Source: Desulfomonilaceae bacterium
Lineage (GTDB): Bacteria > Desulfobacterota > Desulfomonilia > Desulfomonilales > Desulfomonilaceae
DNA: 54,410 nucleotides
NCBI GenBank assembly: GCA_031082285.1
Contig: JAVHLK010000014.1
Coordinates: 3,058-57,467, forward strand
Reading direction: 5' to 3'
The position numbers were made by a program, and so were the translations under genes. This document shows positions 1 through 54,410 of this stretch, one piece after another (the first letter of the stretch is position 1; each line of letters starts with the position of its first letter). Under the pieces are notes generated by a model. It did not search any database. It saw only the letters and a program-made list of their open reading frames with translations, and was not told the origin of the DNA.

Positions 1-2
1 CC

Positions 3-821
3 GGTACGCCTCTGGAACGGCATGCGTTGAGGGACATAAGCTTCGAGCTTCCCACGGGCAAGGTCCTGGGACTGCTTGGCGGAACCGGCAGCGGCAAGAC
101 TACGCTGATCCGCAATCTCAACGGCCTTCTCATTCCGACCGAGGGCGGCGTGCGTCTGGACGGAGTAGACACTCGGGATTACGGTCCCGATGCCCGTCTC
201 AAAGTCGGCGTGGTGTTCCAAAGGCCCGAAAGACAGCTCTTCGATGAGACGGTGTTTCTCGACATTTCTTTTGTCCTCAGACGGTTTTCACGGTTGTCCG
301 AGTCAACGATTCGGACCGCGGTCGAGAGGGCCTGCCGGCTGGTGGGACTCGACATTGCGGAAGTCGGTGAACGTCCTCCCCGCGCATTGACGGATGGGGA
401 AAGACGAAAGGCCGCCATGGCGGGAATACTGGTGAACGAACCCGAAGTGCTTGTGCTTGACGAACCGGCCGTGGGCTTGGATCCGCCGTCGGTTGCGGAT
501 CTGGTTGCCATGATCCGTTCAATGAAGGAACAGGGAGGCACGACGATCGTCATCGCTTCTCACGATATGGATCCGTTTCTCGAAATTCTCGATCTCATGC
601 TGTTGCTCAGCAACGGGCGAGCCGTCGCATTCGGAACTCCGGATGAGATTTGTTCGGACCTTGCCGACAATGAAATGTTCAGGCCCTGGCTGCCCGACGT
701 GGCGGTGCTGGTTCACGACCTGCGCAGGGCGGGCTATGCCATGATACCGAATGAATTCAGGGTACCCGAGCTCGTGCGGCAACTCGCAGCGGGCGATCAA
801 CCCCCGGGAGGCAACTCTTGA
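3..821 (+). CDS. ABC transporter ATPase, CbiO/EcfA-like (5' end outside window)
   Basis: This is the ATPase of an ABC importer, probably of the energy-coupling-factor (cobalt/nickel/vitamin) type, acting at the inner membrane. The reading frame is open to the left edge and the residues before the TTG at 27 (GTPLERHAL) match the usual start of EcfA proteins, so the gene begins outside the window and TTG 27 is not the start. Visible are the Walker A GGTGSGKTT, a Q-loop of ECF type (VFQRPERQLFDETVF), the Walker B and D-loop VLVLDEPAVGLDP, and the switch histidine in ASHDMD. The ABC signature, normally LSGGQ, reads LTDGE, an unusual divergence. The next gene overlaps its stop by 4 bp, so the two are co-transcribed. 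The membrane partners must lie upstream, outside the window. Confidence 0.85.
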   Translation, partial: GTPLERHALRDISFELPTGKVLGLLGGTGSGKTTLIRNLNGLLIPTEGGVRLDGVDTRDYGPDARLKVGVVFQRPERQLFDETVFLDISFVLRRFSRLSESTIRTAVERACRLVGLDIAEVGERPPRALTDGERRKAAMAGILVNEPEVLVLDEPAVGLDPPSVADLVAMIRSMKEQGGTTIVIASHDMDPFLEILDLMLLLSNGRAVAFGTPDEICSDLADNEMFRPWLPDVAVLVHDLRRAGYAMIPNEFRVPELVRQLAAGDQPPGGNS

Positions 822-1516
822 AAAGGGCCGCTGCGGTCATTCTTCTCCTGCTGCTCGTAAGCGAACAGGTGCCGGTATTCGCCGAAAGCAAGATACCGTC
901 GGTCGAGCAAGCGGTTCATCGAATCCAGACCGTGTACGCCGGGTATTGTTGCTTCAAGGCGGCGTTCGATCAATTGACGGTAAACGTGTCAATGGACCTG
1001 AAAGATCGCTTCAAGGGCACCATGTACGTCAGGAAACCCGGCCACATAGCACTTGATGTCGATTGGCCCGAAAGGCAAAAGGTGGTGATCAAGGGAAGGT
1101 CGTACACCGTATTTTTCCCCGACGAAGGCAATGCCGCGCGTGGAGAAATACCGCCGGAAGTAAATGTCGAGCACTTCTTTGGGTTCTTTGCCAATATCGG
1201 CGACCTGGACCGGAACTTCACCATCGAATTTCCGGCAAAAGCCTTTGACGAATCTGCGAACTTGATCTTCCTGGAACTTACGGACAAGAAAAAGCCCACG
1301 AGTACGTTCCGAATCCTTCTCGGGGCCGACCGAGATCATTACACCATCAGACGCGCGATCATCTACGACGCACTGGGAAACTACAACCGCTTTGACCTTT
1401 CCGACATTACGTTTCTCAACTCAATTCCCGAGTCCCAGTTCCAGGTTGCGCCGGGCCCTGCGGAAATCATCACTCCATCAACACCACGGAATCCGAAACA
1501 AAGTGACGCCGATTAG
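818..1516 (+). CDS. LolA-like outer-membrane lipoprotein carrier protein
   Basis: This is a predicted periplasmic protein of 232 residues. The N-terminal signal peptide (two basic residues, then AAAVILLLLLVSEQVPVFA) has a likely cleavage after VFA. The body resembles the LolA/LolB fold: an amphipathic start, then repeated beta-strand segments such as FKGTMYVRKPGHIALDVDWP and a DRNFTIEFP stretch, which in LolA form a half-barrel that carries lipoproteins from the LolCDE complex to the outer membrane. The gene starts with TTG at 818, inside the stop of the ABC ATPase gene (TTGA overlap), behind a good ribosome binding site (GGGAGG about six bases upstream). It carries an adjacent pair of cysteines (YCCF) early in the mature part. 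The family call rests on pattern, not a search; another periplasmic lipid-binding protein is possible. Confidence 0.7.
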   Translation: MKRAAAVILLLLLVSEQVPVFAESKIPSVEQAVHRIQTVYAGYCCFKAAFDQLTVNVSMDLKDRFKGTMYVRKPGHIALDVDWPERQKVVIKGRSYTVFFPDEGNAARGEIPPEVNVEHFFGFFANIGDLDRNFTIEFPAKAFDESANLIFLELTDKKKPTSTFRILLGADRDHYTIRRAIIYDALGNYNRFDLSDITFLNSIPESQFQVAPGPAEIITPSTPRNPKQSDAD

Positions 1517-2825
1517 ACATTTTTCCCTCGTGAGCCTGGGATGCCCCAAGAATCGTGTGGACTCGGAACACATCCTGGCGGTCATGTCCCGAGCAGGTTT
1601 TGTCTTTGTGGAAGAGCCGTCCCGGGCCGATGTGCTGATCGTCAATACATGCGCGTTCATAGAGTCCGCCGTGGAGGAATCCATCGATGCGATACTCGAC
1701 TATCGAGATCTGAATCGCGAAGCGGTCCTTGTCGTAGCGGGCTGCCTGCCGCTGCGATATGGGGACGACCTGAGAGCTTCTCTCCGGGAAGCGGACATCT
1801 TTCTCAAACCTGAAGAGATCCCTCAGATCCCGCAACGTCTCGGCTCCCTCGCTCCTCTCGCACAGCCCACGGCCGATGAAGCGTTCCCCTGTTCCTATAC
1901 GGCGGTTCCGCAAAGAGTACTTACCACTCCGGGATATGCGTACCTGAAGATTGCGGATGGTTGCTCGCGAAAGTGTGCGTACTGCACAATCCCTTCGATC
2001 CGAGGTCCCCTCCGCAGCAGAGACCTGGAAGCCGTCGACCGGGAGGCGCGGATGTTGGCATCCCAAGGCGTCCGCGAACTCGTGCTGGTGGCGCAGGACT
2101 TGACCGGTTACCGCACTGATGCCGGTGAAGGACGCGGACTGGTGAGGCTGTTGGAGCGCCTCAGAGTCGTTCAGGGCATCGAGTGGATCCGCCTCATGTA
2201 TCTCCATCCCCACGGTATCCCGTCCGATCTCGCCGCGGTCATCAATGAATCGAGAACCATCCTGCCGTACCTGGACATACCCTTTCAGCATGTCTCGGAA
2301 AAAGTACTGAAAGCCATGGGCCGGCCGTGGAAACACGACCGGACACGAAGATTGGTGGACGGACTGAGAAACGACGTGCCGGGACTGGTCCTGCGAACAA
2401 CCCTCATGGTGGGATTTCCCGGTGAAGGTGACAAGGAGTTCACGGAACTGAAGGATTTCGTTCAATCCTCCTCCATCGAACACGTGGGAGTCTTCACCTA
2501 TTCCCCTGAAGAGGGGACTCCCGCCATGGCCCTCGGCGACCCGGTGCCCGCAGAGACCAAGGCGGCCAGGGCGGATGAACTGCGGAATCTGCATCTGGAA
2601 TCCGAGGAGAAACGTAACCGCGGTCGGGTGGGATCCATAGAGAGGTGCATCGTTGAGGGAGTATCCGAGGAGTCGGATCTGCTCCTCCAAGGACGTACGT
2701 GGGACCAGGCTCCTGAAGTTGACGGCGTTCTTTACATTACGGAAGGCGTCGCGTCCGCGGGGGAAATCCGCGACATTGAACTTACCGACTGCAACGGCCC
2801 CGACCTGTTCGGAGAAATCCGGTAA
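1503..2825 (+). CDS. rimO: Ribosomal protein S12 methylthiotransferase RimO
   Basis: RimO is a radical-SAM enzyme that adds a methylthio group to the conserved aspartate of ribosomal protein S12. All three parts of the family are seen: the N-terminal domain with its three cluster cysteines (SLGCPKNRVDSE, NTCAFI, GCLP), the radical-SAM motif C-x3-C-x2-C in GCSRKCAYCTIP, and a C-terminal TRAM-like segment ending near residue 440. The open frame extends upstream, but the GTG at 1503 gives a protein of 440 residues starting just before the conserved SLGCPKN block, matching the usual length; it overlaps the LolA-like gene by 14 bp. S12 is not encoded in the window. The S12 aspartate specificity separates it from MiaB; the SLGCPKNRVDSE sequence favours RimO. 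Confidence 0.95.
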   Translation: MTPIRHFSLVSLGCPKNRVDSEHILAVMSRAGFVFVEEPSRADVLIVNTCAFIESAVEESIDAILDYRDLNREAVLVVAGCLPLRYGDDLRASLREADIFLKPEEIPQIPQRLGSLAPLAQPTADEAFPCSYTAVPQRVLTTPGYAYLKIADGCSRKCAYCTIPSIRGPLRSRDLEAVDREARMLASQGVRELVLVAQDLTGYRTDAGEGRGLVRLLERLRVVQGIEWIRLMYLHPHGIPSDLAAVINESRTILPYLDIPFQHVSEKVLKAMGRPWKHDRTRRLVDGLRNDVPGLVLRTTLMVGFPGEGDKEFTELKDFVQSSSIEHVGVFTYSPEEGTPAMALGDPVPAETKAARADELRNLHLESEEKRNRGRVGSIERCIVEGVSEESDLLLQGRTWDQAPEVDGVLYITEGVASAGEIRDIELTDCNGPDLFGEIR

Positions 2826-2996
2826 TACGGTACCCCCACATCCCCGCAACAGTGGACCGGTTATTCCCGGCTGAACTATTCCTCTTCCCGGTACGTAACC
2901 GATTCGGCACTTCCGGCGGGACGCGGACTATCTCGGTACGCATTCCCGAGCGAGGTCCGGCAACCTAGACGCGGGTTGTGTCGCCTTCAGAAATTC

Positions 2997-3021
2997 TCCG
3001 GAGAGCATGTGCTCTGCCGGA
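2997..3021 (-). terminator. Hairpin downstream of the small minus-strand ORF
   Basis: TCCGG-AGAGC pairs with GCTCT-CCGGA with one bulged base. Read on the minus strand it is followed by a short T-containing run (GAATTTC). It lies 30 bp past the stop of the possible 27-residue membrane peptide, so it may end that transcript. The run of T is weak. Confidence 0.35.
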
Positions 3022-3050
3022 CAAATGTCGTGCGGCCTGCCGCGGCGAGG

Positions 3051-3134
3051 TCAGTTATACATGAATTCGTACAGAGCCACGGCAATGATGACCGCGGCAA
3101 TGACTACGATTTTGATGATCAACGCGCTTTCCAT
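3051..3134 (-). CDS. Possible 27-residue single-span membrane peptide
   Basis: The frame opens with ATG at 3134 and encodes MESALIIKIVVIAAVIIAVA followed by LYEFMYN: one clean hydrophobic helix with a short acidic N-terminus. A plausible promoter on the same strand (TTGCAT-18 bp-TATTAT, 3228 to 3199) lies about 65 bp upstream and a hairpin lies just downstream, giving the outline of a short independent transcript. I see no Shine-Dalgarno sequence before the ATG. The frame stays open upstream to 3281, but those starts lie over or upstream of the promoter. It sits in the 650-bp gap between rimO and pilQ, facing away from pilQ. I recognise no family; the hydrophobic pattern could be chance in a rather AT-rich gap. 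Confidence 0.35.
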   Translation of the reverse strand: MESALIIKIVVIAAVIIAVALYEFMYN

Positions 3135-3198
3135 GAAGAAATCATAGCCGAGGCGGGGGATTTTTGGAACAAAAAACAATCTGCGCCGATGTTCTAAC

Positions 3199-3228
3199 AT
3201 AATATTGTGAGGATACGGTAAAATGCAA
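3199..3228 (-). promoter_or_regulatory. Possible sigma-70 promoter for the small membrane peptide
   Basis: On the minus strand TTGCAT (3228-3223) and TATTAT (3204-3199) are separated by 18 bp. The -35 has two mismatches and the -10 has one. Transcription would start about 55 bp before the ATG at 3134. Confidence 0.35.
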
Positions 3229-3302
3229 AAGTGGCGGCTCTTATACAGATCAAGCGTAACTTGAAATAAAATCTCTATCACACCGTTTTTAGATCTTTTT
3301 TA

Positions 3303-3332
3303 TTGACACAACCACCTCCGCTCTGCTATCAT
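3303..3332 (+). promoter_or_regulatory. Sigma-70 promoter for the pilQ-like gene
   Basis: A perfect TTGACA (3303-3308) is followed after 18 bp by TATCAT (3327-3332). It lies 140 bp before the ATG at 3473 with no other gene between, so the secretin gene is probably transcribed alone, with a leader of about 130 nt. Confidence 0.7.
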
Positions 3333-3472
3333 CCCTTCAGCCTGTCATCCGGCTGAGGATTTTGTTCCTCTGAAAAATGAGCCGGACTGGGTCGCAAAAA
3401 TTCATCACCCAGGGCACCGTGACTTCCGCATGGTCTGGACAGCCTCCACACGGTCTTCGGGAGAGGATAAAA

Positions 3473-6400
3473 ATGAGGTCACCTGTAGCAAGTTATAAAT
3501 CCCTCTGGCTCGGATGCCTGCTTGTCGCGTTGACGCATGTTCCGGCGTTTGCCGCAGTTTCCGGCGAGATCACCGGAGTAGCGCTGGACACTCCGACACC
3601 AACAGTGTCGTGATCGATGCGAAAGGAAAGGTGGGCAAGTACCTGGCACGTGTTATCGGCAACCCTAACAGGCTCGTGATGGACTTTGACGATACGCGTG
3701 TGGGCAACATCCCCCGCAACGTCTCTGTGGGCAAATCCGACATTCACGAGATTCGCGTGGGTGAATTCAAGTCCAGGGCACGTGTGGTGGTCGATTTCCG
3801 TGATCGGCCCGTTCCCGCGTTTAAGGTGAGACGCGAGAACAATCGGATCTCTCTGATGCTCGGAAATTCACTCGCCGATTACCTTCCCAAGGCCGAGACG
3901 GAACGGACGGCAAAGGGTTCCGACGGGGGGGGCAAGAAGTCCGCCCTGACGCCCACCTTTGTGCCGGCCGCGGCCAACGGTTTGGAAGGCGCTGCTGCGG
4001 GAGGAACCGCCCCTGGTAAAGCGGCAGGTTCCGAGCGTGCATCCAAGCTTGTGGGTAAGCGAATTTCGTCCCCTCATTCGTCTCGGAGGGCACACACGGG
4101 AGCACACGGCGTAGACGAGGGTGCGCGTCAAACCGAACGCTCGAAGCTCGATGTCAAAGAAGTCAAGTTGGCGCAACAAATGGACATCGGCAGACCCTCT
4201 TCTTCACAAGCAATGCAAAGTGCCCCGCGGTCGAGTAAGGCGGGTGCCTCTCCATCAACTTCGGTCAATGTACCCTCAACTGCGAGAGGCGGAGAGGACC
4301 GGAGAATGGTTCGCGAGGTCCGGCCTCCCGTTACCCCCCCGACTCCCGATCCGCGGCTCCTGGTTCAGGAGATTACCGAACTGAGGTTCTTCCAGGTCGG
4401 CCACAACTCACGGTTGATGATCCGTGGGGGCGATCAGCTCGACTACCGAATGAACAACGTCAGTCCCACGAAGATCAGGCTGGATCTCATCAATGCAGAG
4501 ATACCCAAGGCCCATCAGAAGCCGCTGAGAACCGATCTCTTTTCGACTTCCGTGGAGATGATCGTACCTGGTTCGCAAACGATATTCATCCAGCTCAAGG
4601 ATTCGGTACCGACGCAAGTTCAGAAGCAGAAAGGCGTCTTGATGATTGATTTTCCGCCGCCCCGGTTCAAGACCGAGCAATCCGGCGATCGAGAAGGCGG
4701 CGGAGAGGCGACTAGAATCATTCAGGAAGAGCAGATTCGCAAGAGTATCGAATCTCGCAACACGGCTATTGAAAGGGTTCAGAAGGATCTTGAGCAGCTT
4801 CAGAAGCAGCGACTTGAGATTTTGAAGAGCTTCCAGGTCACGCCCGACCCGGAGGTCTTTCAAAAGCCGGTCACTATGGACTTTCAAGGCATAACACTGA
4901 GGAACGCCTTCCGACTCCTCGCGGAGCAGGCCGGCGTGAACATCATTGTCGGCAACGAAGTGAGCGGCACGACGACTCTTCGACTGTTTGAAGTGCCTCT
5001 GGGCCAGGTCATGGACACCATATTGAACACCCACGGCTTGGACAGGGTCATGGTAGGCAACGTGATGCGCGTCGGAGCCAAGGGTGCGATCACGACGTTC
5101 AAGGAGGAACGGCAGAAGGAATACCTGCAACGCATGAACGAGGTGGACAAGAGAATCGAGAGCAGCCGCCAGGAGATCACCTCTAACCAGCAAGAGATCG
5201 AACGGTTGCTCGAGGAGCTCAAGACGCTTCAAGAAGCTCCGGTAGACGACACCAAGGCGGAAGAGATCGGTGAAGCGGGCTGTATTGAGTATGAAGGAGA
5301 GCGCATCTGCTTCCAGTACGCCACGGTGCGGGTGGTTTATGCACGGCCGTCTCAAATTGTGACTACGCTCGACTGCCTGTTCCGTTTGAACTGCCCGGGG
5401 GCCCGTGCGGTGGGCAGGCGTGCCACGACGGTCACCAGCGAAGAGATGGGGGACCTTCAGGCCGAGCAGGCCGAGGGACAGATGGGCCGCCAGCAGTACA
5501 TGCAGTACCTGTCCGACCAGGGCTTCACTTCGGACAGTCCAGGTGGCCGTGCGAGAATGCAGCGGTACGATCGGGTTCAGTCCGAGAGGGAAAGGGCCGC
5601 GGCTTCGGCCGCCATGGCGGCCGGGGTTACGCAACAGGGAGGCGGCGGCGTTCAGGTCATGCTGCCGTACGGTGAAGACCCCAAGCTGGCCAGGATCCTT
5701 GCCTACGGAATTATCTGGGCCAACGACAACGATCGGATGATATTCATCAAGGATACGCCCGAGCGCATTGCACAGATGAAGAAGCTCATCTTCACACTCG
5801 ACGTGCCGATACCCCAGGTCCTCATCGAGAGCCGCCTGGTGCTGGCCGGCAAGACCTTTGGCCGAGGCTTGGGCGTCGTCTGGGGCGGTCGCAACAACCA
5901 GGCCGGCCCACTTTCGGTAGACAGGCAGCTTTTCTGGGGATACGCCGGCAACACTGGTAATGCCGCCAGAACGGCCACGGCCGGCACCACCGCCGGCACC
6001 CCGATTCCCTCGCAACTTGCGATCAACCTGCCGCCGACCATTTCGGGCTTCAGCACCGCACAGTCCGTTCCGAGTGCGGCCATGCAGTTTGGTTTTCTCG
6101 CCGGAGACTACCTCACCGAGTTGGATGCCCGCCTCACCCTTGGAGAGAGCACCGGTCAAACCAAGACCATCTCACGACCCAAGGTCCAGGTCGCGGACGG
6201 CCAGAGCGCAATCATCAGCAACGGTCAGCGCGTGCCCTATCAGACGATCACGGTGGAAGGCACACAGACCCAGTTGGTCAACGCGGTGCTGTCGCTCACG
6301 GTTATGCCGAGGATCTATGCGGACGGCAGAATCCGGATGCAGATCAACATAACCGACGACTCGCCCGATTTCACCTTCAGTCCGCCGGTCATCAATACGA

Positions 6401-6621
6401 GAAGGAGTTCCACCACTCTGACGGTAAAAGACGGCGAGACCGCGGTAATCGGCGGCATACTGAGGAATGACGGCGGCGACAGCAGACAGGGAGTCCCGAT
6501 CTTGATGAACGTTCCCGTGCTCGGCTACCTGTTCAGCGCAAAGCAAGCGAGTAAGTCTCTGGCGGAGCTGCTCGTATTCATCACACCCTCAATCGTCAGG
6601 CGTCCTCCGCCTGCATCGTAA
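3473..6621 (+). CDS. pilQ: PilQ-like type IV pilus secretin (frame interrupted near base 3600)
   Basis: This is a predicted outer-membrane secretin through which type IV pili exit. ATG 3473 follows GAGAGGA and encodes a signal peptide (KSLWLGCLLVALTHVPAFA) and GEITGVALDT, the start of an AMIN domain, but that frame stops at 3611. The AMIN domain continues in the frame one base back (TNSVVIDAKGKVGKYLARVI) to 6621. One base therefore seems to be missing between about 3586 and 3600, by sequencing error or mutation; I see no slippery site. Next come a basic low-complexity linker, a second AMIN-like segment (about 4370-4670), a coiled coil (4729-4845), an STN domain (4870-5085), a second coiled coil (5101-5240), a four-cysteine region (5281-5395), and the secretin core with its C-terminal signature (GVPILMNVPVLGYLF). 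The usual pilMNOP genes are not adjacent. A GspD-type secretin is less likely because of the AMIN domains. Confidence 0.85.
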
Positions 6622-6646
6622 ATCCAAATCCACACATACCCGCAAC

Positions 6647-6683
6647 GCGTCTCCCGTACATACGGGGGACGCTTTTCTTTCTT
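6647..6683 (+). terminator. Rho-independent terminator of the pilQ-like gene
   Basis: GCGTCTCCCGT pairs with ACGGGGGACGC across the loop ACAT, one G-T pair included, and is followed by the tract TTTTCTTTCTT. It starts 25 bp after the stop of the secretin gene. Confidence 0.85.
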
Positions 6684-6694
6684 GATCGATGATT

Positions 6695-7234
6695 TCAGGA
6701 AGGGGCGGGGACCTTTTCCAGGAGACGTTTCTTGTACTGTTCGACGGTTCGAGCCAGGTCGCCGGTCGCGTCGGAACCCGCCGGCAGCTTGGGCATTACC
6801 GCGCTTCCAGAAATCCCCCAAGAGGCAAGCTTCTTGGTTTCACGCAGGAGGATCTTTTTCGTGTCCTTGGAGCCAGCCTTTGCCGCGTTCTTGAAGGCTT
6901 CCCGGGCTTCCCTGAGAATCGGCTTGGTCGGTTCGGCCTGGGGCATCTTTGCCAAAAGGTCCAAGTGCTTCACGCCGCGGGCACCGCTCGGCATCTCACG
7001 CACAAGCTCTTCCCACAGATACGCTCCGAGGAGTGCGCGGTCCTCCTCGCTCTCCTCCTGCACCGATCGCAGAATCTGATCACAGCCGGCCGGATCCTCC
7101 ATGAGTTTCACGCGCAGCCCTCGGGCCCTCTTACGGAAGTCTTCCTTGCGAAGGTCTTCCTTCTCTTCGTCGGAAAGGGCCATTCCGCGTGTGCGCTCCA
7201 TGATCAGATCCATTGTGCTTAGGATTTCACCCAA
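6695..7234 (-). CDS. Protein of unknown function, 179 residues, soluble and helical
   Basis: I recognise no family. The product is highly charged and probably all-helical, with no signal peptide or membrane span. It has an acidic-basic N-terminal half (EEKEDLRKEDFRKRARG), a central helix around QEESEEDRALLGAYLWEELV, and a lysine-rich C-terminal half. It carries one cysteine. The TTG at 7234 is preceded by AAGGA with seven bases between, which supports that start over the internal ATG at 7213. It is convergent with pilQ (the pilQ terminator ends 12 bp from its stop) and lies downstream of proA on the same strand, with about 190 bp between, so it could be the last gene of the proA transcript. 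The codon pattern looks like its neighbours, so I think it is a real gene. Confidence 0.65.
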   Translation of the reverse strand: MGEILSTMDLIMERTRGMALSDEEKEDLRKEDFRKRARGLRVKLMEDPAGCDQILRSVQEESEEDRALLGAYLWEELVREMPSGARGVKHLDLLAKMPQAEPTKPILREAREAFKNAAKAGSKDTKKILLRETKKLASWGISGSAVMPKLPAGSDATGDLARTVEQYKKRLLEKVPAPS

Positions 7235-7425
7235 TTTGATGTCCTTTTCCTCTTATTCCCGAATCGCGTCGGGGTTTGTCTGCCTTGCGCGGCCTGCCGG
7301 CCCGCGTTCTCCGACCGAGCCCGCTCACGAGATACACGTCCCCAACGAACGTGCCATATCGGCCGGCCGTGTCGGCGACCGTCACAAAACTCTGAGGCGG
7401 GACGGCGGTCCCTTACCCGCCATGT

Positions 7426-8682
7426 TCATTCTCGAATCTGTCCGTCACCCAGTACGATGAACTTGGTGGTCGTCAAGTCCTCAGTCCCCATCGGCCCGAA
7501 CGAATGAATCTTGGTGGTGCTGATGCCGATCTCGGCACCCAAACCGTACACGTATCCGTCACTCATACGCGTGGACGCATTGACGATCACCGACGAGGAA
7601 TTCACCTCTTTGAGAAATCTTTGTGACGCGGCATAGTCGCGGGTCACAATAGATTCGGTGTGAAGGGAACCGTACTTGGCGATGTGACGCATTGCCTCAT
7701 CCATGTCGTCGACTACTTTCACCGCCAGTATGAGATCGAGGTACTCGGCATACCAGTCGTCCTCGGCGGCCGGCTTCATGTCGTTCACGATGGATCGTGA
7801 CTTCTCGCATCCTCTCAGTTCGACTCCGGCCTCAATCAATCTCCGTGCCGCCCTGGGCAGAAACTCCTCGGCTACATTCTTGTGCACCAGGAGCGTCTCC
7901 ATGGCATTGCAGACACCGGGGCGCTGAACTTTTGAATTGAATGCCAGCTCCACCGCCATGTCCAGGTCCGCGGCCGCGTCGACGTATAGGTGGCATACGC
8001 CCTTGTAATGCTTAATGACCGGAATCCGGGAATTTTCGGCCACGAACCGGATGAGTTGCTCGCCGCCCCGCGGTATGATGAGATCTATCAAATCCTCGAG
8101 TTTCAGCAGATGAAGGATCGCTTCTCGGTCCGTGGTCGGGAGCAGGTTGACGACGTTCTCGTTCACTGCATTCTTCTTCAGAACCTCTTTGAGAAGCTTT
8201 ACGATGGCCGCGTTGGAACCGGACGCCTCGGATCCGCCTCGCAAGATGACCGCGTTGCCTGCTTTGAGGCACAGAGCTGCCGCATCCGCGGTCACATTGG
8301 GTCTCGACTCATAAATGATGCCGATGACGCCGAGCGGGATCCTCATTCGTCCCACGCGCATACCGTTCGGCCGGGTCCGCATACGGACGATTTCCCCCAC
8401 CGGATCGGGAAATGCCGCGATTTCTTCCAGGCCCGCGGCCGTTTGATCGATGACCTTATCCGACAGGGTGAGCCTGTCGAGCATGGCTCGCGAGAGACCC
8501 TGAGCTTGTCCGGCTTCCAGGTCCTTGCTGTTTTCCCGTTGCAGGAAAGATCGGTTGTCTCGAAGGATTTGTGCCATCTCCGCCAGGATCTTTTCCTTGG
8601 CGGTCATCGAGAGCGCGGCCGCCTCCCCGGCCGCTTCACGTGTGAGGGCTGCGATGGTGCGAACTTCGTCCTGTAGGGTCAT
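7426..8682 (-). CDS. proA: Gamma-glutamyl phosphate reductase (proline synthesis)
   Basis: ProA reduces gamma-glutamyl phosphate with NADPH to glutamate semialdehyde, the second step of proline synthesis, in the cytoplasm. The aldehyde-dehydrogenase fold is clear: the substrate loop [18 protein letters not shown], the nucleotide-binding stretch [10 protein letters not shown], and the catalytic cysteine in [14 protein letters not shown]. The C-terminal [20 protein letters not shown] motif is intact. I place the start at the ATG at 8682, preceded by GGAG, giving 418 residues as in E. coli (417); a GTG four codons upstream is less likely because it overlaps the ribosome binding site. The usual partner proB is not next to it. 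It is divergent from mobB with about 230 bp between them, in which I see no clear promoter. Confidence 0.95.
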
Positions 8683-8910
8683 TTTCTTCTCCACGAGGTT
8701 ACGTTATCCTGACTGTTCACCGGGCTTGCACGACTCGTCGTGGTGCGCGAGGCGAGGACGGCAGGACGGACAACCTCCCTCTGCATCCATACCCGGCGTG
8801 ATTCCGAACTGCTGTGCACGTCACGGTGAACGCGATCACATTCTGTGTGGCAATCGTCGGCCGAGTAAATTATTCTATGTTTTTTGGAATTATATCGAAA
8901 GGATTTTTTG

Positions 8911-9420
8911 ATGATTCCCATTCTCTCAATCGTCGGCAAGTCGGATTCCGGAAAGACCACGCTGCTGGAAAAGGTCGTACGGGAGCTTACGGATCGAGGG
9001 CATAGAATCGCAACCGTCAAACACGATGCACACAGCTTTGAGATCGATCACGAAGGAAAAGACTCGTGGAGACACAAGCGGGCCGGTTCACGGCTCACGA
9101 TCATCTCGTCCCCCACCAAGATGGCTCTGGTAGCCGACACGGATCATGACCACCGTTTGGACGAGATCCGAGACAGGTACGTGTGGGGCGTAGATCTGAT
9201 CATCACCGAAGGGTACAAGAGAGAGACTCACCCGAAGATAGAAGTCTATCGGAGTGAACTTCACAGGGATCTGCTGTGTCGGGCCGACGAAAATCTCGTG
9301 GCCGTTGCCGGCGACCCGTCCGATCCTCCGGAGGGCATCCCGGTATTCGATCTCAACGACGTCCGTCCATTGTGCGATTTCATCGAGAAACGATTTCTCA
9401 ATCCTCTGAAAGATCGCTGA
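8911..9420 (+). CDS. mobB: MobB, molybdopterin-guanine dinucleotide biosynthesis adaptor
   Basis: MobB is a small GTP-binding protein that assists MobA in making the guanine dinucleotide form of the molybdenum cofactor used by DMSO-reductase-type enzymes such as formate dehydrogenase. Seen here: the P-loop VGKSDSGKTTLLEKVV at the N-terminus, the TVKHDAHSFEIDHEGKDSW block typical of MobB, and VDLIITEGYKRETHPKIEVY. The ATG at 8911 is preceded by GAAAGGA at seven bases and starts right before the P-loop; frames extending upstream lack this. The length, 169 residues, is normal. MobA is not in the window. The molybdenum hydroxylase at 12545-16306 belongs to the xanthine oxidase family, which normally uses another cofactor form, so a direct link to it is not implied. 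Confidence 0.93.
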   Translation: MIPILSIVGKSDSGKTTLLEKVVRELTDRGHRIATVKHDAHSFEIDHEGKDSWRHKRAGSRLTIISSPTKMALVADTDHDHRLDEIRDRYVWGVDLIITEGYKRETHPKIEVYRSELHRDLLCRADENLVAVAGDPSDPPEGIPVFDLNDVRPLCDFIEKRFLNPLKDR

Positions 9421-9440
9421 TAACAGGCATCGGATGGATT

Positions 9441-10439
9441 TCATCCGAACAGTTTTTCAGGAATGAAATCCTTTGCACGTACTTCCTTCATTGTGACGGC
9501 GGCGGACGGGCAGGTAACCTGGCACAATCCGCATCCCATGCACTTTTTCTCATCGACTTGCGCGGTCTGGTCCGGCGTCAGGGATATCGCGCCAAAGAAG
9601 CACCGATCCAGGCAGGTTTCGCACCCGGTGCACAGCTCCGGGTCGATTTGAGCGGCAAAGCGGCTGGGTTCAATGACGCTCACATTGTGCTGAATCAGTA
9701 CCGGCATGGTTTGACAGCAGCACGAGCAACAGTTGCATATGAAATGATCGACGCTTTGCTTGTTCATGACCACGTGAATCAGACCTTCTTCCTCGCATCG
9801 GCGTACGAGGTCGAGCGCCTGGTCCTTGGTGAGTTTTCGGCCGGTTCCCCGAGCGAGAGAGTAATCCGCGGCACGGTTGATTTGCAGGCACGCCTCCAAT
9901 TCCTTGTCGCATTTGTGCGCCGTCAATCTGCACGTGCACTTTGTAACACTCAGGCTCTTGGAACTATTGATTATTTCTTCCACGTCTTCGTAGGCCAACA
10001 CATGGGATTTGGCCTGAACCGTGATTCCGACGGGAATGACGCGTGTGAACGGCCGAGGGACGATCCGGCTGTACTGTTTGGCAACCTCGGGCCATTCCAC
10101 CTCCATAAAATCCTGCCAGAGGTCCAGGAAGGCTTGAGGAGCACCAGGCCAGAGTATTGTGGCGTCGTGAAACTGGACCAGGTCCCGGCCCATGCGATAC
10201 GTGGGAGGGTCGGTCTTTGCGGAAGGAAATACCAGTCCCTTCACAAAGAGAGTCTCGAGCGCGGTCTCGACGCGTTCGACGTCATGCCCAAGCTTTTCCG
10301 CCAGTGAGGGCGCGTTCCCCGGCATGCGAAGGAGCATCTCGGCTTCTTCTCGACCGGCAATCATCTCAAACAGCCGAGGTATTCTTTGTGAGTGACCCAA
10401 GCCGATCCTCTTGGCAAGTTCCGTATAAATGGCATCCAT
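9441..10439 (-). CDS. Ferredoxin-like protein with winged-helix-like N-terminus and 19 cysteines
   Basis: The C-terminal 60 residues hold two classical 4Fe-4S motifs, CTGCETCLDRC and CMGCGLCQVTCP, so the protein is probably an electron carrier or a subunit of a larger complex in the cytoplasm. Before them is a striking cluster FICNCCSCCCQTMP and an upstream cysteine set (TKCTCRLTAHKC, EACL), which could bind further metal. The first 90 residues (helical, SLAEKLGHDVERVETALETL) look like a winged helix. Total length is 332. I start it at the ATG at 10439, preceded by GGAGG at eight bases; an ATG five codons upstream overlaps that site. It ends 20 bp from the end of mobB, convergent with it. The specific partner or reaction is unknown. 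Confidence 0.8.
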   Translation of the reverse strand: MDAIYTELAKRIGLGHSQRIPRLFEMIAGREEAEMLLRMPGNAPSLAEKLGHDVERVETALETLFVKGLVFPSAKTDPPTYRMGRDLVQFHDATILWPGAPQAFLDLWQDFMEVEWPEVAKQYSRIVPRPFTRVIPVGITVQAKSHVLAYEDVEEIINSSKSLSVTKCTCRLTAHKCDKELEACLQINRAADYSLARGTGRKLTKDQALDLVRRCEEEGLIHVVMNKQSVDHFICNCCSCCCQTMPVLIQHNVSVIEPSRFAAQIDPELCTGCETCLDRCFFGAISLTPDQTAQVDEKKCMGCGLCQVTCPSAAVTMKEVRAKDFIPEKLFG

Positions 10440-10634
10440 TCGGTCATCCTCCATTGCCCGGTGTCGTGAGGCCTCATTGCTCCACGGCCCTCATACGGTC
10501 GCGTGCGCTCAACCTCCGGTAATGCTTCGTCCAGCCTCTCGCTTTAGCGTCAACGCCGGTATCACACACGGGACCGACGGTGGGCCGATGACCCCACTAA
10601 GCCGGTTCCCGGGTCCGTGCACACCGTCTCGACG

Positions 10635-11444
10635 TCAGTGGTGTTCTCCGTACTCGTTGCTCACCGCCTTGGAGAGGGCTTCGGCCGTCCTGACCGCGAG
10701 AGCCTTGGTTCTCTCCATCTTGCCCGGGGTCAGGTGCCAGTCCAGCCCCACCAGCCAGATACCGGCAACCATTCGCTTCCGGTTCTTCTTGCCGTAGAAA
10801 ACCGGCACCGCCACGGCCTGTACATTGGAAATATACTCCTCGACATCGAGTGCCACGCCGGTCTCGCGGACCTTTTCGAGCTGGAGCAGATACTCGTGCG
10901 GGTCCGTTATGGACCGGGACGTAAATTGCGGAAGGTGCTGCCGCGTGAGTATCTTCTGCTGGGTCTCGCGGTCCAGGTACGCAAGAAAGACCTTGCCGCA
11001 CGCTCCGGCAAACATCGAAAGCCTTGTGCCCGGTTTCGCGGTAACCTTGAGCTCTTTTGTCGACTCGATCTGGTCCAGGATCAAGATGTAATGGCCGGTG
11101 AACATTCCGAGGAACACGTCTTCATCGAGATCCCTACTGAGCTTCTCGAGAAAGGGACGAGCTTGTCCCACCAGGGGAATCCTAACCGACGCTTTTACCG
11201 CGATGTCCCTCACCGCGTGCCCCGCCGTGTATTTGCGGGTAACCGGATCGCGCAGCACCCACCCGGATTCCTCCAGCGCGGCCAGAATACCATGAGTGGT
11301 CGACTTTGCCAAAGCCAGCTTGGCGGCAATCTCACTTATGCCCGGATTGCTCGGGGACGTGATGATCATTTTCAGCACCCGCATCGCCTTTGACACGATG
11401 GGTGCCGAATACGCAATGGGGGCGGCTTTTTCTCTCCTCATCAT
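10635..11444 (-). CDS. IclR-family transcriptional regulator
   Basis: This is a DNA-binding regulator of IclR type, 269 residues. The N-terminal winged helix is visible as IVSKAMRVLKMIITSPSNPGISEIAAKLALAKSTTHGILAAL in successive pieces: the recognition helix is AKSTTHGILAALEESGWV. The C-terminal IclR effector domain follows, with DVFLGMFTGHYILILDQIES, GTRLSMFAGACGKVFLAYL and a terminal AVAVPVF-GIWLVG core. It is divergent from the operon of an unknown protein and the molybdenum hydroxylase, and a 16-bp palindrome lies in the shared promoter region at 11522-11537. In this family the usual arrangement is a regulator next to the catabolic genes it controls, so it probably regulates the hydroxylase operon, with the hydroxylase substrate or a related compound as effector. 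That is an inference. Confidence 0.92.
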   Translation of the reverse strand: MMRREKAAPIAYSAPIVSKAMRVLKMIITSPSNPGISEIAAKLALAKSTTHGILAALEESGWVLRDPVTRKYTAGHAVRDIAVKASVRIPLVGQARPFLEKLSRDLDEDVFLGMFTGHYILILDQIESTKELKVTAKPGTRLSMFAGACGKVFLAYLDRETQQKILTRQHLPQFTSRSITDPHEYLLQLEKVRETGVALDVEEYISNVQAVAVPVFYGKKNRKRMVAGIWLVGLDWHLTPGKMERTKALAVRTAEALSKAVSNEYGEHH

Positions 11445-11521
11445 AACTCATCCGTGACGTCTTGAATCGCGGTTTGCCGTTACCCGGCGTTCTCCTCGGA
11501 AGTCGCGGCACAATGTTTCCT

Positions 11522-11537
11522 GTTCATGATAATGAAC
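11522..11537. promoter_or_regulatory. Perfect palindrome, candidate operator for the IclR-type regulator
   Basis: GTTCAT-GATA-ATGAAC is a perfect inverted repeat of 6-bp arms. It sits in the divergent region, 78 bp before the regulator start and 65 bp before the -35 of the opposite promoter. Size and place suit a binding site for a dimer. Confidence 0.5.
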
Positions 11538-11601
11538 TGCTATTGTTATAAGCCCGTCGACGACCGGTTGTCAATGGTTTTCAATAGCACTGGTTTATGG
11601 C

Positions 11602-11630
11602 TTGACACAGATTCGTCCTGAGGCTATCCT
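11602..11630 (+). promoter_or_regulatory. Sigma-70 promoter of the unknown-protein and molybdenum hydroxylase operon
   Basis: TTGACA (11602-11607), 17 bp, TATCCT (11625-11630). The TTG that looks like the start of the following open frame is in fact the -35 element, which moves the true start to the ATG at 11677. Confidence 0.7.
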
Positions 11631-11676
11631 GAAGAAAACAAAAAGTTCCTCATACAGAAACTGTATCGAGCCGCAC

Positions 11677-12453
11677 ATGCTCAGTATAAAATTGTCCGAT
11701 ATAGTGAGGGCCACCCTGACGAAGCAATCCGGGAATGAAGGGTGGATCGGAGTCTCTCCAAGGGGAGATGAATATCACGTGGTCGTGCCCGTGGACGTCC
11801 AGATTGCCCGAGGCGTGATGGCGTGCAACCGGCCGACGGACGGCACCCCGTTCGGGGGATATGCCGGGTGGCTCTACTTCAGATGTCCTCAATATGAGGG
11901 CCAAGGCGTCGATGACGAGGCCCTGCGCGAAGAAAAGGCCCGCGAGACCGGCGCTCGGCTGATCTCGTGGCTGGCTTTATTTCAAATCGAGGCGCGCCTT
12001 GATACCCGCCCGACGGGGGGCCGTGCACAACCCGGCACGTCTGAGGACGGCCTTCGAGGCCCGTCACCTTCCCGAGGCAAGAAAACCTCGCACGCCGAAC
12101 ACGCGCCGCGCCGCGAGCGAATTACCTGTTCAGGATGCGGCAAGTCATGGAGCGGCCCGGCACGGTTGATCGGAGACGCGGGAACGAAATGGGAGGGATA
12201 CCGCGCGTGTTCGGAGGACTTCCGTTTGGGACGGTACGTCTTTTCACACGAATGCGGCGCCCAAGTTGAAGTCGCGGTGACGCGATTTGCGAGGCTGAGG
12301 CGCGGAGGACGATCGCTGGTCGGATCGCATGCCTGCCCGGGACTCTGTTATTACGAAACATCTCTGCGCGGGTGTTCGGCTGCATGTGAAGGTGCAGTCT
12401 ACAGGCGCATCGCGCGACGACTCGGATCGCGCGGAAAACAGAGGAAAGTCTGA
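11677..12453 (+). CDS. Unknown cysteine-rich protein, first gene of the hydroxylase operon
   Basis: I cannot name a family. From the ATG at 11677 the product has 258 residues in two parts. The first 110 (SIKLSDIVRATLTKQSG, GYAGWLYFRCPQYEGQGVDD, ETGARLISWLALFQIE) look like a compact domain. A basic, proline-rich linker follows. The last 100 residues contain paired cysteines (TCSGCGKSW, SHECGAQVEV, HACPGLCYYE, GCSAACEGA) that could bind zinc or an iron-sulfur cluster. The longer frame begins at 11602, but that codon is the -35 of the promoter, so translation must start further in; the ribosome binding site before 11677 is weak. It precedes the hydroxylase medium subunit by 91 bp on the same strand, so it may regulate, mature or partner that enzyme. 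No signal peptide is seen. Confidence 0.6.
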   Translation: MLSIKLSDIVRATLTKQSGNEGWIGVSPRGDEYHVVVPVDVQIARGVMACNRPTDGTPFGGYAGWLYFRCPQYEGQGVDDEALREEKARETGARLISWLALFQIEARLDTRPTGGRAQPGTSEDGLRGPSPSRGKKTSHAEHAPRRERITCSGCGKSWSGPARLIGDAGTKWEGYRACSEDFRLGRYVFSHECGAQVEVAVTRFARLRRGGRSLVGSHACPGLCYYETSLRGCSAACEGAVYRRIARRLGSRGKQRKV

Positions 12454-12544
12454 CTGCGACGGTTACCGTAATTGCTCGTCGCGGCCTTGTTCAACGGGAC
12501 CGTATTTTCGATTCCTTCATTTTTTTCACAGGAGGTAAGTGAAA

Positions 12545-13432
12545 ATGCTCCTGCCGAAATTTGAGTACCATGAGCCGTCGACGCTTCAGGATGCTCTCAA
12601 TCTCCTCTCGGAATTGGGAGGCAACGCGAAGGTGTTGGCGGGCGGAACCGATCTCTTGGTGCGGATGAAGCAGAAGATCGACAGGCCCAGTCACGTGATT
12701 TCCATTGCCCGGGTTCCGGGTCTCGATGCAATCATCCCCAGAAACGGTCATGGAGTGACTATCGGAGGGGCGGTGAGCGCGGGGGCGATCTCGCGGCACG
12801 AACTTCTCAACGATCGGTTTCTTCCCTTGGCCTTGGCTGCGGGACGTCTCGGGGCCCCCATGATTCGGAACCGGGCCACCATAGGAGGCAACCTGGTCAA
12901 CGCCCGCCCCGCCGCGGACCTGCCCCCCCCGTGCATGGTGCTCAATGCGGAATTCAAACTGAAAAGTGCGTCCGGCGAGCGCGAGGTGGCGGCCGTCGAG
13001 TTCTTCCGCGGACCCGGGGAGGCGGACATAGAGCCCAATGAGTTGCTCGTGTCGATCAATGTGGAGACTCCCATGCCGTGGACCGGCGGTTCCTACATCA
13101 AGTTGGGTGCAAGAAAGACCCTCGAGATCTCAATGGTTAACGTTGCCGCTCTGATCACGCTCCAGTCGCCCGACGGCGTAATCACAGATGCGAGAATCGC
13201 TCTTGGAGCCGTGGCTCCCACACCGGTACGTGCATACGCGGCCGAAGAATTGCTCATTGGAGAGAAGCCGACCGACGAGTTGTTCGAGAGGGCAGGTATG
13301 ACGGGAGTGGGGCTTTGCAGTCCCATCACCGATCATCGCGGTACCATGGAGTATCGGTGCATGATGATTGAGGTACTGGTCAAGCGGTCACTCAAGCAGG
13401 CCGTCGAAAGGGCGAAGTCGTGGAAACCGTGA
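12545..13432 (+). CDS. Molybdenum hydroxylase, FAD-binding medium subunit
   Basis: This subunit of a xanthine-oxidase-family hydroxylase binds FAD and passes electrons from the iron-sulfur subunit to an external acceptor. The two FAD motifs are clear: AKVLAGGTDLLVRMKQK near residue 30 and APMIRNRATIGGNLVNARPA near residue 105, followed by the CO-dehydrogenase flavoprotein C-terminal domain. The ATG at 12545 starts nine bases after AGGAGG, whereas the GTG at 12539 lies only three bases after it, so I prefer the ATG (295 residues). The extra iron-sulfur loop that marks the beta subunit of 4-hydroxybenzoyl-CoA reductase is absent. The small and large subunit genes follow directly. Confidence 0.93.
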   Translation: MLLPKFEYHEPSTLQDALNLLSELGGNAKVLAGGTDLLVRMKQKIDRPSHVISIARVPGLDAIIPRNGHGVTIGGAVSAGAISRHELLNDRFLPLALAAGRLGAPMIRNRATIGGNLVNARPAADLPPPCMVLNAEFKLKSASGEREVAAVEFFRGPGEADIEPNELLVSINVETPMPWTGGSYIKLGARKTLEISMVNVAALITLQSPDGVITDARIALGAVAPTPVRAYAAEELLIGEKPTDELFERAGMTGVGLCSPITDHRGTMEYRCMMIEVLVKRSLKQAVERAKSWKP

Positions 13433-13472
13433 GACCCTGTCCAAACCCAACCGGTGTGAGGGAGAATATGCA

Positions 13473-13958
13473 ATGAAGACCATTATACAAATGACCGTCA
13501 ACGGAGAGCTGGTGGAATCGGCCGTGGAGCCGAACCGGACGCTCCTGCAGTTCTTGAGAGAAGACTTGGACTTGACCGGTACCAAACACGGCTGCGGTCT
13601 CGGTGATTGCGGTGCGTGCACCGTGATACTCGACGGAAAGCCGGTGAACTCGTGCTTGGTGCTAGCCGTGCAGGCTCACGGCAGGGAAGTGCTCACGATA
13701 GAGGGACTTGCAGAGAACGGCAACCTGCATCCCATTCAGCAGGCCTTTGTTGACAAGGGCGCGATTCAATGCGGGTTTTGCACTCCGGGTATGATTCTGT
13801 CGGCCAAAGCTCTGCTCGATGAGAATCCCAAACCGTCGGAGCTTGAGATTCGAACCGCGATTTCGGGGAATCTCTGCCGTTGCACCGGCTACCAGAAGAT
13901 TGTCGAGGCCGTTCAGGAGGCGGCAACCGTGATCGATGGAACGGAGGTGTCCTCATGA
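13473..13958 (+). CDS. Molybdenum hydroxylase, 2Fe-2S small subunit
   Basis: This subunit carries the two 2Fe-2S clusters that move electrons from the molybdenum site to FAD. The N-terminal plant-type cluster motif KHGCGLGDCGACTV with a later cysteine (PVNSC) and the C-terminal motif QCGFCTPGM plus GNLCRCTGYQ are complete. From ATG 13473 (behind GAGGGAG) it has 161 residues, the normal length; a longer upstream frame overlaps the medium subunit gene and adds nothing family-like. Its stop overlaps the start of the large subunit gene (ATGA), so the subunits are translationally coupled. Confidence 0.95.
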   Translation: MKTIIQMTVNGELVESAVEPNRTLLQFLREDLDLTGTKHGCGLGDCGACTVILDGKPVNSCLVLAVQAHGREVLTIEGLAENGNLHPIQQAFVDKGAIQCGFCTPGMILSAKALLDENPKPSELEIRTAISGNLCRCTGYQKIVEAVQEAATVIDGTEVSS

Positions 13959-16306
13959 AGGATTTCAAGGTTCTCAATACCAGAGCCCCGAGAATCGACG
14001 GACCGGCCAAGGCCGTTGGCAAGGCCAAATACGCGGACGACCTGACCATGCCTGGTGCGCTCTACGCAGCGATTTTACAGAGTCCTCTCGCCCATGCCAA
14101 AATTCTGAATATCGATACGTCCAAGGCCCGCAAGCTGCCGGGCGTGAAGGCCGTCGTTACGTCCAAGGAGGCGGGTCTGGTCAGGTACGGGGTTTCTCCC
14201 GCACGATACGATGAAACATTGTTCGCTCACGAGAAGGTCCGTTACGTGGGTGACGAAATTGCCGCCGTGGCCGCAGTGGATCTTGCAACCGCGCAGGAAG
14301 CCGTTGAATTGATCAAGGTCGATTACGAGGAACTCCCCGCGGTGTTCGATATGTTCGAAGCGATGAAAGAGGGTGCGCCTCAGATTCACGACGAATTCCC
14401 CGGCAACATGAATGCCGAAGTGCATCAGGAGTTTGGGGACACGGATGCCGCGTTGGCCCAATGCGATCTCGTGGTGGACCACACCTTTCTCAATAAGAGA
14501 CAGGATGCGGCGTTCATAGAACCCCATTCCTGTTTGGCCGTGTTCGATCTCGACGGCAGACTCACGTTGCACACGTCCACCCAAGTGCCGCATTACGTGA
14601 TGCGGACGGTGGCCATGGTGCTCGGCATTCCCGTCGGCAATGTGCGTGTCGTGAAGCCGTACGTGGGGGGCGGTTTCGGTCCCAAGTGTGAGGCCACGCC
14701 CTTGGAAATGAGCGCGGCATTGCTGGCCAGGACAACCGGGAAACCGGTGAAGATGAACTACACGCGCGAACAGGTCTTCCTTCACAGTCGTGCTCGGCAT
14801 CAGTTCTATGCGGAGATGAGCCTTGGAGTCATGAAGGATGGAACCATGGTCGCTCTGCGTAACAAGGCCGTACTCGACGGCGGCGCATACACGAGCTTCG
14901 GAATCGCGACCGTGTACTATTCCGGTTCCTTGCTGGGCGGTCCTTACAAGCTCAAAGCCATGAAGTATGACGGCTATCGAGTCTACACGAACAAACCGAC
15001 CTGCGGGGCTCAGCGAGGACACGGAGGGGTCGCCCACCGTGCGGCCTTCGAGCAGCTTCTTGACATGACCGCGGAGAAACTCGGAATCGATCCGGTAGAG
15101 ATGCGTCTCAAGAACATCATGGCCACCGGCGACGTGACCATCAACGAACTCGACATGTCGAGTCTCGGCATGAAGGAATGCGTCGAAGCCGTTCGTGACG
15201 GTTCCGATTGGAAAAATAAGAAGGGCAAGCTGCCCAAAGGTAAGGGAATCGGTATGGCGTGCGGGTTCTTCGTCTCCGGAGCCGGATATCCCATTTATCG
15301 GTCGGACACGTACCATTCCACCGTGGTCATCAAGGTAAGCGAAGATGGGGGTGTCGCCACCGTGCTGACCGGGTCCGCGGAGATAGGCCAAGGGTCCGAT
15401 ACCACTATGGCGATGATCGCTGCCGAGACGCTTGGGATTCCTCTTTCCCATGTTCGCGTCGTTTCGGGGGACACCGATTTGAGCGTCGACCTCGGTGCAT
15501 ATTCGAGTCGGCAAACCCTGATGACGGGACACGCGACAAAAGAAGCCGCGGAGCAGATTCGAAATGCCATAGCCTCCTATCTTGCGGAAGAAATGGACTG
15601 CAGTCCGGAAAGCATATCCTTTTCCGACGGGATCGTGAAGTTCGACGGCCAACCGGGAAATTTCCAGCACATACGCGTGCAGTATATTAAGGAACACCGC
15701 GGTTGGACCGACCCCCCGTCAGGAGAGTACCTGACTTTCAGAGAAGCCGCACGGCTCGCCTACCTTAAGGGAGGCACGCTTGTAGGCACCGGCAAGTATA
15801 AACCCCCCAGATTGGGCGGATCCTATAAAGGGGCCGCCGTGGGAACGTCGCCCGCTTACGGCTGTTCGGCACAGGTGGTGGAAGTCTCGGTGGACATGGA
15901 AACCGGCGAGATTACCGTGGACAACATGACCGATGCACATGACTGCGGGCTGGCAATCAACCGCACCCTGGTCGAAGGCCAGATGCAGGGTTCACTGTCC
16001 ATGGGGCTTGGCGAGTGTCTCTTCGAAGAAGTCAAGTTTGACTCGCGAGGGAGAGTCCTCAACCCGTCGCTGGGAGAGTACAGGATACCTACGGCTCTGG
16101 ACATGCCCAACGTGAAATCCATCATCGTTGAATCGAGTGAGCCTCACGGGCCTTACGGAGCCAAGGAAGTCGGCGAGGGAGCCATCATGCCTACCATTCC
16201 GGCAATCCTCAATGCAATCTCCGATGCCACGGGCATCCGGATCAATGAATTGCCGGTAACATCCGAACGGCTGTTCATGGCGCTCAAGAACAAAGAGAAC
16301 GCGTGA
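13955..16306 (+). CDS. Molybdenum hydroxylase, molybdopterin-binding large subunit
   Basis: This is the catalytic subunit, 783 residues, of the xanthine oxidase / aldehyde oxidase / 4-hydroxybenzoyl-CoA reductase family, which hydroxylates or dehydroxylates aromatic or aldehyde substrates at a molybdenum centre. Seen: the N-terminal a/b hammerhead domain (RIDGPAKAVGKAKYADDL), the cofactor loops GGGFGPKCEATPLEMSAAL and GAQRGHGGVAHRAAFEQLLD, GSAEIGQGSDTTMAMIAAE, and the catalytic glutamate in GAKEVGEGA (residue 741). The GAKEVGEG form and overall order favour the 4-hydroxybenzoyl-CoA reductase or CoxL-like side over true xanthine dehydrogenase. Substrate is unknown: no benzoate, purine or nicotinate genes are near. 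The likely start ATG at 13955 is preceded by GGAGG and overlaps the small subunit stop. Confidence 0.93.
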   Translation: MKDFKVLNTRAPRIDGPAKAVGKAKYADDLTMPGALYAAILQSPLAHAKILNIDTSKARKLPGVKAVVTSKEAGLVRYGVSPARYDETLFAHEKVRYVGDEIAAVAAVDLATAQEAVELIKVDYEELPAVFDMFEAMKEGAPQIHDEFPGNMNAEVHQEFGDTDAALAQCDLVVDHTFLNKRQDAAFIEPHSCLAVFDLDGRLTLHTSTQVPHYVMRTVAMVLGIPVGNVRVVKPYVGGGFGPKCEATPLEMSAALLARTTGKPVKMNYTREQVFLHSRARHQFYAEMSLGVMKDGTMVALRNKAVLDGGAYTSFGIATVYYSGSLLGGPYKLKAMKYDGYRVYTNKPTCGAQRGHGGVAHRAAFEQLLDMTAEKLGIDPVEMRLKNIMATGDVTINELDMSSLGMKECVEAVRDGSDWKNKKGKLPKGKGIGMACGFFVSGAGYPIYRSDTYHSTVVIKVSEDGGVATVLTGSAEIGQGSDTTMAMIAAETLGIPLSHVRVVSGDTDLSVDLGAYSSRQTLMTGHATKEAAEQIRNAIASYLAEEMDCSPESISFSDGIVKFDGQPGNFQHIRVQYIKEHRGWTDPPSGEYLTFREAARLAYLKGGTLVGTGKYKPPRLGGSYKGAAVGTSPAYGCSAQVVEVSVDMETGEITVDNMTDAHDCGLAINRTLVEGQMQGSLSMGLGECLFEEVKFDSRGRVLNPSLGEYRIPTALDMPNVKSIIVESSEPHGPYGAKEVGEGAIMPTIPAILNAISDATGIRINELPVTSERLFMALKNKENA

Positions 16307-16318
16307 GGCGGAGGCGAA

Positions 16319-16351
16319 CGGGGGAATGTTCGTGTGACCCGACTTCCCCCG
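16319..16351 (+). terminator. Stem-loop after the hydroxylase operon
   Basis: CGGGGGAA (16319-16326) pairs with TTCCCCCG (16344-16351) around a 17-base loop, 12 bp past the large-subunit stop. No T-tract follows, so it may stabilise the 3' end rather than terminate by itself. Confidence 0.4.
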
Positions 16352-16556
16352 CTCGTTCCACATATGCCGCCCGTCATCCGGCCATGCCTGAAAGCTTCAA
16401 CCTCCCTCTACTCCGTCTCATCCGTTCCCTTATGCACCCCGGCGGATCATGTCTGCGCCGCCGTGCACGCACCGGCACCGTGCCTGAGTTGTCACGACCG
16501 GGAGAAGCGTCCCGTGCTCACGCGGGAAAGCCGTCTCATCCGGGGCGCACGTACAT

Positions 16557-16582
16557 CCACTTCATGCCCGGTTATGAAGTGG
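16557..16582. promoter_or_regulatory. Perfect 9-bp inverted repeat before the ThiS/MoaD-like gene
   Basis: CCACTTCAT, eight bases, then ATGAAGTGG. It lies about 80 bp before the GTG at 16665. It may be an operator or an mRNA leader hairpin; no T-tract follows. The rest of the gap 16307-16664 shows no gene or promoter I can support. Confidence 0.35.
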
Positions 16583-16664
16583 TCGTGCCGGCGAAAGGGA
16601 TTAGCAGGGGCTTCGAGTCCTACTGAATGAGTAGTGAGGGTCGGTGCCCCATGAGAGGTTTTCA

Positions 16665-16868
16665 GTGAAATTCATATTCAACGGTTTTCCGGAAGAGGTG
16701 GAAGGCTGCGAGCTGACCGTAAAGGATCTCTTGGAAAGAACCCGGGAAGATGATCCCGCAGTGATCGTGGAAGTGAACGGTCGATTCATTTATCGCAAGG
16801 ATTTCAGCAGCTGTTCCATCAAAGAAGGCGATCGCGTCGAATTCATCCACCCGTCCTTCGGCGGATAG
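16665..16868 (+). CDS. ThiS/MoaD-like sulfur carrier protein
   Basis: This 67-residue protein has the ubiquitin-like fold pattern of the small sulfur carriers (KFIFNGFPEEVEG, LTVKDLLE, VIVEVNGRFIYR, IKEGDRVEFIHP) and ends in the diglycine FGG that is activated as a thiocarboxylate. The GTG at 16665 is preceded by GAGAGG at six bases; starting further up at 16644 adds seven residues without support. Neither the ThiG/ThiF/MoaE partners nor thiamine genes are nearby. It sits between the molybdenum hydroxylase operon and queE, so a role in molybdenum or tungsten cofactor synthesis is possible, but thiamine-type or other sulfur delivery is equally open. Confidence 0.75.
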   Translation: MKFIFNGFPEEVEGCELTVKDLLERTREDDPAVIVEVNGRFIYRKDFSSCSIKEGDRVEFIHPSFGG

Positions 16869-16893
16869 ATCGAGCCCGCGGCGTCAACAGGCG

Positions 16894-17535
16894 TCACACG
16901 CCTCTCGCGTCGTGCGGCCAGATGTACTTGTGTATCTGGAGTTGAAACCGAACGGACAGGCGATCCTCAAGAATCCACTCTACGAGATTGCGCGGCGGGA
17001 GCTCGCCGAAAACCGTCGAGAAGAGAATCTCCGTGCGCGAACGTCCGAACCGTTCCCTGACGATTCCTCTGGCCCACTCATAATCGTGTCGGTCGGAAAT
17101 GACGAACTTGACTTCATCGCCGTCTCTGAGCCGCCAGATATTTTCCCACATGAACTGCTTGCTTTCTCCGCTGGCAGGACACTTGATATCCATAATGCGT
17201 ATGACGCCCTCGGGAAGCAATGATATGTCCAGGGAGCCGTTTGTCTCCACAAGAACCCGGTGACCTCGCTGTTTAAGAAGCGCCGTGAGTTCCGGAGTCC
17301 CCTCTTGTATCAACGGTTCCCCGCCCGTAATCTCGACAAGATTTGAGTCGAGGGATGAAACCCGGTCCAGTATTTCGTCAAGCGACATCTCGTGGCCGGC
17401 TTCCAGAGCGTATCGAGTATCGCACTGCCGACACCTGAGATTGCAGCCCGCCAGTCTGACGAATGTGCAGGGCAGCCCCGTGTACGATGATTCCCCCTGG
17501 ATGCTTCTGAAAATCTCACTGACCATGAACTGCAT
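16894..17535 (-). CDS. queE: 7-carboxy-7-deazaguanine synthase QueE
   Basis: QueE is a radical-SAM enzyme that forms the deazaguanine ring in queuosine (tRNA) or archaeosine-type pathways. Seen: the start VSEIFRSIQGESSYTGLPCTFVRL, the cluster motif CNLRCRQC (C-x3-C-x2-C), the SAM-binding VEITGGEPL, and VLVETNGSLD. Length 213, typical. The ATG at 17535 is preceded by GAGGGAG. No queC, queD or queF is in the window. It ends 26 bp from the ThiS-like gene, convergent with it, and is divergent from the RACo-like gene. Confidence 0.93.
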   Translation of the reverse strand: MQFMVSEIFRSIQGESSYTGLPCTFVRLAGCNLRCRQCDTRYALEAGHEMSLDEILDRVSSLDSNLVEITGGEPLIQEGTPELTALLKQRGHRVLVETNGSLDISLLPEGVIRIMDIKCPASGESKQFMWENIWRLRDGDEVKFVISDRHDYEWARGIVRERFGRSRTEILFSTVFGELPPRNLVEWILEDRLSVRFQLQIHKYIWPHDARGV

Positions 17536-17779
17536 TGGTTTCTCCCTCGAGAAGGTAGTGTCCCCATGCTCATCATGAAACTTCCGGACCGGCCCGACGC
17601 GGGTTCGGGACGTCGACGCGTCGGAATCGCGTCCTTTTCGTACTGAATACTCGTTGAACCGACCCGTGACGGCCGGCCGGGGGAAGCCGCGGTGTCGGGA
17701 ACCCGGCCGAATTCGCGGTCGACCTCCTCGTCCGGAGAAGCGGCCGGAATATTCATAACCAAGGAAATATCAGATCGTT

Positions 17780-17807
17780 TTGAAAAAGTCATCCTTGGTG
17801 GTAACAT
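17780..17807 (+). promoter_or_regulatory. Probable sigma-70 promoter of the RACo-like gene
   Basis: TTGAAA (17780-17785), 16 bp, TAACAT (17802-17807), about 90 bp before the TTG start at 17897. The first TTG of the long open frame is this -35 element rather than a start codon. The rest of the gap 17536-17896 shows nothing else. Confidence 0.5.
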
Positions 17808-17896
17808 ACGGGTTTGCATTGAAGGGACTCGTACGTCCTCAATGCGACACGGTTTGGATCAGCAACCGGCGCCCGGCCGGGTTTGGAGGGGATGCT

Positions 17897-19828
17897 TTGG
17901 GAAAAGTTTCGGTACGGTTTCTTCCCGATGAACTGACGGTTGAAGCTCAAGAGGGGCAATTGGTCCTGGACGCTGCGTTGGAGGCGGGAATCTTCATTCC
18001 GGCTGCATGCGGAGGAACCGGTGGGTGCGGTCAGTGCAAAGTGAAGGTCGTAGAAGGGTCCGTCAAAGCTCAAATGCTGGAGAAACTGTCCGACCGGGAG
18101 CGATCGGAGGGTTACGTCCTGGCATGCCAATCTCGTCTTACCACCGACGTCGGCATCGAAATTCCGAAAGTCAAAGTGGGGCGTAAAGTAATCCCCCGCG
18201 ATGAAGCGGAGCGCATGAGCCTGACTGCTCGGCCCATGGAATCCCCTATATCGGCTGAAATGAGCCCCATGACTTTTCGTGTTCTCATGGAACCCAAGGC
18301 TCCCACCCCTGAAGACAATTCGAGCGACTACGAAAGAATTGTGCGCACGCTGAAGACAGACCACGAGATATATCCCGTGACCGCAAGTCTAAATGTAGTG
18401 CGCGAACTCCCTTCGGTCGCACGCAACGACAATTGGCGGCTCACCGCGTGCATGCGGATCGAGGAAACATTCGACTCGGGATTGCCGGTGTACCGTCTGG
18501 TCAGGATTCACAGCGGACACGTCTCGGCACCGCCCACGGCCGTAGCCGTGGACATCGGCACGACGTCGCTCTGGGGGGAATTGATCAATCTGGAAACGGG
18601 AGAAGTTCTGGCCAGAGCCTCGCGGTACAATCCACAGATATCGATGGGAGACGACGTCATCAGCCGAATCGTCTTCGCACTCAAGAGGGACGGGCTCGAG
18701 AAGCTCCAGCATCACGTAGTCAACGGTCTCAACGAGATTATTGATGAAATTCTCAAGAAGAGCAATCAACCCAGAAAAAGTGTCAATTACGTGGTTGCCG
18801 CGGGCAACACGGTCATGACCCATCTGTTCCTGTGCCTCTACCCGAAGTTTCTTCGGGAATCGCCGTATGTGCCTGCAGCGCAGAACGTCGGGCCCGTGGA
18901 TGCGCGTGAGCTTGGCCTGAACCTTCCGATGGGCGCATTCGTTCGGGTGTTTCCCGGGGTGGCGTCCTACGTGGGAGGGGATATCGTGAGCGGGGTGCTG
19001 GCAAACGGAATGTGGGATTCGGATGAGATGACGCTCTTCATCGACATCGGGACAAACGGAGAAATCGTTGCCGGAAACAGAGATCTTCTCATGACCGCCT
19101 CATGTTCCGCGGGACCGGCATTTGAGGGCGGAGGACTGGAATTCGGCATGAGAGCGGCTCCCGGTGCAATCGAGGGAATTCTTATCGATCCCGACACCCT
19201 GGAACCCATGATCAAGACCATTGACGCCAAACCGGCCATGGGCATTTGCGGATCCGGAATCATCAACATCATTTCTCAAATGCTTAAGATCGGCATCCTG
19301 AATCAGAACGGCACATATGCGCAGGACCTGCCTACGGATAGAATTCGCAAAGGCCGGAGCGGAAACGAGTACGTGATTTGCCGGGCCGACCAAACCGGCA
19401 TCGACGAAGATATCGTGCTTACCGAAGTGGACCTGGACAATGTCTTACGCGCCAAAGGCGCGATGTTTTCCGGGTATGCCTGCCTGCTCGACAAGATCGG
19501 GCTCAGCGTGGATGCGTTGGATCGGGTGATCATTGCCGGGGCATTCGGCAGTTTCATCAATCTTGACCATGCCATCACCATCGGCCTCCTGCCCGATATC
19601 GATCGCGAGAAGTTCCTATTCATAGGCAATGCCTCCCTGAAGGGAGCGCGACTGGCAGTGATGTCACGCCAGCTGTTCAGTCGGGCCAAACATATCGCTC
19701 GGACCATGACAAATGTTGAGCTGTCGGAGGATCACACGTACATGGACAATTTCATGGCTGCCCTCTTTCTCCCCCATACCCGCGGGGATCTCTTCCCATC
19801 GGTTCGAGTCGGGATGTACGGGCATTAA
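17897..19828 (+). CDS. RACo-like ATP-dependent reductive activator of corrinoid proteins
   Basis: This family uses ATP to push an electron onto the cobalt of an inactivated corrinoid protein, restoring methyltransferase activity. The N-terminal 90 residues are a 2Fe-2S ferredoxin (ACGGTGGCGQC plus a later VLACQS), followed by a linker, a middle domain, and a large ASKHA-type ATPase with TAVAVDIGTTSLWGEL, VAAGNTVMTHLFL, LFIDIGTNGEIVAGN and VIIAGAFGSFINLDHAI. The TTG at 17897 follows GGAGGGG and gives 643 residues, close to the known family length; a start at 17780 is inside the promoter. Corrinoid methyltransferase or acetyl-CoA synthase genes are not in the window, so the partner lies elsewhere. 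It overlaps the thioesterase gene by 4 bp, convergent. Confidence 0.9.
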   Translation: MGKVSVRFLPDELTVEAQEGQLVLDAALEAGIFIPAACGGTGGCGQCKVKVVEGSVKAQMLEKLSDRERSEGYVLACQSRLTTDVGIEIPKVKVGRKVIPRDEAERMSLTARPMESPISAEMSPMTFRVLMEPKAPTPEDNSSDYERIVRTLKTDHEIYPVTASLNVVRELPSVARNDNWRLTACMRIEETFDSGLPVYRLVRIHSGHVSAPPTAVAVDIGTTSLWGELINLETGEVLARASRYNPQISMGDDVISRIVFALKRDGLEKLQHHVVNGLNEIIDEILKKSNQPRKSVNYVVAAGNTVMTHLFLCLYPKFLRESPYVPAAQNVGPVDARELGLNLPMGAFVRVFPGVASYVGGDIVSGVLANGMWDSDEMTLFIDIGTNGEIVAGNRDLLMTASCSAGPAFEGGGLEFGMRAAPGAIEGILIDPDTLEPMIKTIDAKPAMGICGSGIINIISQMLKIGILNQNGTYAQDLPTDRIRKGRSGNEYVICRADQTGIDEDIVLTEVDLDNVLRAKGAMFSGYACLLDKIGLSVDALDRVIIAGAFGSFINLDHAITIGLLPDIDREKFLFIGNASLKGARLAVMSRQLFSRAKHIARTMTNVELSEDHTYMDNFMAALFLPHTRGDLFPSVRVGMYGH

Positions 19829-20280
19829 GCTCCGGATCGCGTCAAGCCGGCTTTGGGCACGGCCATGAGGGTAACCAGCGCTTTGGCGGCCTGGACCTCT
19901 TCCCCGCTTCTTACGTCGTACACATCAGACTCCGCGACAATTACACGGCGGCCCTCTCTGATGACCCGTGAACGACAGACCAGCCGATCGCCGAAAGCCG
20001 GCCGGAGGAAATTCACCTTGAACTCAATGGTGAGAATCTGGAGGTCCTCAGGGACGATCGTGAAGGCCGAGTACCCGGCGGTGTGGTCTGCCATGGTCGC
20101 CATTACCCCTGCGTGAATGAACCCATCCTGCTGACGGTGGTCGGGGTTGATCTCTACGCTGGACTCGAATCCGCCCCAGCAGGCCGACACCGCTCTAAAT
20201 CTGCAAAACTTGATGAATCCCCGTTCGTAGTCCGCTTTGAGAAAATCTGCTCTTTCGTCAGTGATTTCAAGACCTCGCAT
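19825..20280 (-). CDS. PaaI-type hotdog thioesterase
   Basis: This 151-residue protein has the hotdog-fold thioesterase pattern: QQDGFIHAGVMATMADHTAG, with the catalytic acidic residue in the ADH helix, then EFKVNFLRPAFGDRLVCRS and VAESDVYDVRSGEEVQAAKAL. Such enzymes hydrolyse acyl-CoA or aryl-CoA esters; this one could clear a side product of aromatic or fatty-acid metabolism, but the substrate is not visible. It stops within the end of the RACo-like gene (4-bp overlap, convergent), and upstream of its ATG at 20280 is a gap shared with ppdK on the other strand. I see no strong ribosome binding site, but the start fits the family length. Confidence 0.85.
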   Translation of the reverse strand: MRGLEITDERADFLKADYERGFIKFCRFRAVSACWGGFESSVEINPDHRQQDGFIHAGVMATMADHTAGYSAFTIVPEDLQILTIEFKVNFLRPAFGDRLVCRSRVIREGRRVIVAESDVYDVRSGEEVQAAKALVTLMAVPKAGLTRSGA

Positions 20281-20817
20281 GCTTCACCGCCGTTTCTGCC
20301 GTATGTCCTTTGTCTCTCATGGTCCGACGACCTTAACAATGGGCTCGAAAGCCTGTCAAGGATCTCTTTTCAAAGGTGCTTCGCTCCGGAGTTCACGCGC
20401 GTCGAAATGATTTTGTTGCAATTTGAGAGCTCCTTCTGCTACAGTTGTGAATTGCCGAAAAAAGTTCACCTGTTAGTCCTTCAGGCCGTCGGTCATTGCG
20501 CCGGGACGCATGGGGTGTTGCACTCGATCCATGAGACCCGACGCGGGAGTGGATGCCAAGCTGCAGGGATCGAAGTGCGCTCCGGTCAAGGGTCGGTGCC
20601 GACAAGTTTCTCGGCCGGAAACGTGTCTCCGACATGGGGACCGTACAGGCCGGCCGTGTATTTTCCGTGGAGTGAGGTCAATCGTTCTGAATGAGTATTG
20701 GATACGGGATCGCCAAGCATGCGATCATACGATAGCGGCTTGAGGGAGGTAGGAATCGTTTTCAGATCATGGGCTGATATTCAATTCTGTTGAATTACTT
20801 GAATAACGGAGAGTGAC
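20281..20817. other. Non-coding gap between thioesterase and ppdK
   Basis: About 540 bp between divergent genes. I see no convincing gene in either direction. The only structured element noted is the inverted repeat at 20779-20795 just before ppdK. Promoters for both genes probably lie here, but I cannot point to a good -35/-10 pair. Confidence 0.5.
20779..20795. promoter_or_regulatory. Inverted repeat before ppdK, possible operator
   Basis: ATTCAA, five bases, TTGAAT, followed by a second TTGAAT-like copy (TTGAATTACTTGAAT). It ends 22 bp before the ppdK ATG, at or just after where transcription would start. Confidence 0.3.
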
Positions 20818-23604
20818 ATGAGCCGAAAGTATGTCTTCGCGTTTGAAGAAGGGGACGGAAAGAACAAGAAGCTCCTTGGAGGGAAGGGCGCAGGGCTGTG
20901 TGAGATGACTCAGATTGGTCTGAACGTGCCTCCCGGTTTCGTGATAACCACGGAGGCGTGTCTCGATTATCTCGAATCCGAGTCCGGCCGCCTTCCCGAT
21001 GGGTTGATGGATGAGATCGGGGAGCACATGAAGGCCGTTGAAAAGGCCACTGGGAGGAAGTTCGGGGACAGCGATAATCCGCTCCTGGTTTCTGTTCGCT
21101 CCGGTGGTGCCCTGTCTATGCCGGGAATGATGGACACCATTCTGAACCTGGGACTGAACACCCAAACGCTCCAAGGGCTTATAAAACAAACCGGAAACGA
21201 GAGGTTTGGGTACGATGCATATCGGCGCTTCATCCAGCTCTTCGGAAAAGTAGCTATGGGAATACCGGACCGGCCCTTTGACGAAACTTTGGAAGCCATC
21301 AAGGTCAAGACCGGTGCGTTGAGTGACCTGGATCTGACGACGGACGATTTGAAGGAAATCAGCGACCTCTTTCTCCATGTAGTCGAGGAAAACGCTTTTC
21401 GGCCGTTCCCCGAGGATCCGGACGAGCAGTTGGCTCTTGCCGTCAAGGCGGTGTTCAACTCCTGGATGGGCAAACGCGCGGTGGATTACCGACGGGAATT
21501 CAATATCACCCCGGACCTGGCAAATGGAACCGCGGCCAATGTAGTTGCCATGGTTTTCGGCAACATGGGCAACGACAGCGGTACCGGCGTCGGATTCACT
21601 CGGGACCCCGCCACGGGCGAAAACCACATGTTTGGGGAGTACCTTGTCAACGCGCAGGGTGAAGACGTCGTGGCGGGCATCCGGACGCCCAAGCCGATCA
21701 TGGACATGGCCAAAGAGATGCCGGACCTGTACCGCCAACTGGAAGATCTCCGCACCAAACTGGAGAAGCACTACCGTGAAATTCAGGATTTCGAGTTCAC
21801 CATAGAGAAGGGTGTGCTCTACTGTTTGCAGACGCGCAACGGAAAAATGAATGCGGCTGCAATGGTAAGAACTTCCGTAGAAATGGAAGCCGAGGGAATT
21901 CTCTCAAAAGAGGAAGCTCTGCTCCGTATAGACCCGCAGTATCTTGAACAACTTTTGTACCCGGGGCTGGATCCCAACTATGATGCGGAACCCCTGGCTC
22001 AGGGCCTGCCGGCGTCACCCGGGGCCGCGTCGGGCAAGTGCATTTTTGACTCCGATCGAGCCGAGACCGAGGGACGAGCAGGAGAAAAAGTCATATTAGT
22101 GCGGGAAGAAACAAAGCCCGAGGATATTCATGGTTTTTTCGCAGCTCAGGGTATTCTCACCAGTCGGGGAGGCAAGACCTCACACGCGGCGGTTGTGGCT
22201 CGAGGAATGGGGAAGCCATGCGTCGCGGGGGCGGAAGGAATTCGGGTCGACACCGAGCATAGGCAGGCTCAGGTAGGCGATAAAGTCATACACGAAGGCG
22301 ACGTCATCACGATTGACGGGGCCACGGGAAATGTGTACCTCGGAGAGATCCCCACGGTGGAGCCGGAATTCAGCGAGCAGCTCCACGTCTTGCTGGGCTG
22401 GGCGGACGAGGTGTCCCGCCTGGGGGTCAGGGCGAACGCGGATACTCCCGAGGACGCGAGAAGAGCGCGTGAATTCGGCGCGGTAGGAATCGGCCTGTGC
22501 AGAACTGAGAGGATGTTTAACGATCCGCAGAGGTTGCCTATCGTCGTCGAGATGATCCTTGCCCAGGATCTTGAGCAACGAGAGACGTTCCTCAATCAGT
22601 TGCAGGAGTTCCAGCGATCGGACTTCAAGGGACTGTTTCGGGCCATGGCTCCTCATCCCGTTACCATCCGTTTGCTGGACCCGCCCATCCATGAATTCTT
22701 GCCGTATGAATTCGAGCTGCTGGGCCAGCTCCAAGATTTAAAGCAACTGAAGACTTCGGTCCGCTATGCACAGCAGCTCATGAACGGAGTGAAACAGATC
22801 GATGCCGCTTTCCAGGTAACGGTGCTCGAGGGCCTGGCCAAAATGCCCATCGACCTGTCCGAACTGGAACCGGCCGCAATCGATGCGGCCATCAGGAGGA
22901 AGGAGCTGATGCTCCAGAGGGCGAGGGCGCTGCGAGAAGTGAACCCCATGCTCGGACATCGCGGAGTCAGGCTCGGCATCACCAATCCGGAAATCTATAC
23001 CATGCAGGTGAGGGCCATACTGGAGGCGGCGGCCGAGTGCGTCAAAGAAGGCATTGAAGTGCATCCTGAGATTATGGTCCCGCAAGTGAGTTCGGAAGCG
23101 GAGCTGAGCTGCGTGAAGAAACACGTCATGGCGGCCAAGGAGGAGGTTGAGGCTGCATATGAAGTGACGCTGGACTTCAAGTTCGGAACAATGATCGAAG
23201 TCGTGCGGGCATGCGTTACCGCCGATGAGATGGCCGAAGTCGCGGAATTCTTTTCCTTCGGAACGAACGATCTCACACAGGCGACTTTCTCGTTCAGCCG
23301 GGAGGATGCGGAAAATAAATTCCTCCCCTATTACCACGAGATAGGCATCATACAGGAAAACCCGTTTGAAGCGTTGGACGTCAAGGGAGTCGGACCGCTC
23401 ATGAAAATGGCGGTCGAAGCGGGAAGGAGAGTGAGGCCGGATCTCAAAGTGGGAATCTGCGGAGAACACGGCGGTCACCCGGGTTCCATTCGGTTCTGCG
23501 ACAGTATCGGCTTGGACTATGTTTCTTGTTCGGGGCCAAGGGTTCCGATAGCCCGTCTGGCCGCGGCTCATGCGACCATGAATGAACACAGCCGCGACAG
23601 ATAG
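20818..23604 (+). CDS. ppdK: Pyruvate, phosphate dikinase
   Basis: This cytoplasmic enzyme interconverts pyruvate, ATP and phosphate with phosphoenolpyruvate, AMP and pyrophosphate, serving gluconeogenesis or pyrophosphate-linked glycolysis in anaerobes. All three domains are present: the N-terminal ATP-grasp domain (GGKGAGLCEMTQIGLNVPPG, VSVRSGGALSMPGMMDTI), the phosphohistidine swivel domain with TSRGGKTSHAAVVARGMG, and the C-terminal TIM barrel (GLCRTERMF, SFGTNDLTQATF, and VGICGEHGGHP with the catalytic cysteine). Its 928 residues are somewhat longer than the usual 870-890. The ATG at 20818 is preceded by GGAGAG. It is convergent with the GlcD-GlcF fusion and the pair share a terminator. 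Confidence 0.97.
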   Translation: MSRKYVFAFEEGDGKNKKLLGGKGAGLCEMTQIGLNVPPGFVITTEACLDYLESESGRLPDGLMDEIGEHMKAVEKATGRKFGDSDNPLLVSVRSGGALSMPGMMDTILNLGLNTQTLQGLIKQTGNERFGYDAYRRFIQLFGKVAMGIPDRPFDETLEAIKVKTGALSDLDLTTDDLKEISDLFLHVVEENAFRPFPEDPDEQLALAVKAVFNSWMGKRAVDYRREFNITPDLANGTAANVVAMVFGNMGNDSGTGVGFTRDPATGENHMFGEYLVNAQGEDVVAGIRTPKPIMDMAKEMPDLYRQLEDLRTKLEKHYREIQDFEFTIEKGVLYCLQTRNGKMNAAAMVRTSVEMEAEGILSKEEALLRIDPQYLEQLLYPGLDPNYDAEPLAQGLPASPGAASGKCIFDSDRAETEGRAGEKVILVREETKPEDIHGFFAAQGILTSRGGKTSHAAVVARGMGKPCVAGAEGIRVDTEHRQAQVGDKVIHEGDVITIDGATGNVYLGEIPTVEPEFSEQLHVLLGWADEVSRLGVRANADTPEDARRAREFGAVGIGLCRTERMFNDPQRLPIVVEMILAQDLEQRETFLNQLQEFQRSDFKGLFRAMAPHPVTIRLLDPPIHEFLPYEFELLGQLQDLKQLKTSVRYAQQLMNGVKQIDAAFQVTVLEGLAKMPIDLSELEPAAIDAAIRRKELMLQRARALREVNPMLGHRGVRLGITNPEIYTMQVRAILEAAAECVKEGIEVHPEIMVPQVSSEAELSCVKKHVMAAKEEVEAAYEVTLDFKFGTMIEVVRACVTADEMAEVAEFFSFGTNDLTQATFSFSREDAENKFLPYYHEIGIIQENPFEALDVKGVGPLMKMAVEAGRRVRPDLKVGICGEHGGHPGSIRFCDSIGLDYVSCSGPRVPIARLAAAHATMNEHSRDR

Positions 23605-23725
23605 GCGATTGCGCGACGCAGTTCATGCCGCGGGTCGGGGAACACCCCGGAGGCCGTGCTTGGCTTTCCGTAGCCCTGCGGGGAAAACAGTGTCGCCTTT
23701 CGCCCCGGATGCCCATGAAAAGGAA

Positions 23726-23746
23726 AAGGCGGCCTCAGGCCGCCTT
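23726..23746. terminator. Bidirectional rho-independent terminator
   Basis: AAGGCGGCC-TCA-GGCCGCCTT is a perfect 9-bp stem. On the minus strand it is followed by TTCCTTTTC, after the stem's own run of T, making a good terminator for the GlcD-GlcF gene; on the plus strand the run is weaker (TTACTTGTT) and could end ppdK. Confidence 0.75.
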
Positions 23747-23802
23747 ACTTGTTCCCGGGGTTCCCCATCAATCACCGGTAGCGCACGCCGGGGAGCGCAG
23801 GC

Positions 23803-26391
23803 TCATGCCAAGCGGCCGGCAACGAGTTCGGTGATGTCCAGCACCTTGATCTTGCCCTTCTTCTCTTTCCTGGCACGTGCCGCAGCCTGGTTGAAGGTTC
23901 CCTTGCAGGACGGGCAGGCCGAAACGATGGCGTCCGCGCCCAAATCAATGGCGGACAGAAGCCTCTTGTACCCGATCTCGCCGGCTAATTCGTTGTCGAA
24001 GCCCTTCATTCCTCCTCCTCCGCCGCAGCATTTCGCCCTCTCGCGGTTCAAGGGGAATTCGAGCAATTCTACGCCGGGCAGAGCCTTGAGCACCTCACGT
24101 GGGGGTTCGTACACGCCCATGTGACGTCCCATGTCGCATGGATCGTGATACGCGACCTTGATCGGGCTCGCGTCCGGACTGAACCTGAGTCGGTTCTCCT
24201 TGACCAGCCGTTCGAGGATTTCCACCGCATGGGACACGGTGTAACCGTTGGCTCCCCCGTACCGCGGGTACAAATCCCTGAAGGTCTTGAAACATCCGGC
24301 GCAGGTCGTGATCAGGTCCTTGGGCTTGTACGTCTTCATCCGCTCTCCGTAGACATCCATGGCCTTCTTGAAGGTGTCCATGTCCCCAACCAGATAAGCC
24401 AGGTATCCGCAGCAGGGTTCTTCTTCGCCCATGGCACCGTAGTTGACGCCGGCATTGTCCAGGATCTTCATGATCGCGGGAATGATCTTCACGTCCTGAA
24501 AACTGGTTACGCAGCCCAGGTGAAGTAGTGCGTCGGTTTGCCCCGGAACAGCCTTTCCGTATTCCGCCGGGTAGCTGTCTCCGCGCTTTTCCTTCGGCGC
24601 AAGCAGCGGATTGGCCGCGTCGATCATCGAGGCGAGAACCGGCTTGAAGATCTCCGGCAGGAAACCCTTTTCGACCAGCCTTTCCCGAGCGCTTCTCACG
24701 ATGTCCGCCACCTCGACCTTGGCCGGGCACACAAATTTGCAGTTCAGGCACATCATGCACTGATACAGACGCTTTGCCAGATCCTCCGACGGCTCCAGAT
24801 CGCCCATCAGCATGTGAAACGCCAGGGTGACTCTTCCCTTGGCGTTCAGCGATTCCAGCGTGGATTCGGCGAAAGTGGGGCAGCCGGCCCTACAGAAACC
24901 GCATTGGATGCATGCCAGGATTTCGTTGTCCACTCCCTCGGGGAAATGCCGGATCTTGTCGGGCGCCGTCAAGTATTTCTGGAAGCTGTTTTCATCGAGG
25001 ATGTCCCCAATCGCATCGTCGAATCCCATTTTTCCGGGGTTGAGGATATTGTTTGGATCCAGAGCCTTCTTGATCGCCTTCATCACGTTGAGTCCCTCGC
25101 CCAGCTGTTGGGCGATGTAAGGCGATTTCGCGATTCCCACGCCGTGCTCCGCGGACACCGTTCCCTTGAACCGGAGGGTCATGTCTATGAAATCCAACGC
25201 GATCTTCTTGACGCGATTCCATTGCTCCGGGACGGTGGGATTCATGATGAACGTTGCGTGAAGGTTGCCGTCGCCGATATGGCCGAACGTGGCCACGGGA
25301 AAACCGTGTTTGTTGCCGATCTGCTGAATCTCGGCTATGGTCTCGGGAATGCGGCTGATGGGAACCCCGAAGTCCTCCACCAGCGGGACAAGTCGATATC
25401 CCGGCTGCATACGGCTCATGGCCGGAACAAGCCCGCCCCTTGCGGCGAAGAGTTGGGCTTTCTGTACCGGATCGTCGGACCAGACGTTTTCAATGCCGCC
25501 GACGGCCTTACAGATTTCATCAATCTTTTCGATCTGTTCTCTTACCGTGCTTCGCGCTCCGTCGATTCCCATGAAAAGCTGGCAGTTAACTTCTTTGGGG
25601 ATGTCCATCTTAAGCGTGTCGCGGCATACGTCCAGGCAGACATTGTCGAGGATCTCGCAGGTGGCGAGCTCCATGCCGGAAGTAAACATCTGTTCGACGG
25701 CCTTGCCCGCGGTGTCTACGTCCGGAAAAGACGCCTTGGCAAAAGCCTCGTACTCGGGCATGGGGAGAATCTTGACCACGGCCTCGGTAATGATCCCCAG
25801 GGTGCCCTCGGAAGTGGCAAAGAGGTGTGTAAGGTCATACCCTGCTGAACTCTTGGGCGCGATGTCTCCTGTTTGAACGATGCGACCGTCGGCCATCACC
25901 ACGGTCAGGGATTTTACATAATCTTTGGTGGTTCCGTACTTGGCCGCTCGCACGCCGCTCGCGTTGGTCGCGATCATGCCTCCGATGGTGGCTATGGGAG
26001 CGCTCCCCGGATCCGGGGGGAAGAAATGGGAAGGCGCGAGCTTGGCGTTCAACGCGTTGCAGATGACTCCAGGTTCGACAACCGCGTACCCGTCGGCCTT
26101 ATTGACTTCCTTGACGGAGTTCATTCTAGTGAAATCGAGTATCACGCCGCCTTTCGCGGCAAGAACTGCGCCCGTGACCGACGAGCCGGTCCCCCGTGCG
26201 GTTACCGGAACCTTCTCTGCATCGGCCAGGGCGACGATCTTACTGACCTGATCAGTATTCTCCGCAAATACAATTGCTTGAGGCGTGGCCGCGTGGATGG
26301 ACATGTCTCTGGAATACGCGAGACAATCCACGTGGGATGTCGTAATGTTCTTCTCTCCCACGATTTCGGTCAATCTCTCCGTGAAGTCCAT
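23803..26391 (-). CDS. Fused FAD-linked oxidase and iron-sulfur subunit (GlcD-GlcF type)
   Basis: This 862-residue protein joins a GlcD-like flavoprotein with a GlcF-like iron-sulfur protein in one chain. Residues 1-460 show the FAD domain (PVTARGTGSSVTGAVLAAKG, IGGMIATNASGVRAAKYG) and the C-terminal oxidase domain (FGHIGDGNLHATFIMNP, GTVSAEHGVG). Residues 490-580 carry two 4Fe-4S motifs (CIQCGFCRAGCP and CMMCLNCKFVCP), and the rest has two CCG repeats (EEPCCGYLAY, CAGCFKTF; AKCCGGGGGM, CPSC) typical of heterodisulfide-reductase-like subunits. The likely role is oxidation of D-lactate, glycolate or another 2-hydroxyacid with electrons passed to a quinone or membrane partner; the substrate is not known. 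A GGAGA lies before the ATG. No lactate permease or etfAB is nearby. Confidence 0.92.
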   Translation of the reverse strand: MDFTERLTEIVGEKNITTSHVDCLAYSRDMSIHAATPQAIVFAENTDQVSKIVALADAEKVPVTARGTGSSVTGAVLAAKGGVILDFTRMNSVKEVNKADGYAVVEPGVICNALNAKLAPSHFFPPDPGSAPIATIGGMIATNASGVRAAKYGTTKDYVKSLTVVMADGRIVQTGDIAPKSSAGYDLTHLFATSEGTLGIITEAVVKILPMPEYEAFAKASFPDVDTAGKAVEQMFTSGMELATCEILDNVCLDVCRDTLKMDIPKEVNCQLFMGIDGARSTVREQIEKIDEICKAVGGIENVWSDDPVQKAQLFAARGGLVPAMSRMQPGYRLVPLVEDFGVPISRIPETIAEIQQIGNKHGFPVATFGHIGDGNLHATFIMNPTVPEQWNRVKKIALDFIDMTLRFKGTVSAEHGVGIAKSPYIAQQLGEGLNVMKAIKKALDPNNILNPGKMGFDDAIGDILDENSFQKYLTAPDKIRHFPEGVDNEILACIQCGFCRAGCPTFAESTLESLNAKGRVTLAFHMLMGDLEPSEDLAKRLYQCMMCLNCKFVCPAKVEVADIVRSARERLVEKGFLPEIFKPVLASMIDAANPLLAPKEKRGDSYPAEYGKAVPGQTDALLHLGCVTSFQDVKIIPAIMKILDNAGVNYGAMGEEEPCCGYLAYLVGDMDTFKKAMDVYGERMKTYKPKDLITTCAGCFKTFRDLYPRYGGANGYTVSHAVEILERLVKENRLRFSPDASPIKVAYHDPCDMGRHMGVYEPPREVLKALPGVELLEFPLNRERAKCCGGGGGMKGFDNELAGEIGYKRLLSAIDLGADAIVSACPSCKGTFNQAAARARKEKKGKIKVLDITELVAGRLA

Positions 26392-26938
26392 GATTCTCTT
26401 CTCCTAGAGCATACATCCGCACCCGAGGTTGCGGTGAGCATCGTGAATTTCCGTCACCCTTGCGATGGAATCCGAGACGGGCTTTAAGTGGGTCATCCGA
26501 ATACATTCATGATATCCTAAGTTCGGAAACAAATCAACTTCTTGGGGAACATGAGCCGCTTCGCGACCGAAGAAGTCGTGAGCGGCGGCCGAAAGGTGTT
26601 GCCGAAGTGGAGGAATCCATATAAGTGGTTGATATATCGAATGAGTAAACTCGGCAGGATCTGCGTACGGCACACGGGAGATTTCAGCAAATTGCGAGCC
26701 GCGTGTTCATTATGCAGAATTCGTGAACGGCACGGTCATGGCGCAGGCATGATCAACCATATCCCAACCAGAGGGTTTTCGCCCGGTGGACCGGGGCTCG
26801 CCCCCCAAAGTCATCTCAGGCGGGCAAAAAAAGTTTCCCGTACGCTCCGATCATCTTTACTTCATGCCTGCCGTGTGGTATTCATTTGAGATTAAGCTGA
26901 AATAGCCGATTAATGCCTGTTTAGGAGGAACTCGAGCG
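26392..26938. other. Non-coding gap before rpsO
   Basis: About 550 bp between the divergent GlcD-GlcF and rpsO genes. It holds the minus-strand promoter listed separately, and a possible plus-strand promoter just before rpsO (TTGAGA at 26886, 17 bp, ATTAAT). I see no convincing gene. Confidence 0.5.
26509..26537 (-). promoter_or_regulatory. Probable sigma-70 promoter of the GlcD-GlcF gene
   Basis: On the minus strand TTGATT (26537-26532) and TATCAT (26514-26509) are separated by 17 bp. The leader would be about 110 nt. Confidence 0.55.
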
Positions 26939-27208
26939 TTGGCCTTCCCAACCGAAAAGAAAAAGACAATCATTGAAAAGTACCGCATCCATGATGCCGA
27001 TACCGGCTCGCCGGAGGTTCAGATAGCTCTGTTGAGCGAACGGATCGGTTACTTGACCGAGCATTTCAAGATTCACAAGAAGGATCATCATTCCAGACGC
27101 GGGTTGCTGAAGTTGGTCGGACAGCGAAGACGCCTGTTGGACTACTTGAAATCCAGAAATGTCGACCGGTACAAAACGATAATCGCCGAATTGGGTATCA
27201 GGAAATAG
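26939..27208 (+). CDS. rpsO: Small ribosomal subunit protein S15
   Basis: S15 binds 16S rRNA early in assembly of the small subunit. The 89-residue sequence is typical ([47 protein letters not shown]). The start is a TTG at 26939, behind AGGAGG at about ten bases, unusual for a ribosomal protein but well supported. It is followed by pnp, the common bacterial order. Confidence 0.98.
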
Positions 27209-27234
27209 AACTGACGTCCCCGTCGGACTTGCTG

Positions 27235-27252
27235 GATCGCTCTTGAGCGATC
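27235..27252 (+). promoter_or_regulatory. Hairpin directly before pnp
   Basis: GATCGCTC-TT-GAGCGATC is a perfect 8-bp stem abutting the first possible pnp start at 27253. It lies between rpsO and pnp. In E. coli a leader hairpin is cut by RNase III as part of pnp self-control; a similar role is possible here. The lack of a T-tract argues against a terminator. Confidence 0.45.
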
Positions 27253-29361
27253 ATGAGGACCATGACAATTATGGTGCATAGTACATTCGCTACAGTTTCA
27301 GACAAGCAAATTGTATTCGAGACGGGACGTTTGGCCAAACAGGCATCCGGTTCCGTACTGGTAAGAACCGGGGAAACCGTGGTTCTGGCAACCGCGGTGG
27401 CGGAGAAAAAGGGTCGTGAGGGCATAGACTTCTTTCCACTTACCGTTGACTACCTCGAGATGACGTACGCCGCCGGCAAGATTCCCGGAGGGTTCTTCAA
27501 GCGTGAGGGGCGGCCCACGGAGAGAGAGATCCTGACGTGTCGATTCATCGACCGGCCCATACGCCCTCTCTTTCCGGACGGATTTCGTGCGGAAACTCAG
27601 ATCATCGCTACGGTGCTCTCTTCTGACGGAGAAAACGACCCGGACATGATGGCCATCAACGGTGCTTCCGCGGCGCTCCACGTGTCCGACGTTCCCTTCG
27701 ACGGACCCATAGGCGCGGTTCGCGTCGGCCGTGTGGAAGGTAACCTGATCATCAACCCGTCTCCACTCGAAGACACGTACTCCGATTTGAGCCTGATCGT
27801 GGTCGGGTCCCGCAAGGGCATCGTGATGGTCGAGGGCGGTGCCGACCGGCTTCCTGAAGAGATCGTGATCGAGGCCATATTCAGGGCCCACGAGGAGATA
27901 CTGAAGATCGTCGAGGCTCAGGAAGAACTTCGCGAAAAAGCGGGCAAACCCAAGAGAGAAGTATCCCCGCCGGTCAGGGACGAGGATCTCATCCGGCGAA
28001 TCCGGACCGAACTGGGAGATAAGATAGCGCAGGCCTTGACCATCCCCGAAAAACTTCGACGTTACGCCGCGCTCGAAGAAATCTACGTCGAATTCCTGGA
28101 CTCTCTGGGTGAAGACGGGTTGTTGAGACGCTCGGAGATACTTGGGTACATGGAGAGGATTCAGGGCGAGTACATCCGAGGCATGATTCTCGACCAAAAC
28201 ACGCGGATCGGCGGGCGGTCGTTCACCGAAATCAGAGACATTTCATGCGAAGTGGGAGCGTTGCCGCGGACCCATGGGAGCGCCTTGTTCACCAGGGGCG
28301 AGACGCAGGCCCTCGTCATCGCCACCTTGGGAACGTCATCGGATGAGCAGAAGATCGAAGCTCTGGAAGGTTCCAGTTACAAGTCTTTCATGCTCCACTA
28401 CAAGTTCCCCCCGTTTTGCGTGGGAGAGGTAAAGTTCCTCAGAGGACCTTCTCGCCGTGAGATCGGTCACGGCGCGCTCGCCGAAAGGGCTCTGGTCAAT
28501 GTACTTCCCAACGACGATGATTTCCCTTACACGATCAGGGTCGTTTCGGAGATACTGGAGTCAAACGGCTCCTCGTCCATGGCGACCGTGTGCGGATCTT
28601 CGCTGTCCCTGATGGATGCAGGCGTTCCGTTGGCGGAACCGGTTGCGGGCATCGCCATGGGTTTGCTTCAGGGCGACAACAAGACCGTGATACTGTCGGA
28701 CATCATCGGGGATGAAGACCATCACGGTGACATGGACTTCAAGGTCACGGGGACTCACGACGGCGTGACCGCGCTTCAGATGGACATCAAGATCGACGGC
28801 ATCAAGAAGGAAATCCTCTCGGAAGCTCTGTATCAGGCACGGGACGGTCGCCGCCACATTCTCAAGGAAATGAACAAGATACTGTCGCAGGCTCGAGCCG
28901 ATCTCTCCCCGTACGCTCCGAGAATCCACGTGATGTACGTAAATCCTGAAAGGATCCGCGATATCATTGGACCCGGAGGCAAGGTGATACGGGCGATCCA
29001 AGAGGAAACCGGGACCAAGATCGAGGTGGACGACACGGGCAAAGTGCTGATTGCCTCGGTGGACGGCGCGGGTGCGAAGCAAGCGCAGGCAGAAATCATG
29101 ATGCTCACCCAGGAAGCGGAACTGGGAAAGATCTACATGGGTACGGTGAGAAAGATCACCGACTTCGGCGCGTTTGTCGAGATTTTTCCCGGCACCGACG
29201 GTTTGGTGCATATTTCTCAGCTTGCACCGGAGCGCGTGCGAAAAGTGAGCGACGTGGTGCAGGAAGGGGATTCGTTTCCCGTCAAGGTCATCGGGATCGA
29301 CCAGCAGGGCAAGATAAAGCTGTCCCGCAAAGACGCAATCGGGAAGACCCCGGACTTTTGA
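27253..29361 (+). CDS. pnp: Polyribonucleotide nucleotidyltransferase (PNPase)
   Basis: PNPase degrades RNA from the 3' end with phosphate, in the RNA degradosome. The two RNase PH domains (VLVRTGETVVLATAVA, FFKREGRPTEREILTCRFID; and GALPRTHGSALFTRGETQAL, DMDFKVTGTHDGVTALQMD), the KH domain (IRDIIGPGGKVIRAIQEETG) and the S1 domain (GTVRKITDFGAFVEIFPGTD) are all present, 702 residues. The start could be 27253, 27262 or 27271; a perfect hairpin ends right at 27253, so the internal ATG at 27271 (MVHSTFA) may be the real one. The next gene overlaps the stop (TTGA). Confidence 0.97.
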   Translation: MRTMTIMVHSTFATVSDKQIVFETGRLAKQASGSVLVRTGETVVLATAVAEKKGREGIDFFPLTVDYLEMTYAAGKIPGGFFKREGRPTEREILTCRFIDRPIRPLFPDGFRAETQIIATVLSSDGENDPDMMAINGASAALHVSDVPFDGPIGAVRVGRVEGNLIINPSPLEDTYSDLSLIVVGSRKGIVMVEGGADRLPEEIVIEAIFRAHEEILKIVEAQEELREKAGKPKREVSPPVRDEDLIRRIRTELGDKIAQALTIPEKLRRYAALEEIYVEFLDSLGEDGLLRRSEILGYMERIQGEYIRGMILDQNTRIGGRSFTEIRDISCEVGALPRTHGSALFTRGETQALVIATLGTSSDEQKIEALEGSSYKSFMLHYKFPPFCVGEVKFLRGPSRREIGHGALAERALVNVLPNDDDFPYTIRVVSEILESNGSSSMATVCGSSLSLMDAGVPLAEPVAGIAMGLLQGDNKTVILSDIIGDEDHHGDMDFKVTGTHDGVTALQMDIKIDGIKKEILSEALYQARDGRRHILKEMNKILSQARADLSPYAPRIHVMYVNPERIRDIIGPGGKVIRAIQEETGTKIEVDDTGKVLIASVDGAGAKQAQAEIMMLTQEAELGKIYMGTVRKITDFGAFVEIFPGTDGLVHISQLAPERVRKVSDVVQEGDSFPVKVIGIDQQGKIKLSRKDAIGKTPDF

Positions 29362-30665
29362 TCCCAGGAGATAAGACCGTTTCTTTGAGTAAGCAATACG
29401 ACGACGCAAGCACCTACCGAAAGACCATCCTCGATAACGGCATCCGCATCGTCACGGAACGCGTCCCCTATTTGAGGTCAGTGTCGTTGGGTATATGGGT
29501 ACGTTCCGGCTCACGATTCGAGATCCCTGAACTCAACGGCATTTGTCACTTCATAGAGCACATGTTGTTCAAGGGGACCGAACGCAGATCGGCGTTGGCC
29601 ATTGCACAAGAGATCGACTCCGTCGGCGGCGTGATAAACGCGTTTACAAGCAAGGAGTTGACATCGTTCTACTGCAAGGTCCTCAGCGAGAATCTCGATC
29701 TGGCCGCGGATCTTTTGACCGATATCTTTCTCAACCCCTCGTTCCCGGAAGAAGAGATCGAGCGCGAAAAACAGGTGATATGCCAGGAAATTCACCAGAT
29801 GGAGGACACCCCGGAAGATCTGATCCACGAGATTCTGGGTGTTCGGTTCTGGAGCGACGATCCGTTGGGGCGACCAATCCTTGGGACCATACCCAGTGTC
29901 AGCAAAATGGACCGCGAGACCATGGTCCAATTCAAGAAGGATAACTACACGACAGGGGAGAGCGTGATTTGCGCTGCGGGGGATCTGGACCACGACAGAG
30001 TCGTGGAACTGTTCGCCGAGAAGATGAAGGGCCTCAAGAATGGATCCGCTCCGGTTCCCGGTCCCGTGCCGAAGAGCAGGGGATCGTCCCTAGTCGTGGC
30101 CAAGGATTTGGAGCAAGTGCACATCTGCGTTGGGGCGGACGGTCCCAGCGCGGTCGACGATGCGCGCCACGCCGGGTACATCCTTAACACGATCCTCGGG
30201 AACGGAATGAGTTCTCGGCTGTTTCAGGAGGTTCGGGAAAAAAGAGGTCTCGCATACTCCGTGTACTCATTCCTCTCTTCGTTCTCGAACACGGGAATGT
30301 TCGGCATCTATGCGGGCTGCGATCCAAACCGTGTGGACGAGCTGCTCGCTACGGTCGGCAAGGAGACGTTGGGGCTTGCCGCCGGCTTAACGGACAAGGA
30401 CATCCAAACCGCAAAAAAACAGATCAAGGGCAACATCATCCTGGCAATGGAGTCCACGGAAACCAGGATGAATCGGTTGGCAAAGGGCGAGTTCTTCTTC
30501 AATCGGTACATCACGTTGGATGAAATGATCGCCGCGTTGGAAGCCGTGACCGCGGACCAGCTTCACGAACTTGCCGAGAACACCATCAGTTCGCAAGGAC
30601 TTACCATGGTCGCCCTTGGACCGGTCGACGAATCCATCGACCTCCTTCGTCCCTTCACCGGCTGA
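29358..30665 (+). CDS. M16-family zinc peptidase (processing-peptidase-like)
   Basis: This is a 435-residue peptidase of the pitrilysin/M16B type. The inverted zinc motif HxxEH is seen as HFIEHMLFKG with the downstream glutamate region (EREKQVICQEIHQMEDTPED). The C-terminal half-domain has the typical GMSSRLFQEVREKRGLAYSVYSF. Such genes commonly follow pnp in this kind of organism; the protein resembles the mitochondrial processing peptidase beta subunit. Its role in bacteria is unclear (small peptide or lantibiotic-like precursor cleavage is known for some). The listed start is TTG 29358 overlapping pnp; a TTG at 29385, behind AGGAG, may be the real one. Confidence 0.92.
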   Translation: MIPGDKTVSLSKQYDDASTYRKTILDNGIRIVTERVPYLRSVSLGIWVRSGSRFEIPELNGICHFIEHMLFKGTERRSALAIAQEIDSVGGVINAFTSKELTSFYCKVLSENLDLAADLLTDIFLNPSFPEEEIEREKQVICQEIHQMEDTPEDLIHEILGVRFWSDDPLGRPILGTIPSVSKMDRETMVQFKKDNYTTGESVICAAGDLDHDRVVELFAEKMKGLKNGSAPVPGPVPKSRGSSLVVAKDLEQVHICVGADGPSAVDDARHAGYILNTILGNGMSSRLFQEVREKRGLAYSVYSFLSSFSNTGMFGIYAGCDPNRVDELLATVGKETLGLAAGLTDKDIQTAKKQIKGNIILAMESTETRMNRLAKGEFFFNRYITLDEMIAALEAVTADQLHELAENTISSQGLTMVALGPVDESIDLLRPFTG

Positions 30666-30816
30666 CGAGGGTTGCCCATGGCCGGGCATGGTGTACGTAT
30701 ATTCCCCCCGTATGGATTCTCCCCTTGGACAAAGGCGGTTTTCACCGGCCCAAGCCTGTGAACCGGACGTCGGATAACAGTCACTTCTCTTGACGATTGC
30801 CGTACATCCGCGGTTC

Positions 30817-31956
30817 TCACAGACCCTGATGAGCGGACCCTCTCCGGCTTATCCTGGCCTTGCCGCTCTTGTTGTCGATGTGGATATCGATGTTCGCAAG
30901 GCTTTTCGTGCCGAGCAGGTTTGTGATGCGATTGTTCCCGGAGTCGAACACATGAACTTCGATTGTGCCGAGAGGTAAGTTTGCAAGGAACGCGTTTCCG
31001 ATCCTGTACCGCGTTACCCGGTGCCTCGAGCCGTCCGCGATGGTCACCGTGTCCTGACTGATCCTCGTCACTTCGGTCTCACGACGGATCTGCTTCATCA
31101 AGTTCCTGGATACAAGGCTGTACGATGCACCCGTGTCGAGTAGAAATCGGTAAGGCGTCCCCCGTTTGCTGAACTTCACCGGAACAAAGATTTGCCCCAT
31201 TCTGTTTACGTTGACCGTGACGCTCAATGGGCCGGAGGCTTCTATGGTGAGCTCCTTGAGTACGCTCTCGGCCATTTTTCTGGTCTGTTCGTCCGGGCTG
31301 AGCTTCAATGCAGAGAGACTGTCCGCACGTGCGTGTGCGATTTCGTCCGCGCGAAGATGGGCGAGGCCTCGACCCGCGTACGCGAATGAAAGGTTGGGTT
31401 CGAGTCGTATTGCCTGGTTGAAGTCGCTGACGGCCTTTTCCGGAAGGTCCAGATTGATATACGTAATTCCTCTATTGGCAAAAGATCTTGCCCTCAGAGA
31501 CTGATTGTCGTGGGGTACCTTGATTGAGGCCGTAAAGTCCTGGAGAGCCTTACGCTCTCTACCTCTCTTGCTGTGAATGAACGCTCTCAGGTTCAGGCAC
31601 GCGGCAAGGATGTCGCCGTCGGTCACCGGGGCCGGTATGATAGCGTTCACGTCCTCCCACGCCTTCTTCAGGTCCCCCTTCTTGAAATAGGCCTGGGCGC
31701 GGTCGTAGGTCACCGCATATGCATTGCGGCTGTGAGGCTCGATTCGGTCGAGTACCCGTGAAAAAGTCCGGATCGCGTTGTGATGGTCGCCTGCATTCAG
31801 CTGAGCCTTGCCCTGTTCGTACAAGGCCGCGATATCGACCGTACCCTCTGCATGGCTTCCACACATAAGATGAATCGTCGTCGTGAAAAGTGCGAGTGCG
31901 ACGATGATCTTTGTCTTCTGACCGTCAGACCGCCACGGCATATACATAGTTACCAT
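30817..31956 (-). CDS. TPR protein with C-terminal retropepsin-like aspartyl protease domain
   Basis: This 379-residue protein starts with a signal-like segment (KIIVALALFTTTIHLMCG, likely cut near SHA-EG), so it is probably periplasmic. Several tetratricopeptide repeats follow (AALYEQGKAQLNAGDHHNAI, SRNAYAVTYDRAQAYFKKGD, ARSFANRGITYINLDLPEKA, SFAYAGRGLAHLRADEIAHA). The last third is a retropepsin-like domain with the catalytic DTGA (D274) and later IGNAFLANLPLGTIEVHVFD and LLGTKSLANIDIHID, as in the single-domain bacterial aspartyl proteases that work as dimers. Partner and substrate are unknown. It stands alone, convergent with the M16 peptidase gene, with the unknown protein behind it on the same strand. 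Confidence 0.85.
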   Translation of the reverse strand: MVTMYMPWRSDGQKTKIIVALALFTTTIHLMCGSHAEGTVDIAALYEQGKAQLNAGDHHNAIRTFSRVLDRIEPHSRNAYAVTYDRAQAYFKKGDLKKAWEDVNAIIPAPVTDGDILAACLNLRAFIHSKRGRERKALQDFTASIKVPHDNQSLRARSFANRGITYINLDLPEKAVSDFNQAIRLEPNLSFAYAGRGLAHLRADEIAHARADSLSALKLSPDEQTRKMAESVLKELTIEASGPLSVTVNVNRMGQIFVPVKFSKRGTPYRFLLDTGASYSLVSRNLMKQIRRETEVTRISQDTVTIADGSRHRVTRYRIGNAFLANLPLGTIEVHVFDSGNNRITNLLGTKSLANIDIHIDNKSGKARISRRGSAHQGL

Positions 31957-32016
31957 GTTTCGCCCTATGTCTCCGGAGCAACTTTTTCAAGCGATTGCGA
32001 ACATGTGCTCGGTCGA

Positions 32017-32529
32017 TCACTTCTTCTTCGGTCGATTCTTGAACCAGTCCAACATCTCTTCCAACTCGCCCAGTTCCCTCCCGGAGAATTTTCTTACCAG
32101 CGTCAGTGCCTGTTGAGAAAGCCAAAACCTTTCTTCCGGTTGAGCCCGGTCGGCGACGTGGAGGAATTCCGTCAAGATGTTCTTGATGACGCGAATCTGG
32201 TCCAAGACGGAGTCTGCGACGATGGTGTCGAGACGTCGCTGCTTCATATCAAGAATATTGACCACCTTTGACGGGTCCGTGGACCGACCCTTCAGAATAG
32301 GAGCGCCCGATTTCAAGATCGCGCCCGCGAATTCCTCCGGGAGGCGGTGTGCCCCGTCCAGTTCCACCTCTTGGAGAGACGGATGGATTTCCCGAATCTG
32401 AACCCCGGTCCTCACATCGAAGAACTCGGGAGGATTCTCCTTTTCCTCGCTCCCACCGACGCGGGAGATACGTACCAGGATGCCTGCATCCCGAATGAGA
32501 AAATAGTCGAAGTGCTCGTCCCCGTTCAT
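32017..32529 (-). CDS. Protein of unknown function, 170 residues
   Basis: I recognise no family. The sequence from the ATG at 32529 (MNGDEHFDYFLIRDAGILVRISRV) is mixed in character, with no signal peptide or membrane span. A middle helical part (MKQRRLDTIVADSVLDQIRVI) and a tail rich in basic residues (WFKNRPKKK) are visible. An open frame continues 16 codons upstream to 32577, but those residues (PPLLPWYD) do not look like a domain start. No good Shine-Dalgarno is seen; a TATGAT lies only a few bases before the ATG, so a very short leader is possible. The gene lies between the TPR-protease gene on the same strand and the divergent smc. Confidence 0.55.
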   Translation of the reverse strand: MNGDEHFDYFLIRDAGILVRISRVGGSEEKENPPEFFDVRTGVQIREIHPSLQEVELDGAHRLPEEFAGAILKSGAPILKGRSTDPSKVVNILDMKQRRLDTIVADSVLDQIRVIKNILTEFLHVADRAQPEERFWLSQQALTLVRKFSGRELGELEEMLDWFKNRPKKK

Positions 32530-32748
32530 GATCGTATCATACCATGGCAAGAGAGGCGGCGTAAGTTCCAAAGGCAACCGTCACGCAGACTCCCGCGATG
32601 TGTGAGATGGAGACCTGGGGAACGAAATACGTTTCCGCATGCCGAGTCCCAGGCCATGCCCGCGTGCCTGCGTCCGCCGCGCAACGAAGTCTCTTGCGGG
32701 GAGGCGATGCGGGCGCAATCGCGGGGCTTGGGTGCGGTGAATTTTCTC

Positions 32749-32777
32749 TTTACAATGCACTTGTCTGAAGATAGTAT
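32749..32777 (+). promoter_or_regulatory. Sigma-70 promoter of smc
   Basis: TTTACA (32749-32754), 17 bp, TAGTAT (32772-32777), about 30 bp before the ATG at 32811, giving a leader of roughly 27 nt. The rest of the gap 32578-32748 shows no gene. Confidence 0.65.
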
Positions 32778-32810
32778 CCGGCCGACTCTGTGACAAAACG
32801 TAACGGAACA

Positions 32811-35800
32811 ATGAAGATCAAGCGTCTGGAAATAAAGGGGTTCAAAAGTTTTCCGGATAAGACCGTCCTTGAGATCAAGCCGGGCATTACTGCCGTGGTC
32901 GGACCCAACGGGTGCGGCAAGAGCAATGTGATGGAAGCCATTCGATGGGTAATGGGCGAACAACGAGCCAAGAGCCTGCGCGGCAAGAAGATGGAGGATG
33001 TGATATTCAACGGGTCTGAGAATCGCAAACCCGTCGGAATGGCGGAGGTGCGACTCGTGCTCGCGGCCGCGGAAGGCTTTCCGAACCCGTCAATGGCAGA
33101 CTACGACGAGGTCATGATCACCAGACGCCTCTTTCGCGACGGCGATTCCCAATATGAGATCAATAACGTTGCCTGTCGCCTGTCCGACATCACGGACTTC
33201 TTTCTCGACACGGGAGTTGGTCGAAATTCCTACGCGATCATCGAACAAGGTCGGGTCGACTTGGTGGTCGCCTCCAAGCCCGAGGACCGTCGGGTGCTCA
33301 TCGAAGAGGCGGCGGGAATCAACCGGTACAAGTCCCGTCGCGAAGCGGCCTTGAAAAAATTGGAGCTAACCAATCAAAACCTTCAGCGAATCGGCGACGT
33401 TATCGGCGAAGTCAGGCGCCGGCACGCCTCACTGAAAAGACAGGCCGCCAAGGCCGAACGTTATCGCAAACTCAGCGAACGGCTCAGGGAACTCGACGTG
33501 AGCCTCCATGCCTTCAGGTGTCGTGCAGTGGAGGATCGACTCGCCGAAGTGAACCGAGAGCTGGAGAGGAATCGATCCCTTCTCGAGGATTCTGAATCGG
33601 ATTTGGCCGCGGTGAATGCCGAACTTGAAGCGAAACGACTCCAAGCACTTGAAACTGAGAAGGATTATAAGACGCTCCTTGAAGAACGCCACGGAATCGA
33701 TATCGAACTCACCTCGATTCGGGGACGCATCGAAAAGGATGAAGGTCGTATCGCACAGCTGAAGGATCGCGGGAATCGCCTGCAGGAAGACCGAATCGCC
33801 GCTGAAGAAGAGTTGCGGGACTTTCGCGCGACAAGGGACGCTTTGGAGACGGACAGGACCTCGGTCGCCGAAGATCTGAGCACGGCTCGGACTCGGCTGG
33901 AACAAGTTCTCGGGGAAATGCGGGAGAGAGACGAGTCGCTGAAGCGGGAATCGAAGCGACTGGAAACGCTCAAGGATGACATCTTCCGCACACTACAGGA
34001 ATCCGCTCAAGGACGAAATCGCCGGGACGGTCTCAAGAAACGGGCTGCGGAAATCGAGACTGAACTCCGTAGAGTCGGTCAGGATGCAGTGCGAACAGAA
34101 GAGTCCATGGCGAGAGACAGAGCCGAACGGGAACGCCTCACACGCGATGTGGAGGATTTGGAGAAACTCAAGCTGGACTCACACGCTCGAAAGCAAGGCC
34201 TGACCGATTCCCTGAAGTCGACCCGGAAACGCATCAGTGAATTGACGCACGATCTTGCCGATCATGAGAAGCTCCTGGCGGCACACAGGGCAAGGCTTGA
34301 GTCCATGGAAGAGATGCAGCGAAGCTTCCAGGGGTACGACCAGGGTGTGAGGTTCCTGATGAAGGAGCGAGAATCGAACGAAACAAAGGACCTTCTCGGT
34401 CCCCTCGCAGAAATGATCGAGGTACCTCCGCGCTACGAACGAGCCCTTGCGGCCGCTCTCGGGAATCGACTCGGGCACTTGGTGGTGTCCTCCCCTCGGG
34501 ACGCGGTGTATGCAGTCAACCGGCTCAAAGAAGCAGGCGCCGGAAGATCCACCTTTATTCCGGTTTCTCCCAGGCCGGCATCCGAAGCGCGCAACGGGGA
34601 CACGTTGGAGGGAACGACCAGCCTCCGCGAAGTCGTCAAATTTCGAGAAGGATACGAGAACCTTGGTGATTTCCTGCTGCGACGGTGCTTCGTTGTTGAT
34701 GACATTCACCAGGCGGTCGAGATATGGGAAAAGAACGGCGTACAGGTCGATCTGGTGACGACCGCGGGAGAACTTATCAATCGTTACGGCGAGATCACCG
34801 GAGGCTCGCAGGACAAGGAACATGAGCGAGTCTTCGAAAAACGGCGAAAGATCTCCGAACTCAAGCAGACCATCGCTTCACTGGAGCACACCGTGCCGGC
34901 TCTGGGCGCTTCGTTGAATGAGCAGGAAGCCGTCGCGGAACGCCTGGCCTCAGAGATCGACGAAGAGATGCGCGTCACCAACGATCTTACCATGCAGCAG
35001 GTCAGGCTCAAGAAAGATCTGGAACGCATCGAAGCTCAGCTGTCCACTTCGGAACGGAGATCCCAGGTAATCGGATTGGAGACGGAGCGCCTGATCGGGG
35101 AGCAGGACGGCCTTTCCGTCGACATGCGGAAAGCCGAAGCAATGGTCGCCGCTCAGGAAGCCGGGCTTGCCGAACTGGAAAAGGAGCGGGAGGAGGTCGG
35201 CCGACAGGTTGATAAACTGACCGAGGCGGCCCGGGAAGAAGCCGGTCGCACCGGAGAGATCCGAGTGCACGTGGCTCAATTGGAGGAGCGTCACAGGTCG
35301 CTCGAAAGAGAATATCGGTCCGTCACCGCAAGGGGTGACCATCTGGACAAACGGATCGCCCACCTGAAGGAGGAAGTGGAGCAAAGCGCGGCCGAGCACA
35401 CGCGGCTCCGCACCGCCGTGGAAGAAGCACGTTCACGCGAAAAGGAACTCATGCAGCTGCACTCGACCCAAGCCGGAAGACTCGAATTCCTGATGACGCG
35501 ATCCGCCGAGCTTGCTCGGTCGGTACGGGATCTGGATGCGGATTCGAACTCCAAAGGAAAAGCCGTGCAGACCCTGAGGGAGGTCGTGCATGGGCTCGAG
35601 GTGGAATCGGTCAAGATGGAGCAAACCCTGGAAGGCCTGGTCGAGAAAACCATCGACCGCCATCATGTGGACCCGCGAACCGTTCCGTACCCCGAATCTC
35701 CGCCCCAGGAGGCCGAAGTAACGAACATCAGGGAACAGCTCGAAGCGCTGGGGGACGTCAACCTCGCGGCCATCGCGGAACGGACCGAGACGGAAGAGAG

Positions 35801-36344
35801 GCTTACCTTCCTCCAGGAACAGCAAGCGGATCTCAAGAAGGCCGTGGAGTCATTGTACGAGACGATCGGCAAGATTAACCGAACCACGCGGGAACGCTTC
35901 CGCGCGGCCTTCGACAGCGTCAACGAAAAATTTCAAGAGATCTTCCCCTTCCTGTTCCGAGGAGGCGAGGCGCGATTGGAACTCACCGACGAGCGCGATT
36001 TGCTCGAAACCGGCGTAGACATTATGGCGCGGCTTCCGGGCAAACGTAAGCAGAATATGGATCTGCTTTCCGGCGGGGAAAAAGCACTTACGGCCGTCGC
36101 GCTCATCTTCTCGATTTTCCTGACGCGACCGTCGCCGTTCTGTCTGCTCGACGAAGTGGATGCGCCGCTTGACGACGCGAACCTGGCACGTTTCAATGAA
36201 ATGATCAGAGACCTTTCCAATCGGACTCAATTTCTCATCATAACCCACAACAAACGGAGCATGGAAGAAGCCGATTCACTCTACGGAGTGACCATGGAAG
36301 AGCCTGGTGCGTCCTCCGTGGTCTCCGTGAAATTCATGGACTGA
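32811..36344 (+). CDS. smc: Chromosome segregation protein SMC
   Basis: SMC forms a ring-shaped ATPase dimer that condenses and resolves the chromosome with ScpA and ScpB. Seen: Walker A VVGPNGCGKSNVMEAIRWVMG, two long coiled-coil arms, the hinge (about residues 505-660, with LGNRLGHLVVSSPRDAV), and the C-terminal head with LLSGGEKALTAVALIF (signature) and FCLLDEVDAPLDDANL (Walker B). From ATG 32811 the length is 1177, normal for bacterial SMC. The GTG at 32790 is an alternative, but the protein family begins with M-K-I-K-R-L-E-I as here. scpA and scpB are not in the window. Confidence 0.97.
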   Translation: MKIKRLEIKGFKSFPDKTVLEIKPGITAVVGPNGCGKSNVMEAIRWVMGEQRAKSLRGKKMEDVIFNGSENRKPVGMAEVRLVLAAAEGFPNPSMADYDEVMITRRLFRDGDSQYEINNVACRLSDITDFFLDTGVGRNSYAIIEQGRVDLVVASKPEDRRVLIEEAAGINRYKSRREAALKKLELTNQNLQRIGDVIGEVRRRHASLKRQAAKAERYRKLSERLRELDVSLHAFRCRAVEDRLAEVNRELERNRSLLEDSESDLAAVNAELEAKRLQALETEKDYKTLLEERHGIDIELTSIRGRIEKDEGRIAQLKDRGNRLQEDRIAAEEELRDFRATRDALETDRTSVAEDLSTARTRLEQVLGEMRERDESLKRESKRLETLKDDIFRTLQESAQGRNRRDGLKKRAAEIETELRRVGQDAVRTEESMARDRAERERLTRDVEDLEKLKLDSHARKQGLTDSLKSTRKRISELTHDLADHEKLLAAHRARLESMEEMQRSFQGYDQGVRFLMKERESNETKDLLGPLAEMIEVPPRYERALAAALGNRLGHLVVSSPRDAVYAVNRLKEAGAGRSTFIPVSPRPASEARNGDTLEGTTSLREVVKFREGYENLGDFLLRRCFVVDDIHQAVEIWEKNGVQVDLVTTAGELINRYGEITGGSQDKEHERVFEKRRKISELKQTIASLEHTVPALGASLNEQEAVAERLASEIDEEMRVTNDLTMQQVRLKKDLERIEAQLSTSERRSQVIGLETERLIGEQDGLSVDMRKAEAMVAAQEAGLAELEKEREEVGRQVDKLTEAAREEAGRTGEIRVHVAQLEERHRSLEREYRSVTARGDHLDKRIAHLKEEVEQSAAEHTRLRTAVEEARSREKELMQLHSTQAGRLEFLMTRSAELARSVRDLDADSNSKGKAVQTLREVVHGLEVESVKMEQTLEGLVEKTIDRHHVDPRTVPYPESPPQEAEVTNIREQLEALGDVNLAAIAERTETEERLTFLQEQQADLKKAVESLYETIGKINRTTRERFRAAFDSVNEKFQEIFPFLFRGGEARLELTDERDLLETGVDIMARLPGKRKQNMDLLSGGEKALTAVALIFSIFLTRPSPFCLLDEVDAPLDDANLARFNEMIRDLSNRTQFLIITHNKRSMEEADSLYGVTMEEPGASSVVSVKFMD

Positions 36345-36390
36345 CGGCTCGTTTCCTCACGCGTTCCCACCGCCGGCCGCGGCTTTTGTC

Positions 36391-36417
36391 TTGACAAAAT
36401 CTACATTAAGTTATATT
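36391..36417 (+). promoter_or_regulatory. Sigma-70 promoter of the outer-membrane protein gene
   Basis: A perfect TTGACA (36391-36396) with TATATT at 36412 (15 bp) or TATTGG two bases further (17 bp). It lies 57 bp before the ATG at 36474. Confidence 0.55.
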
Positions 36418-36473
36418 GGTTAGCTCGCTTTGTTAAAGTAGTTTGTACTTACGGAAGCCGACAGGCCGCAATC

Positions 36474-37223
36474 ATGAAGCGATTTATTGCAACAACCTGG
36501 CTCACCGCCCTCTGCTTTCTCCTGCTGAGCAATGTACATGCATGGGACGTTCCTGCGTACGTCCGGATAGACGGTGGAGCGAGAATGTGGTTCACCGTGC
36601 TGGATGGGGACCTTGTTCAGCCCGACAAGACCAAACTTGACCTTGTCGAGAATCTCGGACTCAAGAAGGATCAGCTCGTCTGGGAGTTCTTCACAAGCCT
36701 GCGGTTCGACAACATTCACGTCTTCCGGGTTCGATTCGAGCCGTTCACGGATTACGATCAGTCCCAAAGCCTATCGTATCTGAAATTGCGAGATCTTCGG
36801 TTCGGTTACGACCTTGACTTCTGGATGACGCCCCAAGTCCTCTTCGGTGCCAATGCGGATCTGGCGGTGTTGGGCGCGGACAGTCGAGTGAAAGATGTCA
36901 CGGTGGGGAACGTGTTGTTCAACTACCAGACGAGCGACACGAGGGTGCACCCGACCGTGGGGCTGCACGGAACGTATTATCCGATTCTCGAGGGCATTGC
37001 CCTGCGGCCGAACGTATCGGGTCGAGTCAATTGGTGGAACTACGAGAGTCTTGAGACATGGGACTGGGAAGTGGGCGTCGCGGTGGATGTGCCGATCAAT
37101 CGTCTGTGGACGTGGAGCGTGCACGGAGGGTATCGGTACTGGCACATCAAGTTCAAGCGATCCGTTGACTGGATCGATCTGAACCGATCGGGTTTCTTCG
37201 TCGAGACGTCGGTTCTTTTCTAG
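36474..37223 (+). CDS. Outer-membrane beta-barrel protein
   Basis: I assign this only to a structural class. A cleavable signal peptide (ATTWLTALCFLLLSNVHA-WD) is followed by 226 residues rich in aromatic and alternating polar/hydrophobic strands (LVWEFFTSLRFDNIHVFRVR, LKLRDLRFGYDLDFWMTPQV, VNWWNYESLETWDWEVGV, WSVHGGYRYWHIKFKR) and the last residue is phenylalanine (VETSVLF), the signal recognised by the BAM complex. The length suits an 8-stranded barrel. It is transcribed from its own promoter, downstream of smc. The function is unknown. Confidence 0.75.
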   Translation: MKRFIATTWLTALCFLLLSNVHAWDVPAYVRIDGGARMWFTVLDGDLVQPDKTKLDLVENLGLKKDQLVWEFFTSLRFDNIHVFRVRFEPFTDYDQSQSLSYLKLRDLRFGYDLDFWMTPQVLFGANADLAVLGADSRVKDVTVGNVLFNYQTSDTRVHPTVGLHGTYYPILEGIALRPNVSGRVNWWNYESLETWDWEVGVAVDVPINRLWTWSVHGGYRYWHIKFKRSVDWIDLNRSGFFVETSVLF

Positions 37224-37469
37224 GGCTCGGGATACGACGCCTGTAACGGCCAGTGTTCTGCGTGGAGTCAAGCCTTTCTCTGAGGTCGGGACCTTCCTCC
37301 CTATCCGGCCGGATCACCCATTACGCGATGAGGCCCCAAGGCCGGTACGACATGCGGCGGGATATCCCGGCCGATTAAAACTTCAGGTCTCGTCTCGGCA
37401 CGGCCTTGCACGGTAATTCTCCGGGCCGGCCGGCATAGTGCACGTCGCCCTGTTCGGAAACCGCCGAGA

Positions 37470-38261
37470 TCATGAGGCTGCGCGTTGGATCTCCGATTCG
37501 AGAGCAACCATCAGCCGGGTCAGGATTTCCCCGGAGCTTCCCTGAATGAGAATGTCCGTGACCTGACGGTGGAGGGCCGACGGCTCGCGGTTGATTTCTA
37601 CAACCAGGGCCGGGGGACGCTTAGCCCTGACGGAAATGGGAATCTGAGCAGCAGGGTATACCTGAAGGGACGTGCCGATGACGAGCAAAAGGTCACATTT
37701 CTGTGACTGGACGTCGGACATCATCAATGCCTTTGAGGGGATCGGTTCGCCGAAGAATACCGCATCCGGTTTGAGCAGTCCCTCGCATCGTCTGCATCTG
37801 GGGATATCGTCCCCGACTTCGCAGATTCTCGCTTCGACGTCTTCGATGGGCTCGAGATCGCGGCACTTCATGCAGGAAGCCCGGAGGAGGTTGCCATGGA
37901 ATTCAACGACCTCCACCGATCCGGCTCTCTGATGAAGATTGTCCACATTTTGGGTGATCACACACTTGAGAATTCCCATTTGTTCCATTCTTGCCAAGGC
38001 GTAATGTGCGGGGTTGGGGTCGGCCGCTGCAAGGTCGAAGTCCCCGGACGCCTTCAAATCCATATGCAATTTCCAAAACCTGGATGGATTCTGGAGAAAG
38101 CGATCGATGGAAAACTCTCCCGGATCGACGCGCGTCCACAAGCCTCCGGGACTGCGGAAGTCCGGTATGCCCGATTCGGTACTGATTCCGGCCCCGGTCA
38201 AGGCCACCGCGTTCTTTGCCTTTGCCAAACGTTCGGCTACTCTGGTTATCTGATCATCCAT
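37470..38261 (-). CDS. NAD-dependent protein deacylase, Sir2 family
   Basis: Sirtuins remove acyl groups from lysines using NAD. All hallmarks are present in 263 residues: GAGISTESGIPDFRS for NAD binding, TQNVDNLHQRAG, the catalytic histidine in EFHGNLL, four zinc cysteines (CMKC and CRRC), and IGTSLQVYPAA. The likely start is the ATG at 38261, behind GGAG at five bases; the GTG two codons upstream lies on that site. Family members act on acetyl, succinyl or other acyl lysines; I cannot tell which. No neighbour shows a shared job. Confidence 0.95.
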   Translation of the reverse strand: MDDQITRVAERLAKAKNAVALTGAGISTESGIPDFRSPGGLWTRVDPGEFSIDRFLQNPSRFWKLHMDLKASGDFDLAAADPNPAHYALARMEQMGILKCVITQNVDNLHQRAGSVEVVEFHGNLLRASCMKCRDLEPIEDVEARICEVGDDIPRCRRCEGLLKPDAVFFGEPIPSKALMMSDVQSQKCDLLLVIGTSLQVYPAAQIPISVRAKRPPALVVEINREPSALHRQVTDILIQGSSGEILTRLMVALESEIQRAAS

Positions 38262-38545
38262 GTCCACTCCTCATAGTAAGTGATGATATAGTGCCTTGAA
38301 AATTCTCGCAACGGCTTTTTGCGCAACAAGCGGGCTTTTCTCAAGAAAAACATGAACTCTTGCCTGGGGGAGGACAGGCGTGGGCGTTACCTTCGCGCAA
38401 GAATGCTTCCGACCCGGCCTTGGTCAGGTCGGGGGATCGCAATAACGCACATGAAGGTCTTCGCAGTATTGAAGGAGTTACGCCGTAAGCCCGCCGCATA
38501 TTGACAACGGTCAGTCGGCATACCGCGTTTCCCGGTCCTTTGCCC

Positions 38546-38575
38546 TTGACACGGGAGACCTATCGAGACTATCTA
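38546..38575 (+). promoter_or_regulatory. Probable promoter of the sigma, anti-sigma and thioredoxin operon
   Basis: A perfect TTGACA (38546-38551), 18 bp, TATCTA (38570-38575). Start of transcription would be near 38582, about 50 bp before the ATG of the sigma factor. A second promoter read by the sigma factor itself may exist, but I did not identify one. Confidence 0.5.
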
Positions 38576-38629
38576 CTAGGTGTATACGTGGGTTATACGA
38601 ATCTTTTTGTCGCGGTGTGCATCAGTGTA

Positions 38630-39232
38630 ATGAGAAAAGGTACGGTTGAAGATCAGGCAGCCATAGACCAAGTACTCAGTGGAGACTATGATGCCTTTGA
38701 GAAATTAGTGGAGAAATACCAAGGGCGAGTCTACCGGCATTTGAGGAAAATGGTAAAAGACGGTCAGCAGGCCGAGGACTTGCTCCAAGAGACCTTTCTT
38801 AGTGCGTACAAGGGATTAGAAAGTTTTTCCGGGTCTTCATCGTTCTCCACGTGGTTGTTTAGGATTGCAACCAATTCGGCGCTGATGTTTCTGAGAAAGA
38901 AACGTCCGGAGAGCGTTGAGTACAACGATGAAATCGGGGGTGGAGGGAATCACGACATGATGATGCATTCCTCCGAATTCATCAGAACGCCGCTCGAAGT
39001 TCTTCTATCCAGGGAGGGCCGCGAGAAAATAGAAGAAGCTATTGAGGGTCTGCCGGTCCTTTATCGGACCACCATAGTCTTGCGGGATGTTGAGGGCTTT
39101 TCACTCAAGGAAGTCGCGGACATTATGGACACTTCGGTAGCCGCGGTGAAATCCCGCCTTCATCGAGCGAGAAATTCGGTGAGAGGGACGTTGTCGTCCT
39201 ATTACACGGAACGGGACGTCGACGCCAATTAA
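38630..39232 (+). CDS. ECF-type RNA polymerase sigma factor
   Basis: This is an extracytoplasmic-function sigma factor of 200 residues. Region 2 is seen as DQVLSGDYDAFEKLVEKYQG, LLQETFLSAYKGLESFSG and SFSTWLFRIATNSALMFLRK; region 4 as AIEGLPVLYRTTIVLRDVEG and the helix-turn-helix SLKEVADIMDTSVAAVKSRL. I start it at ATG 38630 because the frame upstream runs through the promoter; the ribosome binding site there is weak. The next gene encodes a zinc-motif anti-sigma factor 14 bp downstream, then thioredoxin and its reductase, so it probably directs transcription of thiol-stress genes including its own operon. That role is inferred from the order of the genes. Confidence 0.93.
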   Translation: MRKGTVEDQAAIDQVLSGDYDAFEKLVEKYQGRVYRHLRKMVKDGQQAEDLLQETFLSAYKGLESFSGSSSFSTWLFRIATNSALMFLRKKRPESVEYNDEIGGGGNHDMMMHSSEFIRTPLEVLLSREGREKIEEAIEGLPVLYRTTIVLRDVEGFSLKEVADIMDTSVAAVKSRLHRARNSVRGTLSSYYTERDVDAN

Positions 39233-39246
39233 GGCGAGAGGACAGC

Positions 39247-39504
39247 ATGAAGACGTGCAAGGAATTCTGTGATAATCTATCCGACTACCTTGACGGCGAG
39301 ATGTCGAGTGACGAGTGCAGACTTATTGAAGATCATCTGGCAATGTGTCCGCCATGCGCCCTTATGTACGAGTGTCTTAAGACCACGGTGAGCATTTGCG
39401 AGAAAGGCGTGTCGGAGGACATGCCGGAGGATGTGAAGGAAAGGCTCAAGGTGTTTCTTAGGACCCACTGCAAGTCTGACCGATTAAAATTCAGAGAGGA
39501 GTAA
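39247..39504 (+). CDS. Anti-sigma factor with HxxxCxxC zinc motif (RsrA/ZAS-like)
   Basis: This 85-residue protein carries the zinc anti-sigma motif: C4, H30, C34 and C37 in the spacing C-x25-H-x3-C-x2-C (HLAMCPPC). In RsrA-type proteins the zinc or a nearby disulfide makes sigma release sensitive to oxidation. Here it has eight cysteines in all (4, 8, 24, 34, 37, 43, 51, 75), more than needed for zinc, and no membrane span, so it is cytoplasmic. It follows the sigma factor by 14 bp behind GAGAGGA, and trxA follows 1 bp after its stop, so all four genes are surely one operon. A simple zinc-finger protein with another role is less likely. Confidence 0.85.
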
Positions 39505-39505
39505 T

Positions 39506-39841
39506 ATGATGGCAGAAAGCGAACATCTCTTCACCGTGACCGATGAGGATTTCGACCAGGAGATACTTCAATCCGACGTCCCTGCGTTGGTCGATTTTTG
39601 GGCTGCCTGGTGCGGGCCTTGTCGGACCGTAGGACCGGTCGTCGAAGAGCTGGCCGGCGAGTACGTGGGCAAGGTGAAGGTGGCCAAGCTCAATGTGGAC
39701 GACAACAAACAGACGCCGACCAAGTATGGCGTGCGCGGCATTCCGACCCTGATGCTTTTCAAGGACGGCCAGGTGGTGGATCAAATCGTGGGGGCAGTGC
39801 CCAAAAGTCGCATCAAAGAGATCCTGGACAAGGTGTCCTAG
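39506..39841 (+). CDS. trxA: Thioredoxin
   Basis: Thioredoxin reduces disulfides in cytoplasmic proteins. The 111-residue sequence has the active site [12 protein letters not shown], the cis-proline loop [11 protein letters not shown], and normal length. The ATG at 39506 is behind GAGGAG; a second ATG follows directly. It lies between the anti-sigma factor and trxB in one operon, and it could be the reductant that resets the cysteines of the anti-sigma factor. Confidence 0.97.
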
Positions 39842-39842
39842 T

Positions 39843-40760
39843 ATGCATACCGACCTTGTAGTCCTCGGCGGCGGGCCCGCGGGTTTGGCGGCGGGAATGT
39901 ATGCCTCTCGAGCGCGTATCTCATCGGTTCTCATTGAAAAGGGGCAGCCGGGAGGTCAAATGGCGGCCACCGAGATCGTGGAGAACTACCCCGGCTTCGT
40001 CGATCCGATCTATGGTGCGGAGCTCAGCCTGAAAATGGAAGCACATGCGAGGAAGTTCGGTCTGGAAGTTGTTCAGGCCGATATCCTGAGTGTGGAAAAA
40101 GAGGGCAAGGGCTTCACTTTGACGGATGATTCCGGCACCGTCTATTCCTGTCGCGCGTTGATCATTGCGACGGGAGCCTCGCCCGTGAAACTGGGCATAC
40201 CCGGGGAGCTGGAACTTGCGGGGAAGGGGGTAAGCTACTGTGCCGTATGTGACGGACCGTTCTTCCGCGATTTTGAAGTCGCGGTGATCGGAGGCGGCGA
40301 CTCGGCCGTTCAAGAGGCCGTTTACCTGACCCGGTTTGCGACGCGGGTCCACCTGATACACCGACGCGACGAGTTGCGAGCCCTAAAGGAACTGCAGGAA
40401 AAGGCCTTCGGCATGCCCCGGATCGTTATACATTGGAGTCACGTCCCGGTGGAGATTACGGGAGTCAGGGAGGTTGAAGGAATCAGGATTCGATCGGCGA
40501 AGGACGGCTCGGAAGAAAATCTTCCCGTCGGAGGAGTCTTCTTCTATGTCGGTCTCAAACCGAGCACGGAAGGCTTGAAGGATCTTGTAGATACCGATTA
40601 TGCGGGATTCATCCTCACGGATGACACGATGGCGACATCCACTCCCGGGGTCTTCGCTGCCGGCGATGTGCGGTGCAAGCAACTTCGACAGATTGCCACG
40701 GCGGTCGGCGATGGAGCGACGGCCGCGTTCAGTGCCCAGCACTATCTGGAGAAGCTTTAA
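39843..40760 (+). CDS. trxB: Thioredoxin reductase
   Basis: This flavoenzyme reduces thioredoxin with NADPH. FAD motifs VVLGGGPAGLAAGMYASRA and GVFAAGDVRCKQLRQIATA, the NADPH motif VAVIGGGDSAVQEA and the redox pair CAVCDG are complete in 305 residues. It starts one base after trxA. A hairpin (GGGAGAC-GA-GTCTCCC, 40796-40811) follows at 36 bp but has no T-tract, so it is only a weak terminator candidate. Confidence 0.96.
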   Translation: MHTDLVVLGGGPAGLAAGMYASRARISSVLIEKGQPGGQMAATEIVENYPGFVDPIYGAELSLKMEAHARKFGLEVVQADILSVEKEGKGFTLTDDSGTVYSCRALIIATGASPVKLGIPGELELAGKGVSYCAVCDGPFFRDFEVAVIGGGDSAVQEAVYLTRFATRVHLIHRRDELRALKELQEKAFGMPRIVIHWSHVPVEITGVREVEGIRIRSAKDGSEENLPVGGVFFYVGLKPSTEGLKDLVDTDYAGFILTDDTMATSTPGVFAAGDVRCKQLRQIATAVGDGATAAFSAQHYLEKL

Positions 40761-40973
40761 GTACTCGTTTTCACATTCTGTGGCACCCTATGAGGGGGAG
40801 ACGAGTCTCCCGCTCACAGGATCAAGATGGTGACGCATCGGCTTTCCGTACCTACGACGTCGCGGTAGGCCTTGCCGAGCGGAGCATGCACGGTTTGTTC
40901 CGGCCCCAGGCGGCTCCACGTAATCAAGGGGCCGGCTCACGAAGCCGCCGCCGTGTGAATGAAACGTGAGCGC

Positions 40974-41429
40974 CTAGAATTTGGGCGGGCCGATGTACCA
41001 GTACGGTTCCGCCTCGAAGAAGCTGCCGTCGGCACGATTGCGGGTGCCCCACACCGGGTCGAGCGTGGGTCCGTACTCGGGTTTCCAGAAGGTCAGGATT
41101 TCCAGGAAGCCGGTGGTCAAGCGCCTGGCGAATCGATAGGAACCGTCGATGCTTCCGGCAATGAGGCCGTTGGTAGAGCCGGCAAGGTAACCTTGCAGGC
41201 CGCCGTCATACGCCCCGTACAATGCGCCGTCAACCGACGCGTTGGTCATGGTGGCGACCATCTCGTAGGGCGCCGAAAGGACGTTGACCACTCCTCTTCC
41301 CAATTTCCATGCCGGGAGCGTTCTGTCGAAACGCCTCAGATCGTCGAAGTCGGTCTCGTAGGCGTTCGATACGCACACCGTCCCCATCACCAGAATAGTG
41401 GCGAGTAACGTTATTGAGAGATTCTTCAT
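40974..41429 (-). CDS. Exosortase system-associated protein, TIGR04073-like
   Basis: A signal peptide (KNLSITLLATILVMGTVCVSNAYE) is followed by a 125-residue body. The pattern AWKLGRGVVNVLSAPYEMVA, a glycine-rich middle (YGAYDGGLQGYLAGSTNGLI), FARRLTTGFLEILTF and a proline-tyrosine tail (KPEYGPTLDPVWG) resembles the TIGR04073 family, of unknown function, seen in genomes that have exosortase. The ATG at 41429 is preceded by GGAGG at five bases; upstream codons in the same frame lie over the promoter. I recall the family by pattern and have not searched. No exosortase gene is in the window. Confidence 0.65.
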   Translation of the reverse strand: MKNLSITLLATILVMGTVCVSNAYETDFDDLRRFDRTLPAWKLGRGVVNVLSAPYEMVATMTNASVDGALYGAYDGGLQGYLAGSTNGLIAGSIDGSYRFARRLTTGFLEILTFWKPEYGPTLDPVWGTRNRADGSFFEAEPYWYIGPPKF

Positions 41430-41551
41430 TGCATCCTCCGGAATCAGTATGCCCGCCGATCGTTCTTGTGGCGGCGTCCCGTCGGTGTAATCTGCCCGAA
41501 AAAAAGGATAGACGCGTATTTCGAGCAAGGCGGGCGCCGATTCACGATCCG

Positions 41552-41580
41552 ATCCTATCACACATGACGAGATTTGGCAA
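41552..41580 (-). promoter_or_regulatory. Probable sigma-70 promoter of the TIGR04073-like gene
   Basis: On the minus strand TTGCCA (41580-41575), 17 bp, TAGGAT (41557-41552), about 120 bp before the ATG at 41429. Confidence 0.5.
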
Positions 41581-41733
41581 CTGATTACCGTTGAATTCCC
41601 CTATGTTGGGAAATATTTCGAGAATTTTGTTGCAGAGTTCGTTCGGTCGTCGATCCTTTGCTCTTGCGATCTATACTGAATTGCGGCATATTCCCAAGCG
41701 GGATCGTGAACGGTCTATTCCGCGAGGAACCTT

Positions 41734-41874
41734 ATGAAGAAATGGCTGCTTATCGCATTGACCCTTCTGCTCATGTCGGGGTGCTCTCTTACCAAGATGT
41801 GGAGATGGATCGATGAAATGGACTGGGAGCGGGACGATCAAACCATAAGGGTGATGCGAATTCTGATACGATAG
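41734..41874 (+). CDS. Small lipoprotein, 46 residues
   Basis: The ATG at 41734, behind GAGGAA, opens a 46-residue frame: a positively charged start, a hydrophobic segment and a cysteine in MKKWLLIALTLLLMSGC, close to a type II signal peptide (LMSGC, with M where L is usual). The mature part is only 30 residues, rich in tryptophan and charges (KMWRWIDEMDWERDDQTI). It lies in the gap before the unknown protein and hisI, on the same strand, and may be co-transcribed with them. A TATACT at 41672 could be a -10, but I see no matching -35. I know no family. The clean signal and ribosome binding site make it likely real. Confidence 0.6.
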   Translation: MKKWLLIALTLLLMSGCSLTKMWRWIDEMDWERDDQTIRVMRILIR

Positions 41875-41970
41875 CGGTTTGTGATTTGTCCGGACGATGA
41901 ATCCGGCAGTTTGATGAGCGCCGAGAAATCCGCGATGTTTTCCAACGGAGGTGCGGCGCCGGGAGGCAGG

Positions 41971-42360
41971 ATGTCTGATTACGGCATAGACAGAGCAAGA
42001 TTGGAGGAGTTCTCCACAGAGGAGATCGTGAGGATTCTCAGGGAGGAAAGAGACGATTACACTCCCGAGGGCCTCAGCGTGTTTCGGGAGATCCTCGCGA
42101 AACGGGGATACGCGGATGACGGTTCGAGCCTGGCCTCGGCCCAATTGGTCTCCCCAGGTTTCGCGGGCGGCACGAAGGGTGTGACCGGAGAGGCGGTTCG
42201 GAGCCCCACGGATGCGATTCGCGTTCTCAACGGTGTTCTCGTCGGAGTTCTTGACGGCAGCGTGGAGCCGCAGGTAGCTCAGGCGGCGACATCGGTGGTA
42301 CTGGGCATCCTTCACGCGCTCGAGCAGGAATTCATGACCGGTTCGCGGGAGGAATCTTGA
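41971..42360 (+). CDS. Protein of unknown function upstream of hisI, 129 residues
   Basis: I do not recognise a family. The first half is helical and acidic (RARLEEFSTEEIVRILREER, LSVFREILAKRGYADDG), followed by a flexible glycine-rich stretch, then a second helical part (DAIRVLNGVLVGVLDGSVEP, VAQAATSVVLGILHALEQEF). No signal peptide. The ATG at 41971 lies just after GGGAGGCAGG; the frame is open up to 41881 but without a better site. Its stop overlaps the hisI start by one base (TGATG), so it is translationally coupled to hisI. Confidence 0.6.
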   Translation: MSDYGIDRARLEEFSTEEIVRILREERDDYTPEGLSVFREILAKRGYADDGSSLASAQLVSPGFAGGTKGVTGEAVRSPTDAIRVLNGVLVGVLDGSVEPQVAQAATSVVLGILHALEQEFMTGSREES

Positions 42361-42728
42361 TGGCTGAGGATATCTTGGGCAAGGCTGAAATCGATTTTGA
42401 CAAAGGCGGAGGCCTGGTTCCGGCCATCGCGCAGGACGTGCGCACGGGCAAGGTGCTGATGATGGCTTACATGAACCGGGAAGCTCTCGAGACGACTTTG
42501 AAGGAAGGCCGGGCCTGCTATTGGAGCCGTTCCCGCAAGGAACTTTGGCGAAAGGGAGATACATCCGGAGACATTCAGATTGTAGAACAAGTCCTGGTCG
42601 ATTGTGATCAGGACACAATATTACTTCTCGTGCAACAACGCGGACAAGGAGCGTGCCACACCCGGAAATGGAGCTGTTTTTTCCGGCGTCTTACCCGAGA
42701 GGGAGAACTGAAGGACATTGATGAGTAG
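42360..42728 (+). CDS. hisI: Phosphoribosyl-AMP cyclohydrolase (histidine synthesis)
   Basis: HisI opens the purine ring of phosphoribosyl-AMP, the third step of histidine synthesis. The metal and substrate motifs are seen in 122 residues: VLMMAYMNREAL, CYWSRSRKELWRKGDTSG, DCDQDTILL and GACHTRKWSCFF, including the zinc cysteines. The ATG at 42360 is preceded by GGGAGG. It is the single-domain form, without the HisE pyrophosphohydrolase. hisG overlaps its end by 8 bp. Confidence 0.96.
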   Translation: MAEDILGKAEIDFDKGGGLVPAIAQDVRTGKVLMMAYMNREALETTLKEGRACYWSRSRKELWRKGDTSGDIQIVEQVLVDCDQDTILLLVQQRGQGACHTRKWSCFFRRLTREGELKDIDE

Positions 42729-43599
42729 TGAAGTATTGAGACTGGTAATTCCCAAGGGCAGCCTCGAACAGGCTACGATCGATCTGTTCCGCCGAGCAGG
42801 CTGGAATATAACCGTGTCTCCGAGGAGCTATTTCCCCAGCGTGGACGATGATGAGATCATGATGGCTCGCCTGAGGGCCCAGGAGATATCCCGTTACGTT
42901 GAGGCAGGCACCTTTGACGCCGGTTTGACCGGAAAGGACTGGATTCTGGAAAACGAATCGGACGTCAAGGTTATTGACGATCTTGTGTATTCAAAGGTTT
43001 CTCAGAATCCCGCACGGTGGGTGCTGGCCGTGGACGCGGAGTCCGACTACCAGAAGCCGGAAGACCTGGATGGAAAACGAATCGCCACCGAACTGGTCAA
43101 ATTCACCAAGAGATTCTTCGCGGAGCGAAGTATCAACGTCGAGGTTGAATTCTCGTGGGGGAGCACGGAAGCCAAGGTCAATGAGGGCGTGGTGGACGCA
43201 ATCGTCGACGTGACGGAAACGGGCAGCACGTTGAAGGCCAACGGTCTGCGCATCATTCATTGTCTTCTGACCACCAACACGCAGTTTATCGCCAATCGCC
43301 GAGCCTTTGAAAATCCGGCAAAGCGGGAGAAAATCGAGCAGATTCTTCTGCTTCTCCAGTCGGCTTTGGAAGCCCGCAAGATGGTAGGTCTGAAGATGAA
43401 CGTTCCGGAACAGAAGGTCGATTCGGTCGTGAGCCTGCTTCCCTCCTTGAATGCTCCCACGGTGGCGGGCTTGTATAAGAGCGACTGGTTCGCGGTGGAG
43501 TCCGTGGTATCCGAAGAGGTTGTTCGATCGCTGATACCCAAGCTCATGAAGGCGGGCGCCACGGGAATCATCGAGTATCCGTTGAACAAGGTTCTCTAA
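42721..43599 (+). CDS. hisG: ATP phosphoribosyltransferase, long form (histidine synthesis)
   Basis: HisG joins ATP and PRPP, the first and feedback-controlled step of histidine synthesis. The catalytic part has RLVIPKGSLEQATIDLFRRA, GTFDAGLTGKDWILE and VVDAIVDVTETGSTLKANGL; the C-terminal 75 residues (LPSLNAPTVAGLYKSDWFAV, ATGIIEYPLNKVL) are the histidine-binding regulatory domain of the long form, so HisZ is not needed. 292 residues. It overlaps hisI by 8 bp. The other his genes are not in the window. Confidence 0.97.
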   Translation: MSSEVLRLVIPKGSLEQATIDLFRRAGWNITVSPRSYFPSVDDDEIMMARLRAQEISRYVEAGTFDAGLTGKDWILENESDVKVIDDLVYSKVSQNPARWVLAVDAESDYQKPEDLDGKRIATELVKFTKRFFAERSINVEVEFSWGSTEAKVNEGVVDAIVDVTETGSTLKANGLRIIHCLLTTNTQFIANRRAFENPAKREKIEQILLLLQSALEARKMVGLKMNVPEQKVDSVVSLLPSLNAPTVAGLYKSDWFAVESVVSEEVVRSLIPKLMKAGATGIIEYPLNKVL

Positions 43600-43613
43600 G
43601 CAGAGTCTTTCCG

Positions 43614-43780
43614 ACGAGCTTACTTCTCGTTCCCAGGCCCTTGCCCCGGAACGAAGCAACGATGATCCCCGGCTGACCCAATAGGTCTCCCCGGCGAAGG
43701 CCGGGGCCCAGTCTTGTTTTCCTTGCCCACGGCCATCGCCGCAAAGATGGCGGGCATCCCGCGTTCCGCGGGACCCTACG
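43614..43780. repeat. Hairpin-rich intergenic repeat-like block after hisG
   Basis: The 220-bp gap between the convergent hisG and oxidoreductase genes has three hairpins: GTTCC(..)GGAAC at 43629-43652, CCCCGGC-GAAG-GCCGGGG at 43689-43706 (followed by a T-containing stretch, possibly the hisG terminator), and CCCGCG-TTC-CGCGGG at 43758-43772. The first carries the core CTTCTCGTTCCC (43623-43634), which recurs in the gap at 50573-50584. Confidence 0.55.
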
Positions 43781-43819
43781 GTGAGGGAAGAGGAACATCC
43801 CCACATTATATCAACATTA

Positions 43820-44815
43820 TCACCCACATGTACTGTTGATCGACCGCGCAACAAGATCCAGGGCCATCATTGCCCGAAGTGCCCGCTCTCCGTCCACAAT
43901 GGGCGTGCATCCCTCCCGTATGGCCCGAATGAAGTCTTCGATCTCAAGCCGTAGCGGCTCGTCATCCGGAACTGCGATCTCCTCGCGTCGTATGTCGCCC
44001 ATGAAGCAGACGTCCATGCCCTTTGTGGGAACGCGGTCCGCGGTGTACACCGTCAGTGAACGAGACAGAGTATCCGCGACGAGATACCGACCGGGAGTGG
44101 CCACGGTCGTGGTACGGACTTTTGTCGGCAGGCACTTGGCCGTCCAGAATGACGCCACCGCGCGGTTTCGGAATTCGATCACGGCATGGGCCGTATCGTT
44201 TTGAGAGGAATAGACCGGTCTGCCCGTTGCCGATACACGGCTTATGTCGGAATCCGCAATTTCCAGGGCCAAGTCGATATCGTGGATGAGGAGGTCGTAG
44301 AGCACGTCCACATCGATACAGCGAGAGCCGTCAAAAGGAGCCAGTCGACGGGCGTCGATCGAGATGATCTCTTCGGGCACGTTCCGAAGCATCTCCATCA
44401 GCTTGCCTATTGCGGGATTGTATCGCTCGATGTGTCCCACCATGAGGACCGCGCCCGATGCGCGGGAGAGAGAAAGCAGGCCGGCCGCGCTTTCCACATC
44501 ATGCGCGAGGGGCTTTTCCATGAGGACGTGAATGCCTCGCTCCAGACAAAGTGTGCCGATCTCCGCATGCCATGTTGTCGGCGCGGCAACGGTCATCGCG
44601 TCCACGTTTTCCAGAAGCTCTTCCAAAGTGGGGAAACTAAGGCAGCCGTGGCGACCACAGACTTCCGCCGCGCGCTCGGGGTCGGGATCGTACAGACCTG
44701 TGAAATGCACGCCTGGGTATTGGGACAGTATCCGCACGTGGTGTTGCCCCATGGTCCCCGCGCCTGCCACGCCTATTCTCGGATGTTCGCTTCTTTTTGT
44801 CATCACAGGAACCAT
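43820..44815 (-). CDS. Gfo/Idh/MocA-family oxidoreductase
   Basis: This is a NAD(P)-dependent oxidoreductase of about 330 residues. The Rossmann motif RIGVAGAGTMGQHHVRIL starts the protein, VLMEKPLAHDVESA is the typical EKP motif, and GHIERYNPAI and DLLIHDIDLALEI are family marks. Such enzymes act on sugars, inositol or amino sugars (often in envelope polysaccharide synthesis), but the substrate cannot be read from sequence. The start is uncertain: ATG 44815, ATG 44803 and TTG 44827 are all possible, with only weak ribosome binding sites. It is divergent from livK and convergent with hisG. Confidence 0.88.
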   Translation of the reverse strand: MVPVMTKRSEHPRIGVAGAGTMGQHHVRILSQYPGVHFTGLYDPDPERAAEVCGRHGCLSFPTLEELLENVDAMTVAAPTTWHAEIGTLCLERGIHVLMEKPLAHDVESAAGLLSLSRASGAVLMVGHIERYNPAIGKLMEMLRNVPEEIISIDARRLAPFDGSRCIDVDVLYDLLIHDIDLALEIADSDISRVSATGRPVYSSQNDTAHAVIEFRNRAVASFWTAKCLPTKVRTTTVATPGRYLVADTLSRSLTVYTADRVPTKGMDVCFMGDIRREEIAVPDDEPLRLEIEDFIRAIREGCTPIVDGERALRAMMALDLVARSINSTCG

Positions 44816-44912
44816 ACACTCACTCAATAGGTTCCGTCAAACCATAAACCGTTTACTTGCGGAGAGCCTTTATGCTTAAATGTGTTGCAGACAAATTACC
44901 GGGAGGTTCGGG

Positions 44913-46028
44913 ATGAAGAGAAGAGTACTGTTGGTCGTCATGGCCTTACTGGTCTTCTGTGCGCCCGCGTGGGCCTCGGAACCGGTCAATCTGGGCGTGT
45001 ATCTTCCCATGACAGGAAACGTCGCGGCTTATGGGCAGATGGCGTGGTCGGGGATTACGATCGCGCATAAGATGGAACGCGAGGTTTTGGGCCGACCCGT
45101 TGACCTGAAGTTGGTGGATACCAAGTCGGACAAAGTGGAATCTGCAAACGCGGTGTCACGGCTCATAGAGAGAGAAAAGGTTGTCGCCATAATCGGCGAG
45201 ATGATTTCCGGAAATACCATGGCCGGATCGGACCATGCTGAGCGGCGCAAGATCCCTATGGTTTCTCCGACCGCCACGAATCCCATCGTCACCCAGAACA
45301 AGAAATACATATTCAGAGTATGTTTTATCGATCCGGATCAGGGGCGCATCGCCGCGAAACTGGCCGATCAAGAACTCAAAGCCAAGACCGCGGCCTTGAT
45401 CTACGATATTTCGCAGGATTACTGCGTCGCCTTGGCCAAATTCTTCAAGAACGAGTTTGCCAAGACGGGCGGTAAGATTGTTGCAGAGACGAAATTCAAG
45501 ACCGGCGATCGGGACTTCACCCCTCAGCTGAGTGCCATCCTTGCAGCGAAACCCGACATCGTGTACGCACCGATCTATTATACGGAAGGCGCTCTTATTG
45601 CCAGACAGGCACGGGAGATGGGGCTGGACGTGCCCATACTTGCCGGGGACGGCGTCCAGGCGCCCGAACTCATAAAGATCGGCGGAAAATCCGTGGAAGG
45701 AGTGTATTTCACCGCGCACTTTCACAAGGAAATGATAGCCAACGAGCGCGGCAAGAAATTCCTCGAGGCGTACGAAAAAGAGACCGGCAAGTCGCTCGAT
45801 GCATTTGCAGCCATGGGGGCCGACGCATATTTCATTACCGTTGATGCGATCAGGCGTGCGGGATCGACCGATTCGACGAAAATCCGCGACGCGTTGGCTT
45901 CTACAAAGGATTTTGAAGGCGTCACCGGAAAGATTACCCTCAAGGACGACGGAAACGCGATCAAAGCCATGGTGGTCAACAGGGTCAAGGATGGGGAATT
46001 CGTCTATGTAACGACGATCAATCCGTGA
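44913..46028 (+). CDS. livK: Branched-chain amino acid ABC transporter, periplasmic binding protein
   Basis: This is a type I periplasmic binding protein of the LivK/LivJ kind, 371 residues, with a signal peptide (RVLLVVMALLVFCAPAWA). It binds leucine-type amino acids or similar small carboxylates and delivers them to the LivHM channel. The mature start EPVNLGVYLPMTGNVAAYGQ and the block AIIGEMISGNTMAGSDHAER are typical; the C-terminal part (VTGKITLKDDGNAIKAM) too. The ATG at 44913 is preceded by GGGAGG at six bases. Members of this family in anaerobes may bind other ligands (amides, aromatics), so the ligand is uncertain. Confidence 0.92.
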   Translation: MKRRVLLVVMALLVFCAPAWASEPVNLGVYLPMTGNVAAYGQMAWSGITIAHKMEREVLGRPVDLKLVDTKSDKVESANAVSRLIEREKVVAIIGEMISGNTMAGSDHAERRKIPMVSPTATNPIVTQNKKYIFRVCFIDPDQGRIAAKLADQELKAKTAALIYDISQDYCVALAKFFKNEFAKTGGKIVAETKFKTGDRDFTPQLSAILAAKPDIVYAPIYYTEGALIARQAREMGLDVPILAGDGVQAPELIKIGGKSVEGVYFTAHFHKEMIANERGKKFLEAYEKETGKSLDAFAAMGADAYFITVDAIRRAGSTDSTKIRDALASTKDFEGVTGKITLKDDGNAIKAMVVNRVKDGEFVYVTTINP

Positions 46029-46184
46029 TTCGAACAGCATGTGATCGCGCCTTGGTACAAGATTTCATAAGTACCTTTCCGTATTCCTGTGACAGCCGGC
46101 AGCGTCCCGGCGTCTCTGCCTCAGGGAGGATGGTAATAAGTACTTAATCATTTAAGGGCGTCCCTCATTTCCCCCTGAGAATGA

Positions 46185-46213
46185 TTGCTCGGAGAATAGT
46201 AGTATGTTATACC
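46185..46213 (+). promoter_or_regulatory. Possible sigma-70 promoter before livH
   Basis: TTGCTC (46185-46190), 17 bp, TATACC (46208-46213), about 100 bp before the GTG of livH. It would give livH a promoter separate from livK. The remainder of the 280-bp gap 46029-46309 shows no gene. Confidence 0.4.
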
Positions 46214-46309
46214 AATGCGCGTTCCGAGCAATTACTCTGGTTAAGATTTCCTCCTAATCACGATTCCGAACGCGAGGCATTCGCTTGCCGAGCGGGAACC
46301 ATCCGGTCA

Positions 46310-47197
46310 GTGGATTACGCATTCTTCCTCCAGCAGATCGTGTTCGGGCTCACCTTGGGGTGCTTGTACGCTCTGATCGCCATAGGCTACACCATGGTCT
46401 ACGGAGTGCTGCGCCTGATTAATTTCGCGCACGGCGACCTCCTCATGGTATCGGCCTACATCGCGTTCTTCGGTATTGTCATGTTTCACTTGCCATGGCC
46501 CGCGGCCTTGGTCATTGCAATCATGCTCACCGGTCTGTTGGGTATACTCATTGATCGGGGCGCATATAGGCCGCTCCGGAGAAGCCCGAGGATCAGCGCG
46601 CTCATTACGGCCATCGGCGTGTCGTTTCTCTTGGAAAATCTAGGCATTGTCATCATTGGCGGCAGACCCAAGTCCTTTCCCGTTCCGGAGATGTTTTCGG
46701 GGTACGTGGCCGTGGGAGGAGTGCGTATTCCGGTCTTGTCTTTCTGGGTTGTCCTGATCACGGCTCTTCTGCTCGTCGCCGTGGTATTGGTGGTGAATCG
46801 GTCCAAGATCGGCATAGCGATGCGCGCACTGTCACGCGATGTGGAAACGGTCAGCCTCATGGGAGTTGATGCGAATCGCGTCATTTCATTCACGTTTTTT
46901 CTCGGATCCATTTTGGCGGCCGTGGGAGGTATCCTCTGGTGCATGAAGTATCCCGCGGTTGAGCCCTTTATGGGGGTGATCCCCGGATTGAAGGCATTCG
47001 TGGCCGCGGTGCTCGGAGGTATCGGCAACGTGACCGGCGCCGCCATCGGGGGGCTTATCCTCGGATTGGCGGAAATCCTCATTGTGGCGGTCCGGCCCGA
47101 TTGGTCCGGCTACAGAGATGCAATCGCGTTTTGTATCCTCATTGTGATACTCCTGACGCGTCCGACGGGGATCATGGGCGAGGATCTGCCGGATTAA
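46310..47197 (+). CDS. livH: Branched-chain amino acid ABC transporter permease LivH
   Basis: LivH is one of the two inner-membrane channel subunits. The start MDYAFFLQQIVFGLTLGCLY, ALIAIGYTMVYGVLRLINFA and the C-terminal ALIGGLILGLAE-type segment (GAAIGGLILGLAEILIVAV) are family marks, with about eight hydrophobic helices. From the GTG at 46310 it has 295 residues, the usual length; the longer frame from 46181 adds 43 residues without membrane character. No clear ribosome binding site precedes the GTG. Confidence 0.93.
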   Translation: MDYAFFLQQIVFGLTLGCLYALIAIGYTMVYGVLRLINFAHGDLLMVSAYIAFFGIVMFHLPWPAALVIAIMLTGLLGILIDRGAYRPLRRSPRISALITAIGVSFLLENLGIVIIGGRPKSFPVPEMFSGYVAVGGVRIPVLSFWVVLITALLLVAVVLVVNRSKIGIAMRALSRDVETVSLMGVDANRVISFTFFLGSILAAVGGILWCMKYPAVEPFMGVIPGLKAFVAAVLGGIGNVTGAAIGGLILGLAEILIVAVRPDWSGYRDAIAFCILIVILLTRPTGIMGEDLPD

Positions 47198-47802
47198 GTA
47201 CGGGGTAACCGTTCACCGGGAAGAAAGATGAATGAACCACAAAGACACGAAGACACCAAGGAAGACCGGAGGAAAAGAGCGGCTGATACCCCACTGCATG
47301 TTTGACGATTTGATGTGTCGGTTTTCCCCGGGAGCGGCCCGAACCTGCGTTTGGATCCGGAAGTTCCAACTGTCGTAGGGTCCACCAACGGAGCATCTTC
47401 CTTGGTCGGCCGCTTCAGGGCCGGCCAAGAGAATTGGGTGTTTGCCCCTTTCCACCGGTTGAAACCCCTAGAAGAGGGCAGGCACAGGGACCTGCCCCTA
47501 CATTCGGGGGCGCTGGTCGGTCGGCACCCCGAACCAGTTTGCCTGTTGTCGGCCGAATCTGACGGTGTCCATCATAAAGATCTGCGACATGCTCAGGGAA
47601 CAATCCTGAGAACGAGAAGGATAAGACACCGGGCACGGAGGCCCGGGCTACGGGAAACTTCACGATGCCTTGCACCGCTTTCGTGGGACGGGCGTCCCTG
47701 CCCGTCATTTTCTGCGGCAGGCCGTACCCGCCGTCTTCCCGGCGAACAGCCTCTTGCCACGCCGAAGCGCGGAAGCCTGGTGATCACTAACCTGGATACG
47801 CA
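47198..47802. repeat. Mosaic of repeat-like palindromes between livH and livM
   Basis: These 605 bp hold no convincing gene. They contain a short AAGACAC-type tandem (47236-47261) and four separate hairpins with GC-rich arms: GGGCAGG/CCTGCCC (47476-47497), CTCAGG/CCTGAG (47592-47610), CCGGGC/GCCCGG (47629-47646) and GACGGGC/GCCCGTC (47687-47706). This looks like a patchwork of dispersed intergenic repeats, from my recall of similar motifs in other genomes. The block splits an operon that is normally continuous. Confidence 0.5.
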
Positions 47803-48882
47803 ATGGAGACCACGATACCATCAACCAAGGCCCATGTTACCCGAGATCGGTTACTCGCTGCCGTTGCCGTGGGAGTGTTCCTTGTGTTTCTCTGGTACGC
47901 GGACAACCACTTCAGCGCGTACAGCATTAGAATTCTCAACAATATTGCGATATTTATTATTCTGGCCGCGAGTTACAACCTCATAAACGGGGTCACGGGC
48001 CAGTTTTCACTCGAGCCGAACGCGTTCGTCGCAGTGGGTGCATACACGAGCGCGATTCTGACGCTCTCGCCCCAAGAAAAATTGGCCTCCTTCATCATTG
48101 AACCCATGGTGTGGCCGTTGTCGGTCATCAGTGTGTCGTTCCCCGTTTCCCTTTTGGCGGCAGGACTCGTGACTGCCGTGATGGCCCTCCTCATGGCCGT
48201 TCCGGTATTTCGTGTGAGAGGAGACTATCTGGCCATCGTGACGTTGGGGTTCGGAGAAGTCATCCAGGTGGTCGCCAACAACATTGTGTCCGTCACGAAC
48301 GGCCCGCTGGGACTGAAGGGGCTGACGCCCCATACGAACCTCTGGTGGAGTTGGGGAATCTGTATCGTCACGATTTTCTGCATCGTACGTCTGGTCAATT
48401 CGTCCTATGGTCGGGCCATGAAGGCCGTGAGGGAAGACGAGACAGCGGCTCAGGCAATGGGCATTGACGCGTTTCGGATCAAGACCCTCGCGTTCACGTT
48501 CAGTGCGTTCTTCGAGGGGGTCGCCGGAGGCTTGCTCGCGCATCTGATCACGACGATTTCACCCACGCTGTTCACCTTTCTGCTCACGTTCCATCTTCTC
48601 ATCATTATCGTGGTGGGAGGCCTGGGCAGCACGACCGGCGCGGTCATCGCGGCAGCGGTTTTCACGTTCGGCAGTGAGTTCCTGCGAGTCGTGGAAGAGC
48701 CCTTCAGTCTTTATGGATTCGACTACGCCGGCATTCCCGGGATGCGGATGGTGATACTGTCCATGATGCTCGTCGTGGTCATGCTGTTTGCCCGCCGCGG
48801 CATCATGGGAAGAAGTGAATTCTCGTGGCAATGGCTCTTCGAAACGGCCGCTCGAGTGAGACGACGGATACGGAGCGATTGA
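47803..48882 (+). CDS. livM: Branched-chain amino acid ABC transporter permease LivM
   Basis: LivM is the second channel subunit. 359 residues with hydrophobic helices and the family marks NNIAIFIILAASYNLINGVT, GDYLAIVTLGFGEVIQVVAN, GRAMKAVREDETAAQAMGID and IIIVVGGLGSTTGAVIAAAV. The listed ATG is 47803; a weak ribosome binding site precedes it. The livG gene overlaps its stop (TGATG). Confidence 0.93.
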   Translation: METTIPSTKAHVTRDRLLAAVAVGVFLVFLWYADNHFSAYSIRILNNIAIFIILAASYNLINGVTGQFSLEPNAFVAVGAYTSAILTLSPQEKLASFIIEPMVWPLSVISVSFPVSLLAAGLVTAVMALLMAVPVFRVRGDYLAIVTLGFGEVIQVVANNIVSVTNGPLGLKGLTPHTNLWWSWGICIVTIFCIVRLVNSSYGRAMKAVREDETAAQAMGIDAFRIKTLAFTFSAFFEGVAGGLLAHLITTISPTLFTFLLTFHLLIIIVVGGLGSTTGAVIAAAVFTFGSEFLRVVEEPFSLYGFDYAGIPGMRMVILSMMLVVVMLFARRGIMGRSEFSWQWLFETAARVRRRIRSD

Positions 48883-49649
48883 TGACGGACGTTGTGATGC
48901 GGATCGACGATCTCACGGTCACCTTCGGAGGGCTGACGGCTTTGAGCGGTCTCGACATGGAAATCCGCAAGGCTGAAATCGTCGGACTTATCGGGCCCAA
49001 CGGCGCGGGAAAGACCACCGCGTTCAACACGGTCACCGGAATCGTGAAGCCGGAACGGGGCACCATCACTTTTCAGGGCCGTGACATCACGGGATGGAAG
49101 ACGCCTCACATCGCTCGTACCGGAATCGCCAGAACGTTTCAAAACATCAGACTTTATGATGACCTGACCGTCGTGGAAAACGTAATGGTCGCCGGCCACG
49201 CATCGATTTCTTACAGTTTCCTCGAGGCGCTCATTGGTTGGGGACGGTTCGCACGGGACGAGCGGCAAATTCGTGAGAGCGCGGAGTACCTGCTCGAATT
49301 AATGGGATTGATCGACATGGCTCGAGATAAAGCCGACTCCTTGCCGTACGGCAGCCAGAGAAAGCTCGAAGTCGCACGGGCTCTCGCGCTCAACCCCTCG
49401 CTGTTGCTCTTGGATGAACCGGTTGCAGGCATGAATCCCATCGAAACGCGCGAGTTCGGCGAGCTCGTCGTCAGGCTTCTCGATGACTTCAATCTTGCCA
49501 TAGCGCTCATCGAACACGACATGGGTTTCGTGATGGACGTCTGCCACAAGATCAGGGTCATCGATCACGGATTTCCCATTGCCTGGGGCACGCCTGACGA
49601 AATCCGGCACGACGAAAGGGTCATTGCGGCATACCTGGGTAAGGAGTGA
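48882..49649 (+). CDS. livG: Branched-chain amino acid ABC transporter ATPase LivG
   Basis: LivG is one of the two ATPases of the transporter. Walker A GLIGPNGAGKTTAFNTVTG, Walker B SLLLLDEPVAGMNPIE and the switch histidine region ALIEHDMGFVMDVC are clear. The signature is the LivG form (LPYGSQRKLEVARAL), not LSGGQ, which is normal for this subfamily. The ATG at 48882 follows GGAG at six bases and overlaps the livM stop; 255 residues. Confidence 0.95.
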   Translation: MTDVVMRIDDLTVTFGGLTALSGLDMEIRKAEIVGLIGPNGAGKTTAFNTVTGIVKPERGTITFQGRDITGWKTPHIARTGIARTFQNIRLYDDLTVVENVMVAGHASISYSFLEALIGWGRFARDERQIRESAEYLLELMGLIDMARDKADSLPYGSQRKLEVARALALNPSLLLLDEPVAGMNPIETREFGELVVRLLDDFNLAIALIEHDMGFVMDVCHKIRVIDHGFPIAWGTPDEIRHDERVIAAYLGKE

Positions 49650-49668
49650 CGCGGGGCAGGAGAACTTC

Positions 49669-50385
49669 ATGCTGGAAATCGAGGAGCTTCACGTACGGTA
49701 CGGGGGAATCGCGGCACTAAGAGGGATTAGCCTGAGCGTGGCCGAGAAGAAAATCGTGAGCCTTCTCGGCGCGAACGGCGCGGGTAAGAGTACCACCGTC
49801 AGAGCCGTATCGGGCATCGTTCCCATCAGTTCCGGAAACGTGGCCTTCAAGGGTCGGTCGTTAAGAGGACTGCCTCCTCACGAGATCCAGCGGCTTGGTC
49901 TGGTCCACGTTCCGGAGGGCCGAAAGATCTTTGCCAACCTCACCGTGCGAGAGAACCTTGTCATGGGAGCGTACAACAACCAGGACAAGGACGACGTAAC
50001 GACAAAGATGACGCGGGTCTTCTCGACCTTTCCCAGGTTGGAGACCCGAGCCCGCCAACTTGGAGGAACCCTGTCCGGCGGCGAGCAGCAGATGCTGGCC
50101 ATCGGAAGGGCTCTCATGTCAAGCCCGAAGCTGCTCATGATGGACGAGCCGTCACTGGGCTTGGCTCCGTTGGTGACGGCCGAGGTGTTTCGTGTCATCG
50201 AAGAGATTCGAAGCGAGGGGATCACCATTTTCCTGATCGAGCAAAACGCCGACGCGGCGCTCAAGATCGCAGACTATGCATACCTTCTGGAGACCGGTTC
50301 GGTGGTTCTGGAAGGATCCGGCATGGAATTGCTCGACAATCCGAAAGTCCGAGAAGCCTATCTGGGAGAGGCCGCCCGCCTGTAA
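49669..50385 (+). CDS. livF: Branched-chain amino acid ABC transporter ATPase LivF
   Basis: LivF is the second ATPase. Walker A SLLGANGAGKSTTVRAVSG, signature LSGGEQQMLAIGRALMSSPK and Walker B LLMMDEPSLGLAPLV are complete in 238 residues. The ATG at 49669 follows CAGGAG. It is 19 bp after livG, so H(possibly)-M-G-F end as one transcript. Confidence 0.95.
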   Translation: MLEIEELHVRYGGIAALRGISLSVAEKKIVSLLGANGAGKSTTVRAVSGIVPISSGNVAFKGRSLRGLPPHEIQRLGLVHVPEGRKIFANLTVRENLVMGAYNNQDKDDVTTKMTRVFSTFPRLETRARQLGGTLSGGEQQMLAIGRALMSSPKLLMMDEPSLGLAPLVTAEVFRVIEEIRSEGITIFLIEQNADAALKIADYAYLLETGSVVLEGSGMELLDNPKVREAYLGEAARL

Positions 50386-50710
50386 CCGCGGTCCGAAGTC
50401 GTGAGAAGTTCACGGAAATGAACCGCTTGCGGCAAATCCGCTTCAATGGTATTTTGATGCTTGGCGCACGGCGATACGCGCAACATCCTACTCTTGATCC
50501 CGCAGACAACCGCCTGAGAGGGTCGAGATGGAATGCCGGGAAGCATCCGGATTGTTCCTGAAAGTCTACTTCCTTCTCGTTCCCGGGCTCTGCCCGGTCT
50601 TTGACCGGGAAGACTGCTCCCGCGAGAGACTTTCACAGTCCGTTGTGACCGGCGGGTCATGGCGCTTCGCCAATACCGAACGAGGGCACTGTCTGCTTCA
50701 GGAGGACTTG
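50386..50710. repeat. Gap before the prenyl synthase gene, with a repeat-like hairpin
   Basis: 325 bp without a supported gene. The hairpin CCGGGC-TCT-GCCCGG (50583-50597) follows the core CTTCTCGTTCCC (50573-50584), which also occurs in the gap after hisG at 43623-43634. An open frame runs from 50528 into the prenyl synthase gene but has no domain before 50711. Confidence 0.45.
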
Positions 50711-51676
50711 TTGGACCTGCTCGATTCAATCCGATGTACGATGCTCGAACTTGAACGGGAGCTCATAGCACAGCTGACGAGCCGCGTTCCCGCAGCCTTT
50801 GAGATCGGTGCTCACATTATGAACAGCGGCGGCAAGAGGATACGTCCTCAGATGGCGATCATCTCCGCCAGGTTGGGCGGCTATGAGGGATTGGACGCGG
50901 TCAGGTTGTCGGGCGCAATCGAGTGCATCCACACGGCCACTCTTCTTCACGACGACGTCGTTGACGAAGCCGACACACGCCGCGGGCGACCTTCGGCCAA
51001 CACGTTGTGGTCGAACGAAATGTGCGTGCTGGCCGGCGATTTCATTCTGGCCAAGGCCTTCTCCGCCCTTACATCAATCGGGAACTTGAGGGTCCTTGAA
51101 ATAGTCTCCGCGACGACGGAACGTCTGAGCGAGGGCGAGCTTTTTCAAATGATGAACATCGGGAACATGGACTTGACCGAGGAAGAGTATATCCGAATTA
51201 TTACCGACAAGACCGCGGTCTTGATGGAAGCCGCGTGCCGTGGAGGCGCGGTTCTGGGAAATCTCGACTCGGAACGTGAGGAAGCGCTGGCGCAATTCGG
51301 CTTCAACCTGGGGATTGCATTTCAGATGACGGACGACGTCATAGACTACCGGTCCGACAGGCAGACCATGGGAAAGAATCCCGGCAAGGATCTTGAAGAA
51401 GGCAAACTGACTCTCCCGTTGATCCGTGCCTTGAGAAAGGCCGATGATGAGGAGAAGGCCGCGGTCGGTGCCATGATTCAAGAACGGTCGCCGTCCGACG
51501 AGGATTTGGCGTGGGTAAGGGATTTCCTTCACATACGCGGGGGAATAGAGGATACGCTGGAGATGAGTCGGCATTATCTTTCCAGGGCTTCCGAACATCT
51601 CGAAATTTTTCCCGATTCCGAAGAAAAGCAGGCACTCGCGAAGCTTGCGGACAAGATTCTTCACAGAACATATTGA
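50711..51676 (+). CDS. Polyprenyl diphosphate synthase (trans-type)
   Basis: This cytoplasmic enzyme chains isopentenyl units into a long polyprenyl diphosphate, most likely the side chain of a quinone such as menaquinone. Both aspartate motifs are present: LLHDDVVDEADTRRGRPSAN and FQMTDDVIDYRSDRQTMGKN, with GGKRIRPQMAI near the start. The TTG at 50711 lies five bases after AGGAGG and gives 321 residues, the usual length; the open frame upstream runs through a repeat-like hairpin. Chain length cannot be read safely. IspB or HepT-type is likely. Confidence 0.9.
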   Translation: MDLLDSIRCTMLELERELIAQLTSRVPAAFEIGAHIMNSGGKRIRPQMAIISARLGGYEGLDAVRLSGAIECIHTATLLHDDVVDEADTRRGRPSANTLWSNEMCVLAGDFILAKAFSALTSIGNLRVLEIVSATTERLSEGELFQMMNIGNMDLTEEEYIRIITDKTAVLMEAACRGGAVLGNLDSEREEALAQFGFNLGIAFQMTDDVIDYRSDRQTMGKNPGKDLEEGKLTLPLIRALRKADDEEKAAVGAMIQERSPSDEDLAWVRDFLHIRGGIEDTLEMSRHYLSRASEHLEIFPDSEEKQALAKLADKILHRTY

Positions 51677-51684
51677 GTGATCCT

Positions 51685-51713
51685 TTGACAACACATCGAA
51701 CATTTACTACAAA
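51685..51713 (+). promoter_or_regulatory. Sigma-70 promoter of the BamD-like gene
   Basis: TTGACA (51685-51690), 17 bp, TACAAA (51708-51713), about 34 bp before the ATG at 51747. Confidence 0.6.
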
Positions 51714-51746
51714 ACGATCGGACATTAACGGGCAGAGGGATGAAAT

Positions 51747-52403
51747 ATGCTGAAAAGCCTAATCCTCATGGTCTTGACTGTGATTACCGCAGGAGTCCTG
51801 GCGGGTTGCCCGTCGCTCTGGAACAGCAAGGTCGGCGAGGAGGCTCCGGGCGCCGGAGAACTGTACGAGAAAGCCGAGGCCCGCTTCAAGGATAAGGACT
51901 ATCCGGGCGCAATTGAGGCGTACCAGCGTTTAAGGTCGGCCCATCCGGATTTCGACAAGGCGCCCGAAGTCTCTATGAAGATTGCCGACGCCACCTACGA
52001 GAGCGGCGACCTCGAAAAGGCCGCATCCGCTTACCTTCAATTTGTTGAACTCTACCCAGGACACGAAGAGGCGGCTCGAGCCAAGTACCAAGTTGCGATG
52101 TGCTATTTCAGGCAGATCAAGAATACGGACCTTGACAGTCGAGCAGTGATGACCGCGGCCGAGCGTTTCAAGGCGTTGCGCGATAACCCGGATGCCGGGG
52201 AATGGGCAACAAAAGCCGGGGAAAAATTCGACGAGTGCATGAAGAAATTGGCGGAAAAAGAGCTCTACAAGGCCCGCACATACATCAGCATGGGCAAGTA
52301 CAAATCGGCTCGGTTAGCCGCCAAGCGGGTTCTCGAAGAGTACGGGAAACTCGGGCTGGACCAGGAAGCCGAAGATCTTATCAAGCGCATTAAGGGGAAA
52401 TAG
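51747..52403 (+). CDS. BamD-like lipoprotein with TPR repeats
   Basis: This is a 218-residue lipoprotein: a signal segment ends in the lipobox VLAGC (cysteine 21). The mature part has tetratricopeptide repeats of the outer-membrane assembly type (AGELYEKAEARFKDKDYPGA, EVSMKIADATYESGDLEKAA, ARAKYQVAMCYFRQIKNTDL, YKARTYISMGKYKSARLAAK), matching the five-repeat BamD scaffold. BamD helps BamA insert beta-barrel proteins. It starts behind GAGGGA with its own promoter. The length is slightly below typical BamD (about 240), so a related TPR lipoprotein is not excluded. Confidence 0.8.
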   Translation: MLKSLILMVLTVITAGVLAGCPSLWNSKVGEEAPGAGELYEKAEARFKDKDYPGAIEAYQRLRSAHPDFDKAPEVSMKIADATYESGDLEKAASAYLQFVELYPGHEEAARAKYQVAMCYFRQIKNTDLDSRAVMTAAERFKALRDNPDAGEWATKAGEKFDECMKKLAEKELYKARTYISMGKYKSARLAAKRVLEEYGKLGLDQEAEDLIKRIKGK

Positions 52404-52451
52404 CCGGGCGAGGCTTATGGCGCTCTCAGCCTTCCACTCGGCTCGCCGCGG

Positions 52452-53960
52452 TCAGGCAACCCATGCCGGCCGTTCGGCCCACCGACCCACGTTGGCGAGT
52501 ATAGGGTCCGGATTATCAAAGACTTCCATGAACAGCCTGTGATAGTGACATTCCTCCGGTGATCTCAGATTCCATTTCGCGTGAAGGCGTTGGTACCGTG
52601 CAGCCTCTTGGTCGTTCATGACCTTGGATAGAGCCGCGTTGACGATGTCCACGGTACCGCTTCCTTCATCGAACTGCTCTTTGTCGCGCCACACGATTTC
52701 ATGGGGGAGGAGATCTTCAAAGGCTTTCCGGAGAATCCATTTTTCCGGTCCCACGCCCGCCGGGAGCTTCAGATCGGAAGGAATCATCTGGCCAAGCTTG
52801 ATCATCTCAAGATCGAGAAAAGGCACTCGCCCCTCAATAGAGTGGGCCATGGTCATCCTGTCTACACGCTGCAGGTTGACGTTGTGCAACGCGGATACGG
52901 AACGCCGGAGCTCCCGAGAAAGTGCGGACTGATCCATAATGCCTTTGTAGTACGTGTACCCGGCGAACAGCTCGTCGGCCCCCTCACCGGTAAGGATCAC
53001 CTTTACCTCCTCCGCTGCCAGCCTCGAGGTAAAGTAACAGGGGATGGCGCTTCTTACCAGATCCTGGTCGAATGATTCCAGGTAGTAGATTATTTCAGGA
53101 AGCTTTTTCACGACTTCTTCGGGGGTGATGACGTATTCGTGATGAATGGTATCAAGATGCCGGGCGACCACGCGCGCGGCTTCCAGATCACGGCTCCCCT
53201 CAATCCCCACCGTGAAGGTGTGAACCGTGTCCATATGCCTGCGAGCAATCGCGGTAATCACGCTGCTGTCGAGTCCGCCCGAGAGGAATGCGCCAACAGG
53301 CACGTCGCTCATGAGCCGCTTGACAACGCAGGCCTCGAGGGTCTCTCGCAGACGTCCGATATGCTCCTTTACGCTCCGATTCTCGGGTGAAACCTCCGGA
53401 ATCTCATAGAACGTCCCGAATCCGTCTCGTGTGTGGAAATACGAGCCGGCGGGAAATTCATGGATGTCTGCACAGTAAGGGGACAAGGCCTTGAGTTCGG
53501 AAGCAAACCAGAAGGCCCCGTCCTTTAAGCTGAAATAGAGCGGCTTGATGCCGATGGGATCCCGTGCAGCGAACAGATTCTCCCCATCCGCTATGGCAAA
53601 CGCGAACATCCCGTCAAGGTGGTTCACGACGGAAACACCGTGTTCCTCATACGCGTGGAGCACCGCTTCTGTGTCGGATGTGGTGGTGAATCTATGACGG
53701 GTCGCCAGGTCCGGCCGCAACTTCGGGAAATTGTAAATTTCACCGTTGGCTATGATCGCCATGGTCTGCCGTTCGTTCAAGATCGGCTGGTCACCGCCCT
53801 TGGGGTCCATAATACTTAGGCGTCTGTGGCCGAGGATTCCCGGACCGTGAACCGAACGATACATGCCTTCCGCATCGGGTCCTCTATGTACCATGCGGTT
53901 CATCATCTCTGCGACTTCGGCTGGTTGGCATGCTCTCCACACACCTGAAATACCACACAT
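52452..53960 (-). CDS. asnB: Asparagine synthetase (glutamine-hydrolysing), first of two tandem copies
   Basis: This enzyme makes asparagine from aspartate with the amide of glutamine. The N-terminal amidotransferase domain starts with the catalytic cysteine (MCGISGVW), with VHRGPDAEGMYRS and HRRLSIMDPKGGDQPI; the synthetase domain has GAFLSGGLDSSVITAIARR for ATP and later LTGEGADELFAGYTYYKG and GRVPFLDLEM. 502 residues, slightly short of the usual 520-550. A GGAG lies nine bases before the ATG. A second asnB-like gene lies upstream on the same strand, separated by about 180 bp. It is convergent with the BamD-like gene. Confidence 0.95.
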   Translation of the reverse strand: MCGISGVWRACQPAEVAEMMNRMVHRGPDAEGMYRSVHGPGILGHRRLSIMDPKGGDQPILNERQTMAIIANGEIYNFPKLRPDLATRHRFTTTSDTEAVLHAYEEHGVSVVNHLDGMFAFAIADGENLFAARDPIGIKPLYFSLKDGAFWFASELKALSPYCADIHEFPAGSYFHTRDGFGTFYEIPEVSPENRSVKEHIGRLRETLEACVVKRLMSDVPVGAFLSGGLDSSVITAIARRHMDTVHTFTVGIEGSRDLEAARVVARHLDTIHHEYVITPEEVVKKLPEIIYYLESFDQDLVRSAIPCYFTSRLAAEEVKVILTGEGADELFAGYTYYKGIMDQSALSRELRRSVSALHNVNLQRVDRMTMAHSIEGRVPFLDLEMIKLGQMIPSDLKLPAGVGPEKWILRKAFEDLLPHEIVWRDKEQFDEGSGTVDIVNAALSKVMNDQEAARYQRLHAKWNLRSPEECHYHRLFMEVFDNPDPILANVGRWAERPAWVA

Positions 53961-54143
53961 ATATCTATCTCCACTTCTCTTCGGTGAAATTGGCGCGCCT
54001 CGTTCCGAAGGGGTGCAGCGCGCTCGGCCGGCGCCCTCCGAATGACGGACGGAATTTGCGGCGACCGCGTCACGCCATCCCGGTGATGCACGAGTAGGCG
54101 GGAGTGCGGCTCTGCGGCAGCCGTATGGTTCAACGCAAAGTCC

Positions 54144-54410
54144 CTACAGGCAAACCCATTGCCCCACGGTTTGAATCGCCTTGCCCGTACCGAACCTCTC
54201 GGCAAAAATACGGAAGTAGTACAGCTCTTCCTTGCTGCGAACCATAGGAAATGCTCGCTGAGCTTCGGCGAGTTCCGTATCACTGATTACGTCTTCAAAA
54301 TACCCGGGGAGGACGCTTGCCGATCCCGAACCCTGGGAGAACTCTTGCTTCAGCCTCCACACCACCTGTCCGGGAAGGTCGGATTCAAAGGCTTTCCTGA
54401 ATATCCACTT
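54144..54410 (-). CDS. Second asparagine synthetase copy, C-terminal end only (cut by the window edge)
   Basis: The frame is open to the right edge. Its 88 residues align with the C-terminal end of the asnB next to it: KWIFRKAFESDLPGQVVWRL here against KWILRKAFEDLLPHEIVWRD there, then a KQEF-S-QGSGSAS motif, SKEELYYFRIFAERFG and TVGQW. It is therefore the end of a paralogous asparagine synthetase whose N-terminal domain lies beyond the window. The two differ much after the shared motif, so this is not a recent duplication. Both are on the same strand, probably in one transcript. Confidence 0.85.
   Translation of the reverse strand, partial: KWIFRKAFESDLPGQVVWRLKQEFSQGSGSASVLPGYFEDVISDTELAEAQRAFPMVRSKEELYYFRIFAERFGTGKAIQTVGQWVCL

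Follow-up and report, generated by a model that had tools for sequence, protein, structure and literature searches.

An isolated frame break near the start of pilQ, the type IV pilus secretin gene, in a Desulfomonilaceae bacterium

The gene for the type IV pilus secretin found in a 54,410-nucleotide stretch of Desulfomonilaceae DNA (the window, in whose coordinates all positions are given) is divided between two reading frames. It is very probably the ordinary pilQ of a Desulfomonile-like bacterium with one frame break that stands alone and amounts to a net gain of two nucleotides relative to its family, at a place that holds no recoding site. The break lies about 40 codons past the start codon, and either a recent mutation or an error in the assembled sequence may account for it. 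Automatic annotation might label the gene a pseudogene or list it as a PilQ without a leader, and thereby wrongly score the organism as being without type IV pili. A real break would represent a natural pilus-null allele in a population; with an erroneous one, the organism is likely to be piliated.

The two reading frames of pilQ

A ribosome-binding site rich in purines, GGAGAGGA (3460-3467), precedes the ATG at 3473-3475, whose frame translates as MRSPVASYKSLWLGCLLVALTHVPAFAAVSGEITGVALDTPTPTVS and is then closed by the TGA at 3611-3613. The first residues of this product, MRSPVASYKSLWLGCLLVALTHVPAFA, have the form of a typical signal peptide, judged by eye to extend over approximately 3473-3553, and are followed by AVSGEITGVALDTPTPTVS before the stop codon. 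The remainder of the protein is read one base back, in a frame that runs open from position 3499 until its stop codon at 6619-6621 and that encodes 1003 residues from 3610 onwards, with no second break up to 6621 (Table 1). An earlier, sequence-only reading of this DNA had assigned the ribosome-binding site, the signal peptide and the first AMIN residues to the frame of 3473, with its stop at 3611, and the rest of AMIN to the frame one base back. The translation bears out the first of these assignments, and the open frame of 3499-6621, with its domain matches from 3610, the second.

Table 1. Positions of pilQ, its parts and its upstream sequences in the window
Feature	Position	Strand	Description
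pilQ	3473-6621	+	Type IV pilus secretin gene, in two frames
5' part of pilQ	3473-3613	+	Start, signal peptide and first AMIN residues; frame closed by TGA 3611-3613
Remainder of PilQ	3610-6621	+	One frame back; rest of AMIN, STN, Secretin_N and Secretin
Frame break, approximate place	3586-3592	+	Net +2 nt relative to all seven relatives
AMIN domain (PF11741)	3658-3849	+	Model positions 29-97 of 101; 7.2e-11
Secretin domain (PF00263)	6145-6600	+	Pfam match, 1.5e-43
Promoter-like pair	3303-3332	+	TTGACA 3303-3308, 18 nt, TATCAT 3327-3332; putative, read from the sequence
Leader block, ribosome-binding site GGAGAGGA and start region	3435-3483	+	Strongly conserved between relatives

The identity of the protein is given by the long frame. 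In this 1003-residue part, AMIN and Secretin exceed their Pfam cut-offs and STN and Secretin_N fall below theirs, whereas the 46-residue first piece, searched alone, has no Pfam match. The long frame by itself scores 293.2 bits against the NCBIfam model of the type IV pilus secretin PilQ (TIGR02515; cut-off 284.35), and its best PDB matches are solved PilQ structures. The gene thus holds the AMIN and Secretin domains of a PilQ and, like the known members of this family (TIGR02515; structures such as 3jc8, 6ve2 and 4av2), it presents AMIN, STN, Secretin_N and a C-terminal Secretin in the expected order, with a signal peptide encoded immediately upstream of the rest. It differs from them in that the signal peptide and the start of AMIN stand in another frame than the mature part, a difference seen in this one sequence, and in that pilQ and pilM/pilN/pilO lie on separate contigs. 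The split into two frames is not due to chance, because the PilQ open reading frames (ORFs) of five relatives each align to the window as two pieces in two frames, which meet or overlap at 3589-3622.

Comparison with relatives and the size of the length change

The match search covered 60 genomes, i.e., the window's own and 59 relatives, all of which gave some match, and 17 of them belong to the same family. The 5' end of the gene was read in seven of these (G001, G003, G005, G006, G008, G010 and G012). The others comprise G009, in which the start of a contig cuts the gene, G002, with an AMIN-type match only, and eight genomes (G004, G007, G011 and G013-G017) with a shorter secretin, in open frames of 484-613 residues that match at the C-terminus only and whose 5' ends were left unread.

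In every one of the seven relatives read, the start codon, the signal peptide and AMIN lie in a single frame, with the signal peptides again judged by eye. Counted from the first base of the start codon up to the alanine codon of a conserved motif, ARV, this region measures 171 nt in five of them, 168 nt in the other two and 173 nt in the window. The MAFFT alignment places a two-column gap in all seven relatives within 3586-3592. By this comparison of sequences, the window is longer than its family by a net two nucleotides, rather than shorter by one. The loss of one base between about 3586 and 3600, which the sequence-only reading had put forward, fits the change of frame and fails on the length of the region. 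Given that a change of -1 and one of +2 shift the frame in the same sense, the loss of one base is the explanation that a reader without relatives would prefer, and it is corrected here to a net gain of two relative to the family.

A scan of the named genomes with a single protein gave no relative, and a query built from the alignment gave seven loci, one of which (L122) is a distant alphaproteobacterial secretin and another (L119) lacks the 5' end. The named loci with a related pilQ belong to Desulfomonile metagenome-assembled genomes (MAGs) and to one Deltaproteobacteria MAG, in addition to the distant alphaproteobacterial secretin, and L116-L121 were not added as relatives beyond G012, G008, G010, G009, G001 and G006. 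The loci L116, L117, L118 and L120 (Desulfomonile MAGs) and L121 (Deltaproteobacteria MAG) present the start and the order of signal peptide and AMIN as in the window, and the genomes of the first search that match these five share its leader and promoter-like sequence. Unlike the window, all five loci run through the region read in a single frame.

Recoding, phase variation and internal start

The same comparison bears on the idea that the ribosome itself may connect the AMIN and secretin parts with the signal peptide, through programmed -1 frameshifting or an equivalent form of recoding. Over 3499-3613 the frames overlap, and to pass from the first to the second takes a shift of -1, the commoner kind of programmed frameshift. 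In having overlapping frames related by -1, the window resembles the dnaX-type genes, in which -1 frameshifting is programmed. What these genes have and the window lacks is a slippery heptamer and conservation: there is no X_XXY_YYZ heptamer within 3473-3613 that is in register with the first frame, and the frame change is found in 0 of the 7 relatives read, none of which needs a shift. The literature on programmed ribosomal frameshifting in connection with secretins and type IV pili, as far as the portions available go, brought up only protein localisation prediction. A device special to the genus of the window would escape a comparison of this kind, given that the six aligned relatives are only 49-53% identical to it in protein sequence. 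Even so, programmed frameshifting is extremely unlikely, and we infer that recoding is absent. The sequence-only reading had listed it among its options, and had proposed identical sequence in related strains as its sign; the relatives, once compared, have the gene in a single frame in all seven cases, and the option finds no support.

Phase variation, in which a reversible change of length at the site would toggle pilQ on and off, is very improbable as well. In other bacteria, type IV pili are the subject of papers that deal with their phase variation. In the window, however, no base occurs three or more times in succession within 3561-3613, and the dinucleotide repeats present in 3473-3613 have two units each, which leaves the earlier suggestion of a phase-variable gene that switches by tract slippage unsupported. 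It is thus the lack of a heptamer, of a tract and of a shift in the seven relatives that makes both recoding and tract-driven phase variation unlikely.

The long frame may also be imagined to be translated from a start of its own, such as the GTG at 3610 or the ATG at 3514, to yield a leaderless secretin with some other role. The GTG at 3610-3612 does overlap the TGA at 3611-3613, as occurs in coupled genes, but no ribosome-binding site stands at the usual distance from it, the only Shine-Dalgarno-like words in 3473-3613 being GAGG at 3475 and GGAG at 3575. In addition, all seven relatives read begin at a conserved ATG, from which the rest of the gene continues in frame, and the product from GTG 3610 would have no signal peptide, whereas a secretin needs export. 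Given these points, such a start is hardly credible. The chances are just as slight for a gate on PilQ export and piliation that exists in this genus only, and that would act through unrecognised recoding or switching in the first 46 codons with no classical slippery sequence or tract.

The genome and the partner genes of pilQ

The draft genome to which the window belongs (on contig C55) amounts to 5.6 Mb in 314 contigs, and is estimated to be 99.9% complete and 4.18% contaminated. When the genome was searched with PilQ, one long match was obtained, together with two others (contigs C88 and C259) that cover the AMIN part only, and a search for the Secretin family matched in one place only, no second intact pilQ being found. 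The partner assembly proteins are encoded in the genome. Contig C22 carries PilM, PilN, PilO and a PilP-like gene together and uninterrupted, with the first three above cut-off and the PilP-like gene below its Pfam cut-off (19.2 against 25.6 bits). Of the seven T2SSE matches that the genome gave, six exceed the cut-off.

In the neighbourhood of pilQ, the order is ABC transporter ATPase, LolA-like gene, radical SAM/RimO-like gene, pilQ, an ORF in reverse orientation and proA, where RimO and proA are names that we presume from the sequences. This order is repeated around pilQ in relatives, within the extent of the stretches fetched. The reverse ORF between pilQ and proA (6695-7234, - strand) has 179 residues and no Pfam match, and it is kept in the loci of five relatives at about 41-45% identity.

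Survey of frame breaks and decay

Frame breaks were surveyed in 409 kb of the 5.6 Mb genome, with 1238 coding-like ORFs as queries, drawn from 2.15 Mb of relatives' sequence in 108 loci. A total of 203 ORFs matched, covering 42,817 codons with homologues, and the sole break recovered was that of pilQ, through the genes of five relatives, with 0 others in the codons covered. The control of this survey detected 39 of 60 simulated breaks, which means that about a third are missed. An earlier round with 563 ORFs, of which 149 matched, had the same outcome, with pilQ alone.

A first survey, loose and unfiltered, had given six candidate rows in the genome, i.e., pilQ and five others. Four of these five lie opposite better-scoring ORFs of the + strand, and the fifth (C22:16439-16877) contains two members of a run of four tRNA genes, being conserved and non-protein-coding, with a better + strand ORF that overlaps it by just 99 bases. 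All five vanish once the queries are restricted to coding-like ORFs. In the reverse direction, the loose survey gave three rows and the filtered earlier round gave one, an N-terminal stretch in G005. Given the lack of further breaks in the part surveyed, an error-rich assembly is unsupported.

Decay of the gene was examined in seven PilQ proteins, that of the window and those of six relatives, at the columns in which the six others are identical. The window departs privately at 18 of 263 such columns, which falls inside the range of the relatives (7/252, 10/255, 27/272, 13/258, 13/258 and 16/261) and represents no excess of private changes. A long-standing pseudogene is thus unsupported, as there is neither such an excess nor any further lesion up to 6621, and a pilQ with no long decay implies that the break is either very recent or not in the organism. 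A very recent null allele would also look like an unrelaxed gene.

Mutation or error

If the break is present in the cell, ribosomes would make a peptide of 46 residues and then stop, the product of the long frame would have no signal peptide and would stay in the cytoplasm, and no pilus would be assembled through the sole secretin found. Otherwise, the break would be an error of the consensus or of the assembly.

The first of these cases, a real and recent loss-of-function mutation, fixed or segregating, that split the signal peptide of PilQ from the mature protein and abolished pilus assembly, has a little under an even chance. The part of the genome surveyed is free of other breaks and the sole secretin found is the one affected. 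Furthermore, a short insertion away from any base run is a common kind of spontaneous mutation. The mutation would need to be very recent, however, given that there is no decay elsewhere in the gene and that pilMNO is uninterrupted.

An artefact of the consensus or assembly, produced for example by low coverage or by merged strains, in an organism whose pilQ is intact, has close to the same probability. It would agree with a single lesion in an otherwise intact and unrelaxed pilQ, with a genome in which pilMNO and the pilP-like gene are uninterrupted, and with a draft of so many contigs and of the contamination estimated above. Many sequencing errors fall at base runs, and the break has no such run; the surveyed codons also argue against an assembly rich in errors, although they leave room for a rare one. 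A recent mutation, real or at the level of strains, and an artefact are thus about equally probable. The sequence error and the inactivating mutation that the sequence-only reading had named both remain candidates.

Conserved leader and upstream sequences

Upstream of the gene, the TTGACA of the promoter-like pair is kept in all seven aligned relatives, and the second box is variable. In blocks of 30 alignment columns (the window and seven relatives), mean pairwise identity is 0.76 at 3435-3463 and 0.82 at 3454-3483, the latter block taking in the first codons, and the blocks of the 5' coding region from 3474 to 3683 lie below the leader, at 0.48-0.68. One piece, ATGAGGTCA, is kept in the window and in all seven aligned relatives, synonymous sites included.

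A 20-base piece of the leader, with at most three mismatches, stands directly before pilQ in the window's own genome and in 6 of 18 others (G001, G003, G005, G008, G010 and G012). It was also found in three further places elsewhere, which are at chance level, because a reversed control pattern gave six matches in the same genomes. One of these stray places (L131, in G005) lies within an asparagine-synthase-like ORF, so named by eye, on the opposite strand.

A regulatory RNA in the leader was considered and rejected. There was no Rfam match in the leader at gathering scores among eight sources, and the four matches obtained in 2900-3700 were all below those scores (E 0.29-1.3). When the window and four of the seven relatives were folded to a consensus, 0 of 25 pairs had changed on both sides. 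The fold of the window's leader by itself is no better than that of shuffled sequences (z -0.79, with 44 of 200 shuffles as good), so that the two results do not show a structure.

Finally, a very small membrane-protein-like ORF, MESALIIKIVVIAAVIIAVALYEFMYN, occupies 3051-3134 on the - strand, at the end of an ORF of 3051-3281 that has no Pfam match. Matches to it of 26-32 residues occur before pilQ in the loci of three relatives (L034, L070 and L072), and it is possibly, by its sequence, an unannotated small protein.
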